NCBI GenBank assembly: GCA_016744975.1 | Contig: JADGDI010000007.1 | Location: 1-49,900 of the forward strand | DNA: 49,900 nt | Direction: 5' to 3' | Source of the DNA: Hyphomicrobiales bacterium | Lineage (GTDB): Bacteria; Pseudomonadota; Alphaproteobacteria; Rhizobiales; OSC116 | In this document: positions 1 through 49,900 of the stretch, piece by piece | Layout of the letters: each line of letters starts with the position of its first letter | Position numbering within the stretch: the stretch's first letter is position 1 | Translations under genes and position numbers: made by a program | Notes under the pieces: model-generated | The model's input: only the letters and a program-made list of their open reading frames with translations | Told to the model about the DNA's origin: nothing | Databases searched by the model: none

Positions 1-366
1 TTTTTACTGGGTGCCGCACTAACGTTACGTGATGATGCGCATGTACGAATTGACTTTCTTTCATCCATGTTGCCAAGGCGGTTACAACAATGGATTAATG
101 GCGGGTTTTATTTACTAATTCTTGGGCCAATATTTTTTATGTTTGGCTATATTGCTTCAAAAAAAAGCTGGAAAGCATTTATAACCTCTGAGGTTGAAAG
201 CGTTAGCCCTTGGGCGCCATTAGTATGGCCCTTTTATAGCGTTATTGCGATTGGTTTATTATCATTCGGCATACAGTTTTTAGTTGAAGGTATTAAATAT
301 TTAGTTAATAAAAAAACCCCTGGCGACCATCAAGGTGAGCTAAATATCGAACCGGAGCTGTTATGA
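1..366 (+). CDS. dctQ: TRAP transporter small permease subunit (DctQ family), 5'-truncated
   Basis: The frame is open from base 1 and ends at the TGA at 364-366, so about 121 C-terminal residues are visible and the true start lies left of the window. The stretch LRDDAHVRIDFL (about residues 10-21 of the visible part) is typical of DctQ proteins, and two hydrophobic segments follow. DctQ is the four-helix inner-membrane subunit that works with DctM and a periplasmic binding protein to import organic acids or related solutes with sodium. The stop overlaps the dctM start in an ATGA, so the two are translationally coupled. The binding-protein gene is not in the window, and the substrate cannot be inferred. 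Confidence 0.88.
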   Translation, partial: FLLGAALTLRDDAHVRIDFLSSMLPRRLQQWINGGFYLLILGPIFFMFGYIASKKSWKAFITSEVESVSPWAPLVWPFYSVIAIGLLSFGIQFLVEGIKYLVNKKTPGDHQGELNIEPELL

Positions 367-1679
367 ATTTAATTCCTGTTATTATGTTTCCAACATTGTT
401 TTTGCTTGTTTTTTTGGGCGTTCCTGTTGCTTTTTCTTTAATCATCACCTCTGTTTTATTTGGATATTTTATTTTAGGTGATTTGATTTTTCTACAGCTA
501 TATGGTCCAATTTTATCGACAAGTTCTAATTTTATTTTAGCGGCAATTCCGTTATTTGTTTTTATGGGCACCGTTTTAGAAAGAACCGGTATTGCACTGC
601 GCTTATTCCAGGCGTTACAGCTTTGGGTTGGCCGCTGGCCTGGCGGTGTTGCTATTGCCACAATATTAATGTGTGCCGTTTTTGCCGCAGCCTCTGGTGT
701 GGTTGGTGCCGTTGAAATTGTCGTTGGTTTAATGGCCATTCCTGCCATGCAAAAATACAAATATGAAGGCGGACTTATTGCTGGAACTATTTGCGCGGGT
801 GGCTCTTTAGGCACAATCATTCCGCCATCGATTGTGGTGGTGGTTTATGCCTCAATGGCGCAATTGTCTATTGGCCAATTATTTGCAGCAACCATGCTTC
901 CTGGTTTATTAATGGTTGTATTTTTTGTTGGTTATATTTTAGTAAGAGCTTACCTCAAGCCAGAAGATGCACCGCCAGTTTCGATTGAAGAAAGCAATAT
1001 TCCACTTAAACAAAAGCTAGCGATTACGTTAAAAGCGTTATTACCACCATTAGTGTTAATTTTTGCTGTATTAGGTTCTCTGCTTGCAGGAGCAGCTTCA
1101 CCAACAGAAGCCGCTGCGGTTGGTGCCGTTGGTGCTTTGCTATTGGCAGCTATGTTTAAAGAGTTGACTTTGAAAACTTTAAAAGCAGCCCTTTCTGTTA
1201 CAGTTCGTGTGACGGCAATGATTATGCTTATTGTTGTTGGTGGCACCATGTTTACTAGCGTATTTGCGCTTGCTGGAGGTGGGCAAATGATCCGTGATTT
1301 AGTGGCAAATGCTGAATTTGGACAATTTGGGTTGATTTTATTCTTGCTCGGAATTGTATTCATTGCAGGCTTTGTATTAGACTGGATCTCTATTGTACTA
1401 ATATGCATTCCGATTTTTATTCCGATTATTGATACTGCAGGTATTAACCAGATTTGGTTTGCCGTTATGGTAATGGTGGTGATACAAACGTCGTATTTAA
1501 CCCCGCCAATGGCGCCTTCTATTTTTTACTTACGCTCTATAGCACCGCCAAGTTTAACTTATAAGCATATGTATCGGGGGGTTATTCCATTCGTATTAAT
1601 TCAACTGCTTGTATTGTTAGTGGTTGCGACCATACCTGGTGTTGCTACTTATTTACCAACGTTACTGGTTGGCTTATAA
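363..1679 (+). CDS. dctM: TRAP transporter large permease subunit (DctM family)
   Basis: This 438-residue protein is almost entirely hydrophobic, with about a dozen membrane segments, and has the length usual for DctM. Family features seen include the IPLFVFMGTVLERTG stretch near residue 60, GGSLGTIIPPSIVVVVYA near residue 145, and a C-terminal region with LTPPMAPSIFYL (about residue 380). DctM is the transport channel of the TRAP complex in the inner membrane. Its ATG overlaps the dctQ stop by four bases. It ends 36 bp from the convergent amine oxidase gene, and I see no strong terminator there. The substrate is unknown; C4-dicarboxylates are only the founding example of the family. Confidence 0.93.
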   Translation: MNLIPVIMFPTLFLLVFLGVPVAFSLIITSVLFGYFILGDLIFLQLYGPILSTSSNFILAAIPLFVFMGTVLERTGIALRLFQALQLWVGRWPGGVAIATILMCAVFAAASGVVGAVEIVVGLMAIPAMQKYKYEGGLIAGTICAGGSLGTIIPPSIVVVVYASMAQLSIGQLFAATMLPGLLMVVFFVGYILVRAYLKPEDAPPVSIEESNIPLKQKLAITLKALLPPLVLIFAVLGSLLAGAASPTEAAAVGAVGALLLAAMFKELTLKTLKAALSVTVRVTAMIMLIVVGGTMFTSVFALAGGGQMIRDLVANAEFGQFGLILFLLGIVFIAGFVLDWISIVLICIPIFIPIIDTAGINQIWFAVMVMVVIQTSYLTPPMAPSIFYLRSIAPPSLTYKHMYRGVIPFVLIQLLVLLVVATIPGVATYLPTLLVGL

Positions 1680-1715
1680 AAACTACTAGCGTAAGGGTTT
1701 TACAATAGAGGCTTA

Positions 1716-3074
1716 TTATAGCTCTAAAATTTTATCTGCTGCTTGAATGCCTGACAGATAAGCTCCGTGGGTTGTGGCGGTATATTTAAATATAGTATGC
1801 TCGCCAACCAAAAATAACCTATTGTTCACAGGTTGGGCAAGCGTTATATAATCGGCGGGCCTACAGCCAGCAGCAGTATAACTATAGGCGCCTAATGTAT
1901 GTGGGTCGAGCGACCAATGCGTTGTGCGCATGTCAATAGGCTTGGTTACTTGTGCGCCCCAAACATTGCGCAAAACCTCTAATGCATCTTGTTTCATGGC
2001 TTCATCATCCATCATATCTGCCTTAAATGCATAATTACCCATCGAAAAACCGAGTAATATATTTTCATCTGAAAATCTACGATAGTTAGCCCAATAATTC
2101 CACCTGCCCTTGGCTGCGGTTTGTATGCCAAAATATTGTTCTTCGATATCCCAAAAAGCCCGGCTGAATTTAAGTGCAATTTTTGTGATGCTACCAAAGC
2201 CAATTTTTTCTATAGCGGCTTGGTGAGCTTTAGGTAGTGGCGGAACGAATTCAATAGTTTGCTTCTTTAAGGCACCAAGGGGCACACTGCAAATAACATA
2301 ATCGGCCGAAAATACACCAATACTGCTTTTGATAGATACGCCATTATTGCCATATTCAACTTTATAGACTTGGGCATTATGCTTAATATTTAAACCATTG
2401 GCAAGTGGTGCCAATATTTTGTCATACCCTGTTGCAACCACAACATCAGCACCTTTAAAAGCCTCGTCTTCATCATAAAATACTGCTGATAAATTCTCGA
2501 TTGAACCTGCCTTTGAAAACTCGGCATAAGCCGATAGTGCCCACATAACGCCAGCATCTTTTAATGCAGAGGGTGCAAAATATTTAATGGCTTGATAAAG
2601 GCTGGCTTGACTTTGAGTTTCTATTTCATCATCGATCAACATTATTAATTTTTGTAAGTTAGTATCTATATCTTTAAGTTGTTGGTCTGTAATCTTTTTG
2701 CCAGCAACGTTAAAAACTGCGAGGCTTTCATTATCTGTTATAACTGTTTTGGCATTGATGCTTCTTGCTAATTTGGCAATGGGGTTACCCGCACTTGGCC
2801 CATGAATCCAACCTGCACCTTCTTCAAACGGGGCGCCAAGACTATAGTCGGTATGTAAGCGCCCTCCGATATAAGGCTTGGCTTCTAAAATGACAACATC
2901 AGCACCGCTATTATGCAATTTTCTGGCAGCCGAAAGCCCTGATATTCCAGCGCCGATGATAAGGATTTTTTTGTTTTTTATATTGTTAGCCAATACTGGG
3001 GTAAATGGCACTAGGATGCTTGCAAGCAAAGCAGCTTTGAGTAATTTACGACGCTGTAATGAGTAATATGCCAT
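1716..3074 (-). CDS. FAD-dependent amine oxidase (flavin monoamine oxidase family), probably Tat-exported
   Basis: The 452-residue protein starts with a basic, twin-arginine-like leader (RRKLLKAALLAS from residue 8, then a hydrophobic run ending near residue 29). A Rossmann FAD-binding motif GAGISG is at residues 41-46, with the ribose-binding acid at 64 and GGRL at 70-73. The C-terminus carries the second flavin motif (RLFLVGEHT, then THGAYLSGIQAA). The family oxidises primary or polyamines to aldehydes, with release of ammonia and peroxide. Which amine is used cannot be told. A location in the periplasm is inferred from the leader. The gene stands alone, 27 bp downstream of the livK terminator and convergent with dctM. 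Confidence 0.85.
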   Translation of the reverse strand: MAYYSLQRRKLLKAALLASILVPFTPVLANNIKNKKILIIGAGISGLSAARKLHNSGADVVILEAKPYIGGRLHTDYSLGAPFEEGAGWIHGPSAGNPIAKLARSINAKTVITDNESLAVFNVAGKKITDQQLKDIDTNLQKLIMLIDDEIETQSQASLYQAIKYFAPSALKDAGVMWALSAYAEFSKAGSIENLSAVFYDEDEAFKGADVVVATGYDKILAPLANGLNIKHNAQVYKVEYGNNGVSIKSSIGVFSADYVICSVPLGALKKQTIEFVPPLPKAHQAAIEKIGFGSITKIALKFSRAFWDIEEQYFGIQTAAKGRWNYWANYRRFSDENILLGFSMGNYAFKADMMDDEAMKQDALEVLRNVWGAQVTKPIDMRTTHWSLDPHTLGAYSYTAAGCRPADYITLAQPVNNRLFLVGEHTIFKYTATTHGAYLSGIQAADKILEL

Positions 3075-3097
3075 GGTTAAAATTTTATTTATTTATT

Positions 3098-3129
3098 AAA
3101 AAGGGCCTAGAAGTTGCCTTCTAAGCCCT
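3098..3129 (-). terminator. Rho-independent terminator after livK
   Basis: On the minus strand a 12-bp stem (arms at 3118-3129 and 3102-3113, one G-U pair) closes on a GCAA tetraloop and is followed at once by a short U run (A run at 3098-3101 on the plus strand). It lies 22 bp after the livK stop and before the amine oxidase start. The stem length, GNRA loop and U tract make this one of the two clearest terminators in the window. Confidence 0.85.
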
Positions 3130-3151
3130 GAGATATTCGCTAAAATTTAGA

Positions 3152-4258
3152 TTATTTAATTTCTAAATAGTTGCCTTTAGACCATTCATACCATGTATAG
3201 TCAGCTGTTGTACGATCGCCTTTTTCATCAAATGATAGAGCGCCGATTACTGAGTTATAATCTGAACCGTCATGTAGTGCTTCTGATACTTTGTCTGAGT
3301 CAATTGAACCAGCTTTGGTTGCAGCAGCAGCCCAAATTTGGATCGCAGCATATGAATATAATGTGTAACCTTCTGGGTCATAACCAGCGTCATTAAATGT
3401 TTTCACAAGATCAGCAGCAAGTGGGTTATGACGCGGATCTGGAGCAAATGTAAAGCGTAAGCCTTCGCCTGCATCACCAGTGATTGACCAGAATTCATTT
3501 GAATTCATCGCATCGCCAGAAACGACATCAATATCAAGACCTTGGTCTTTCATTTGGCGCATAATTAGGCCAGCTTCTGTATGGTAACCACCATAATAAA
3601 GCACATCAATATTTTCAGCTTTAAGCTTGGTTACGAATGCTGTATAATCGCTTTCGCCTGGGTTGATGGTTTCATAAAGTGTGACTTTACCACCAGCTTT
3701 TTCAAAAGCAGCTTTTGTAAGATCAGCCAAGCCTTTTGAATAGCCTTGTTTGTCATGTGCTACAGCAACATTTTTACCAGCATAATTTGCTGCCATCCAT
3801 GCACCAGCAACGTCACCTTGTTGGTCGTCACGGCCACAAACGCGGAATACATAGTCAGACTGGTCATCGGTAAGTTTAGGGTTTGTTGAGGCAGGTGTGA
3901 TCATCACAACGCCTTCTTCATCATAAACTTTTGATGCTGGAATGGAGGAGCTTGAGCAGAAATGACCCGCAACAAATGCAACGCCTTCAGCAACCATTTT
4001 ATTGGCAACGTTTACCGCTTCTTTTGGGTCACAGCGATCATCGCCAATTACCAAAACAAGTTGTTCGCCAAGCACACCACCAGCAGCATTAATGTCTGCA
4101 ACAGCTTGTTCAGCACCTTTTTTAAGCTGCTCACCAAATGATGCAAGTTGACCTGTGAACGGGCCAGCTGAACCAATTTTGATTTCTGCAAGTGCAGCAG
4201 TTGACATAAGTGCAGCAGCACATACGCCAAGTGATAGTGATTTAATTACATTTTTCAT
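3152..4258 (-). CDS. livK: Branched-chain amino acid ABC transporter substrate-binding protein
   Basis: This 368-residue protein begins with a Sec signal peptide (hydrophobic core residues 8-20, cleavage after ALA at about 24). A type I periplasmic binding fold follows (EIKIGSAGPFTGQ at the mature N-terminus, GVAFVAGHFCSS and MITPASTNP near residues 90-125). It captures leucine, isoleucine, valine or related amino acids in the periplasm and delivers them to LivHM. The length matches Leu/Ile/Val-binding proteins. A good ribosome site (AAGGGA) precedes the ATG. It is the last gene of the liv cluster, separated from DUF6867 by 193 bp with several dyads. That suggests its own promoter or differential expression, as binding proteins are usually made in excess. 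Confidence 0.93.
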   Translation of the reverse strand: MKNVIKSLSLGVCAAALMSTAALAEIKIGSAGPFTGQLASFGEQLKKGAEQAVADINAAGGVLGEQLVLVIGDDRCDPKEAVNVANKMVAEGVAFVAGHFCSSSSIPASKVYDEEGVVMITPASTNPKLTDDQSDYVFRVCGRDDQQGDVAGAWMAANYAGKNVAVAHDKQGYSKGLADLTKAAFEKAGGKVTLYETINPGESDYTAFVTKLKAENIDVLYYGGYHTEAGLIMRQMKDQGLDIDVVSGDAMNSNEFWSITGDAGEGLRFTFAPDPRHNPLAADLVKTFNDAGYDPEGYTLYSYAAIQIWAAAATKAGSIDSDKVSEALHDGSDYNSVIGALSFDEKGDRTTADYTWYEWSKGNYLEIK

Positions 4259-4276
4259 AGTTTTTCCCTTGATTGT

Positions 4277-4299
4277 AACACCATTGAAATATTGGTGTT
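4277..4299 (-). promoter_or_regulatory. Stem-loop in the livK leader
   Basis: A perfect 7-bp inverted repeat (4277-4283 and 4293-4299) with a 9-nt loop sits just upstream of the livK ribosome-binding site. In mRNA it would form a hairpin ending about 18 nt before the start codon. It could stabilise a processed livK message or tune translation. This is inference from position only. Confidence 0.4.
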
Positions 4300-4311
4300 C
4301 TCCCTTTCAAA

Positions 4312-4342
4312 TATCTTAATGCTAAGATAGTTGTGATATCTT
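4312..4342. promoter_or_regulatory. Three half-site dyad (TATCTTA/TAAGATA/TATCTT) upstream of livK
   Basis: TATCTTA (4312-4318), an ATGC spacer and TAAGATA (4323-4329) form a perfect 7-bp inverted repeat. A further TATCTT in the first orientation follows at 4337-4342, making a second dyad with the middle element across a 7-nt spacer. Such an array 55-85 bp before the livK start looks like an operator for a dimeric regulator. The regulator is unknown; an Lrp-type protein would fit the gene's role but nothing in the sequence proves it. Confidence 0.45.
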
Positions 4343-4421
4343 GACATTAAGGCATTTAATTCGATTTTCAACCTTTATTTACATAAGAAAAGATAATGCA
4401 ATTAAAGATTGAATTGTTGAA

Positions 4422-4450
4422 ATAATATTGCATATATACTGCAATATTAT
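4422..4450 (-). terminator. 11-bp AT-rich stem-loop just after the DUF6867 stop
   Basis: A perfect 11-bp inverted repeat (4422-4432 and 4440-4450, 7-nt loop) begins 2 bp after the end of the DUF6867 gene on the minus strand. No proper U tract follows, so full termination is doubtful. It may act as a 3'-end protecting or partial-termination hairpin between the permease genes and livK. The same dyad could also bind protein as DNA. Confidence 0.4.
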
Positions 4451-4451
4451 A

Positions 4452-4817
4452 TTATTGTTCAATTTTACGCCATCCAAATAGGCCGCTTTTTTCAAGCTCC
4501 CAAGGATATTGGTTGACCATTTTTTGGGCTCTGTCGCGCATGAATGTTAATATAGAAGTTGACATGATTAGAAGGCTTGACATTAAAATACCAAAAATAT
4601 TTAAAAATTCGGCATTTCTTAATGTGGTTAATAAAAACCGATGACCGACGATGATGATGATGCCAAAAAACACCACTTTACCCATGCTGCGCCAGTTTTT
4701 GGCCATATTTTGTCCGCTTAATACCGCACATAACATCATTAATCCAGTAATTACCACAAAAGTAACTGGCTCTTCGCCCATGATGGCGCTGGTTTCTAAA
4801 GAGAATAAATTATCCAT
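4452..4817 (-). CDS. DUF6867-type small membrane protein of the liv operon
   Basis: This 121-residue protein has about three hydrophobic segments (roughly residues 17-35, 45-62 and 70-90). It ends in a soluble tail with QYPWELEKSGLFGWRK, which resembles the QYPW...FGW ending I recall for the DUF6867 family of alphaproteobacteria. Its ATG overlaps the livF stop by one base (TAATG), so it is translated with the ABC transporter. The function is unknown. The tight coupling suggests an accessory of the LivHMGF complex, but no conserved catalytic residues are evident. The family name is from memory, not from a search. Confidence 0.72.
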   Translation of the reverse strand: MDNLFSLETSAIMGEEPVTFVVITGLMMLCAVLSGQNMAKNWRSMGKVVFFGIIIIVGHRFLLTTLRNAEFLNIFGILMSSLLIMSTSILTFMRDRAQKMVNQYPWELEKSGLFGWRKIEQ

Positions 4818-5527
4818 TAATGTCCGCCCTCCAAATATGCTGCTTGAACTTCTGGGTTGGTCAATAATTCTTGACCTGTACCACTTAAAACAATGTTGCC
4901 AGTTACCAAAACATAACCGCGATGGGCAAGTTTTAAAGCATGATTGGCATTTTGCTCGACCAGTAATACTGTCACGCCATGTTCTTCATTAATCTGTTTA
5001 ATGGCTCTGAAAATATCTCTTATAACCAAAGGGGCAAGACCCAGCGATGGCTCATCTAGCAATAAAAATTCAGGGTTACTCATTAAAGAGCGGCCCATGG
5101 CAAGCATTTGTTGCTCACCGCCAGATAATGTACCGCCAAGTTGCCACTCACGCTCTTTAAGGCGTGGGAATAGCTCAAACACATAGTCTAAATTCTCATC
5201 AAAACGGGCTGGGTCATTGGTCATTGCACCCATTTGTAAATTTTCAAAAACAGTCATTTTTGAAAAAATGCGCCGACCTTCTGGTGAATGGGCTATGCCT
5301 TTGCGTACAATCATGTCGGTACGCATTTTGGTTATGTCCTCACCTTTATAGGTAATGGTACCAATTGATGCGGGGGTTATGCCGCTCATGGTCATTAAAA
5401 GAGTGGTTTTACCAGCACCATTGGCACCAATAAGGGTTACAATTTCACCTTTTTCGACGGTTAAACTAATGCCTTTAAGGGCTTGAATAGAACCGTAAAA
5501 GGTTTGTACATCTTTAAATTCTAACAT
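4817..5527 (-). CDS. livF: Branched-chain amino acid ABC transporter ATP-binding protein LivF
   Basis: The 236-residue ATPase has Walker A GANGAGKTT (34-42), signature LSGGEQQ (134-140) and Walker B FLLLDEP (154-160), followed by an H-loop region. The length and the LSGGEQQMLAMGRSLM context are those of LivF. With LivG it forms the cytoplasmic ATPase pair that powers uptake through LivHM. The ATG follows the livG stop with no gap, and the livF stop overlaps the DUF6867 start by one base. This indicates one polycistronic message. Confidence 0.96.
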   Translation of the reverse strand: MLEFKDVQTFYGSIQALKGISLTVEKGEIVTLIGANGAGKTTLLMTMSGITPASIGTITYKGEDITKMRTDMIVRKGIAHSPEGRRIFSKMTVFENLQMGAMTNDPARFDENLDYVFELFPRLKEREWQLGGTLSGGEQQMLAMGRSLMSNPEFLLLDEPSLGLAPLVIRDIFRAIKQINEEHGVTVLLVEQNANHALKLAHRGYVLVTGNIVLSGTGQELLTNPEVQAAYLEGGH

Positions 5528-6346
5528 CTATTCTTCATCCTCCACACCCAGATAGGCGGCAATAACGGTTGGATCATTTTGCACATCTTTTGGCAAACCG
5601 TCGGCAATTTTACGGCCATAATCTAGCACAATCACATGGTCTGAAATATTCATTACCACATTCATATCATGCTCAATTAATAAAAGACCAACGTCACATT
5701 CTTCTTTTAATAGAATGAGTAGATTGTTTAAATCGCCACTTTCTTTAGGGTTTAGGCCCGCTGCTGGCTCATCCAAACATAACATATCAGGTTCGGTACA
5801 CATGGCTCGGGCAATTTCTAGTAGCCGTTGTTCGCCATAGGGTAAGTTACCTGCATTCCAATCGGCATGATGGTAAAGGCCAGCTTTGTCTAGATAATAT
5901 TTGGCAAGCTCCATGGCTTCATTATGAGCCTTTTTATAGCTTGGTAAGCCAAGGACGCCTGCAATTGAAAACATTGAGGCATGTTGCAATTTATTATTTT
6001 GGGCAACCAACAAATTTTCAAGCACGGTCATTTTTTCAAATAACCGAATATTTTGGAAGGTACGGGCAATTTTGCCTTTTCCAGCAGCAATATAAGCTTC
6101 CATTTGTTCAAGTTGATGGGTTGAGCCATCTTTATGATAAATGGTTGCGCGCCCTGAGGTTGGTGAATAAAAGCCAGTTAGGCAATTAAACATGGTGGTT
6201 TTACCCGCGCCATTAGGGCCAATGATGGCGGTGATTTCGCCGCGCATCGCATCAAATGATACATTGTCAATGGCAACGAGGCCGCCAAAACGCTGGGTGA
6301 TATGCTCGGCTTTGAGCAAAAGATTTGGATCACTTGCACTGCTCAT
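5528..6346 (-). CDS. livG: Branched-chain amino acid ABC transporter ATP-binding protein LivG
   Basis: The 272-residue ATPase has Walker A GPNGAGKTT (43-51), the LivG-type signature LPYGEQ (168-173) in place of LSGGQ, and Walker B DMLCLDEP (187-194). The ARTFQNIRLF stretch near residue 94 is also characteristic of LivG. It pairs with LivF in the cytoplasm. Its start overlaps the livM stop as ATGA (6343-6346), and its stop abuts the livF start. Confidence 0.96.
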   Translation of the reverse strand: MSSASDPNLLLKAEHITQRFGGLVAIDNVSFDAMRGEITAIIGPNGAGKTTMFNCLTGFYSPTSGRATIYHKDGSTHQLEQMEAYIAAGKGKIARTFQNIRLFEKMTVLENLLVAQNNKLQHASMFSIAGVLGLPSYKKAHNEAMELAKYYLDKAGLYHHADWNAGNLPYGEQRLLEIARAMCTEPDMLCLDEPAAGLNPKESGDLNNLLILLKEECDVGLLLIEHDMNVVMNISDHVIVLDYGRKIADGLPKDVQNDPTVIAAYLGVEDEE

Positions 6347-7911
6347 GAGCCTGCTCCTTCCGCCAATTTTTCTTCATCGGCTTTCTTTTTCTTTTTGCCA
6401 AACAGCAATACAGTTGGGTCGCGGAATGAAATTAACCCTGTTGGTCGCCAAATCATAATCAGCACCAATCCAAAACCGAAGGTTGCCATGCGATACTCTT
6501 CTAGATCGCGGAACAGTTCGGGCAGGCCAATTAATATGGCAGCAGCCAGTGCAATGCCCATTAAATTACCCATGCCGCCCATTACAACAATGGCTAGGAT
6601 AATGGCTGATTCAATGAATGTATAGCTTTCTGGTGAGATGAAACCTTGACGTGATGCAAAGAATGCCCCAGCGAAACCGCCCCATGTTGCAGAAATGGCA
6701 AAGGCAGCTAATTTAATATTGGTACGGTTGATGCCCAATGATGCTGCTGCCACTTCATTTTCACGAAGTGCTTCCCAAGCCCGACCAAGTGGTTGTTGGC
6801 GAATGCGGATGGTGAAAATGGCCACTAACATACAAAGAATGAATACGATATAATAGAGAAATATCACCCGATGGTTGGAGCTATATGTGATTTCCCAAAA
6901 ATTGGTGCTGAAAAATTCGGTGAAGGTTTGCGTGCCTTCTTCTTTTGCTCGTTTGGAAAATACAATATTGCCAATACCTGGGCGTGGGATGCCATTAATG
7001 CCGTCAGGCCCGCCTGTAAGCTCATAAAGGTTGAGTAATAATAGCCTTACAATTTCACCAAAGCCTAAAGTTACAATGGCAAAATAATCGCCGCGTAATT
7101 TAAGTACCGGGAAGCCTAACACCAAGCCAGATAGCATTGAAAATGCACCAGCAAGTGGTAATGCAGTCCAAAAACCCAAATTAAAGTCACGCGCTAAGAT
7201 GGCAAAGGAATAAGAGCCAACTGCATAAAAAGCCACAAAGCCAAGGTCAAGCAAACCTGCATAACCAACCACAATGTTCAAGCCCCATGCTAATAAGACA
7301 TAAGTCAAGATTAGAATGGCAGTATCGACCACATAACGGCCAGACATGTTGGCAATAAAACTACTATCACCACCTAAAAAGTCAGGCAATAATAATTGTA
7401 AAATATCGGATAAGAAGGGTAGAAGGCCAGCGATTATGATTACAATAGCACTGATATAGCCTGTACTATTTTCTAGTAGTTTTTCGCGGCGTTTTTTAGC
7501 ATTTTCACGGTCGTTTGCTGTGATGCCTTTATATTCACGCCACAAAAACAACACAGCGCGGATGATTAAAATAACCCCAGCGGCTAAAGTAAACACTTCT
7601 AACAATTCGGTTGGGAAGTGGATGCTATAACCTGCAATTGCCATTACCACACCAATGATTAAGGCGGGTAGAGCTTTATGTTTGTCTAGCAAAATTAAGC
7701 CTAAACGGCCAACCACAAGTAATACAAGTGCAAAGAATAGTTCTTGCCAATGGCGCTCAATTACCAATTTACCGTTAACATCATTGGCGCGTAATAGCAC
7801 CATTGGTATCATTAGGCCAAGGCCGACAACAAAGGTAATGGCCATTTCTTTGGCAATGGCTTGTAAGTTAAACTCAGGTTTTGGAGGAAGATTTGTAATG
7901 GTATCTGACAT
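6343..7911 (-). CDS. livM: Branched-chain amino acid ABC transporter permease LivM
   Basis: This 522-residue inner-membrane permease has the LivM core from about residue 190 onward (NIVVGYAGLLDLGFVAFYAVGS, GFPVLKLRGDYFAIVTLGFGEI, ALRENEVAAASLGIN). The last is the coupling-helix region that contacts the ATPases. The N-terminal roughly 170 residues carry several extra membrane segments, making it longer than the enterobacterial LivM of about 425 residues. I recall extended LivM proteins in rhizobia. The C-terminus is lysine/glutamate rich. It lies 3 bp downstream of livH and overlaps livG by four bases. Confidence 0.95.
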   Translation of the reverse strand: MSDTITNLPPKPEFNLQAIAKEMAITFVVGLGLMIPMVLLRANDVNGKLVIERHWQELFFALVLLVVGRLGLILLDKHKALPALIIGVVMAIAGYSIHFPTELLEVFTLAAGVILIIRAVLFLWREYKGITANDRENAKKRREKLLENSTGYISAIVIIIAGLLPFLSDILQLLLPDFLGGDSSFIANMSGRYVVDTAILILTYVLLAWGLNIVVGYAGLLDLGFVAFYAVGSYSFAILARDFNLGFWTALPLAGAFSMLSGLVLGFPVLKLRGDYFAIVTLGFGEIVRLLLLNLYELTGGPDGINGIPRPGIGNIVFSKRAKEEGTQTFTEFFSTNFWEITYSSNHRVIFLYYIVFILCMLVAIFTIRIRQQPLGRAWEALRENEVAAASLGINRTNIKLAAFAISATWGGFAGAFFASRQGFISPESYTFIESAIILAIVVMGGMGNLMGIALAAAILIGLPELFRDLEEYRMATFGFGLVLIMIWRPTGLISFRDPTVLLFGKKKKKADEEKLAEGAGS

Positions 7912-7914
7912 GAT

Positions 7915-8820
7915 TTATACCTTCTCAATTTCTGGACGGCCAAGCAGTCCTGAAGGGCGGAAGATAAGCACCAATACTAAAATCACAAAGGTTGCAACAT
8001 CTTTATATTCGATGGTGAAATAGGCAGACCAAAAGGCCTCGATCAGGCCGATCAATAGGCCACCTAGCATAGCACCTGGTATGGAGCCAATGCCACCTAA
8101 AACCGCTGCGGTAAAGGCTTTCATCCCTGCTAAGAAACCGATGAAGAAATGCACAACGCCATAATAAAGCGTAACCATTACACCAGCAAACGCAGCGAGC
8201 ATAGCGCCCATAACAAAGGTCATTGAAATGGTATGATCAACATTAACACCGAGCAATGCGGCCATGGTTTTATCTTGCTCACAAGCACGTTGTTGGCGGC
8301 CCATGGCGGTTTTGTTGATGATCAAAGTAAATACGGACATTAACACAATGGTTGATACAATGATGAGGACTTGTAGATAGGTTAGATTTACAACAAAGTC
8401 GCTATCTTGGAAAAACTTAAAGCTGCCTTTAAACATTGGCGGAATGGGTCTTACCCGTGCGCCTTGTAATAATTGCACATAATTTTGCAAGAAAATACTC
8501 ATGCCAATGGCTGAAATTAGCGGTGCTAATCTAAATGAATTGCGCAATGGGCGATAAGCGGTGCGCTCAATTGTCCAGCCATAAATTGCGGTAAATATCA
8601 TCGATAGCGCCAAGACCAGTAAAATTGCTGATATTAGTGGAATGCTGGTAAACAATGTAAAACCGATGACGGCAATAAAGGCGCCTATCATATAAATCTC
8701 GCCATGGGCAAAATTGATCATGCCAATAATGCCGTAAACCATTGTGTAGCCGATGGCGATTAAGCCATAAACTGCGCCCAATGTTACGCCATTGATCAGC
8801 TGTTGAAGAAAATAAGCCAT
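7915..8820 (-). CDS. livH: Branched-chain amino acid ABC transporter permease LivH
   Basis: The 301-residue protein has about eight membrane segments and LivH hallmarks: QQLINGVTLGAVYGLIAIGYTMVYG at the N-terminus, NFAHGEIYMIGA near residue 36, and RACEQDKTMAALLGVN as the coupling loop around residue 178. It forms the translocation pathway with LivM. It is the first gene of the operon. AGGGAG sits a few bases before its ATG, and the 349 bp upstream are shared with the divergent lemA gene, so the operon promoter must lie there. Confidence 0.96.
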   Translation of the reverse strand: MAYFLQQLINGVTLGAVYGLIAIGYTMVYGIIGMINFAHGEIYMIGAFIAVIGFTLFTSIPLISAILLVLALSMIFTAIYGWTIERTAYRPLRNSFRLAPLISAIGMSIFLQNYVQLLQGARVRPIPPMFKGSFKFFQDSDFVVNLTYLQVLIIVSTIVLMSVFTLIINKTAMGRQQRACEQDKTMAALLGVNVDHTISMTFVMGAMLAAFAGVMVTLYYGVVHFFIGFLAGMKAFTAAVLGGIGSIPGAMLGGLLIGLIEAFWSAYFTIEYKDVATFVILVLVLIFRPSGLLGRPEIEKV

Positions 8821-9169
8821 AGTTCTCCCTAAAACTATTAATGCAGGTATTGAATTTTTTATTGTATATCCAATTTATAATAGTTAAGCATTTTTTTTTT
8901 ATAAAATACAGAAAAAATCTGCCAGATTTGATTGAATGGTGGTAAAATGTTGCAAAGAACATGAATTTTTCTTCCTGCGCACCAGCGGCAACATAAAGTT
9001 TCGTGGTGAGTTGTGAAAATGAAATATTCTTTGGTGTGTGTTTTTCAGGTTAATGAATTTGGCGGGGTTATAGTGAATGGATTTTAACGAAGCCATCAAA
9101 ATTATTGATATTTTTGGTTGAAATTCAAATTTCTGAATATATATTTAGACCAACAAGTGGGAGTTTTAT
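8821..9169. other. Divergent livH / lemA intergenic region
   Basis: These 349 bp hold no credible ORF or structured RNA that I can recognise. The region contains the livH ribosome site next to 8820, an uninterrupted T run at about 8891-8900, and a sigma70-like promoter for lemA (entered separately). A promoter for livH must be present, but no hexamer pair stands out convincingly in the AT-rich background. Confidence 0.6.
9118..9145 (+). promoter_or_regulatory. Probable sigma70-type promoter of the lemA-TPM operon
   Basis: TTGAAA (9118-9123) and TATATT (9140-9145) are separated by 16 bp. They would start transcription near 9152, leaving a short leader that contains the GTGGGAG ribosome site at 9157-9163 before the lemA ATG. 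The match is fair, but the region is AT-rich, so chance matches are possible. Confidence 0.38.
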
Positions 9170-9790
9170 ATGACATTTCTATCAAATTTATCAACCAAGT
9201 TTCAGATTAACGTTAAAAAAATTGCTGTTTTAACAATGGCTGGATTATTGTTGACCAGTTGCGGGATTAACAATATTCCGAGCTTGGAGGAGGAAGCCAA
9301 GGCCCAATGGGGGCAGGTGCTTAACCAATATCAAAGGCGCGCGGATTTAATTCCTAATTTAGTAGCCACAGTTAAAGGCTATGCAGCCCACGAGCAAGAA
9401 ACCTTAACTCAAGTGATTGAAGCCCGCGCTAAAGCGACTCAAATGAGCATACCAAAGGATATTTTAAACAATCCTGCTGCATTTACCCAATTTCAGGCTA
9501 ATCAAGGCAGTTTAGGGGCAGCATTGGGCAAGTTAATGGTGGTGGTTGAAAAATATCCAGATCTTAAGGCCGATAAAAACTTCCTGACGTTACAAGCACA
9601 GTTAGAAGGTACGGAAAACAGAATTTCGGTTGCTAGACGTGATTATATTATTGCGGTGAAGAATTTTAATACCGAGATAAAGACTTTCCCCGGGCGTATT
9701 TGGCATAATGTTATGTATAGCGATACTGAATATATGCAGCAGTTTGAAATAGCAACTGAAGCTAAAACAGCGCCTAAAGTGACTTTTTAA
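9170..9790 (+). CDS. lemA: LemA family lipoprotein
   Basis: This 206-residue protein starts with a hydrophobic leader and a lipobox ending at Cys31 (L-T-S-C), so it is probably a lipoprotein. The LemA core begins at once: a long helix with WGQVLNQYQRRADLIPNLVATVKGYAAHE (about residues 48-76), a second helix of ARAKATQM, and the C-terminal RRDYIIAVKNFNTEIKTFPGRIW. LemA proteins are helical envelope proteins of unknown biochemical role, often found beside TPM-domain genes, as here. The ATG is preceded by GTGGGAG. Two TPM genes follow at 37 and 11 bp gaps, so an operon is likely. Confidence 0.9.
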   Translation: MTFLSNLSTKFQINVKKIAVLTMAGLLLTSCGINNIPSLEEEAKAQWGQVLNQYQRRADLIPNLVATVKGYAAHEQETLTQVIEARAKATQMSIPKDILNNPAAFTQFQANQGSLGAALGKLMVVVEKYPDLKADKNFLTLQAQLEGTENRISVARRDYIIAVKNFNTEIKTFPGRIWHNVMYSDTEYMQQFEIATEAKTAPKVTF

Positions 9791-9827
9791 AGTTTAAAAA
9801 TGATGCATTTAATATGTCGGAACCCTT

Positions 9828-10508
9828 ATGTTATCACATAATGAATTAGATAGAATTGCTAAAACCATTACCGATGCTGAGGTTAAAACTTCGGGTGAAA
9901 TTGTAGTGGTTTTGGCCAAGCAAAGTGATGAATATCGGTTTATTCCTGTGTTATGGGCTGCTATTTTGGTGTTATTACTGCCGCTGATTATGGTTGTGAA
10001 TGGTGGGTTTAACGACATATTTGGGTTTGACCGTGTTTTGGAATTAGACAGTTATTTAGACAATGCATCATCTTATAAACTGTTTAATATTGTATATCTT
10101 GGGCAATTGATATTGTTTATGCTGACTTTTTTATTGGCCCAATGGCGGCCACTTAAAATGGCCTTAGTGCCAAAATATATTAAAATACGCCGCGCTAAAC
10201 GTTTGGCGCGCGAGCAATTTTTAATCCAAGAAACCCATTCAACAGATGAGAGAACGGGGGTTTTGTTATTCATTTCTTTGGGTGAGCATTATGCTGAAGT
10301 GATTGCCGACCACGGGATTTATCAAAAAATGGATAAAGCAATTTGGCAGGGTATAATGGATCGCTTAATTGTTAAAATTAAGCAAGATAAAATGGCTGAT
10401 GCTTTAACGGCTGCGATTGATGAAATTGGTCTTTTATTGGAAGAGAACTTCCCCAAAGACCCAAATGGGCATGTTAACCAATTGCCAAACCATTTGATTT
10501 TGATTTAG
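9828..10508 (+). CDS. TPM-domain membrane protein (YgcG-related), first copy
   Basis: This 226-residue protein has no signal peptide. The first TPM strand (TSGEIVVVLAKQSD, about residues 21-34) is followed by two hydrophobic segments (about 41-58 and 84-104). The remainder of the TPM fold then follows (RTGVLLFISLGEHYAEVIADHGI from about residue 142, ending in a helix near 200). The membrane hairpin therefore appears to interrupt or flank the domain. TPM domains (DUF477) have been linked to phosphatase activity in plants and photosystem repair; the bacterial role is not established. The neighbours are LemA upstream and a second TPM protein 11 bp downstream. Confidence 0.82.
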   Translation: MLSHNELDRIAKTITDAEVKTSGEIVVVLAKQSDEYRFIPVLWAAILVLLLPLIMVVNGGFNDIFGFDRVLELDSYLDNASSYKLFNIVYLGQLILFMLTFLLAQWRPLKMALVPKYIKIRRAKRLAREQFLIQETHSTDERTGVLLFISLGEHYAEVIADHGIYQKMDKAIWQGIMDRLIVKIKQDKMADALTAAIDEIGLLLEENFPKDPNGHVNQLPNHLILI

Positions 10509-10519
10509 GGGTTAAATGG

Positions 10520-11284
10520 ATGACCAAATTTAAATTATATTTCATTGCTTTATTCATTATTTTTGGAGGCCAAGTTTTTGCGGCTCCGAATTTTCCTGAG
10601 CTAACTGGGCGCGTGGTAGACCAAGTTGGTTTGCTATCGGCTGAAAGGCAGCAAGAAATTGTTCAAAAATTGAGTGATTTTGAACAAGGCTCTTCTGCCC
10701 AAATTGTAGTCGCGGTGATTGAAAGCCTTGAGGGTTATGAGATTCGCGATTATGGCATACAGTTGGCGCGTCATTGGGAAATTGGCCAAAAAGATAAAAA
10801 TAATGGCATATTATTATTGGTTGCGCCCAATGACCGAAAGGTGGTGATTGAAGTTGGTTATGGGCTTGAAGGCAGCTTAACCGATGCACTTAGCCACTTA
10901 ATCATTCAAGAAGAGATTGTTAGGCGGTTTAAGGCAGGTAATTTTGAGCGTGGTATTGAAGCGGGTGTTGACGCTATTTTGGCTGCATTGTCGGGTGAAT
11001 TAACCGAGCAAAGCCTATATGATGCGAAGTCAAATCAAAATGATGGTTTAGGGATTGTATTTGTGGTGTTCATGATTGCTTTTGTTTGCTTTATTATTTG
11101 GGGAATGATATTTGGCAAAAAGACTAAGCGCAATCGCAATGATGATGACGATGATGATGACGATAATGGTGCTTCTGGTTGGTCTTGGTCGAGTGGCGGC
11201 AGTGGTAATAGTAGTTTTGGCGGCGGCGGTTTTTCTGGCGGTGGCGGAAGTTTTGGCGGCGGTGGTGCGTCTGGCGGTTGGTGA
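10520..11284 (+). CDS. TPM-domain protein YgcG family with Gly-rich tail, second copy
   Basis: This 254-residue protein has a Sec signal peptide (cleavage near AFA-AP, residue 21). A periplasmic TPM domain covers about residues 25-165 (GRVVDQVGLLS, AQIVVAVIESLEGYEIRDYG, NNGILLLVAP, IEVGYGLEGSLTD). One membrane segment follows at about residues 178-198, then a cytoplasmic or exposed tail with eight aspartates and a Gly/Ser/Trp-rich end. This is the usual YgcG layout, and LemA-YgcG pairs are common in bacteria. The biochemical function is unknown. It is the third gene of the locus and is followed by a 348-bp gap. Confidence 0.88.
   Translation: MTKFKLYFIALFIIFGGQVFAAPNFPELTGRVVDQVGLLSAERQQEIVQKLSDFEQGSSAQIVVAVIESLEGYEIRDYGIQLARHWEIGQKDKNNGILLLVAPNDRKVVIEVGYGLEGSLTDALSHLIIQEEIVRRFKAGNFERGIEAGVDAILAALSGELTEQSLYDAKSNQNDGLGIVFVVFMIAFVCFIIWGMIFGKKTKRNRNDDDDDDDDNGASGWSWSSGGSGNSSFGGGGFSGGGGSFGGGGASGGW
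11141..11164 (+). repeat. (GAY)8 microsatellite encoding a poly-Asp run
   Basis: Eight consecutive GAT/GAC codons encode eight Asp in the tail of the second TPM protein, just before the glycine-rich end. Repeats of this type can change length by slippage without breaking the frame. Confidence 0.8.
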
Positions 11285-11523
11285 TTTGAAAACTGGAAGC
11301 AGTTAACTTATGCCATTTAGATTTATATTCTAATTAATTACTGATGAACTAGACCTTTATTAATAACCGATATTTTTTAATATTATTATATTTAGTTGCC
11401 TGTTTTGTTAGGTGATATTTACATTTAGCAAGATATTATTGCCATTATTTAGCCTTATGCAAATTCTCTATAGGGAATGCATTTTTAGCAATTTTAGCCA
11501 AATTTACTTTGCTATAGTCTTAT

Positions 11524-11552
11524 TTGGGATATGGTTAACCAATTATTATACC
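11524..11552 (+). promoter_or_regulatory. Possible gdh promoter with internal palindrome TGGTTAACCA
   Basis: TTGGGA (11524-11529) and TATACC (11547-11552) are 17 bp apart. The spacer contains the perfect 10-bp palindrome TGGTTAACCA (11532-11541), a position where a bound repressor would block RNA polymerase. The hexamers are only moderate matches, so both the promoter and the operator are tentative. Confidence 0.32.
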
Positions 11553-11603
11553 TTCATAAGCAAAGGTGTAGAATTATTGTGTTTTGATTAGCTAATTAAT
11601 AAT

Positions 11604-11625
11604 GGGCCCCCCCGTCCGCAAGGAG
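11604..11625 (+). promoter_or_regulatory. G3C7 tract and strong ribosome-binding site of gdh
   Basis: A GGGCCCCCCC tract at 11604-11613 stands out in the AT-rich leader. It is followed by AAGGAG (11620-11625), which lies seven bases before the ATG at 11633 and decides the start. The C tract could pair with purine-rich sequence such as the ribosome site, or be prone to length change. Confidence 0.55.
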
Positions 11626-11632
11626 TGCAGAA

Positions 11633-14600
11633 ATGCTTCAAGAAAAACAACAAAGAGATCAAATTGTTGAACAGGTCATTGAAATTTTAATGTCTGACAA
11701 GTCTCATGAGAATTATGATAATGGGTTTGAAACTTATATATCGGCATTTTTACAACGGGGTATTGCCGAAGAATTAACTGAAATGGGCATTGACTTGCTT
11801 TGTGAGCGGTTATCCAAATCTTGGGAAATAGCGCAATCTCGCAAATTTGGCCAGTCAAAAATCATCATTGAAAGTGATGAACATGACAATCATGATGCAC
11901 AAACTTATGTGCATATCATTAATGATGATAAACCATTTTTGTTTGATTCTATATTGAATGAATTTAATGAAAAAGGGTTTGGGCCTCAATTTGTATTGCA
12001 TCCGCTTATTTATGTAGAGCGCGATAATAAGGCCAAAATCTCGATGATTGCTGGCAATGAAGAATATAGTGGCGATACCAGCGAATTGGTTCTTGAAAGC
12101 CATGTATTGATTGTGATTGATAAAATTAGTGCTCAAGAGCAAAAACAATTGGTTGCTGGCCTTGGCAATGTATTGCGTAATGTGCGTTATGCGGTGTTGG
12201 ATTGGAAGCCAATGGGAGACCGTATTAAATCGGTACTAAAAACCTATGTGAAGAGCCCGCCTAATGTTCCTAATGCTGCATTGCAAGAATCGATGGAATT
12301 TTTAAGCTGGATGCTTGATAATAACTTTACCTTTTTGGGTATGCGTGAATATTGTTTTGAAAGTGAGAGCTTTGATGGCAGCTTTGTTCATGTCAATGAA
12401 ACGGGGCTTGGTGTCTTACGAGATGAGCAGGTTGAAGTGCTACAAAGAGCGGGTGAAAACTTAGCAATAACGCCTGAAATTTTAGACTTTATTTTGCGCC
12501 CTGAGCCGATCTTTGTGGCTAAAGCCAATATTAAATCTATGGTGCATCGGCGCATTTATATGGATTATATTGGCATTAAATTATATGATGAAGAAGGTAA
12601 TATTTCAGGCGAACTTAAAGTGGTTGGTCTGTTTACCTCAGGCGCTTATACCTCATCGCCACTTAAAATACCATTGTTGCGCCGTAAGCTAAATCAAGTG
12701 ATGCGCCGCTCTGGGCTTAAAGATAACAGCCATAGTGGTAAAGCCTTGCTTAGTGTGATTGAAAATTATCCACGGGATGAATTGTTCCAAATTGAGGGTG
12801 AGTTATTACTCAATTTTGCTACAGCAATTCAGCGTCTTGATGAAAGGCCGATGACTCGGACTTTCATTAGACCCGATAAATTTGATCGGTTTGTTTCAAT
12901 TTTGGTTTATGTGGCACGGGATCATTATAACAGTCAAATACGCCTTAAAATCGGAGCTTATTTGGCGAAGCGTTTTGATGGGCGTGTCTCGGCAGTTTAC
13001 CCACATTTCCCAGAAGGGATGATGGCTCGGGTGCATTTTATTATCGGGCGTAATGAAAATGGATTGCCAGATTATGATGATAAACAGATTGAAATGGATG
13101 TTCACGAACTGATTCGTACTTGGACAGACAAGTTTTTTGATGCGCTAGATGACAATGCGCTGAATATGACATCGCGTGATTTACTCACTCAATATGGCAA
13201 TGGATTTAGCGCTTCTTATCGTGATAATTTCAGCCCTGAAAATGCCCTTGTTGATATTGAAGTGATGCATGGCTTGAATGATACGCAATTGCTTGATGCG
13301 CGTTTGGTTGAGCGCAATGAAAGCAATAATGACGAAGTGGCATTAAAACTCTTTCATGTTGGTTCGCCGATTGCACTGAGTGACCGTATGCCGATTATCG
13401 AAAATATGGGTTTTAGAGCCATTAATGAACGTTCATTTTGTGTGCATGTTATGCGTGATGGTAAAAAGTTTGATATATGGATTCATGATATTGCGCTTGA
13501 AAGCCAAGATGCTAGCAATATTGATATTGGGACGAAAGGCAGCTTGATTCAAGATGCATTTTTGGCCATTTGGAATAAGCGCGCCGAAGATGATGGCTTT
13601 AATAAGTTGATTTTAAGCGATGGGCTTAATTGGCGCGATGTGGCAATGTTGCGCAGCTATGGCCGCTACTTAAAGCAAACCAGCTTGAGCTTTTCTCAGC
13701 GTTATATCTGGGATACTTTGCGCAAACATGGGGCGATTACGCTTGAATTTGTTAAATTATTCTACCTAAAATTTGATTTGGATAGCCCGTCGGATGACTA
13801 TGATGCCCAAAGCAAAGTGGCCAATGGCATTATTGGCGCGCTTGAGCATGTGTCTAGTTTGGATGAAGATCGCATTATCAGAGCGGTTTTAAATGTGATG
13901 CAATCAACCTTGCGCACTAACTTTTTTCAACTGGCAGAAAATGGCTTAGAAATGCCAACTATTTCATTAAAGATCCGTTCTAAATTGGTGGATAGTTTGC
14001 CTGACCCGAAACCATTTGCTGAAATATTTGTTTATTCTCCTCGGGTTGAGGGGGTGCATATGCGCGGTGGCGAGATTGCCCGTGGCGGCCTAAGATGGTC
14101 AGACAGATTAGAAGATTTTCGTACCGAAGTGCTGGGTTTGGTAAAAGCCCAACAGGTTAAAAATGCAGTGATTGTGCCAGTTGGTTCAAAAGGTGGTTTT
14201 GTGCCTAAGCATTTACCAGTGAACGGTACGCGAGAGGCATTTATCAATGAAGGCATTGCTTGTTATCAGTTATTTGTTGGTTCTTTATTAGACCTAACTG
14301 ATAATTTGGACGGTGAAAAGGTTATCAAACCTAAAAATGTGACACGTCTTGATAAGGATGACCCATATTTGGTGGTTGCTGCTGATAAAGGCACGGCGAC
14401 ATTTTCAGACATTGCCAATGGGCTTTCTGAAGACCGTGATTTTTGGTTAGGCGATGCGTTTGCTTCTGGCGGCAGTGTTGGGTATGACCATAAAAAAATG
14501 GGCATAACAGCGCGCGGTGGCTGGGAAGCGGTAAAGCGGCATTTTCGCGAGTTAAACCATGACATTCAAACCAAGCCATTTAAAGTGATTGGCATTGGCG

Positions 14601-16471
14601 ATATGTCTGGCGATGTGTTTGGCAATGGCATGTTATTGTCAGAGCAGATTGAGCTGATTGCCGCTTTTGACCATCGTGATATCTTTATTGACCCAACCCC
14701 TGATGTGGCAAAAAGCTTTGCTGAGCGACAGCGTTTGTTTGATATGCCTCGGTCATCATGGGTTGAATATAATGAGAAGCTAATTTCTAAAGGCGGTGGT
14801 ATTTTTAGCCGTTCGTTAAAATCTATCCCACTTAGTGATGAAATGCGCGCAATGACAGGATTAGGCGGTAAAACTGCAACGCCTAATGAACTGATGAAGG
14901 CTTTGTTATCGGCTAAAACAGATCTGTTATGGTTTGGTGGTATTGGGACTTATATTCGCGCAAGCACAGAAAGTGATGCTGATGCAGGTGATAGAGCCAA
15001 TGATGTCATTAGGGTAACTGCGGCACAGCTTAAAACCAAATGTATTGGCGAAGGTGCAAATTTAGGGATTACCCATAATGCACGGGTTGAATTTGCTAAA
15101 TTAGGCGGTATGGTCAACACCGATGCAATTGATAATAGTGCGGGTGTGAATAGCTCTGACATGGAGGTAAATATTAAAATTGCTTTAGGCAGAGCGGTGC
15201 AAAATGGTAAATTAAATTATGAAAGCCGTAATGTTTTATTGGCCAGTATGACCGATGAAGTAGCCGACCTTGTGTTGCGTAACAATTATTTGCAAACCCT
15301 AGCATTGACATTGGCCTATGAACGTAACCAAGCAGATATGGGTTATTATGAGCGATTAATGCTAAAATTGGAAGAAATTGGAGATTTAGACCGTGAGGTT
15401 GAGTTTTTACCATCTAGCACTGAAATGCAAGCTAGAGAGCAGAAAGGCGAAGGTTTAACGCGTCCCGAACTTTCGGTATTGTTGGCCTATGCAAAAATTT
15501 CGCTCTATGAATTACTACTTGGCTCAGAAGTGATTGATGATGCTTATTTGGGCAAAGAATTATTGCGCTATTTCCCAACCACCATGCATGATGGTTATAT
15601 GGATGAAATTGACGGCCATAAATTGCGCCGTGAAATAATCGCAACAAGGCTTTCTAACTTAATGATTAACCGTGGTGGGCCTGCTTTTATACGCTCGTTG
15701 GTTGATATATCGGCGGCTGAACCTGCGGCGATTGCATCAGCATTTGCAATGGCGTATGACAGTTTTGAAATGCTTGAATTGAACAACCAAATTGATGCAT
15801 TGGATAATAAAATTGATAGCGCAGTACAGATCAGACTATATCTTAAAGTGCAAAATTTATTACGCCGTCAAACCATGTGGTTCTTACGTTATGTTGGCGA
15901 TGAAAAATCTGATTTGGCTAAAATTGTTGCCCGTTATAAAGGTGGTATCCAATCTTTATTGAGCAGTTTTGTTGAGCATTTGCCTTCTGAAAGCTATGAT
16001 TTTGTACAAAATCAAGCGGCTGAATTAATTGAAGCGGGTGTGCCTGAAAAATTTGCCAATGTGATGGCGGCAACTCGCTATATGGATAATGCATCGGACA
16101 TTGTTCGGGTGGCTGAACGTTGCAAGGCGAGTTTGGGTGATGTGGCTAAACTATATTTCTCCGTTGGGGACTTTATGGGCATTCAATGGCTTATTTCGGG
16201 CGCACGTAAAATGCCAGTGAATGACCATTATGACCGTTTGGCGATTAACCGGACTATTGACGGTTTGCAATCGACCCATCGGCGAATTGTGACCGCGATT
16301 TTAGGCCAAGATAAAAACAAAGAAAAAGCACTTGAGCTGTGGAAGCAACATAGTGCGGATGGCATTGCGCGGGCAAATATTGCGATTACCAATGTGAGGG
16401 CAACGGGTGAATTAAGTCTTGCTAAACTTGCGGTAGCATCGGCGCATATAGCTGATGTGATTGAAGATTAA
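11633..16471 (+). CDS. gdhZ: NAD-specific glutamate dehydrogenase, large (about 180 kDa) type
   Basis: This 1612-residue protein has the size of the L-180 glutamate dehydrogenases of alphaproteobacteria and other bacteria. These convert glutamate to 2-oxoglutarate and ammonium with NAD, mainly for catabolism. The N-terminal half is the long ACT-like regulatory region typical of the class. The catalytic region includes ARGGLRWSDRLEDFRTE (around residues 812-830), VKNAVIVPVGSKGGF with its lysine (around 845-860), GIGDMSGDVFGNGML (around 987) and WFGGIGTYIR (around 1103). It acts in the cytoplasm as a large homo-oligomer. The start is fixed by AAGGAG. A 10-bp hairpin separates it from the MFS gene 81 bp downstream. 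Confidence 0.96.
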   Translation: MLQEKQQRDQIVEQVIEILMSDKSHENYDNGFETYISAFLQRGIAEELTEMGIDLLCERLSKSWEIAQSRKFGQSKIIIESDEHDNHDAQTYVHIINDDKPFLFDSILNEFNEKGFGPQFVLHPLIYVERDNKAKISMIAGNEEYSGDTSELVLESHVLIVIDKISAQEQKQLVAGLGNVLRNVRYAVLDWKPMGDRIKSVLKTYVKSPPNVPNAALQESMEFLSWMLDNNFTFLGMREYCFESESFDGSFVHVNETGLGVLRDEQVEVLQRAGENLAITPEILDFILRPEPIFVAKANIKSMVHRRIYMDYIGIKLYDEEGNISGELKVVGLFTSGAYTSSPLKIPLLRRKLNQVMRRSGLKDNSHSGKALLSVIENYPRDELFQIEGELLLNFATAIQRLDERPMTRTFIRPDKFDRFVSILVYVARDHYNSQIRLKIGAYLAKRFDGRVSAVYPHFPEGMMARVHFIIGRNENGLPDYDDKQIEMDVHELIRTWTDKFFDALDDNALNMTSRDLLTQYGNGFSASYRDNFSPENALVDIEVMHGLNDTQLLDARLVERNESNNDEVALKLFHVGSPIALSDRMPIIENMGFRAINERSFCVHVMRDGKKFDIWIHDIALESQDASNIDIGTKGSLIQDAFLAIWNKRAEDDGFNKLILSDGLNWRDVAMLRSYGRYLKQTSLSFSQRYIWDTLRKHGAITLEFVKLFYLKFDLDSPSDDYDAQSKVANGIIGALEHVSSLDEDRIIRAVLNVMQSTLRTNFFQLAENGLEMPTISLKIRSKLVDSLPDPKPFAEIFVYSPRVEGVHMRGGEIARGGLRWSDRLEDFRTEVLGLVKAQQVKNAVIVPVGSKGGFVPKHLPVNGTREAFINEGIACYQLFVGSLLDLTDNLDGEKVIKPKNVTRLDKDDPYLVVAADKGTATFSDIANGLSEDRDFWLGDAFASGGSVGYDHKKMGITARGGWEAVKRHFRELNHDIQTKPFKVIGIGDMSGDVFGNGMLLSEQIELIAAFDHRDIFIDPTPDVAKSFAERQRLFDMPRSSWVEYNEKLISKGGGIFSRSLKSIPLSDEMRAMTGLGGKTATPNELMKALLSAKTDLLWFGGIGTYIRASTESDADAGDRANDVIRVTAAQLKTKCIGEGANLGITHNARVEFAKLGGMVNTDAIDNSAGVNSSDMEVNIKIALGRAVQNGKLNYESRNVLLASMTDEVADLVLRNNYLQTLALTLAYERNQADMGYYERLMLKLEEIGDLDREVEFLPSSTEMQAREQKGEGLTRPELSVLLAYAKISLYELLLGSEVIDDAYLGKELLRYFPTTMHDGYMDEIDGHKLRREIIATRLSNLMINRGGPAFIRSLVDISAAEPAAIASAFAMAYDSFEMLELNNQIDALDNKIDSAVQIRLYLKVQNLLRRQTMWFLRYVGDEKSDLAKIVARYKGGIQSLLSSFVEHLPSESYDFVQNQAAELIEAGVPEKFANVMAATRYMDNASDIVRVAERCKASLGDVAKLYFSVGDFMGIQWLISGARKMPVNDHYDRLAINRTIDGLQSTHRRIVTAILGQDKNKEKALELWKQHSADGIARANIAITNVRATGELSLAKLAVASAHIADVIED

Positions 16472-16481
16472 GGCTTAATAT

Positions 16482-16507
16482 TGGCAAGAAGTTAAAGCTT
16501 CTTGCCA
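16482..16507 (+). terminator. Stem-loop between gdh and the MFS gene
   Basis: A perfect 10-bp stem (16482-16491 and 16498-16507) with a 6-nt loop begins 10 bp after the gdh stop. No U run follows, so it may terminate only partly or protect the 3' end of the gdh message. Confidence 0.55.
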
Positions 16508-16552
16508 CTGTCACAAATATTTGCTTAACTGATTTCCTAAAAGGGGTTGGAT

Positions 16553-17956
16553 ATGGCAAATGGTGAAAATACTGGTCAAAATATCAGTAAAAAAGGTGCA
16601 GATTTTAAGGGTCGTTTTGGTTGGATGATGTTTGATTGGGCCGCACAACCTTATTTTACACTGATTACCACGTTTATTTTTGCGCCATATTTTATTGGTG
16701 GGTTTATTGAAGATGGGGTGGAAGGCCAAGCTTATTGGTCGCTAACTTTGGTAATTTCGGGCCTGATTGTGGCCATTGCTTCGCCCATATTTGGCTCGAT
16801 TGCTGATCGGATGGGCCCTCGCAAACCGTGGATTATTGCATTTTCATTAATCTTTATACTTGGCTCTTGTTTGTTATGGCTTGCAGTGCCTGGCGATGGT
16901 GGTGCGGTTTTTTTAGTAATTGTAGGCTTGATATTGGCAGCAATTGGTATTGAATTTGCGACGGTATTTAACAACGCCATGCTGCCCAATGTGGCTGGTG
17001 ATGGTAAGATGGGCAAACTTTCAGGCTTTGGTTGGGCGATGGGCTATATTGGCGGCTTGATTAGTTTGATTATTGTTTTGGGTTGGTTAAGCAGCAGCGT
17101 GAGCACTGGTAAAACCATGCTCGGGATGGAAAGTATTTTAGGCTTTGACCCAATGCTTAAAGAGGCTGATCGTTTTGTGGGGCCGATGGCTGCGCTTTGG
17201 TATTTGGTTTTTGTGATACCGATGTTTTTATTCACGCCTGATGAAAAACCCATTAAATATGCCAAAGCTAGCGTGATGGATAATGTGATCAATGGCCTTG
17301 CTGATTTGTGGGTGTTATTTAGAAGCATGCGCAACCAAAAAAACTTATATACCTTCTTCTTTGCACGGATGATTTATTTTGACGGCATTACTGCATTATT
17401 TGTATTTGGTGGGGTTTATGCCAAATTTGTGTTTGACTGGGAAATAACCACATTGGGTATTTTTGGCATTATATTGTCGGTTGCGGCCGCATTGGGTGCG
17501 TTTTTAGGCGGTATATTGGATGATATTTTTGGCCCTAAAAAAGTGATATTGTGGGCATTATTTGGGTTGATTGTCTCTTCACTGGGTATTTTGTCGGTTA
17601 ACACAGAAACGGCTTTAATTTTTATTATACTGCCACCGATTGCCGAAAATATCGGTATGTTTGCCAGTTTGGGCGAGCAAATTGTATTGTTTTTTGGGTG
17701 TGGTATTGGCCTATTTGCAGGGCCAGCTCAAGCTGCAAGCCGCACCATGTTGGTTAAAATTATTCCAAAAGGCGAGGCGGCTAAATATTTTGGGCTATTT
17801 GCGTTATCAGGCAAGGCTACAACATTTTTAGCGCCATTAATCATTGGCATATTAACCGTGGCGTTGAATGACCAGCGGATGAGCTTGGTAACTGTGGTCG
17901 GGTTTTTAATTGTTGGTATTATACTGTTTCTTAAGGTATCTGAGACGCCAGAATAG
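16553..17956 (+). CDS. MFS transporter, UMF1 / Atg22-like family
   Basis: This 467-residue protein has about twelve membrane segments. The N-terminal FGWMMFDWAAQPYFTLITTFIFAPYF resembles the W-x-x-Y-DWA start of UMF1-type (Atg22-like) permeases. The loop ADRMGPRKPWI (about residues 86-96) is the MFS loop 2-3 signature. The substrate is unknown; export of amino acids or similar small molecules is only suggested by the Atg22 relationship. I chose the ATG at 16553 because AAGGGG lies six bases upstream; a TTG two codons earlier is less likely. It sits after gdh in the same direction but past a hairpin, so co-transcription is uncertain. Confidence 0.88.
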   Translation: MANGENTGQNISKKGADFKGRFGWMMFDWAAQPYFTLITTFIFAPYFIGGFIEDGVEGQAYWSLTLVISGLIVAIASPIFGSIADRMGPRKPWIIAFSLIFILGSCLLWLAVPGDGGAVFLVIVGLILAAIGIEFATVFNNAMLPNVAGDGKMGKLSGFGWAMGYIGGLISLIIVLGWLSSSVSTGKTMLGMESILGFDPMLKEADRFVGPMAALWYLVFVIPMFLFTPDEKPIKYAKASVMDNVINGLADLWVLFRSMRNQKNLYTFFFARMIYFDGITALFVFGGVYAKFVFDWEITTLGIFGIILSVAAALGAFLGGILDDIFGPKKVILWALFGLIVSSLGILSVNTETALIFIILPPIAENIGMFASLGEQIVLFFGCGIGLFAGPAQAASRTMLVKIIPKGEAAKYFGLFALSGKATTFLAPLIIGILTVALNDQRMSLVTVVGFLIVGIILFLKVSETPE

Positions 17957-17995
17957 TATTTTGAGCGGGGTGAATTTGCGAAATAATGGTAAGGC

Positions 17996-18052
17996 CAGGC
18001 TCGAAGCCTGTATAATGATGCACGCGTATGGCGAATACGCGCGCTATTTTTG
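17996..18052 (+). terminator. Double hairpin terminator between the MFS gene and purH
   Basis: Two hairpins lie in the convergent gap: a 6-bp stem with a 3-nt loop (17996-18001, 18005-18010), then a perfect 7-bp stem with a 5-nt loop (18023-18029, 18035-18041). The second is followed by a T-rich tail ending near 18052. The second fits a rho-independent terminator for the plus-strand MFS gene. It may also stop transcription coming from purH, whose stop is at 18057. Confidence 0.6.
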
Positions 18053-18056
18053 TTGA

Positions 18057-19649
18057 TTAATGCTTAAAGTGGCGCATGCCAGTGAATAGCATGGCAAGGC
18101 CAGCCTCATCTGCGGCTTTAATAACCTCATCATCGCGCATGGAACCACCTGGTTGGATGATGGCGGTAGCGCCAGCAGCAGCAGCAGCTAACAGACCATC
18201 AGCAAATGGGAAAAAGGCGTCAGACGCGACCACTGAGCCTTTGACCAAGGCATCAGCTTCACCAGCTGCCTTTGCCGCATCGATGGATTTTTGCGCGGCA
18301 ACATGTGTTGAATCAATGCGGCTCATTTGACCTGCACCGATGCCGACTGTTGCGCCATCTTTAACATAAATTATGGCGTTGGATTTAACATGTTTGCAGA
18401 TTTTAAATGCCAATTTCATGTCGGTCATTTCTTGCGCGGTTGGTTGGCGTTTGGTGACGACTTTTAATTCTAAATCATCCACACAACCATTGTCACGTGA
18501 TTGTACCAACAAGCCGCCAGATACGCTGCGAATGTTTAAGCCTGCTGATTTAACATCGGGCAAGCCGCCAGTGACCAATAGTCTTAGATTCTTTTTAGCG
18601 GCAATGATGGTTTTAGCAGCTTCGCTTACATCTGGTGCAATAATCACCTCGGTAAAGGTTTTGACAATTTCAACCGCGACCGCTTCGGTAATGGTATCAT
18701 TTAACGCAACAATGCCACCAAAGGCGGATGTTGGGTCACATTTTAGGGCAGCTTTATAGGCTGTTACAAGGTCAGTGCCTGTCGCGACACCGCATGGGTT
18801 GGCATGTTTGATAATCGCCACGGCTTTGGTGTCGTTTGGTTTGAACTCTGCAACCAGTTCAAATGCTGCATCGGTATCATTAATATTGTTAAAGCTTAAT
18901 GCTTTGCCTTGTAATTGGCTGGCCGTTGCAACGCCTTTGCGTTGTTCACCATTGACATAAAAGCCAGCTTGTTGATGTGGGTTTTCGCCATAACGCAGCA
19001 CTTGTTTTAACGTGCCGCCAAATGCGCGATAGTCTGGTGTTGGGGTGTCTAATTGTTCGGCAAACCAGTTGGAAATTGCCGCATCATAAGCAGCGGTTCT
19101 GGCATAGGCTTTGGCGGCAAGTTTTTTGCGCGTATTTAAGCTTGTTGCACCTTTGTTTTTAGCCATTTCGCCCAACACAAGATCATAATCTGAATTTTCA
19201 ACAATGACCGTTACAAAGCCATGGTTTTTAGAGGCGGCTCTAATCATAGCGGGGCCGCCAATGTCAATATTCTCGACACAATCTTCGTAATTGCCGCCCT
19301 TGGCAACGGTGGCTTCAAACGGGTAAAGGTTGACTACTAATAAGTCGATATTTGGGATGTTATGATCGGCTTGGGCTTGTATATGCGCGTCATTATCGCG
19401 TAATGATAACAACCCGCCATGCACTGCGGGGTGTAATGTTTTAACCCGACCATCCATCATTTCTGGAAATTTAGTAATGTCTGCAACATCTTTAACTGGA
19501 ATGCCCGCATCACTGATGGCTTTTGATGTGCCGCCAGTTGAGAGCAATTCAATGCCTAAATCATGTAATTTTTGGGCAAATTCAATCAGGCCAGATTTGT
19601 CTGATAGTGAAATTAATGCGCGTTTAATGGGTGGGTTTTCATTGTGCAT
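18057..19649 (-). CDS. purH: Bifunctional AICAR formyltransferase / IMP cyclohydrolase
   Basis: PurH catalyses the last two steps of IMP synthesis in the cytoplasm. The N-terminal cyclohydrolase (MGS-like) part shows [10 protein letters not shown] (about residues 10-19), [10 protein letters not shown] and DGRVKTLHP. The C-terminal transformylase part shows YGENPHQ (about residue 218) and HANPCGVA (about residue 277). With the start at 19649 the protein is 530 residues, the usual length. AAAGGA precedes this ATG, whereas an upstream in-frame start would add 19 unusual residues, so I prefer 19649. The gene stands alone and diverges from rpiB. Confidence 0.95.
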
Positions 19650-19839
19650 AGCTTTTCCTTTGTCCTTGCAAATGGAGGTGGTTGACAATGATTGTGCCAT
19701 TAGCACAGATTTTTAATAAAATATAGCCTAGATGATGCTTGTTAAATGTTTTGCTCAAATAATTGGGCGCCACTGGTTTATCTTTGCCAATTTTACTGAT
19801 AAGCATTATTTTATTTGAAATATAAAGCAGGGTAAGCTC

Positions 19840-20271
19840 ATGAAAATTGCAATCGGAACAGATCATGCAGGGTTTAAATATAAACAAAAGATTGTAAAGT
19901 TTTTATCTTCACATGGCCATGATGTTAAAGACTTTGGTACATTTGATGAACTGTCTTGTGATTACCCAGATTTTATATTTCCTGTGGCTACGGCTGTTTC
20001 ATCTGGTGAATATGAGCGAGGCATCGTTCTGGGCGGTTCGGGTAATGGAGAAGCGATTGCTGCAAATAAAGTTTCAGGTATTCGTTGTGCGGTCTGTTGG
20101 AATGTTTTGTCGGCAGAAATGTCTCGCCGCCATAATGATGCTAATATATTATCTCTTGGGCAACGAATGATTGATGAGGATATGTTAGACAAGATTGTTC
20201 AAACTTGGCTTGAAACGCCATTTGAGGGCGGGCGGCATCAAAGGCGAATCGAAAAAATAGACAATATGTAA
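19840..20271 (+). CDS. rpiB: RpiB/LacA/LacB family sugar-phosphate isomerase (ribose-5-phosphate isomerase B)
   Basis: This 143-residue protein has the RpiB start IGTDHAGFKYK (residues 5-15). At the active-site loop it has GGSGNGE (65-71) instead of the CGTGxG of the E. coli enzyme. From memory, the mycobacterial RpiB has the same GGSGNGE form and uses the glutamate (here Glu71) as base. It interconverts ribose-5-phosphate and ribulose-5-phosphate in the pentose phosphate pathway, though allose-6-phosphate or related sugars are possible substrates. It faces purH head-to-head across 190 bp, which is consistent with ribose supply for purines but may be chance. Confidence 0.9.
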   Translation: MKIAIGTDHAGFKYKQKIVKFLSSHGHDVKDFGTFDELSCDYPDFIFPVATAVSSGEYERGIVLGGSGNGEAIAANKVSGIRCAVCWNVLSAEMSRRHNDANILSLGQRMIDEDMLDKIVQTWLETPFEGGRHQRRIEKIDNM

Positions 20272-20304
20272 CGATGGCGTTTTATTTTTGCAATATGGGG
20301 TGAT

Positions 20305-22014
20305 TTATAATTTTCTAAATTGCCATTTGGCTTCGGCATAGTCTTCTACTTGGCCAGAAATTACAATTTGATGGGTTTTCTTTTTTTCTTGGCTTTCGCC
20401 TAAATAGACACTGTCCTCAAGGCGAAATGCTGCAAAGGTGGATACAAATTGCCACATATCTTGATTGGGCATAATTAGCAATATGCTATGACCGTCGCGT
20501 GAGGTTTGAGTGGTTACCGATGGATGAAGGTGGAAGCGAATGTCATAATTTTGCTTTTTAAACGGGGTTTTTGTCTGATCTTGGGCGGGCGATAAAATGT
20601 CCATGCCGGTGATTTGCTCACCATTTGGTGATAGGGTTATGCTACGCTGGTGGATGAGGCCAAAATTTCTGGCATAGCCGTCATGACTGGCTATCACTTG
20701 CGGACCATCAGGCGTTTTACCAATGGTGACCGGCATTTTATGGTGGCCATGATAAATTTGATTGCCAATTAAGCGGCTTAACCAGTTGGGCAGTTTTAAT
20801 GTAGCAGTGGATTGGTTGTTTAGGCAAAGGGTTGAGTGAGCGGCAGTTGAACGCGTGGTTGAGAACCATTTATAATCATAGTGATCGGTTGCGCCACAAT
20901 TAACCACCATGCGCTGGGCGGAAACGCTAATTTCAACCGCCAATGGCCCCGCATGGGCGGTGGTGCTATATTCAGATTTTGGTATTTCGCCTGCATCAAT
21001 TGTTAGTTGTATGTCTGGTGCATATAGGCGGTAATAGCCACTATGGGGCGCTTGGGTTGGGGCTTTGAACCCTTCGCCTTCTGCATCAAATATGCTTAAG
21101 AATGCCGCCCAATCGGTCGGGCCTGCCCCGTTAAATTGAATAAAATTACCATCGGGGTGGCAAAAGAAATGCAAGATCGGAATGATGCGGTCTATGGCAT
21201 TTTGCAAGGCTATTGGGACGTGCTTTTGCTGTTTCTTATAGGTTTGTTTTAACGGGATTAGCACCAGCATAATTTCAAGTAAAAGGTCTGGGTTGCGGCT
21301 AACATGCCCGCCATCTGGCAAAATCTGCTCGGCAAGCTGTTCGGCCAGTAATTGCTCATAGTCTAATTTATCATTTTTAATCTGATAGGATTGATTTAGG
21401 CAGTTATTTGCAAAACATAAGGCGATTGCAATGTCCAATTTGTCCTTACTATGTTTGACATATTTAAACGAGCGGCGCAAAACCTGTACATGTTGATCGA
21501 TGGTTTTAAAGTATAATTTGTTGGTAATTTCGGTCGATTGATTGGTTAAAATGGATGAATGGGACAGTAAAGCAATTAAGCGCTTGGTGGTAATGGCCAT
21601 TTTCCAATTGCTTTGACTATAGTAATTTTTACTATTTAGCCAATCCACATAAAGTGCGTTGGCTTGCATGATGGCGATTGGGCTATTAAGTGCCTTGAAA
21701 TGACATAACCAACCAAATGATACTAATTCATTATACCAGGCTTGATTGGGCGGTATTACTTTGAATGGCGAATTGGCACCTATGTTAAAGCTTGTTCCAC
21801 ATAATGAGATATGGCCGTCATATATGTCTTCGGCAATGGTTGGGTCGGCAATTTGTAAGTCGGTTGGTTCAAAAATAATGGCCTTGGGTAAATTGGCACT
21901 GCGCCGCCATTTCAACACATAAAGGCGGATAAGTTTTTGCTTAATGGCACGGATATAATGTTGAATCGCTAAATATATTAGCTGTAATTTCTCAATGAAT
22001 GAAAAATGTGCCAT
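20305..22014 (-). CDS. Heparinase II/III-like family protein
   Basis: This 569-residue protein matches the rhizobial heparinase II/III-like family by context and by motifs. The N-terminal half is an alpha-helical toroid-like region (WYNELVSFGWLCHF near residue 90). The C-terminal half includes DGNFIQFNGAGPTDWAAFLSIFD (around 290), HSGYYRLYAPD (around 320), STTAHAGPLAVEIS and CGATDHYDYKWFSTTRSTAAHSTLCLN (around 350-395). Relatives are polysaccharide lyases for uronic-acid glycans; the true substrate here is unknown. No signal peptide is obvious. It lies downstream of rsmB on the same strand with a 101-bp gap, the order I recall from Brucella and Rhizobium. Confidence 0.82.
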   Translation of the reverse strand: MAHFSFIEKLQLIYLAIQHYIRAIKQKLIRLYVLKWRRSANLPKAIIFEPTDLQIADPTIAEDIYDGHISLCGTSFNIGANSPFKVIPPNQAWYNELVSFGWLCHFKALNSPIAIMQANALYVDWLNSKNYYSQSNWKMAITTKRLIALLSHSSILTNQSTEITNKLYFKTIDQHVQVLRRSFKYVKHSKDKLDIAIALCFANNCLNQSYQIKNDKLDYEQLLAEQLAEQILPDGGHVSRNPDLLLEIMLVLIPLKQTYKKQQKHVPIALQNAIDRIIPILHFFCHPDGNFIQFNGAGPTDWAAFLSIFDAEGEGFKAPTQAPHSGYYRLYAPDIQLTIDAGEIPKSEYSTTAHAGPLAVEISVSAQRMVVNCGATDHYDYKWFSTTRSTAAHSTLCLNNQSTATLKLPNWLSRLIGNQIYHGHHKMPVTIGKTPDGPQVIASHDGYARNFGLIHQRSITLSPNGEQITGMDILSPAQDQTKTPFKKQNYDIRFHLHPSVTTQTSRDGHSILLIMPNQDMWQFVSTFAAFRLEDSVYLGESQEKKKTHQIVISGQVEDYAEAKWQFRKL

Positions 22015-22115
22015 ATTTGCGCCATAACACCTTAAATTAAAAAACTAACTATAGCATAGCTAGCTCTTTTAGGCTTTGCAAGGTTAAGCGGTAACATTGA
22101 GTAAATTCCTGTAAG

Positions 22116-23492
22116 TTATGCAGGAGTTTGACTCTGAAGGTTGGATTTGCGTAATTTAGCGATAAAAAAGCCATCCATACCGCCTATACCATCGGTTAAA
22201 TCGGGCAAAATTCTGAGCCATCCTTTTGGGCTGACTATTAAATTTGCGGTTTTTGCGATCAAGCCTAGCTTTTCGTTGGTGATAGGCTCTAACTTTACAT
22301 CATGGCGACGGCCTAATATGGCATCGATTTGCTTTTCGCCCTCTTCAGGTTCTAGAGAACAGGTTACATAAATGATCTCGGCATTTGGGGCGGCCATGTC
22401 GATGCAAATATTGAGTAATTCGGCCTGAATTTTAGCCAGATTTTTAATATCTTGTAGGCTTTTTAACAATAATATTTCGGGGTGTTTGCGAAATGTGCCA
22501 GTTGCACTGCATGGTGCGTCTAATAAGATATGTGATGGGGCAATTTCGGGGGTGAATTTGCGGATATCAGCCTGGATGACAGTGGCGGATAATTGGGTGC
22601 GTTCAAGATTTTCATTAAGGCGTTTTAGGCGGTTTTTATTAATGTCAACAGCGGTAACATTGGCGCCTAATGCAGCCAATTGCATGGTTTTACCGCCAGG
22701 TGCTGCACAAAAGTCAAAAACTGAGTTTTGGGCAACATCATCAAATAAGGTTGCGGCAATGGCGGCGGCGGCATCTTGCACCCAAAACTCGCCTTCAGCA
22801 AAGCCTTCAAGCTTGGTGATGTTGGGCTTTTTATCAAACCGAATGCTATGATCGCCAATTTGTTTTGCGCCAAATTCTTCTGCCCATTTTTTCGCCCATA
22901 GCTCGGTGTTTGATTTAACGCTAATGTCCAACTTGGGCTGCTGCTCAAGGCAATTGGCAAATTTTAGAGTGAGTTGATCGCCATAATATTGTTGCCATTT
23001 TTCGGCAACCCATTTTGGTAATATTTGGGTTGTGGTTAAGCTTAAAAAGCGGAGTTTATCTTGCTCGCGGTTTACTTTACCCAAAATGGCATTGATCAGC
23101 TTTTTGAAATGTTTGGCATCATTACTTTCGGCCAAATGCAGGCTGAGTGATATTGCAGCGTGGGGCGGGGTTTCCAAATAAAGCAATTGGGCTGCACCTA
23201 AAATCAGAATATAATGGGCAAGATAGGCTTTGCGGGGCAGGCTTTTACTCATATAAGATTTGAGATAAAATTCTATTTTGGTCAGATTACGAATGCTGGT
23301 CATCACCAAATTGCGCACAAATGCTTGGTCACGATCGCTTAAGCTTGACCAAGATGCATCTGTTTGAACTTTAAGCAGCGCATCGTCAAATGTCAGGCGG
23401 TTAAAAATGATTAAGCCAATAAAATTAAGTGCAACTTGCCGTGCAGCAAGGCCAGAAATTGTCTTTTTTTGAGAAGGTTTGTTCAAAATCAT
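22116..23492 (-). CDS. rsmB: 16S rRNA (cytosine-967-C5)-methyltransferase
   Basis: This 458-residue protein has an N-terminal NusB-like RNA-binding domain (about residues 15-140). A Rossmann methyltransferase domain of the NOL1/NOP2/Sun type follows, with FDFCAAPGGKTMQLAALGA (around 260), DAPCSATGTFRKHPEI (around 325) and the catalytic cysteine in VTCSLEPEEGE (around 383). It methylates 16S rRNA in the cytoplasm with SAM. The ATG at 23492 is preferred over a TTG five codons upstream because GAAAGAA lies just before it and because TTG starts are rarer. It diverges from the SDHAF4-like gene. Confidence 0.9.
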   Translation of the reverse strand: MILNKPSQKKTISGLAARQVALNFIGLIIFNRLTFDDALLKVQTDASWSSLSDRDQAFVRNLVMTSIRNLTKIEFYLKSYMSKSLPRKAYLAHYILILGAAQLLYLETPPHAAISLSLHLAESNDAKHFKKLINAILGKVNREQDKLRFLSLTTTQILPKWVAEKWQQYYGDQLTLKFANCLEQQPKLDISVKSNTELWAKKWAEEFGAKQIGDHSIRFDKKPNITKLEGFAEGEFWVQDAAAAIAATLFDDVAQNSVFDFCAAPGGKTMQLAALGANVTAVDINKNRLKRLNENLERTQLSATVIQADIRKFTPEIAPSHILLDAPCSATGTFRKHPEILLLKSLQDIKNLAKIQAELLNICIDMAAPNAEIIYVTCSLEPEEGEKQIDAILGRRHDVKLEPITNEKLGLIAKTANLIVSPKGWLRILPDLTDGIGGMDGFFIAKLRKSNLQSQTPA

Positions 23493-23585
23493 TTCTTTCA
23501 ATTGCAATATCGTCTAATATTAAGCTTCACTAATTAGCCAGTCTTGGCGGTAAGTCAAGCGAATATGGTAGTAAAGGCAAGGTGT

Positions 23586-23834
23586 ATGATGGATGACGAT
23601 ATTGAATATAAAGAAGTGATAATGCCGAGCGGCCTTAATGAGCTGGAGAAAATGGGCGCAGCGCGTGGCAAGAAAATATCTGCTATAGCCGAGCAAGCCA
23701 TTAGAGAAGCCGCAGCAAGGCGTATTGAACAAGATGCTGCGCAACAACCTGCTAAAGAATATAATGGCCGCAAAGGCTTAAACCCAACCCGCTATAGGGA
23801 TTGGGAAAATAAGGGCATTGCCAGCGACTTTTAG
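23586..23834 (+). CDS. SDHAF4-like succinate dehydrogenase assembly factor (DUF1674)
   Basis: This small protein of 82 residues ends in NPTRYRDWENKGIASDF, the highly conserved C-terminal signature of DUF1674/SDHAF4 (PTRYGDWE-x-KG-x-x-SDF). A helical Ala/Arg/Glu-rich region precedes it. In mitochondria SDHAF4 binds flavinylated SdhA and helps SdhA-SdhB assembly; the bacterial homologue presumably does the same in the cytoplasm. Several starts are possible: TTG 23544, ATG 23565, and ATG 23586 or 23589. I chose 23586 because AAAGG/AAGG lies just upstream and the N-terminus is not conserved. It runs into the convergent acs gene 12 bp later. Confidence 0.8.
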   Translation: MMDDDIEYKEVIMPSGLNELEKMGAARGKKISAIAEQAIREAAARRIEQDAAQQPAKEYNGRKGLNPTRYRDWENKGIASDF

Positions 23835-23846
23835 GCTTAAAATATC

Positions 23847-25787
23847 TTATAAATTCTCGTGGTTTTTAATTAGCTCTTTTACCACCTCTGGATCGGCTAA
23901 GGTGGAAATATCGCCTAGATTACCATACTCATCTTCGGCAATTTTGCGCAAAATACGCCGCATGATTTTACCTGAGCGAGTTTTTGGCAACCCTGGTGCA
24001 AATTGTAATTTGTCAATGGTGGCGATTGGGCCAATTTCCTTACGCACCCATTTAACCAATTCTTTGCGGAGTGCATCGGATGGTTCGGCATTATGCATTA
24101 AGGTGACATAAGTGTATATGCCTTGCCCCTTAATGTCATGAGGGTAGCCAACCACAGCAGCTTCTGATACGGCATCATGGGCAACAAGCGCGCTTTCAAT
24201 TTCGGCAGTGCCCATTCTGTGGCCTGAAACATTGAGCACATCATCGACGCGGCCAGTGATCCAATAATAGCCATCTTTGTCACGCTTGGCACCATCGCCT
24301 GTGAAATATTTACCCTTAAAGGTTGAAAAATAGGTTTGTACAAACCGTTCATGATCACCAAATATGGTGCGTGATTGACCCGGCCAACTGTCTGTGATGC
24401 ATAGCAAGCCTTCAGCTTCGCCTTTTAATTCGTTACCGTCTGTATCTACAATTTGTGGTTGTACGCCAAAAAATGGGAAGGAAGCGCTGCCAGGTTTCAT
24501 AGCGGTTGCGCCCGGCAATGGGGTAATCATAATCCCGCCTGTTTCAGTTTGCCACCATGTATCAACAACGGGGCAATTTTCTTCGCCGACAATATGGTAA
24601 TACCATTCCCATGCTTCGGGGTTAATGGGTTCGCCAACGCTTCCTAAAAGTCGTAAACTGCGGCGGTTGGTTTTGGTGACATAGTCATCACCCTGACCCA
24701 TTAATGCGCGAATGGCGGTGGGGGCGGTGTAGAAAATGGTGACTTTATGCTTGTCAATTACATTCCAAAAACGTGAGGCATCGGGGTAGGTTGGCACGCC
24801 CTCAAACATTAATGTGGTTGCGCCATTGGTGAGTGGGCCATAGAGAATGTATGAATGGCCTGTGATCCAACCGACATCGGCTGTGCACCAGTAGATGTCA
24901 TCATCATGGTGGTCAAACACGTATTTATGGGTCATGGAAGCGTATACCAAATAGCCGCCTGTGGTGTGAACCACGCCTTTTGGTGTGCCAGTAGAGCCTG
25001 ATGTATATAGAATGAATAACGGGTCTTCGGCGCTCATTTCCTCAGGCTCGCAAGTTTCACTTAGGCCTTTAATGGCTTCATGGTGCCAAATATCGCGGCT
25101 GTTGTCAAAAGCCACATCACCGCCCGTGCGTTTGACTATAAATAGTTTTTCGCCACCCTCTGTTTTGCTCAGGGCTTCATCGACATTAACTTTTAATGGG
25201 GTGGCTTTGCCGCCGCGGTAGCCCTCATCGGCAGTGATGATGAACTTAGACTTGCAATCTTTAATTCGGCCAGCGAGTGCGTCTGGCGAAAAGCCGCCAA
25301 ATACCACACTATGTGGCGCGCCAATGCGGCTACAGGCCAGCATGGCATAAGCAGCTTCGGGTATCATTGGCATATAAATGGTGACTACATCGCCTTTTTT
25401 AACGCCATTGGCTTTGAGCATATTGGCAAAAAGGCAGACTTGTTTGTGTAGTTCATTATAGGTGATGTTGAGGGATTCTTCGGGGTTATCACCTTCCCAA
25501 ATGATAGCGGTTTGATCGCCACGTTTGGCTAAATGGCGGTCGATACAGTTGACGGAGGCATTTAATGTGCCATCTTCATACCATTTTATTGATACATTAT
25601 CATGCTCAAAGCTGGTGTTTTTTACCTTGCTAAACGGTTTCATCCAGTCGACACGTGTGCCATGATATGCCCAAAAAATATCGGGTGTGTTGACTGAGCG
25701 ATCGTGTAGAATGTCATATCTGGCGTCGGTTATATAGCTTTTGGATTTAAATGCAGCATGTGGATAATGAGTCTCAACTTTAAACAT
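23847..25787 (-). CDS. acsA: Acetyl-CoA synthetase (AMP-forming)
   Basis: The 646-residue length is standard for Acs. The AMP-binding signature [15 protein letters not shown] is near residue 262, WWQTETGG near 410, and the acetylation-regulated lysine motif [11 protein letters not shown] near 602-612. The enzyme activates acetate with ATP and CoA in the cytoplasm, feeding the TCA cycle. The PKTRSGK lysine is the known target of protein acetyltransferase and sirtuin deacetylase, so post-translational control is likely. It is preceded by AGAGGG before the ATG. The gene stands alone between the convergent SDHAF4-like gene and the yciI-like gene. Confidence 0.96.
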
Positions 25788-25941
25788 GAATTCCCTCTTT
25801 TTTTATTTTTTGCGCAGTTTAGAATTTTACTCAATATTTTGCAATGGTGCGCAAGACGGCATTGAATAATATTTATATTGGTACTTTATACTGCCGCTAA
25901 TTCATAGTCGTCCATTCGTGCCATTTGTTAGCAATGCTGGT

Positions 25942-26226
25942 TTAAATAAGATTGACTAGAGCAACCTTCATTGGGTGGATGGTTACAGTTTCAAACAGGC
26001 CAGCTTTGGCATAAGGGTCGGCGGCTAAACTTAGATCTAATGCGGCACGGTCTATTGCATCAACAAGCAATATTGAGCCTATCATTTTCTCCTCATCATC
26101 AAATAATGGGCCGCCTGCGATGATTTTTATGGCATCAGTACGCACAAATAATAAATGGGCTTCGCGGTTGGCCATTCTTAGCTCTAGTGAGTCTTTTTTA
26201 TCGTAACAGGTTACTGCAAAATGCAT
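25942..26226 (-). CDS. YciI-like protein
   Basis: This protein of about 94 residues opens with MHFAVTCYDKKDSLELRMANREAHL, a typical YciI start, and ends in DPYAKAGLFETVTIHPM, the conserved YciI C-terminal segment. YciI is a ferredoxin-like dimeric fold with a conserved His-Asp pair; no general biochemical function is established. An alternative ATG five codons upstream (26241) lacks a ribosome site, whereas GAAAG precedes 26226. It follows gpsA by about 55 bp, the same gpsA-yciI order I recall in other Rhizobiales, so they are probably co-transcribed. Confidence 0.85.
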   Translation of the reverse strand: MHFAVTCYDKKDSLELRMANREAHLLFVRTDAIKIIAGGPLFDDEEKMIGSILLVDAIDRAALDLSLAADPYAKAGLFETVTIHPMKVALVNLI

Positions 26227-26281
26227 ATTTTTGACTTTCATTTAAATTGTTAGCTTGTAGCATTTAGGTGTTTAACTTGGG

Positions 26282-27283
26282 CTATTCTTGTTTAATGGGT
26301 CGGTTGAGTAGGCGGGTGATGGCAGTGTCTACACCTTCAGTGCCTGCCACAATATTAGCGATGGATTGGCAAATTGGCATATCAATATCCAGCTCATTTG
26401 CCCATTTGGCTAAGATGGTAGAAGTATGCACACCTTCGCTGACACTTTGGCGCTGATCCATAATTTGTTGTAAGCTTTGACCTTGGCCAAGCGCCATGCC
26501 AAGTGACATATTGCGTGATAATGTACTGTTACAGGTTAGGGTTAAATCGCCCAAGCCAGATAAGCCAAATAGGGTTTGGCTTTTTGCGCCTAAAGCTGCG
26601 CCAAAACGGGTTAATTCGGCAAAGCCGCGGGTGGTGAGTGCAGCTCTTGCGCTATCGCCAAAGCCTTTGCCGTCTGAAATACCGCAAGCAATGGCTAAAA
26701 CATTTTTTACCGCTCCGCCAATTTGTGCGCCTATTAAGTCGGTTGAATGGTAAAGCCTAAAGGTTGGGATGGATAAGGCTTTGGCCAATGCTTTGCCCAA
26801 TGCTTCATCTGCCATTGCAAGGGTGATGGCCGTTGGTAGCCCTTTGGCAACATCAGCAGCAAAGCTTGGGCCTGATAAAATTCCGACTTGGGCAAGTGGC
26901 AGAACTTCTTGCATGACTTCAGTCATTAATTTTCGACTGTTTGCCTCTATGCCTTTGGCGCAGATTAAAATTGGAATGGGTTTCTTTAGAAACTCTGCGA
27001 AATCCTTAGCGACATGGCGCACTACTTGGGCGGGGGTAACCCAAAGCAGGGCGTCTAATTCAGCCATTTCGGATAATTGATTGGTGGCTTTAATGTTATG
27101 AGGCAGCGGAAAGCCTTTTAAAAAAACACTATTCTCATGGCTTTGGTTGATGCTATCAACCACTTCAGTTTCGCGCGCCCATATTAATGTATCATGGCCT
27201 GCTCTGGCTGCAATACAAGCCAATGCTGTACCCCATGCCCCTGCGCCAATAATGCCGATTTTAGAAAATGAAAGTTGTGCCAC
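26282..27283 (-). CDS. gpsA: Glycerol-3-phosphate dehydrogenase [NAD(P)+]
   Basis: The 333-residue enzyme has the dinucleotide motif GAGAWGTALA (13-22). CAKGIE (about residue 110) and GGAVKNVLAIACGISDG, containing the catalytic lysine (about residue 190), are also present. It makes sn-glycerol-3-phosphate from dihydroxyacetone phosphate for phospholipid synthesis in the cytoplasm. The start is a GTG (27281-27283); no ATG lies near, and the Rossmann motif begins 12 residues later, so the GTG is credible. It lies 94 bp after tsaD on the same strand. Confidence 0.94.
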   Translation of the reverse strand: MAQLSFSKIGIIGAGAWGTALACIAARAGHDTLIWARETEVVDSINQSHENSVFLKGFPLPHNIKATNQLSEMAELDALLWVTPAQVVRHVAKDFAEFLKKPIPILICAKGIEANSRKLMTEVMQEVLPLAQVGILSGPSFAADVAKGLPTAITLAMADEALGKALAKALSIPTFRLYHSTDLIGAQIGGAVKNVLAIACGISDGKGFGDSARAALTTRGFAELTRFGAALGAKSQTLFGLSGLGDLTLTCNSTLSRNMSLGMALGQGQSLQQIMDQRQSVSEGVHTSTILAKWANELDIDMPICQSIANIVAGTEGVDTAITRLLNRPIKQE

Positions 27284-27377
27284 AATGTTATCGTTTCTTT
27301 AATATTTAGTAGATTATTTGACCTGACTAAAATATAGGAAATTTGAACCAATTGTGCAATATATATAAAAAAATCAA

Positions 27378-28433
27378 TTAGTCATAAAGTGGCCAACGGG
27401 CTTTGGGCGGCGCGCTTAAATCGGATATATTGCCACGTAAATATTGTTCTATGCCTGCCCATGCAATCATAGCGCCATTGTCGGTACATAGCTTGGAGGG
27501 CGGAACAATTAGTTTGAAATTATGGTCACTGCTTAAAATATCTAACTTTTTGGCAATGGCTTTATTGGCTGCAACGCCGCCAGCGATAATGAGTGAACAA
27601 GTCTCATCATCCGCCATGTTTTTATTGTTTCTGAAAATCTGCATGGCGCGCTTAAGGCGGTCTTCAAGGCAATCGGCAGCGGCTTGTTGGAAGCCTGCAC
27701 AAATGTCATATTTATCTTGTTGTTTGATTGGCTCAATGGCTTTTGCAGCATGTAAAACGGCGGTTTTTAGGCCTGAAAATGAAAAGTCACAATTATTACG
27801 GCCTTTCATTGGGCGCGGTAATGAAAACCGAGTTGCATCACCTTGTTTGGCATATTGCTCAACAAATGGCCCGCCAGGGTAGCCAAGGTCTAATAATTTT
27901 GCAACTTTATCAAAGGCTTCGCCAATGGCATCGTCAATGGTACTGCCAAGTAACAGATAGTCGCCAAGGCCGTTGACCTGCAAAATTTGGGTATGACCAC
28001 CAGAGATTAACAGTAATAAATAAGGCGGTTTAAGCCCATTAGATAAGCCAGCGGTCAAAGCGTGGCCTTCTAAATGATTAACAGCAATGAGCGGTAAATC
28101 ATGCGCCAGTGCAATGGCTTTGCCGCTCATTAGCCCGACAATAACCCCCCCTAAAAGACCTGGGCCTGAAGTAGCTGCGACCAGATCCAATTGTTGATAA
28201 GTGACACCTGCTTCACTGAGTGCGGCGGTGACCATTTTATCCATATATTCAATATGGGCGCGGGCGGCAAGTTCTGGTACCACGCCGCCAAAGGGCGCAT
28301 GCACGTCGGTTTGGGTATGGACGATATTGGACAGGATTTCGGCTTTGCCATTTGGATGGCGTATTACGACACCTGCGGCGGTATCATCACAAGAGGATTC
28401 TAGCCCTAAACAGATGATTTGTTGACTGGGCAT
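27378..28433 (-). CDS. tsaD: tRNA N6-adenosine threonylcarbamoyltransferase
   Basis: This 351-residue ASKHA-fold protein has [15 protein letters not shown] (9-23), VPELAARAH (52-60), and the metal-binding HLEGH with histidines 120 and 124. ISGGHTQI is near 148. It transfers the threonylcarbamoyl group to A37 of ANN-decoding tRNAs together with TsaB and TsaE, which are not in this window. The ATG at 28433 with AGGA upstream is preferred to a TTG five codons earlier. It is divergent from hemC, a pairing seen widely in alphaproteobacteria. Confidence 0.95.
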
Positions 28434-28512
28434 ATGATAATCCTGCAAACTGGAGTGAATGGGCTTGCGCTATGCGCTCAATATTGTAAGAAGGTTTATA
28501 TTAATCGCCAAG

Positions 28513-29460
28513 ATGAGGCAAGCAGTGAATAACATCCCCCAAAATTTAAAATTACCCATTAAAATTGGTACGCGTGGCAGTTTATTGGCCATGACCCAAG
28601 CCAAACAAACCCGCTCTCGGTTAAAGTCGGCTTACGGCTTGAGCGATGGAGACTTTGAAATCATGGTGATTTCAACCACGGGTGATCGTGTTCAAGATAA
28701 AACCTTTTTGGAACTTGGCGGCAAAGGATTATTTACCAGCGAAATAGAAGTGAAATTACTTAATGGTGATATTGATATTGCCGTACATAGCATGAAAGAT
28801 GTGCCAACTATACGCCCCGATGGCATTGGCATTGACTGCATGTTGCCACGTGAAGATGTGCGCGATGCATTTTTATCGATTAAATATAACAGTTTGCAAG
28901 AGTTGCCCAAAGGTGCGGTGATCGGTACATCATCGTTGCGGCGTGGGGCAATTATTTTGGCCAAGCGGCCTGATTTGAAAATTGTCAACTTTCGTGGAAA
29001 TGTTGATACTCGGCTTAAAAAACTTGCTGATGGTGTGGTCGACGCGACTATTTTGGCAACTGCGGGGCTGAACCGTTTGGGCTTTAGCGATATGATTACG
29101 CAGGTAATCTCGGCCAATGACATGTTGCCGGCGGTAGCTCAGGGCGCTATTGGGCTTGAAACGCGCCTAGATGATGGTGCGAATATTCAATTATTATCGG
29201 CCATTAATTGCGGCGAAACACTGGCTGAAGTGAATATGGAGCGGGCATTTTTAAAAGCTTTAGATGGTTCTTGCCAAACGCCAATTGCTGCTTTGGCACA
29301 AATTTATGGTCAGCAGATTGAGTTTAAGGCGATGATTTTAAAGCCTGATGGTAGTGAGGTGCATGAAGCAAAAATTACTGCGCCATTAAACCTAGCAGAA
29401 AAATTTGGTCGCAATATTGGCCTTGAACTATTGGCAAAGGGCGGTGAAGGCTTCTTTTGA
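28513..29460 (+). CDS. hemC: Hydroxymethylbilane synthase (porphobilinogen deaminase)
   Basis: The protein polymerises four porphobilinogens to hydroxymethylbilane in haem synthesis. Seen are IGTRGSLLAMTQA near residue 17, TTGDRVQDK, HSMKDVPT near 92, RRGAIILAKRPDLKIVNFRGNVDTRL near 140, and the cofactor-binding cysteine in GSCQTPIAAL near 250. Starting at 28513 gives 315 residues, the usual length. An ATG at 28459 would add 18 atypical residues and leave only 25 bp to the divergent tsaD start. None of the candidate starts has a strong ribosome site, so the start is uncertain. hemD follows after 7 bp. Confidence 0.92.
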   Translation: MRQAVNNIPQNLKLPIKIGTRGSLLAMTQAKQTRSRLKSAYGLSDGDFEIMVISTTGDRVQDKTFLELGGKGLFTSEIEVKLLNGDIDIAVHSMKDVPTIRPDGIGIDCMLPREDVRDAFLSIKYNSLQELPKGAVIGTSSLRRGAIILAKRPDLKIVNFRGNVDTRLKKLADGVVDATILATAGLNRLGFSDMITQVISANDMLPAVAQGAIGLETRLDDGANIQLLSAINCGETLAEVNMERAFLKALDGSCQTPIAALAQIYGQQIEFKAMILKPDGSEVHEAKITAPLNLAEKFGRNIGLELLAKGGEGFF

Positions 29461-29467
29461 AAAATAA

Positions 29468-30238
29468 ATGATTATGAAAAATATAGTTGTAACCAGACCG
29501 AAAGAAGATTTTGAGCGCAGCGCTGAAAAAATTCGCGCTTTGGGCTATAATGTATTGCATAGCCCGATGATGGAATTTAAATTGCTTGAATTTGAGTTGC
29601 CAGCTATTGATGCATTTTCGGCACTGATATTCACCTCGGCCAATGGGGTTCGCGCGGTGGTTCAATCGGCACATTTTAAGCAATTAATACAGTTGCCATG
29701 TTATGTGGTGGGGCCGCAAAGTGCGGCTTTGGCAAAACAATATGGGTTTAAAGTTAATGCGATTGGTAATGGGGATGTTAAGGCTTTAAGTTTAACCATT
29801 GCTAGTGACTATCAATCTAAAAACCTCAGTAAAGCTTTATTGCATGTTTCTGGCCACCATCAGGCTGGGAATTTGGTGGATATGTTGGCAGAATTGACAA
29901 TAGAGGTTGAGCGACTTCAAGCGTATCATATGCTAGAAATAGGCCATATTGCACCAAAGGTATTAGGACTTATTGAAAAAACTGGTTTGTATGAAGATGT
30001 TGAAAAAATAGATGGTATATTATTATACTCTGCAAGAAGTGCAAAAATATTGTTTAAAAATTTGGCGGCTGCGCAAGTTTTAACAAAAATTAGTAATATT
30101 CAGATATATTGTTTATCAAAAAATATTGCAGGATGCGTTTGCAAGCCCTATTTAAAACATATATATTGGGTAAAGCAGCCAAATGAAGATGCGTTATTAG
30201 ATCTAATGCAACAAAATATGAAAATGAATGACGATTGA
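29468..30238 (+). CDS. hemD: Uroporphyrinogen-III synthase
   Basis: This 256-residue protein has the weakly conserved HemD pattern: VVTRPKEDFERSAEKIRALGY at the N-terminus, ALIFTSANGVRAV near residue 55, YVVGPQSAALAKQYGF near 78, and DGILLYSARSAKILFKNL near 180. It closes and isomerises hydroxymethylbilane to uroporphyrinogen III. The position directly after hemC supports the call. Codon usage is more AT-rich than in the neighbours. The mitofilin-like gene follows after 21 bp, so hemC, hemD and the next genes probably form one operon. Confidence 0.88.
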   Translation: MIMKNIVVTRPKEDFERSAEKIRALGYNVLHSPMMEFKLLEFELPAIDAFSALIFTSANGVRAVVQSAHFKQLIQLPCYVVGPQSAALAKQYGFKVNAIGNGDVKALSLTIASDYQSKNLSKALLHVSGHHQAGNLVDMLAELTIEVERLQAYHMLEIGHIAPKVLGLIEKTGLYEDVEKIDGILLYSARSAKILFKNLAAAQVLTKISNIQIYCLSKNIAGCVCKPYLKHIYWVKQPNEDALLDLMQQNMKMNDD

Positions 30239-30259
30239 CCCTAGTGACAGGCTTTTATA

Positions 30260-31615
30260 ATGAGTGATGAAAAAAAACAAAATCAACAATCAGATGATGT
30301 CGTCACAGATGATGTCTCTAATGTGAGTGATGATGTAAATGGTGATGCAGAAGTTGTTGAAATAGAAGCTGAAACATCTGAAACGGAATTTGATGCGCCA
30401 GAAGATGCCGCTGAAATGCCTGAGTCACAGGCGCAGAATAAGCCTGGTGCAGGAGTTGGCCGCTTGTTTATTGCGGCAGTTTTAGGTGGTGTTGCAACCA
30501 TTGCGCTCAGTTTAGGAGGTGGGTATTATGCACTTAAATCCAATAATCTTGGTGCTATTGGTACATTGATTAATGACGGTGGTGGCTCGAGTGATTTGCT
30601 TGAAGAGCAATATACTGACCTATCAACACGCATATTATCGCTTGAAGGTGAGCATGCTAATGCTGGCCAGATTGATGAAAGTGCGCTTGCTGACCTTGGC
30701 CCTGTTGCCAAGAAAATTGCTAGCCTTGAAGGAATGCTTAACAATTATCGGGATGAGAATAAAAAACTTGCTGAACAATTGTTTGAATTGCAGCAGGTAT
30801 TAGACAATTCAGCAAATGTTACGCCAAGTGATGATTTTGATAATGGCTTAATTGCTGCCATGCAGGCGCAAATTGCTGAACTTAAAAAGGCAACCAGCCA
30901 ATCTGGCGATGCGGATGTGATTAATCGGGCGATTAGCGATGCACAAATGACGGTGATTAGCGATTCGCAAAATAAGGCGGTGGCCATTATTAATGATAAA
31001 ATTGCCAAACTAGATACTGCGCTTAATGATGTGAAGTCAATTGCGCAAAATGCAGCAGAGCAAGCTGTTGCTGCTGGAAGCGGTAATACTCTGAGCAATA
31101 AAGATGCCAGTAATATGGCTTCGGCTTTGGCTGTGGCTGCGCTTGAGCGGGCATTGCAAGATGAACGCCCATTTGAGGTTGAACTGAATGCATTAAATGG
31201 ATTTGTTAAAGATGGTGGTGCATTGGCACAATTAGGCAGTTATGCAAAAACGGGTTTGGCCAGTGAGGTTACATTATTTAACCAATTTGAGAGCCTATTA
31301 GAAGCTGCTTTGGTTGCAGATTTAAAGGGTGACGGTAAGTCGGTACTGGATAAATTTATCGGTAATGCAAAATCCATCATCTCGATTAGGCGCACTGGCA
31401 ATATTGAAGGGGATGAAACCGAAGCGGTTCTAGCCCGGATAGAAGTTGCTGTTATGGCTAAAGACTTAAGCGGTGCGGTTGCACAAGCAGATGGGCTTAA
31501 AGGCCCCGCAAAAGCTGTGTTTGCAACTTGGGTTGCTGGTGCAAAGTCTCGGTTAGCTGCCAAAGATTTAATGCGTCAAGTGAGCAGTGATATTTTAACA
31601 TCGCTTAGTGAATAA
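30260..31615 (+). CDS. Alphaproteobacterial mitofilin (Mic60-like) membrane protein, COG4223 type
   Basis: This 451-residue protein has an acidic N-terminal cytoplasmic part (residues 1-65). One membrane segment (about 66-88, FIAAVLGGVATIALSLGGGYYAL) is followed by a coiled-coil-rich region (about 105-290). The C-terminal helical domain resembles the mitofilin signature (ALERALQDERPFEVELNALNGFVK near 295, then about 150 more residues). Mic60 shapes crista junctions in mitochondria, and alphaproteobacterial homologues beside haem genes have been proposed as its ancestors and as organisers of intracytoplasmic membranes. The role here is inferred. It lies between hemD and the HemY-like gene, 17 bp from the latter. 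Confidence 0.84.
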   Translation: MSDEKKQNQQSDDVVTDDVSNVSDDVNGDAEVVEIEAETSETEFDAPEDAAEMPESQAQNKPGAGVGRLFIAAVLGGVATIALSLGGGYYALKSNNLGAIGTLINDGGGSSDLLEEQYTDLSTRILSLEGEHANAGQIDESALADLGPVAKKIASLEGMLNNYRDENKKLAEQLFELQQVLDNSANVTPSDDFDNGLIAAMQAQIAELKKATSQSGDADVINRAISDAQMTVISDSQNKAVAIINDKIAKLDTALNDVKSIAQNAAEQAVAAGSGNTLSNKDASNMASALAVAALERALQDERPFEVELNALNGFVKDGGALAQLGSYAKTGLASEVTLFNQFESLLEAALVADLKGDGKSVLDKFIGNAKSIISIRRTGNIEGDETEAVLARIEVAVMAKDLSGAVAQADGLKGPAKAVFATWVAGAKSRLAAKDLMRQVSSDILTSLSE

Positions 31616-31632
31616 TAGTTGGGTAAAGAATT

Positions 31633-33531
31633 ATGATTAGATTAATTGGCTATTTTATTGCATTTGCGGCATTTGTAACCGCTATTGTGTGGCTGAATAA
31701 TAACCCTGGATTTGTTGAGTTTAGCTGGTTTGGCTATCATATTAAAAGCTCAATCGGCTTGTTTATAGCAGCTGGAGTGATGATTGTCATTTTGGCAATT
31801 ATCACTTGGCGACTGGTGCGGGCAATTCTTGGTGCGCCGGATGCATTTGGAATATTTTTTAGTAGCCGCCGCCGCCGAAAAGGTTTTGATGCGCTATCTA
31901 AAGGCATTATTGCTGTAGGCAGTGGTGACATTAAGGCTGCGCATAAATTTTCACGTATTGCCGATGATAAATTGGATGATGAGCCGCTAACTTTATTGTT
32001 AAAAGCCCAAGCAGCGCAACTTGAAGGCAATGCTGATGCTGCCCATGCGGCATTTGAGAAAATGAGCAAACAAAGTGCGACAAAAATGTTGGGTTTGCGT
32101 GGTTTATTTGTTGAAGCAGAGCGCCAAGGTAATGGTGCTAATGCTAAGTTAATCGCCTTAGATGCTGTGGCACATAATGGCCAAAGCAAATGGGCAATAA
32201 ATGGGTTGTTTGATTTGCAAACGGCCGAAGGCGATTGGGCCGGCGCGCTTAATACATTATTGATGAAGGGCCGTTTGAGCGGTAGTGATGCGATAAAAAT
32301 AAAGCGCCAACGCGCGGTTTTGTTAACTGGTGAGGCCATGCATATTGAAGCAGATCATGCTGAGCGGGCATTGGAATTAACGTTAGAAGCCCGCAACCTT
32401 GCGCCTGAACTGGTGCCTGCAACCTTGCTTGCAGCAAAATTATTATTGGCCAAAGGTAGCGTTCGTAAAGCCCATAAATTACTCGAAAAATGTTGGCGCC
32501 TTGCACCGCACCCAGAATTGGGCGCATTGTTTGCGCAAGCAAAAGATGGCGAAACGGACAAGGTTATTTTAAAGCGTGTGCAAAATTTTGCCGCAAAAGC
32601 TGGAGTTGGCAATAGTGCAGTTAAGGCGCAGGCGACGATTGAAGCTGCGGTTCTGGTGGCGCGGGTGGCAATTGATTATAAAGATTGGAACGTGGCACGA
32701 GAGGCACTTGAAAATATTGTTGCCGACGGGCCAAGTGCAAGGGTTTGCACCTTGATGGCTAAAATTGAGCAAGGTGAACTTGGCAATAAAGGCTTGGTTG
32801 CTGAATGGTTGGCGCGCGCGCAACATGCTGGCGGTGACCCTATATGGTTGGCCGATGGGCATATTGCAGCGCAGTGGGCGCCGATTTCACCCATTTCGGG
32901 CGCGCTAGATGCTTATGAATGGAAAATGCCGGATTATCATTTGGCAAAAGTTGAAGCAGATTTAGCCGCGAATATTTTGCTTGAACATCATGAAATTGAG
33001 CAGATTGCTATTGAAGTTCAGGAAAAAACACTGGTAGAATCCAAAGCGCTAGAAATAGTTGCTAATGAAGCCAAAGCGAATGAAGCCAAAGCAATTAAGG
33101 ACAAAAATCTTGAGCAAGAAAAAACTGTACAGCTTGAAAAAAATAAGTTGGAACAAGAAAAGGCTGAAGAAACACGACTTGAAATTGCTAAGCTAGTAAA
33201 AGATGACGATGAAGGCACTGGTGGTAACGGTAGTAATGACGGTAAAACTGATAAAAGTGTTAAATCTGATAATAATACAGCGCTACAACCTGCTGATGAC
33301 AGTCCGCAAAATTCAGGCGCTCAAGTTTCACAAGGTTTGCTGAAAAATGCAAAAAATAAGATTGTAGATGGATCACACAGCCCTTACCGCTCTAGTCCTG
33401 TGACTAATGTTGATGTTAAAGAGCAGGTTGGCCTTGTCCGCCGTCCTGATGACCCTGGTTTGTTAAGCGAGGATGAGGGCGTGAACTTTGAAGCCAAAGA
33501 ACATATTGGTTATTACACTGACCCTAAATAA
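31633..33531 (+). CDS. hemY: HemY-like TPR membrane protein with long charged C-terminal tail
   Basis: This 632-residue protein has two N-terminal membrane segments (about 1-22 and 37-64), as in HemY_N proteins. Tetratricopeptide-like helical repeats follow (about 80-430; for example ALSKGIIAVGSGDIKAAHKFSR and LLAKGSVRKAHKLLEKCWRLAP). The last 170 residues are rich in Glu, Lys and Asp and look disordered. This HemY is unrelated to the oxidase of the same name; its function is unclear beyond linkage to haem synthesis. It sits between the Mic60-like gene and a TerB-like gene 11 bp downstream, in one probable operon. A short tandem repeat lies in the tail (33064-33093). Confidence 0.86.
   Translation: MIRLIGYFIAFAAFVTAIVWLNNNPGFVEFSWFGYHIKSSIGLFIAAGVMIVILAIITWRLVRAILGAPDAFGIFFSSRRRRKGFDALSKGIIAVGSGDIKAAHKFSRIADDKLDDEPLTLLLKAQAAQLEGNADAAHAAFEKMSKQSATKMLGLRGLFVEAERQGNGANAKLIALDAVAHNGQSKWAINGLFDLQTAEGDWAGALNTLLMKGRLSGSDAIKIKRQRAVLLTGEAMHIEADHAERALELTLEARNLAPELVPATLLAAKLLLAKGSVRKAHKLLEKCWRLAPHPELGALFAQAKDGETDKVILKRVQNFAAKAGVGNSAVKAQATIEAAVLVARVAIDYKDWNVAREALENIVADGPSARVCTLMAKIEQGELGNKGLVAEWLARAQHAGGDPIWLADGHIAAQWAPISPISGALDAYEWKMPDYHLAKVEADLAANILLEHHEIEQIAIEVQEKTLVESKALEIVANEAKANEAKAIKDKNLEQEKTVQLEKNKLEQEKAEETRLEIAKLVKDDDEGTGGNGSNDGKTDKSVKSDNNTALQPADDSPQNSGAQVSQGLLKNAKNKIVDGSHSPYRSSPVTNVDVKEQVGLVRRPDDPGLLSEDEGVNFEAKEHIGYYTDPK
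33064..33093 (+). repeat. 15-bp tandem repeat in the HemY-like tail
   Basis: Two copies of a 15-bp unit (33064-33078, 33079-33093; one difference, at the last base) encode the NEAKA repeat in the charged tail. A frame-preserving duplication is the simplest explanation. Confidence 0.7.
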
Positions 33532-33542
33532 AGAGTTTGATT

Positions 33543-33998
33543 ATGTGGCAGAAATTAAAGAAATTTGCAGATAAACTAATGGGTGATGCACCACAAACTG
33601 CGGAACTTGAAGATGATGATTTTAAAGTTGCTGCTGTGGCCTTAATGGTACATGCAGCGCGCATTGATGGCTTTTATAGTGATGAAGAAGCGACCATCAT
33701 GCGAAGGCAAATCCAGAAATATTTTAAGATCAACGCGGAAGAAGCTGAAGCGCTGGTAAAAAATGCTGATAAAGCTGAGCGAGACTCAATTGATTTGTAT
33801 AAATTTACCAGTAAATTATCTGAAAGATTAGACAATGCCGGGCGCAAAGAAATTGTGCGTTTATTGTGGCATATCGTGTTGGCCGACCATGAAGTCACAC
33901 CGTTTGAAGATAATTTAATCTGGCGGGTTGCTGAATTGTTGGGTGTTTCAAGCAATGACCGAATTGCAATTAGAGATGATATTAAGAATTCGCTATAG
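33543..33998 (+). CDS. TerB-like (tellurite-resistance/DUF533-type) helical protein
   Basis: This 151-residue protein is all-helical. It has AAVALMVHAARIDGFYSDEEATIMRR (about residues 28-53) and HIVLADHEVTPFEDNLIWRVAELLGVS (about 112-138), two acidic D-G-x-x-x-x-x-E and D-x-x-x-x-x-x-E repeats typical of TerB domains that bind metal. No other ter genes are present, so tellurite resistance is not implied. The ATG at 33543, with AAGAG upstream, is preferred to a TTG two codons earlier. It closes the hemC-hemD-Mic60-hemY run, 11 bp after the HemY-like gene. Confidence 0.8.
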   Translation: MWQKLKKFADKLMGDAPQTAELEDDDFKVAAVALMVHAARIDGFYSDEEATIMRRQIQKYFKINAEEAEALVKNADKAERDSIDLYKFTSKLSERLDNAGRKEIVRLLWHIVLADHEVTPFEDNLIWRVAELLGVSSNDRIAIRDDIKNSL

Positions 33999-34046
33999 GC
34001 CTATGAGATATCATGGGTTATTGGATATATTGAATAAGAGGGTTAT

Positions 34047-34835
34047 ATGACAGAGCAAAAACTGATCACATTAATTACAGGCGCGTCTGGCGGTATTGGT
34101 GAATATTTGGCTTATCAATTTGCCGCACAAGGTGAAGATTTACTATTGGTTGCGCGCTCTGAAGATAAATTGCAAAAACTATCAGCAAAAATTGAGGCAC
34201 GATATAAAGTGAAGGTGGCCATTTTTACATTGGATTTAAGCGCTCAAAATGCATGCGATCGGCTTGATAAATACGTTAATGATAATGGTTTTAGCGTTAA
34301 ACATTTGGTTAATAATGCAGGCTTTGGCCTTAATGGCTCTATGGCTAAGTTGGATAGTGATGAGCAGTTAAATATGATTGACTTGAATGTGCGGGCGCTC
34401 GCGGATTTATCTTTACGCTATTTGGCGGATGTTACTAAAAACGCCGGCGGCATTATGAATGTTGCCTCGACCATTTCGTTTATGGCAGCGCCATATATGG
34501 GGGTTTATGGTGCTACTAAAGCCTTTGTTTTGTCATTCACTGAAGCTTTGGCACAAGAGAATGTTAATAAAAATATTAAAATAAGCGCGATTTGCCCTGG
34601 CCCAACCAAAACAGGTTTTGGCGTGCGCTCTCATATTGACCGCTCAGATTTATTTGATTATGTACCAACCATGAGTGCTGAAGAGGTCGCTAAAATTGCC
34701 TTTCAAGGCTATATGCGTGGTCAGGTTATTGTGGTAACTGGCATTAGCAACAAGCCTTTGCCATATTTAGTGCGCTTAACACCTAGATGGATGTTGCGTA
34801 AAATTGCCAGTAGATTGATGAGCACAGAAAGGTGA
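34047..34835 (+). CDS. Short-chain dehydrogenase/reductase (SDR family, YqjQ/DltE-like)
   Basis: The 262-residue protein has the cofactor motif TGASGGIG (11-18), NNAG (89-92), and the catalytic set Ser141, Tyr154 and Lys158 in YGATK. It is therefore a complete classical SDR. Arg37 after the second strand (VARSEDKL) favours NADP(H). The substrate is unknown; the closest resemblance I see is to the DltE/YqjQ group of generic ketone or aldehyde reductases. It follows the TerB-like gene by 48 bp and may belong to the same transcript, and it is convergent with maeB. Confidence 0.85.
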   Translation: MTEQKLITLITGASGGIGEYLAYQFAAQGEDLLLVARSEDKLQKLSAKIEARYKVKVAIFTLDLSAQNACDRLDKYVNDNGFSVKHLVNNAGFGLNGSMAKLDSDEQLNMIDLNVRALADLSLRYLADVTKNAGGIMNVASTISFMAAPYMGVYGATKAFVLSFTEALAQENVNKNIKISAICPGPTKTGFGVRSHIDRSDLFDYVPTMSAEEVAKIAFQGYMRGQVIVVTGISNKPLPYLVRLTPRWMLRKIASRLMSTER

Positions 34836-34882
34836 GGGAGGTTTTACCGACCCAAACCGTAAACTTGTCTCTTTAATAAATT

Positions 34883-37153
34883 CTACTTCTCCAATAATTG
34901 CGCATCGACGACGCTTAAGGCGGTTAGATTCATCATGCCGCGTGAGGTAATGGTGTCCGTTACAATATGCACGGGTTGGTTAGCGCCTAGCAATATTGGC
35001 CCAACAGAGAGGCCATTGCCGATGGCTTTAAGTAAGTTAAAGCATGAATTTGCGGTATCCAAATTGGGGAAGATTAGCAAATTAGCACGGCCTTTTAAGC
35101 GCGAGTCTGGGAAAAGATTGGCTCGGATTTCTGGGTCGATTGCGGCATCGGCATGCATTTCGCCATCCACCTCAAGATCGGGTGCAATTTCATTTAATAT
35201 TTTAACTGCATCGCTCATTTTTACGGCAGATTTGGTGGGTGCATTGCCAAAATTACTATGGCTGACCAAAGCAACTTTTGGCCTAATGCCAAAGCGCTTT
35301 AGTTCTTCTGCTGCCATTAATGTGGTTTCGACAATTTCGTCAACCGTAGGGATTGGCGTTACATAAGTGTCACAGAAAAATAATGCGCCGCTGTCTAATA
35401 CCAAGCCACTCATTGCCGATACGGCATTAACTTCGGGGCGCTTGCCTATGATGTTGAGCACATATTTTAAATGCCAAAAATATTGACCATAAGAGCCGCA
35501 TATCATTGCGTCGACTTCTTTGCGTTTTAACATGATGGCGGCAATTGCTGTGCTATTGGTGCGGATGATGGTTTTGGCTTCGGCGGGGGTGACGCCGCTG
35601 CGTTTCATAATGGCATGAAACTCTTGCCAATAATCGGTGTATCTTGAATCATTTTCAGGGTTACAAACCTCGAAATCTTCAAATGGTCTAATATGTAAGC
35701 CTAGCTGTTTACAGCGTTTGGTTATCACTTCTGGGCGGCCAATAAGGATAGGAATGGCGATGCCTTCATCAATGACGGTTTGGACGGTTCGCAAAACGCG
35801 GCGGTCTTCACCTTCGGCATAAACCACGCGTTTGGGTTGAGTTTTAGAGCTTTCAATGACGGGGCGCATGAGCATTTGTGAGCGATAAACAAATTCTTCA
35901 AGGCTTTGCTTATAAGCTTCAAAATCTTCGATTGGTCTGGTCGCAACACCACTATCCATCGCTGCTTTGGCAACGGCAGGCGCGATCTCAACCAATAGGC
36001 GCTGGTCAAAGGGTTTGGGGATAACATAGTTGCGGCCAAAAGTTAGCCGCTCACCTTGATAGGCTTTGGCAACCACTTCTGAGGCTTCGACCATTGCTAG
36101 ATCGGCAATGGCTACCACACAAGCGCGTTTCATTTCTTCATTAATGGTAGTTGCACCAACATCGAGCGCACCACGGAAAATAAACGGGAAACATAAAACA
36201 TTATTGACCTGATTGGGCGAATCACTGCGGCCTGTGGCAATAATGGCATCGGGTCTGGCGTTGCGGGCCACTTCGGGCATTATTTCAGGCACGGGGTTGG
36301 CAAGTGCCAAAATTAATGGGTCCTTGGCCATTGGCATGATCATATCTGCGCTGAGCAGATTGGGGGCTGAAAGGCCTAGGAAAATATCGGCTCCAACCAA
36401 CGCATCTTCGATTTTAATTGGGTTATCTTGGGCAAAATCCATTTTTTGATCGGATGCGTCATTACGACCGCGATGAACATGGCCTTTATGGTCAAATAGG
36501 TTGATGTTTTTGCGCTTTGCACCCAAAGTGAGCAAGAGGTTTAAGCAAGCAATGCCTGCTGCTCCGCCGCCCGTGGTAACGATTTTAGCGTCTTCAATCT
36601 TTTTATCAACCAAACGTAACGCGTTGAATATGGCTGCGCCAGATACGATGGCTGTGCCATGTTGGTCATCATGAAATACAGGGATATTCATCCGATCGCG
36701 TAAATCATTTTCAACTATAAAACATTCAGGGGCTTTAATGTCTTCTAGGTTGATTGCACCAAATGTAGGCTCTAACGCGGCAATGGCATCGGCTAATTTT
36801 TTTGGGTCGTTTTCGTTAAGCTCAATATCAAAAACATCGATATCGGCGAATTTTTTAAACAATACCGCCTTGCCTTCCATTACTGGTTTTGAGGCAAGTG
36901 GGCCAATATCGCCAAGGCCAAGAACGGCTGTGCCATTGGTAACCACACCCACTAGATTGCCCCTAATGGTGTAATCACGGGCGGTTTGTGGGTCTTTAAC
37001 AATTTCAAGGCAGGCCTCGGCAACGCCTGGGGAGTAAGCTAGCGAAAGGTCACGCGCATTACCAAGTGGCTTGGTTGCCATAATGGTCATTTTGCCAGGT
37101 CTTGGGTCTTTGTGATATTGTAATGCGCGTTTTTTGAGACTTTCGTCAGACAT
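34883..37153 (-). CDS. maeB: NADP-dependent malic enzyme with C-terminal phosphotransacetylase-like domain
   Basis: This 756-residue fusion protein has an N-terminal malic enzyme domain (about 1-430; [12 protein letters not shown] near 34, [11 protein letters not shown] near 160, [15 protein letters not shown] near 193). Its C-terminal phosphotransacetylase-like domain (about 440-756) includes [23 protein letters not shown] near 640. It decarboxylates malate to pyruvate, giving NADPH. The C-terminal domain in this class is usually regulatory (acetyl-CoA sensing) rather than catalytic. With acs in the same window it connects acetate and C4-acid use. The gene is divergent from yggT across 241 bp. 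Confidence 0.94.
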
Positions 37154-37394
37154 AAGGGCTCGCTATTTTAATTTAGAATGGTGTAAGACTAATTGACGAA
37201 GCAATTATGGTAAAGATTTATTTCAACATTGTGCCTATATGCCGTGTTTTATTGCGCATAACTTGGCATATTTATAATGATCTTCTGCCTAAAAGGTTGC
37301 TCAATTAACCAAATATTGGGTTTTTAAGGTCAAAGGCTTGCGCATTGTAATAAATTGCTTATATCTAGATAAATAATAACCGATCGGATTTATA

Positions 37395-37685
37395 ATGACT
37401 GCCCTTGTCTTACTTGTTAGCTCTATCGTTAGCATTTTATTGTTCATTTTAATTGCCAGTGCTATTTTTAGTTGGTTGCTGGCCTTTGGTATTTTGAATA
37501 TGAATAACCAATTTGTTGCAACAGTCTATTCTACTTTGCAGCGTTTAACAGAGCCGATGTTGCGGCCGATTCGTAAGTTTATTCCACCAATGGGTGGTTT
37601 GGATATTTCGTTTATTGTGCTTATTTTGATTTTGTATTTTATTAAAGATTTTATTCAATATGACTTGATGAACATGGTTGGCTAA
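37395..37685 (+). CDS. YggT family membrane protein
   Basis: This 96-residue protein has two membrane segments (about residues 5-32 and 74-90). Between them is the YggT signature TEPMLRPIRKFIPPMGGLDISFIVL. YggT proteins are linked to membrane homeostasis and cell division factors in several bacteria, but the molecular role is unclear. No good ribosome site precedes the ATG; instead a CCGATCGG palindrome (37380-37387) lies there. It ends at a strong terminator 22 bp downstream, so it is probably a single-gene transcript. Confidence 0.9.
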   Translation: MTALVLLVSSIVSILLFILIASAIFSWLLAFGILNMNNQFVATVYSTLQRLTEPMLRPIRKFIPPMGGLDISFIVLILILYFIKDFIQYDLMNMVG

Positions 37686-37707
37686 ACCGGCCTACATTTT
37701 CTAGTTT

Positions 37708-37743
37708 GCCGATAATAGATATTGCTGTTATCGGCTTTTTTTT
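37708..37743 (+). terminator. Strong rho-independent terminator after yggT
   Basis: An 11-bp stem (37708-37718 and 37725-37735, one G-T pair) with a 6-nt loop is followed by eight Ts (37736-37743). It lies 22 bp after the yggT stop and isolates folD from yggT. Confidence 0.9.
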
Positions 37744-37805
37744 GGAAGATTATTGCAACCATGCGGGTGAATATATTTTATGCGTTTATGATTTGACCTA
37801 ACGGT

Positions 37806-37833
37806 TTGAATTGGTGGTGAATGCGGCTATGAT
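37806..37833 (+). promoter_or_regulatory. Probable sigma70-type promoter of folD
   Basis: TTGAAT (37806-37811) and TATGAT (37828-37833) are 16 bp apart and would start transcription about 35 bp before the folD ATG. This lies after the yggT terminator, so a promoter is needed here. GAGGGA just before the ATG is the ribosome site. Confidence 0.45.
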
Positions 37834-37874
37834 ACTGGTAATTGTAGGCTAATCTTGATCAATGAGGGAACCAT

Positions 37875-38768
37875 ATGACATCACAACAAGCAGTTAGAAT
37901 TGACGGCAAGGCGATTGCTCAAAACTTACGTGATCAATTGGCAAAAAGCGTTGAAACTTTGCAGAAAGACCATGATATTACACCTGCATTGGCGGTGGTG
38001 TTGGTTGGCGCTGACCCAGCTTCAGAAGTATATGTGCGCGCTAAGGGCAAACAGACTCAAGAAATTGGTATGAAGTCACTGGAATTTAAATTACCCGCAG
38101 ATACGCCAGAACAAGATGTTTTAGATCTGGTTGAAAAATTAAATGCAGCTGATAGCGTCAACGGTATTTTAGTGCAATTTCCAGTGCCTGACCATATTTC
38201 TCAGCAAAAGATTATTGAACTTATTTCACCCGATAAAGATGTTGATGGTTTGCACCCGATGAATGCAGGTAAATTGGCAGCGGGTGTTGAAGGGCTGGTA
38301 TCTTGTACACCACTTGGTTGTGTGATGTTGGCCAAAGCCCAATTGGGCGATTTATCGGGTCTAAATGCAGTGATTATCGGTCGTTCGAACTTAGTTGGCA
38401 AACCTGTGGCGCAATTGTTACTTAAAGAAAATTGTACCGTAACCATTTGCCATTCACGCTCTAAAGATATTGACCAGATTTGCGCCCGTGCTGATATTTT
38501 AGTAGCGGCAGTTGGCAGGCCGAATATGGTTAAAGCCTCGTGGGTTAAAGCTGGTGCTTGTGTGATTGATGTTGGGATTAACCGCGTCGCGCAAGCAAGT
38601 GGTAAAGACAAATTGGTGGGCGATGTTGATGCTGAACAAGTGCGGGAAGTAGCGGGATCGCTAAGCCCAGTGCCTGGTGGTGTTGGCCCGATGACCATTG
38701 CTTGTTTGTTGCATAATACACTGCAAGCAACATGCCTTCAAAATGATATTTTAATGCCAAAATTGTAA
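37875..38768 (+). CDS. folD: Bifunctional methylenetetrahydrofolate dehydrogenase / cyclohydrolase
   Basis: The 297-residue protein has all FolD landmarks: the catalytic lysine region [14 protein letters not shown] (about residues 53-66), [12 protein letters not shown] near 122, [11 protein letters not shown] near 140, [20 protein letters not shown] near 164, and [10 protein letters not shown] near 273. It interconverts methylene-, methenyl- and 10-formyl-tetrahydrofolate with NADP. The formyl donor is the one consumed by PurH elsewhere in the window. It is a single gene with its own promoter, and it converges on ppa. Confidence 0.96.
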
Positions 38769-38784
38769 GTTAATTTGAAAATTA

Positions 38785-38819
38785 GTTACCCCAGTATCTC
38801 GCTGAAATGCAGGGGTAAC
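38785..38819. terminator. Stem-loop between convergent folD and ppa
   Basis: A perfect 8-bp inverted repeat (38785-38792 and 38812-38819, 19-nt loop) lies between the folD and ppa stops. On the minus strand a T-containing stretch follows, and on the plus strand the tail is poor. It may act as a shared, mainly minus-strand terminator. Confidence 0.5.
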
Positions 38820-38834
38820 GGAGTTTAAGTAAAA

Positions 38835-39356
38835 TTAGCTAACCCGATCAAAACCTTCACGAATTTTTTGTTTGGCGGTTTCTGCGCCATCAAAGCCTGT
38901 GACTTTAACCCATTTACCTGGTTCTAAATCTTTATAGCGCTCGAAGAAATGTTGAATTTTTTCAACTGTAAGCTTTGGCAAATCTTCCAATGTGTTGATT
39001 TCTGTATATTCTGTGGTGACTTTGTCATGCGGTACTGCGATGATTTTTTCATCTTGTCCGCTTTCATCTTCCATTAATAAAACACCGATCGGTCGGCAAC
39101 GAATCACTGAGCCTGGCACAACCGCTTCTGGTGAAACAACCAATACATCTACTGGGTCGCCATCGTCTGAAAGGGTGGCAGGTACATAGCCGTAATTGCA
39201 CGGGTAATACATTGGGGTGAATAAAAAACGGTCGACAAATATGGCGCCAGAGGCTTTATCAACTTCGTATTTTATTGAGCTGCCTTGCGGAATTTCGATG
39301 ATTACATTAATGTCATTTGGCACATCTTTGCCAGCAGGAATTTTACTCTCGTCCAT
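38835..39356 (-). CDS. ppa: Inorganic pyrophosphatase (family I)
   Basis: This 173-residue soluble pyrophosphatase has the metal-binding signature [10 protein letters not shown] (about residues 65-74), the N-terminal [17 protein letters not shown], and [17 protein letters not shown]. It hydrolyses pyrophosphate to phosphate and so drives biosynthetic reactions in the cytoplasm. The length is standard. AGAGAAG precedes the ATG. It lies 35 bp after the DUF4167 gene on the same strand, so the two may be co-transcribed. Confidence 0.96.
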
Positions 39357-39391
39357 GATCTTCTCTTTATTATTGTTGTTTTAATGGTTGT

Positions 39392-40231
39392 TTAAGCGGT
39401 GTTTTCAGTGGCCACATCGGCTGAAGGCTGTTCTGCATCGGGTGCAGGCTTTTCCTTAGCAACACGGGGTTTGCGTGGTTTGCGAGCGGGTTTTTCGGCG
39501 GTTTCAATTTGACTTTTAGCTATTGCGCTTTCTGGTGCTTCAATGTTGTTAACATCTTCTGCTATAACATGCTCTTCAGCTTTAGCGATTGGCTTGCGTT
39601 TTGGCCGTCTGGTACGTTTGGCAGGGTTTACACTTTTTTGCTGAGCTGTATTTGTTTGTGACAACTGTTCGGCAGCTATTGGTGTGTCGTTATTTGATAA
39701 AATATCAACGGGCGTATTATTGCCGCTATTCATGCTCGGTGCATTGGTGTTTACGGCCAATTCTGGCTGATCGCTGGATTCGCTAGGTTTAGTAAAATCA
39801 GGCTGTGTGTTTTGCTCTGCTTGTTCATTTTGTCTGCTAGCGCGTTTGGCTTGTTGCTCAGCACGGCGGGCTTCAGTTGCGGCTTGTTGCTCGGCTTGGC
39901 GAGCTTCATGCGCGGCTTTTTGTTCTGCCTGTTGCACAAGTGCAGCGCTTACGATGCGCTTATAATGCTCTGCATGTTGAAAATAATTCTCGGCTTTAAT
40001 ACGGCTGCCTGATGAAATGGCATCATGCGCTAAGGCTGTATATTTTTCAGCAATGGAGGCTGCATTGCCACGAATTTTTACATCTGGGCCGTTGCTGTCA
40101 AAACTTTTTGTCAGCATATTTTGCGGTTTACCACTGTTATTATTGTTATTACGGCGGTTGTTATTATGGCGACCACGGCGGTTATTTTGTTGGCCTTGTC
40201 TCATGCGATTATTTTCATTTGGGGATCTCAC
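39392..40231 (-). CDS. DUF4167 domain protein, probable RNA-associated
   Basis: The 279-residue protein has a very Asn/Arg-rich N-terminus (about residues 10-35). The DUF4167 core follows (FDSNGPDVKIRGNAASIAEKYTALAHDAISSGSRIKAENYFQHAEHYKRIV, about 44-95), then an Ala/Gln/Arg-rich helix and a basic KPRKPR tail. The family is widespread in alphaproteobacteria. An RNA-binding role is suggested by composition only. The start is a GTG (40229-40231). I prefer it to the ATG at 40204 because MRSPNENNRMR matches the MRPxQQNKRMR start I recall for the family, and the ATG has no ribosome site. Confidence 0.85.
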   Translation of the reverse strand: MRSPNENNRMRQGQQNNRRGRHNNNRRNNNNNSGKPQNMLTKSFDSNGPDVKIRGNAASIAEKYTALAHDAISSGSRIKAENYFQHAEHYKRIVSAALVQQAEQKAAHEARQAEQQAATEARRAEQQAKRASRQNEQAEQNTQPDFTKPSESSDQPELAVNTNAPSMNSGNNTPVDILSNNDTPIAAEQLSQTNTAQQKSVNPAKRTRRPKRKPIAKAEEHVIAEDVNNIEAPESAIAKSQIETAEKPARKPRKPRVAKEKPAPDAEQPSADVATENTA

Positions 40232-40269
40232 TTAGGATCTCATTTTCATTTTAAATTTGAATAGGTTTT

Positions 40270-40298
40270 CTAATCATGAATTAAGTCAAAATGATTAG
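40270..40298. promoter_or_regulatory. 8-bp inverted repeat upstream of the DUF4167 gene
   Basis: CTAATCAT (40270-40277) and ATGATTAG (40291-40298) form a perfect inverted repeat with a 13-nt spacer, about 40-67 bp before the GTG start. It could be an operator or a leader hairpin. The rest of the 272-bp gap between prmC and this gene shows no clear gene, and no good terminator after prmC. Confidence 0.38.
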
Positions 40299-40503
40299 GT
40301 GGTTTCATCAATATTATTAGCGATATCGTGAAAGGAATATATTGCCTTCTGCAAAGATATTTCTGCATTAAGTTTATAGTGAAACGTAACCTATTCCAAC
40401 TATAAATTGGTTAAGATTACCGAATATCGGCTAAATATACCGTTTTTATCCCCAAAAACACGCAAATTACTCAATAATTACCAAAACGGGTTTTAAATCC
40501 ACA

Positions 40504-41412
40504 TTATTTATTGTGTTTGGCGATGATGCAGCGCGGGTTTTGGCCCAAATCATAAAATAAACCGCTACGGTTTTGGTCGTTTTGTTGTTGGCCAACCATT
40601 GATGACGGGTTAAATTGGTTTGATGAAAATCCGTGTTGATGTAAAATTTTGAACAACTCGTCGGCTTGGTCATGGCCCATTTCTAATATTAATATGCCAT
40701 CTTTAGCCAAATAGTGCTGGGCATTTTTGATGATGATGTGATAGGGCTCTAAGCCACTTTGCCCGCCATCGAGTGCCAAATTGGGGTCATAATTTTTAAC
40801 ATTTTCAGCCAATTGGGCAATATCTGCTTTGCGAATATAAGGCGGGTTGGATATAATGACGTCAAACTCTTGCGGTTTAATGTTACTAAACCAGTCGCTT
40901 TGTATGAATGTCGCGCGGTCTGAAAGCAATAAATTTTTTGCGTTTTGTTTTGCGATTTTAAGCGCAGCTGGCGAATAATCTGCCGCTAGGCCTTTTGCGT
41001 TTTTATAGTCATTAAGCAATGCCAGTAAAAGACAGCCGCTGCCTGTACCTAAATCTAAAAAGCTTAAATTCTGGGCTTTATTGGGCAAAAAATGTTGTAA
41101 TGTTTCGATTAATATTTCGCTATCGGCGCGCGGGTCCAAAACATCAGGGCTGATGGTAAATTCTAGCCCCCAAAATTCACGGGTGGCTAAAATGCGCGAT
41201 ATTGGCATTTGCTGTTTGGCAAGCATTTGCGCTTTTTGCAATTGAGCAATTTGTGCTTGGTTAACTAAATCGTGCTGGTTCAATATAAAATCAGTGAGGC
41301 TTAAATTGAGATAGTGACAAATGAGCATACGAGCATCAAGCTCGGCGGTATTGCTACCATAGCCCTCAAGGTCATTGGTCAATTGTTGGTGATATTGCGC
41401 GATGTTAGTCAT
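40504..41412 (-). CDS. prmC: Peptide chain release factor N5-glutamine methyltransferase
   Basis: The 302-residue protein has a helical N-terminal domain that binds the release factor, then FWGLEF (80-85), the SAM motif DLGTGSGCLLL (120-130) and the catalytic NPPY (189-192). It methylates the glutamine of the GGQ motif in RF1 and RF2. It directly follows prfA, its substrate gene, as in most bacteria. A 19-bp tandem duplication at the junction (41403-41435) now separates the two genes by 11 bp. The start at 41412 has only a weak ribosome site. Confidence 0.95.
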   Translation of the reverse strand: MTNIAQYHQQLTNDLEGYGSNTAELDARMLICHYLNLSLTDFILNQHDLVNQAQIAQLQKAQMLAKQQMPISRILATREFWGLEFTISPDVLDPRADSEILIETLQHFLPNKAQNLSFLDLGTGSGCLLLALLNDYKNAKGLAADYSPAALKIAKQNAKNLLLSDRATFIQSDWFSNIKPQEFDVIISNPPYIRKADIAQLAENVKNYDPNLALDGGQSGLEPYHIIIKNAQHYLAKDGILILEMGHDQADELFKILHQHGFSSNQFNPSSMVGQQQNDQNRSGLFYDLGQNPRCIIAKHNK

Positions 41413-41435
41413 TTTGCCCAGTGTTAGTCATTTTG
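41403..41435 (-). repeat. Tandem 19-bp-period repeat at the prfA-prmC junction
   Basis: A 14-bp sequence occurs at 41403-41416 and again at 41422-41435. The left copy carries the prmC start codon and the right copy carries the prfA stop codon. Each copy holds both an ATGACTAA start-type and stop-type overlap, so one ancestral overlapping junction seems to have been duplicated. Confidence 0.8.
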
Positions 41436-42500
41436 TAAGGCAGATAATTTGCGGGCTTGGTCATCATTAATCAATGCATTGACCATTTCATAAAGGCCAT
41501 CGCCAGCGATTAATTTATCCAATTTATACAGGGTCAAGTTAATGCGATGATCACTGACCCTGCCTTGTGGGAAATTGTAGGTGCGAATGCGTTCTGAGCG
41601 ATCGCCACTGCCGACCTGATCTTTTCGGTCGCCCGCACGAATGTCATGCAAGCGTTGGCGCTCGGCTTCATAAATACGTGAACGCAAAACCATCATACCT
41701 TTGGCGCGGTTTTTATGTTGGCTTTTCTCATCTTGTTGGCTGACCACAATGCCTGTGGGCAAATGGGTAATGCGTACCGCGCTGTCGGTGGTATTAACCG
41801 ATTGTCCACCTGGTCCTGAGGCTCTAAACACATCAATGCGCAGATCCTTTTCTTCGATTTTCACATCAACCTCTTCGGCTTCGGGTAGTACAGCCACGGT
41901 TGCGGCGCTGGTATGGATGCGCCCGCCAGATTCTGTTGATGGCACACGTTGCACGCGGTGTACGCCAGATTCATATTTTAATTTGGCAAATACGCCTTTG
42001 CCATTTATTGTTGCGATAATTTCTTTAAAACCGCCACGTTCAGATGCGGAGCTTGAGATGATTTGAACTTTCCAACCATTCAGGTCGGAGTAGCGCTTAT
42101 ACATACGGAATAAATCACCTGCAAATAGGGCTGCTTCATCACCGCCTGTACCTGCTCTGACCTCCAAAATGGCATTTTTTTCGTCCGCCATGTCTTTTGG
42201 TAAAAGTTGGATTTGTAGCTCATGCTCTAATTTTGGCAAGGCCTCATTTAATGCGCCAATTTCTTCGCGGGCCATTTCAAGCATTTCGGCATCGGAGTCT
42301 TTATCATTGGCCATTTCTTTAAGGTCGAGTAATTCTTGGCGGGCGTTCAATATTTTATTGAGCATTTCCACCACTGGGGCAAGGTCGGCATGTTCTTTTG
42401 ACAATGCGACCAATTTGTCGGCATCTGGGCCCGATGAAAGCTCAGATTCAACCGCATCAAAGCGGCTGAGCAATTGGTGAATTTTTTCTTGTTTTATCAT
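41424..42500 (-). CDS. prfA: Peptide chain release factor 1
   Basis: This 358-residue class I release factor has the codon-recognition tripeptide P-S-T (187-189, in [10 protein letters not shown]) and the peptidyl-hydrolysis motif GGQ (231-233). It ends translation at UAA and UAG on the ribosome. The length matches bacterial RF1. It is followed by prmC, which modifies the GGQ glutamine, and preceded 52 bp upstream by the RodZ-like gene. Confidence 0.97.
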
Positions 42501-42551
42501 ATTGGTATCCGCCGATTAATAGAGACAAGTCTATCAGCATGTCAAGATTGG

Positions 42552-44282
42552 CTATTTTGTGAGGTTATTTAAGCGCTGTTGAATGGAAACAAGATTCAGA
42601 GTTTCATCTGGCTCACCCAATTTACCCAATAACTTATCGCCTTTATAAACATTTATAACCCCTGCGTCACCTAAAGAAATAATCACATTGTTTATTTTAG
42701 AAAGGGTGATGATTTTTTTAGGTTCTAATTCGCCAGAAAATAGTATTTGGGCGTCTTCATCTTCTATCAATACCCAACTATTTTGTAATGCGTGTAAGCT
42801 ATATTTATCTGTACCCTTAGGCAATTGCGCTAGGGCAATGCTCTGATTTTCTTCAGGTAAAGCTTTGCTTTGTAATGCTTTTTCCGAGTTGCTGGTGAGG
42901 GGGGCGGGGGTGGTGTTGGTTGTGGTTTTAACCAGCGTTTCAACTTTTTCTTTGGTGGCTTTGGCAGCACCACTTAGGGTTTTTTCTAAATTAGATTGTG
43001 GTAAATTGGTTTGTTTTGTGCTTAAGCTTGCGCCATCTGACTTTGGTTGTTCTTTGGGCAGGTCTTCAAGCGTATTTTTTAAAATTTTATTGATGGCGTC
43101 TTGGTTGCTAACTTTCGATATTTTATTGGTTGTGGGGCTAGCTGCAGATTGCTTTTTAATTTCTTGTTTGGTATTTTCATCGACAGTGTTGGCAGGCTTT
43201 GGCAATGGTAAATCAGTCTGTTTGCTGGTTGCCGTCTTGGCTGACAAATCGTTTGAACCTTGTTTGATAATTTTGGTTTCTAAGTCACCAATTTTTTTAG
43301 CTTTTTGATTTTCGGGAATTTTATCGGCTAATTTATCTTTATTGACTTGGCTGTTTTTTACTGTCTCGCTTGAAATTGCACCAGTTTGATTGGGAGTGAA
43401 TAGCGTGTTTTTATAATAATATAAAGTCAGGGCGATAAAAGTTACAATGGTGAATGCGATGAGTAATTTTGCCCAAGGAAATGAGCGTTGTTGGCCAAAA
43501 TCATGACTTGATGTGGCAGTTTGTTCACGAACTTCGCTTTGAAAACTGCTTTTTTCTGAATTGAGCTGCTCTTTAGGCTCTTGGTTTGAACCGTTGGCAT
43601 CAGGACTGCTTTCTCGGGCTTTTGGCTCAGAAGTTTTAGCTTGCTCATCTTTGGCATGGTTGGTGATAAAATGTTCTGTTGCTGTATAATTCTCTAGCTC
43701 AGCAGCATTTAATGCGGCAATGGTTTTTGTCGCCTCTTCGGTAAAAGCATCTTCAAATTGGTGGCTATCTTGATAATTAATTTCGTCTTTATCAATTTGG
43801 GTAGGTGATGTAGTTAAATCAGTTGTGTCTTTATGTTTGCTTTGGTTCTCATCTGCAACCACAGTTATGGTTTCGTTAGAATTTGCTATTTCTGTTGGTT
43901 CGGTTTTAGTGTTAACATCAGCTGTTTTATGGTAATTTTGTTGAAAATATTCTAATAGTGGGTTTTCGTCTAAACCAAGTAATGCAGCATAGCTATGGAC
44001 ATAATAGTCAATATATTCTTGATTTTCAACCTGCTTAAATAGGCCATGTTCCATTGCTTCAATTTCGCTGAAAGATAGGCCTAAATGGTCGTTTAAATCG
44101 CTAATATTATAGCCTAATTCTTCGCGCGAGATTTTAAGCTGTTCACCAAGTGTTACGAGGTTTTTAAGTTTTTGTTGTTTTTCTTCGGCCAACTTTTTAC
44201 TCTCTTTTGCATCATTAGGCCATAGCCTATCAAGTGCGGAATGCTGGTTTTCAATATTATTTGGATCGGCTTTTTTTGACAT
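42552..44282 (-). CDS. RodZ-like helix-turn-helix membrane protein
   Basis: The 576-residue protein has a Cro/CI-type HTH near its N-terminus (LGEQLKISREELGYNISDLNDHLGLSFSEIEAMEHG, about 46-82). A long acidic linker follows, then one membrane segment (about 269-289, KLLIAFTIVTFIALTLYYY), a low-complexity Lys/Thr/Gln-rich periplasmic stretch, and a C-terminal DUF4115-like beta domain (WVLIEDEDAQILFSGEL near 505). This is the layout of RodZ, which links MreB to the cell-wall elongation machinery. The protein is much longer than E. coli RodZ (337 residues), mainly in its linkers. It lies between ptsP and prfA. Confidence 0.82.
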   Translation of the reverse strand: MSKKADPNNIENQHSALDRLWPNDAKESKKLAEEKQQKLKNLVTLGEQLKISREELGYNISDLNDHLGLSFSEIEAMEHGLFKQVENQEYIDYYVHSYAALLGLDENPLLEYFQQNYHKTADVNTKTEPTEIANSNETITVVADENQSKHKDTTDLTTSPTQIDKDEINYQDSHQFEDAFTEEATKTIAALNAAELENYTATEHFITNHAKDEQAKTSEPKARESSPDANGSNQEPKEQLNSEKSSFQSEVREQTATSSHDFGQQRSFPWAKLLIAFTIVTFIALTLYYYKNTLFTPNQTGAISSETVKNSQVNKDKLADKIPENQKAKKIGDLETKIIKQGSNDLSAKTATSKQTDLPLPKPANTVDENTKQEIKKQSAASPTTNKISKVSNQDAINKILKNTLEDLPKEQPKSDGASLSTKQTNLPQSNLEKTLSGAAKATKEKVETLVKTTTNTTPAPLTSNSEKALQSKALPEENQSIALAQLPKGTDKYSLHALQNSWVLIEDEDAQILFSGELEPKKIITLSKINNVIISLGDAGVINVYKGDKLLGKLGEPDETLNLVSIQQRLNNLTK

Positions 44283-44375
44283 ATTGATTTATTCAGAAAC
44301 TGTATTTACTCTATTTTTAAGTTATATAAAGGATTTAAGCCAGTTGTTTTTGTGCTGGGCTATAAATAAAAGCGT

Positions 44376-46733
44376 TTAGATGTTAATTTTAACCTTATTT
44401 TCGGTAATAAAGTCTGAAATAATGTCATTTATACCTTCTTCAGACTGGTCAAGATGGTGGTTTAAATAGCTTGCAAATTTGGCAATATCAAGGCTTCTTA
44501 CCATCGTTTTTACGGGGCCAATATTGGCACTATTCATTGAAAGTGCTGTAAAACCAATGCCCAAAAGAGCCATGGCCAATTTGGGTTTGCCTGCAATTTC
44601 ACCACATAATGATAAGGGGATATTGGCTTGTTCGGCGGCTTTAGTGATGGTGCGCAACATAATGAGCATTGGTGTGGTAAGGCTATGGTAGCGCCCTTGT
44701 AATAGAGGGTGGCCTCGGTCTGCGGCATAGGTGAATTGAAATAAATCATTACTGCCTACCGATGCGAAATCTGCCTCTTTAAACAATGCGGGTAATTGCC
44801 ATAATAAAGCCGGCACTTCGATCATCACGCCTAAATTAACTTTGGTAGGCATGCCGATATTTTTTACTTTTAGTTTGGCTTGTTCGTCTAAAACATGTTG
44901 CTTGGCGGTGCGAAACTCGCTGATATCACTAACCATTGGAAACATGATATTCAACTCGTGTCCACATGCAGCCAATAATAAGGCGCGCAATTGATGGCGA
45001 AATAATGCAGGTCTATCTAGCGCCATACGAATGGCACGCCAACCTAGGGCAGGGTTTTCTTCCTTGGTTGAACGAATATAAGGCAGTATTTTGTCGCCAC
45101 CAACATCAAAGGTTCTAAAAGTGATTTTTTTATTGCCCAATGTGTCAAAAGCTTTTTTATAATGGGCTTGCAGTGCTTCTTTACCAGGGTATTTTGAGAG
45201 TAGCATTAATTGCACTTCGGTGCGGTAAAGCCCAATGCCTAAAGCGCCACTTTCTTCGAAATGATCAAGGTCGGCATCGAGGCCTGCATTAATCATTAAA
45301 TCAATGTTTTTACCATCGGTTGATATTGCAGGGGAACGGCGTATTTTGGCGTATTCTTGCTGTTTTTCGGCAAATAGTGCCTGCTTATTAATGAGGCTGG
45401 CTAAGATTTCGGAATTAGGGCGCAAGTATAATTGAGCATTTTCAGCATCGATAACGGCTTGGTCTTCAGGTTCGATATGGTTGAAGATGTCGGTCACGCC
45501 ACCAATGGCGGGAATGCCCATCGCGCGTGCGACAATGCCAGCATGGCTATTGGCTGCGCCCTCTTCTAGCACAAGGCCTTTCAGTTTATTGCTGTCATAG
45601 TCCAGTAATTCTGCAGGGCCTAAATTGCGGGCAACTAAAATGGTATCGTCCGGCAAATCGGCTGAAACGGAGGTGGCTTGATTATTGGTTAAAATGCGTA
45701 ATAGCCGATTGCCCAAATCATCTAAATCATGCAAACGCTCTCTTAGATATGGGTCGGTTTGGCGTAACATTTTAGCGCGGGTGGTGATCTGAACTTTCTC
45801 TACCGCTATTTCTGCGGTGATGCCTTCGGTTAAGGCTTCATGCATTTTACGCTTCCAGCCGCGGTCATTGGCAAACATTAGATATGTTTCCAAGATATCT
45901 CGATGCTCGCCAGTGTTGGCAAGGTCTGGATGCTCAAGCATATCAGCGATTGAGGCGCGCAATTTATGAATTGAAACGCTGAGCCTTTTATGCTGCTCCT
46001 CAACATTATCTGCAATTAGGTTGGTAATTTTAACTTTTGGCTCATGCAAAACAACATGGCCAATTGCAATGCCGCTGGAAAAGCTAATGCCCCTTAGGTT
46101 TACTGGCATGCTGTGGCTGGCATCGGCCATTTGAGTTTTATTGTCTTTACTGCCAACCAACCCAGCTAGGTTGATGTTTTTACTGGTCGAGATCACTTCG
46201 GCAAGCAGCATAGCAACGGTATGCAAAACTTCGCATTCTTCTTCAGAATAAATGCGCATGGATTTGTTTTGGACGGTTAAAACTCCAATCGAAATACCAT
46301 GTTTTAAAATTGGCACACCTAAAAATGATGGGTATAAATCTTCACCAGTTTCTGGCAGATATTGAAAATTTGGATGGGCGCGAGCATTGGGCAGGTTTAA
46401 ATGGGTTGCAGTATTGGCAATAACGCTGATCAGTCCTTGGCCAACAGGCATAATACTGGTATGGACGGCTTTGTTATTTAGCCCGAATGTGGCATATAGC
46501 TCTAATTCACCAGTATCTAGTACCAAATAAATTGAACAGACTTCAGCACGCATATTATCTGCAACCAATATGCTGATTTTATCAAATCTTTGTTGGTCAT
46601 CCTCATCCGATGCCATGATTTCGCGCAAATCTCGCAGTATTTTTTGCGGGCCTAACTGCTCAGGTATAAAAGCAGAAGGCTCTAAGGTGACAGCATGAAG
46701 TTTGGGTGGGTTATTTTTTTCTTTATCACTCAA
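44376..46733 (-). CDS. ptsP: PTS-Ntr phosphoenolpyruvate-protein phosphotransferase (enzyme I-Ntr)
   Basis: This 785-residue protein joins an N-terminal GAF domain (about 35-185; AEVCSIYLVLDTGELELYATFGLN) to a full enzyme I. The phosphohistidine motif NSHAGIVARAMG is near residue 395, and the PEP-binding barrel has SVGSNDLFQFTYAADRGHP near 700 and CGEIAGKP with the catalytic cysteine near 735. It phosphorylates NPr (ptsO) in the nitrogen-related PTS, and the GAF domain senses glutamine in studied examples. The start is a TTG (46731-46733) with AAGG eight bases upstream, and an in-frame TAA precedes it. lysC is 181 bp upstream. Confidence 0.95.
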   Translation of the reverse strand: MSDKEKNNPPKLHAVTLEPSAFIPEQLGPQKILRDLREIMASDEDDQQRFDKISILVADNMRAEVCSIYLVLDTGELELYATFGLNNKAVHTSIMPVGQGLISVIANTATHLNLPNARAHPNFQYLPETGEDLYPSFLGVPILKHGISIGVLTVQNKSMRIYSEEECEVLHTVAMLLAEVISTSKNINLAGLVGSKDNKTQMADASHSMPVNLRGISFSSGIAIGHVVLHEPKVKITNLIADNVEEQHKRLSVSIHKLRASIADMLEHPDLANTGEHRDILETYLMFANDRGWKRKMHEALTEGITAEIAVEKVQITTRAKMLRQTDPYLRERLHDLDDLGNRLLRILTNNQATSVSADLPDDTILVARNLGPAELLDYDSNKLKGLVLEEGAANSHAGIVARAMGIPAIGGVTDIFNHIEPEDQAVIDAENAQLYLRPNSEILASLINKQALFAEKQQEYAKIRRSPAISTDGKNIDLMINAGLDADLDHFEESGALGIGLYRTEVQLMLLSKYPGKEALQAHYKKAFDTLGNKKITFRTFDVGGDKILPYIRSTKEENPALGWRAIRMALDRPALFRHQLRALLLAACGHELNIMFPMVSDISEFRTAKQHVLDEQAKLKVKNIGMPTKVNLGVMIEVPALLWQLPALFKEADFASVGSNDLFQFTYAADRGHPLLQGRYHSLTTPMLIMLRTITKAAEQANIPLSLCGEIAGKPKLAMALLGIGFTALSMNSANIGPVKTMVRSLDIAKFASYLNHHLDQSEEGINDIISDFITENKVKINI

Positions 46734-46914
46734 GTTTTTTGCCTTTTAGGCCATATCTTTCGCCTGGTTGTGGCGGTCAATATGGTCTTACGACAGCAAT
46801 TGAATTAAAATATTGCTGATTCGATATGATGCATTGCCTATTATATAGTATTGCCACCTAAAATATTAAGTGTTTTTAATTTAAGTTTAAAATTTAGTTT
46901 ATTTTGCTATATGC

Positions 46915-48201
46915 CTATGTCACATCTAAATCATAGGCAGTATGCAAAGCACGCACTGCAAGTTCGATATATTCAGCATCTATCAGTACGGATACTTTAA
47001 TTTCACTGGTGGTAATAGCAATGATATTAATGCCTTTTTTGGCTAAAGTTTCAAACATGCGAGCAGCAACACCTGCGTGGGAGCGCATGCCAACCCCAAT
47101 GACAGAAATTTTAACAATATTAGTGGATGCTAGAATTTTTTCATAACCAATATTTTGATTATTTTGTTCAATAACACTGCGGGCTTTATCCAAATCATCA
47201 GAAGGTACGGTGAAGGTCATATTGGTATATTTGCCGTCTTCAGATACATTTTGCACAATCATATCAACATTGATATTGGCTTCTGACAAAGGAATGAATA
47301 TACGGGCTGAAATGCCGGGTTTGTCCGAAATATTAACCAATGTGATTTTGGCTTCATCTTTAGAATAGGTGATGCCGCTTACTAATTCTTGTTCCATAAT
47401 TTCATCCTCATCACAGACCATGGTTCCAGGGTGATTATTAATTCCGTTTTTTAAATTTGAAAAATCGCTGTCCTTGGTTGGTCGCGCGGTTTCTGGGTCT
47501 TCAAAACTTGAACGAACGGCGAGACGTACTTTATGTATCATCGCTAATTCAACGCTGCGCGTTAGCAATACTTTGGCGCCAAGAGATGCCATTTCGAGCA
47601 TTTCTTCATAAGAGATGCGGGCTAGTTTTTTGGCATTGGGTACGATGCGTGGATCGGTGGTGTAAACGCCATTAACATCAGTGTAAATATCACAAATATC
47701 GGCATTAATTGCTGCTGCAATGGCCACAGCCGTCGTGTCTGAACCCCCGCGCCCTAATGTGGTTAAGCGTTCATCGGGGCCTATGCCTTGAAAACCTGCA
47801 ATGACTGCAACTTGGCTTTCTTCTTCCATACGACGGATGATTTCAGCGCCATTAATTTCTTCGATCCGCGCTGCGCCATGCACAGCAGAGGTTTTAATAG
47901 GAATTTGCCAGCCAAGCCAAGAGCGGGCGTTAATGCCCATTGATTGCAATATTACCGATAAAAGACCGATGGTGACTTGTTCACCAGATGCAACTATCGC
48001 GTCATATTCGCGGGCATCATGCATTGGGCTGGCATCGGATGTCCAGTTGATTAGCTGGTTGGTTGTGCCAGACATAGCCGACAATATGACAGCAACTTGA
48101 TTGCCGCCGTCAATCTCACGTTTTATATGTTTGGCAACATTGCGAATGTGCGCAACATCTGCAACACTTGTGCCGCCAAATTTCATGACTATTCTTGCCA
48201 T
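46915..48201 (-). CDS. lysC: Aspartate kinase
   Basis: The 428-residue enzyme has KFGGTS (7-12), TTLGRGGSDTTAVAIA near residue 167, and two C-terminal ACT domains (about 270-428). Their usual ligands are lysine and/or threonine. It phosphorylates aspartate at the entry to lysine, threonine, methionine and diaminopimelate synthesis. It follows an Lrp/AsnC regulator by 28 bp on the same strand, so both may be co-transcribed. ptsP lies downstream. Confidence 0.96.
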   Translation of the reverse strand: MARIVMKFGGTSVADVAHIRNVAKHIKREIDGGNQVAVILSAMSGTTNQLINWTSDASPMHDAREYDAIVASGEQVTIGLLSVILQSMGINARSWLGWQIPIKTSAVHGAARIEEINGAEIIRRMEEESQVAVIAGFQGIGPDERLTTLGRGGSDTTAVAIAAAINADICDIYTDVNGVYTTDPRIVPNAKKLARISYEEMLEMASLGAKVLLTRSVELAMIHKVRLAVRSSFEDPETARPTKDSDFSNLKNGINNHPGTMVCDEDEIMEQELVSGITYSKDEAKITLVNISDKPGISARIFIPLSEANINVDMIVQNVSEDGKYTNMTFTVPSDDLDKARSVIEQNNQNIGYEKILASTNIVKISVIGVGMRSHAGVAARMFETLAKKGINIIAITTSEIKVSVLIDAEYIELAVRALHTAYDLDVT

Positions 48202-48229
48202 AATGTTCTTTTACCTATTTTATTAAAGC

Positions 48230-48733
48230 CTAGCCGTCAATATGATCGGGTGTTTGTTCAATCAATTCATTAAGTGGAAAGCCCGTAAACTCTTTAACAT
48301 GTTGTAATACCACAAAGCTTTTAACCGTAGCAGCATTGGTTTCGCTTAAAATTTCGTCAGATAGGGTGTTATATTCTTCCATATCTTTGCAGATAAAACG
48401 CACATAATAATCAAATGGACCAGAAACTTTAAAACATTCAACAATGCGAGAATGGTTGCGGGCATAAAGCTCAAATTGCATAAAACTCTCAATGTTATGT
48501 GAGCGAAGGGCAACCTCGGCAATTACGGTATCATGGTGGCGTAACTTTGATAAATCTACCCTAGCCGTATAACCTTTGATAATGCCAGATTTTTCTAACT
48601 TGCGCATGCGTTGATGGCATGGGCTTGCACTTAAATGTACCTGCTCGGATAGATCAGCATTAGAAATGCGGCCATCTTTTTGTAAAAGGGTTAGTATTTT
48701 TATGAAAATACGATCCATTTTTAAATATGACAT
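48230..48733 (-). CDS. Lrp/AsnC family transcriptional regulator
   Basis: The 167-residue protein has an N-terminal winged HTH (MDRIFIKILTLLQKDGRISNADLSEQVHLSASPCHQRMRKLEKSGII, about residues 6-52). A C-terminal RAM ligand-binding domain follows (about 65-150). It resembles global Lrp-type regulators that bind leucine or other amino acids. AAGGAG precedes the ATG. A 38-bp imperfect dyad lies upstream at 48772-48809 and could be an autoregulatory site. The direct upstream position next to lysC suggests control of aspartokinase; liv genes elsewhere in the window are another possible target. Confidence 0.92.
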   Translation of the reverse strand: MSYLKMDRIFIKILTLLQKDGRISNADLSEQVHLSASPCHQRMRKLEKSGIIKGYTARVDLSKLRHHDTVIAEVALRSHNIESFMQFELYARNHSRIVECFKVSGPFDYYVRFICKDMEEYNTLSDEILSETNAATVKSFVVLQHVKEFTGFPLNELIEQTPDHIDG

Positions 48734-48771
48734 TGATATCTCCTTGAAAGATTAACAATATGCTCGCTGAT

Positions 48772-48809
48772 CCAAGTTATAATCTTATCCAAAAGATATT
48801 ATCACTTGG
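48772..48809. promoter_or_regulatory. 38-bp imperfect dyad in the lrp promoter region
   Basis: Arms begin with perfect CCAAGT (48772-48777) and ACTTGG (48804-48809) and continue with related AT-rich sequence (TATAATCTT on the left, AAGATATTATC on the right). The centre is near 48790, about 57 bp before the lrp start codon. Lrp proteins usually regulate their own gene, so this is a plausible autoregulatory site. Confidence 0.42.
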
Positions 48810-48845
48810 CTATAAAACTTGTTATATGTGATTATCAATTTAAGA

Positions 48846-49658
48846 TCAAATGGTTTCAACTTTACCGTCTTTAACGGTGATTTTTTTATGTTTAATTTCC
48901 TCAAGCCATTTTGCAGTTTCTGGGGCTGGGGGCGGGTTGTCTGCGCAGAATGCCTCTTGTTCAAGTTGTAATTTACGGGTAATCATTGTTGAATGTAGGC
49001 GCTCGGTAAATTCTAACCTTGGTAAGTCCTTTGGAATGATTGGCATGAATTCCATAACCACCTTGCCTGGATATTTCATCCATTGATGGCGAGGCCAAAA
49101 TAGGCCAGCATTATGGGCTACTGGCATGCAATCTAAATGCATGGCTTCATAAATGGCAATCACACCGGCTTTTAAATTGCGTACTTCGCCAGCTGAAACG
49201 CGGGTGCCTTCAGGGAAAATCATCACCTGTCCATTATGTAATATGCGGGTTTTAGCAGCATCAACCATGAATTTGATGGTTTTTGAACGCCCGCCGCGAA
49301 TAATCGGGATGAAGCGTAATTTGTGCAAAGACCAACCAAAGGCGGGTATATAACCAAGGCTGGATTTAAATAACATTAACGCAAAATTTAAATGGGCGGC
49401 CAATAATATAATTTCTAAAAATGATTGGTGGTTGGGTGCAACGATGATGGCGCGGTTGGGTATATGCTCTTTGCCACGAATTTCAATTTCAATGTTACAA
49501 ATATGTTTGAGTAAAAATGGCACTTGTTTTGCCCAATTTTTCATAGCAAATCGGGTGTATTTTTTAGGAAATGGCAACGCCAAAACGCAAAATATTAGCC
49601 ATAAAATCATATGGGCATAAAATACAATATTAAAAATTGTAGAGCGAATGAATATCAT
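48846..49658 (-). CDS. plsC: 1-acyl-sn-glycerol-3-phosphate acyltransferase
   Basis: The 270-residue membrane-associated acyltransferase has a hydrophobic N-terminus (about 10-30). The motif NHQSFLE has catalytic His77 and Glu82 where most PlsC proteins have NHxSxxD, and FPEGTR is at 148-153. From memory, the His-x4-Glu variant is known in proteobacterial PlsC-like enzymes, so activity is likely. It converts lysophosphatidate to phosphatidate at the inner membrane, downstream of the glycerol-3-phosphate made by GpsA. The upstream partial gene ends 50 bp before its start on the same strand. Confidence 0.9.
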   Translation of the reverse strand: MIFIRSTIFNIVFYAHMILWLIFCVLALPFPKKYTRFAMKNWAKQVPFLLKHICNIEIEIRGKEHIPNRAIIVAPNHQSFLEIILLAAHLNFALMLFKSSLGYIPAFGWSLHKLRFIPIIRGGRSKTIKFMVDAAKTRILHNGQVMIFPEGTRVSAGEVRNLKAGVIAIYEAMHLDCMPVAHNAGLFWPRHQWMKYPGKVVMEFMPIIPKDLPRLEFTERLHSTMITRKLQLEQEAFCADNPPPAPETAKWLEEIKHKKITVKDGKVETI

Positions 49659-49708
49659 TTATTTCCCAGTGCAATATTGGTTAGCATGCCACTAATTATG
49701 GCTTTAAA

Positions 49709-49900
49709 CTAAAAGCATTCTCCCGTGTTTCGCCCAGTGCAAATGGTATATTGCGGCAAAATAATCAGGCCAGGCTCACTTTTTTCTGGCTCCCCCCAGT
49801 CAAGCGCTTGCGCCTTGACTTGGATAGCAGGGTCGGTCACAATGCTTCGACTGATGAGCGAATTGAAAATGGGCGCGATTTTGGCGAGGTCGGATTTAGG
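49709..49900 (-). CDS. C-terminal end of an unrecognised protein, 5'-truncated by the window edge
   Basis: The minus-strand frame is open from the right edge (49900) to a TAG at 49709-49711, giving 63 residues. They read as ordinary protein with a KIAPIFNSLISRSIVTDPAIQ stretch, a central acidic DWGEPEKSEPG, and the ending ICTGRNTGECF with two cysteines. I do not recognise the family, and the start is outside the window. The frame lies upstream of plsC on the same strand, so it may be in the same operon. It could be a chance frame, but the length, composition and position favour a real gene. Confidence 0.45.
   Translation of the reverse strand, partial: PKSDLAKIAPIFNSLISRSIVTDPAIQVKAQALDWGEPEKSEPGLIILPQYTICTGRNTGECF

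Follow-up and report, generated by a model that had tools for sequence, protein, structure and literature searches.

The window studied here, by which we mean the whole stretch of 49,900 nucleotides that was analysed (contig C169), belongs to a metagenome-assembled genome of 2.77 Mb (191 contigs, 95% complete) whose nearest named relatives are the uncultured Hyphomicrobiales MAGs NORP94, DT_98 and DT_99. It contains a haem operon in which hemC and hemD are followed by genes for a mitofilin-domain protein, a HemY-like protein, a TerB protein and a short-chain dehydrogenase (SDR), with a conserved partner block on the opposite strand (Table 1).

Table 1. Genes of the haem run and of its opposite-strand partner block, in window coordinates.
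Feature	Coordinates	Strand	Evidence or remark
yciI	25942-26241	-	beyond tsaD in conserved partner block
gpsA	26282-27283	-	beyond tsaD in conserved partner block
tsaD	27378-28448	-	TsaD 8.6e-92; head-to-head with hemC
hemC, hydroxymethylbilane synthase	28459-29460	+	TIGR00212 3.2e-104; Pfam 2.9e-78
hemD, uroporphyrinogen-III synthase	29468-30238	+	PF02602 9.4e-30
Alphaproteobacterial Mic60	30260-31615	+	Pfam Mitofilin 4.8e-9, 36.1 bits; residues 249-438
HemY-like TPR membrane protein	31633-33531	+	HemY_N 6.4e-24
Standalone TerB-fold protein, 151 aa from ATG	33543-33998	+	PF05099 1.8e-33
Short-chain dehydrogenase (SDR)	34047-34835	+	adh_short 4.2e-40

The three frames that the first-pass annotation had delimited behind hemC and hemD are all present, and Pfam identifies their products, as it had read them, as proteins with mitofilin, HemY_N/TPR and TerB domains. 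The tight spacing it had described also holds, with gaps of 7 bp between hemC and hemD, 21 bp between hemD and mic60, 17 bp between mic60 and hemY, and 11 bp between hemY and terB. This last value is counted from the ATG at 33543, which is the likely start of terB because homologues begin M(W/F)...; the TTG at 33537 from which the frame had been read (33537-33998, leaving 5 bp) is probably wrong. The real start of hemC, too, is probably later than 28459. The operon-like run reaches one gene past terB, to the SDR, across 48 bp, and no terminator-like site was found in any intergenic gap of the hemD-SDR stretch. A single long transcript from hemD to the SDR is plausible from this layout.

Judged by its sequence, the product of the first of these frames is a true mitofilin-domain protein. 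It has an acidic N-terminal tail, one TM helix (about residues 65-89, in a single hydrophobic stretch at about 63-89 with a mean hydropathy of 2.08), a helical or coiled-coil middle and a C-terminal mitofilin domain that scores above the Pfam cut-off of 27.4 bits. Coiled-coil proteins dominate the PDB matches to the middle region and swamp a profile of the whole protein, and the PDB was therefore searched with the domain only (C-terminal 230 residues, 17 homologues). The best match was then the MIC60-MIC19 fusion 7pv1 (3.4e-9), with mostly coiled-coil proteins well below it. The AF2 model of the same 230 residues (pLDDT 82) opens with a 50-residue helix of low to moderate confidence. Foldseek gave no significant match to it, the solved crystal construct being a short fusion, and the identity of the domain therefore rests on sequence profiles.

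The HemY-like protein combines two N-terminal TM helices, an RRRRK motif after TM2 and a TPR region. Its family is indicated by HemY_N together with weak TPR matches (Pfam) and two TM stretches (hydropathy); against the model of the E. coli-type HemY equivalog, TIGR00540, it scores 63.6 bits (1.4e-17), below the cut-off of 142. Behind the TPR region (window 33000-33500), its C-terminus is charged and of low complexity, with KANEAKA-type repeats, and varies in length among genus members.

For TerB, the domain test is unambiguous (115.8 bits versus a curated PF05099 cut-off of 24.4). A sequence profile against the PDB returned chance matches only (designed knots, calmodulin), and it was the fold search that settled the fold: with the AF2 model (pLDDT 84.9), Foldseek recovers 2h5n (3.8e-4, TM about 0.62) and 2ou3, a COG3793 protein (TM 0.57, probability 1.00). 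Two acidic pairs, D42/E49 and D115/E122, are invariant in an alignment of 22 homologues and are suggestive of metal-binding residues. The protein has no TM helix, and its first helix is strongly amphipathic (moment 0.74). The same genome encodes a second TerB, a DjlA-type TerB-DnaJ fusion (L002, 1174-2088, G000:C128; TerB 6.8e-28, DnaJ 2.6e-9).

The membrane topology of these proteins bears on what TerB could touch. By the positive-inside rule, the RRRRK motif after TM2 places the TPR region of HemY in the cytoplasm, and TerB is predicted on that same side. In mitochondria, the mitofilin domain of Mic60 faces the intermembrane space, and that of the window protein is likewise predicted to be periplasmic. 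TerB could thus make contact with HemY or with the acidic tail of Mic60 on the cytoplasmic side, and the predicted topology argues against contact with the mitofilin domain.

The pairing of mic60 and hemY is constant in the order. In our sample of 111 genomes, Pfam Mitofilin, which is a weak model for bacteria, has matches in 37, and in 37/37 (21 families) the match lies directly upstream of hemY on the same strand, 98-332 bp from the HemY_N domain. HemY itself is present in 110/111 genomes, and because it is nearly universal its presence or absence is uninformative relative to that of TerB. An operon HemC-HemD-mitofilin-HemY, head-to-head with TsaD-GpsA-YciI-EVE, has been published for alphaproteobacteria (PMC7641849), and two reviews describe a role of bacterial Mic60 in membrane development (PMC12136173, PMC12631773). 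The window has the genes of that operon in the same order and orientation, with tsaD, gpsA and yciI likewise encoded opposite to it, and differs in that terB and the SDR lengthen the haem run; the EVE gene, with which the tsaD-gpsA-yciI block of alphaproteobacteria usually ends, was sought throughout the window and not found. The hemC-hemD-mitofilin-HemY part is therefore standard for alphaproteobacteria: the mic60-like and HemY-like block noted in the first pass is real, both in its domain match and in its constant pair, and is not new, since both were already published. Our literature search for mic60 with the haem operon gave no matches. The surroundings of the block are rearranged within one genus (L042, L043 and L045 compared with the window): L042 has gpsA-yciI turned round with respect to tsaD, and L043 has folD-yggT inverted, with maeB on the other side.

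The position of terB is far less regular. It lies directly behind hemY in all five members of the window's genus that were examined (gaps of 11-83 bp), in the coded families f24, f26 and f34, and, across gaps of roughly 40-180 bp, in named Phyllobacteriaceae such as Mesorhizobium, Chelativorans, Nitratireductor, Aquamicrobium, Aquibium and Pseudaminobacter; coded and named families were obtained with different tools, and some of them may coincide, f24 probably among them. The adjacency is thus not a peculiarity of one strain. Yet among the 93 genomes of the order with both hemY and terB in the lists used (42 families), it is a minority state, found in 9 genomes and 4 families, and most genomes have TerB without hemY nearby. 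In another 17 genomes of the order, hemY is present and the list used gives no strong standalone TerB. Outside the order, the class sample showed no direct adjacency on inspection. The closest case there, an apparent adjacency in G213, has terB about 2.7 kb past hemY, the two being separated by genes for an alpha/beta hydrolase and a hemerythrin-like protein. The adjacency of TerB to the haem cluster hence recurs in the genus and in further families of the order, and was not seen in the other orders sampled. A looser linkage is much more widespread: in 29/93 genomes from 15 families, terB shares the strand of hemY and follows it at a distance of no more than 50 kb, against about 0.55 genomes expected by chance. 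The spacing can be as short as 11 bp or exceed 50 kb (about 9 kb in Bradyrhizobium), the genes in the interval differ between families, and the hemY-adjacent TerBs form four separate clusters on the TerB tree.

TerB has a steadier partner on its other side. Clustering of the genes around TerB at about 40 loci showed that at most of them the next gene downstream, or the next but one behind an SDR, encodes a class-I glutamine amidotransferase (Pfam GATase 7e-17). Where both genes are present in the order sample, the amidotransferase follows terB within 1.8 kb in 63/77 genomes and 31/35 families, including many genomes in which hemY is far away. The SDR adjoins terB in the window's genus and at many other loci with TerB across the order (L024, L027, L056, L064, L059 and others), and the trio TerB-SDR-amidotransferase is found away from hemY, for example in L024, L027, L029, L087, L106 and L139. 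TerB is therefore tied more strongly to this block than to mic60-hemY. The block often runs on to yggT, folD and ppa, and in the window these three genes still lie downstream, at a distance of a few kb. In the three genus members of the order sample, including the window genome, there were no amidotransferase matches, and terB-SDR is kept in all five members examined; the amidotransferase thus appears to have been lost in this genus, as read from a 95% complete MAG, and the dehydrogenase kept. Our literature searches found no paper on the terB-amidotransferase pair, nothing relevant on TerB with HemY or with glutamine amidotransferase, and no description of the order-wide linkage of hemY to the TerB-SDR-amidotransferase block. 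The terB-linked enzymes are uncharacterised class-I amidotransferases (for instance L055 14172-14900 and L056 16504-17217) and may deserve separate study.

It is likely, in our opinion, that the locus consists of two neighbouring chromosomal blocks placed end to end. The first would be the known haem operon, hemC-hemD-mic60-hemY, in which Mic60, anchored by one TM helix and with a periplasmic coiled coil and mitofilin domain, would shape or tether the inner membrane, and the HemY-like TPR protein encoded next door would be its cytoplasm-facing partner. The second would be the order-specific terB-(SDR)-glutamine amidotransferase block, often continued by yggT, folD and ppa. In the window's genus, the amidotransferase would have been lost, and terB-SDR would have come to lie close behind hemY, probably in one transcript. 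TerB would be a small helical protein of the cytoplasm, acidic and possibly metal-binding, whose amphipathic N-terminal helix may hold it at the membrane; its role probably belongs with the SDR/amidotransferase block and not with Mic60. The regional linkage (29/93) explains the juxtaposition of hemY and terB. What speaks against this reading is that the short gaps in the genus and the adjacency in four lineages may have been favoured by selection for expressing terB together with hemY-mic60, and that f1, f26 and f34, families devoid of the amidotransferase, have terB directly behind hemY.

Alternatively, TerB could be a functional third member of a Mic60-HemY system, a cytoplasmic, metal-binding and membrane-associated protein that docks on the TPR region of HemY and has a regulatory effect on haem synthesis or on the shaping of membranes. 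The order-wide linkage far above chance, the gaps of 11-83 bp, the conserved acidic pairs, the amphipathic helix and the predicted location of TerB on the side of the HemY TPR region would all suit it. We nonetheless find it unlikely, given that direct adjacency is restricted to 4/42 families and absent by inspection from the class sample outside the order (where G213 comes closest), that 17 genomes have hemY with no strong standalone TerB in the list used, that the tie to amidotransferase and SDR is stronger, and that the mitofilin domain is predicted on the opposite side of the membrane. A narrower version, in which TerB is a regulatory subunit of Mic60-HemY in Hyphomicrobiales that senses a cytoplasmic divalent metal, controls HemY and thereby couples haem supply to membrane organisation, is less likely still. 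At the other extreme, the linkage could be frozen housekeeping synteny with neither functional or regulatory meaning nor co-transcription, as the variable spacing and the different interval genes of different families would suggest; however, all genus members keep gaps of 11-83 bp with no terminator-like site between hemY and terB, so that one transcript is likely in the genus, and we think such frozen synteny unlikely as well. As for tellurite resistance conferred by TerB as part of a ter operon, membership in PF05099 and the Foldseek match to a COG3793 protein would be in its favour, but Pfam scans of the flanking genes found no TerA, TerC, TerD or TerE, the neighbours being haem, SDR and housekeeping genes, and in most genomes of the order standalone TerB has one chromosomal gene, surrounded by housekeeping genes, which makes such a role extremely unlikely.

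Since hemY adjacency is a minority state (9/93 genomes), the amidotransferase is a steadier partner (63/77) and topology argues against contact with the mitofilin domain, the membrane-organising unit of Mic60, HemY and TerB raised in the first-pass annotation is weakly supported. The linkage of two neighbouring blocks fits the data better, and TerB is better explained as an ordinary neighbour: its gene would open a block that, in part of the Hyphomicrobiales, borders directly on the haem operon. Mic60 was passed to mitochondria from alphaproteobacteria, and any conserved extra partner of the bacterial protein would bear on the origin of cristae. The window adds another clear bacterial mic60-hemY locus.

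Several known systems resemble parts of this locus. The gammaproteobacterial hemCDXY operon has the same layout, hemC-hemD followed by a single-TM coiled-coil protein, HemX, and then HemY; the third gene differs in that the window protein has a recognisable mitofilin domain. Munoz-Gomez et al., in Curr Biol in 2023, reportedly also examined BamA and Orf52, the HemY-like gene adjoining alphaproteobacterial mic60, to which the HemY-like gene of the window presumably corresponds in position; the two reviews named above cite this work and confirm the role of mic60. As in that Mic60-Orf52 system, the window has a single-TM coiled-coil protein with a C-terminal mitofilin domain between hemD and the HemY-like gene; it differs in having terB directly behind, and in coming from an uncultured genus without known photosynthetic or other intracytoplasmic membranes. 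With the standalone TerB family (PF05099/COG3793; 2h5n, 2ou3), the window TerB shares sequence family, all-helical fold and paired acidic motifs, whereas its identity to the solved structures is about 17-20% and its context is that of chromosomal housekeeping genes instead of a ter operon.
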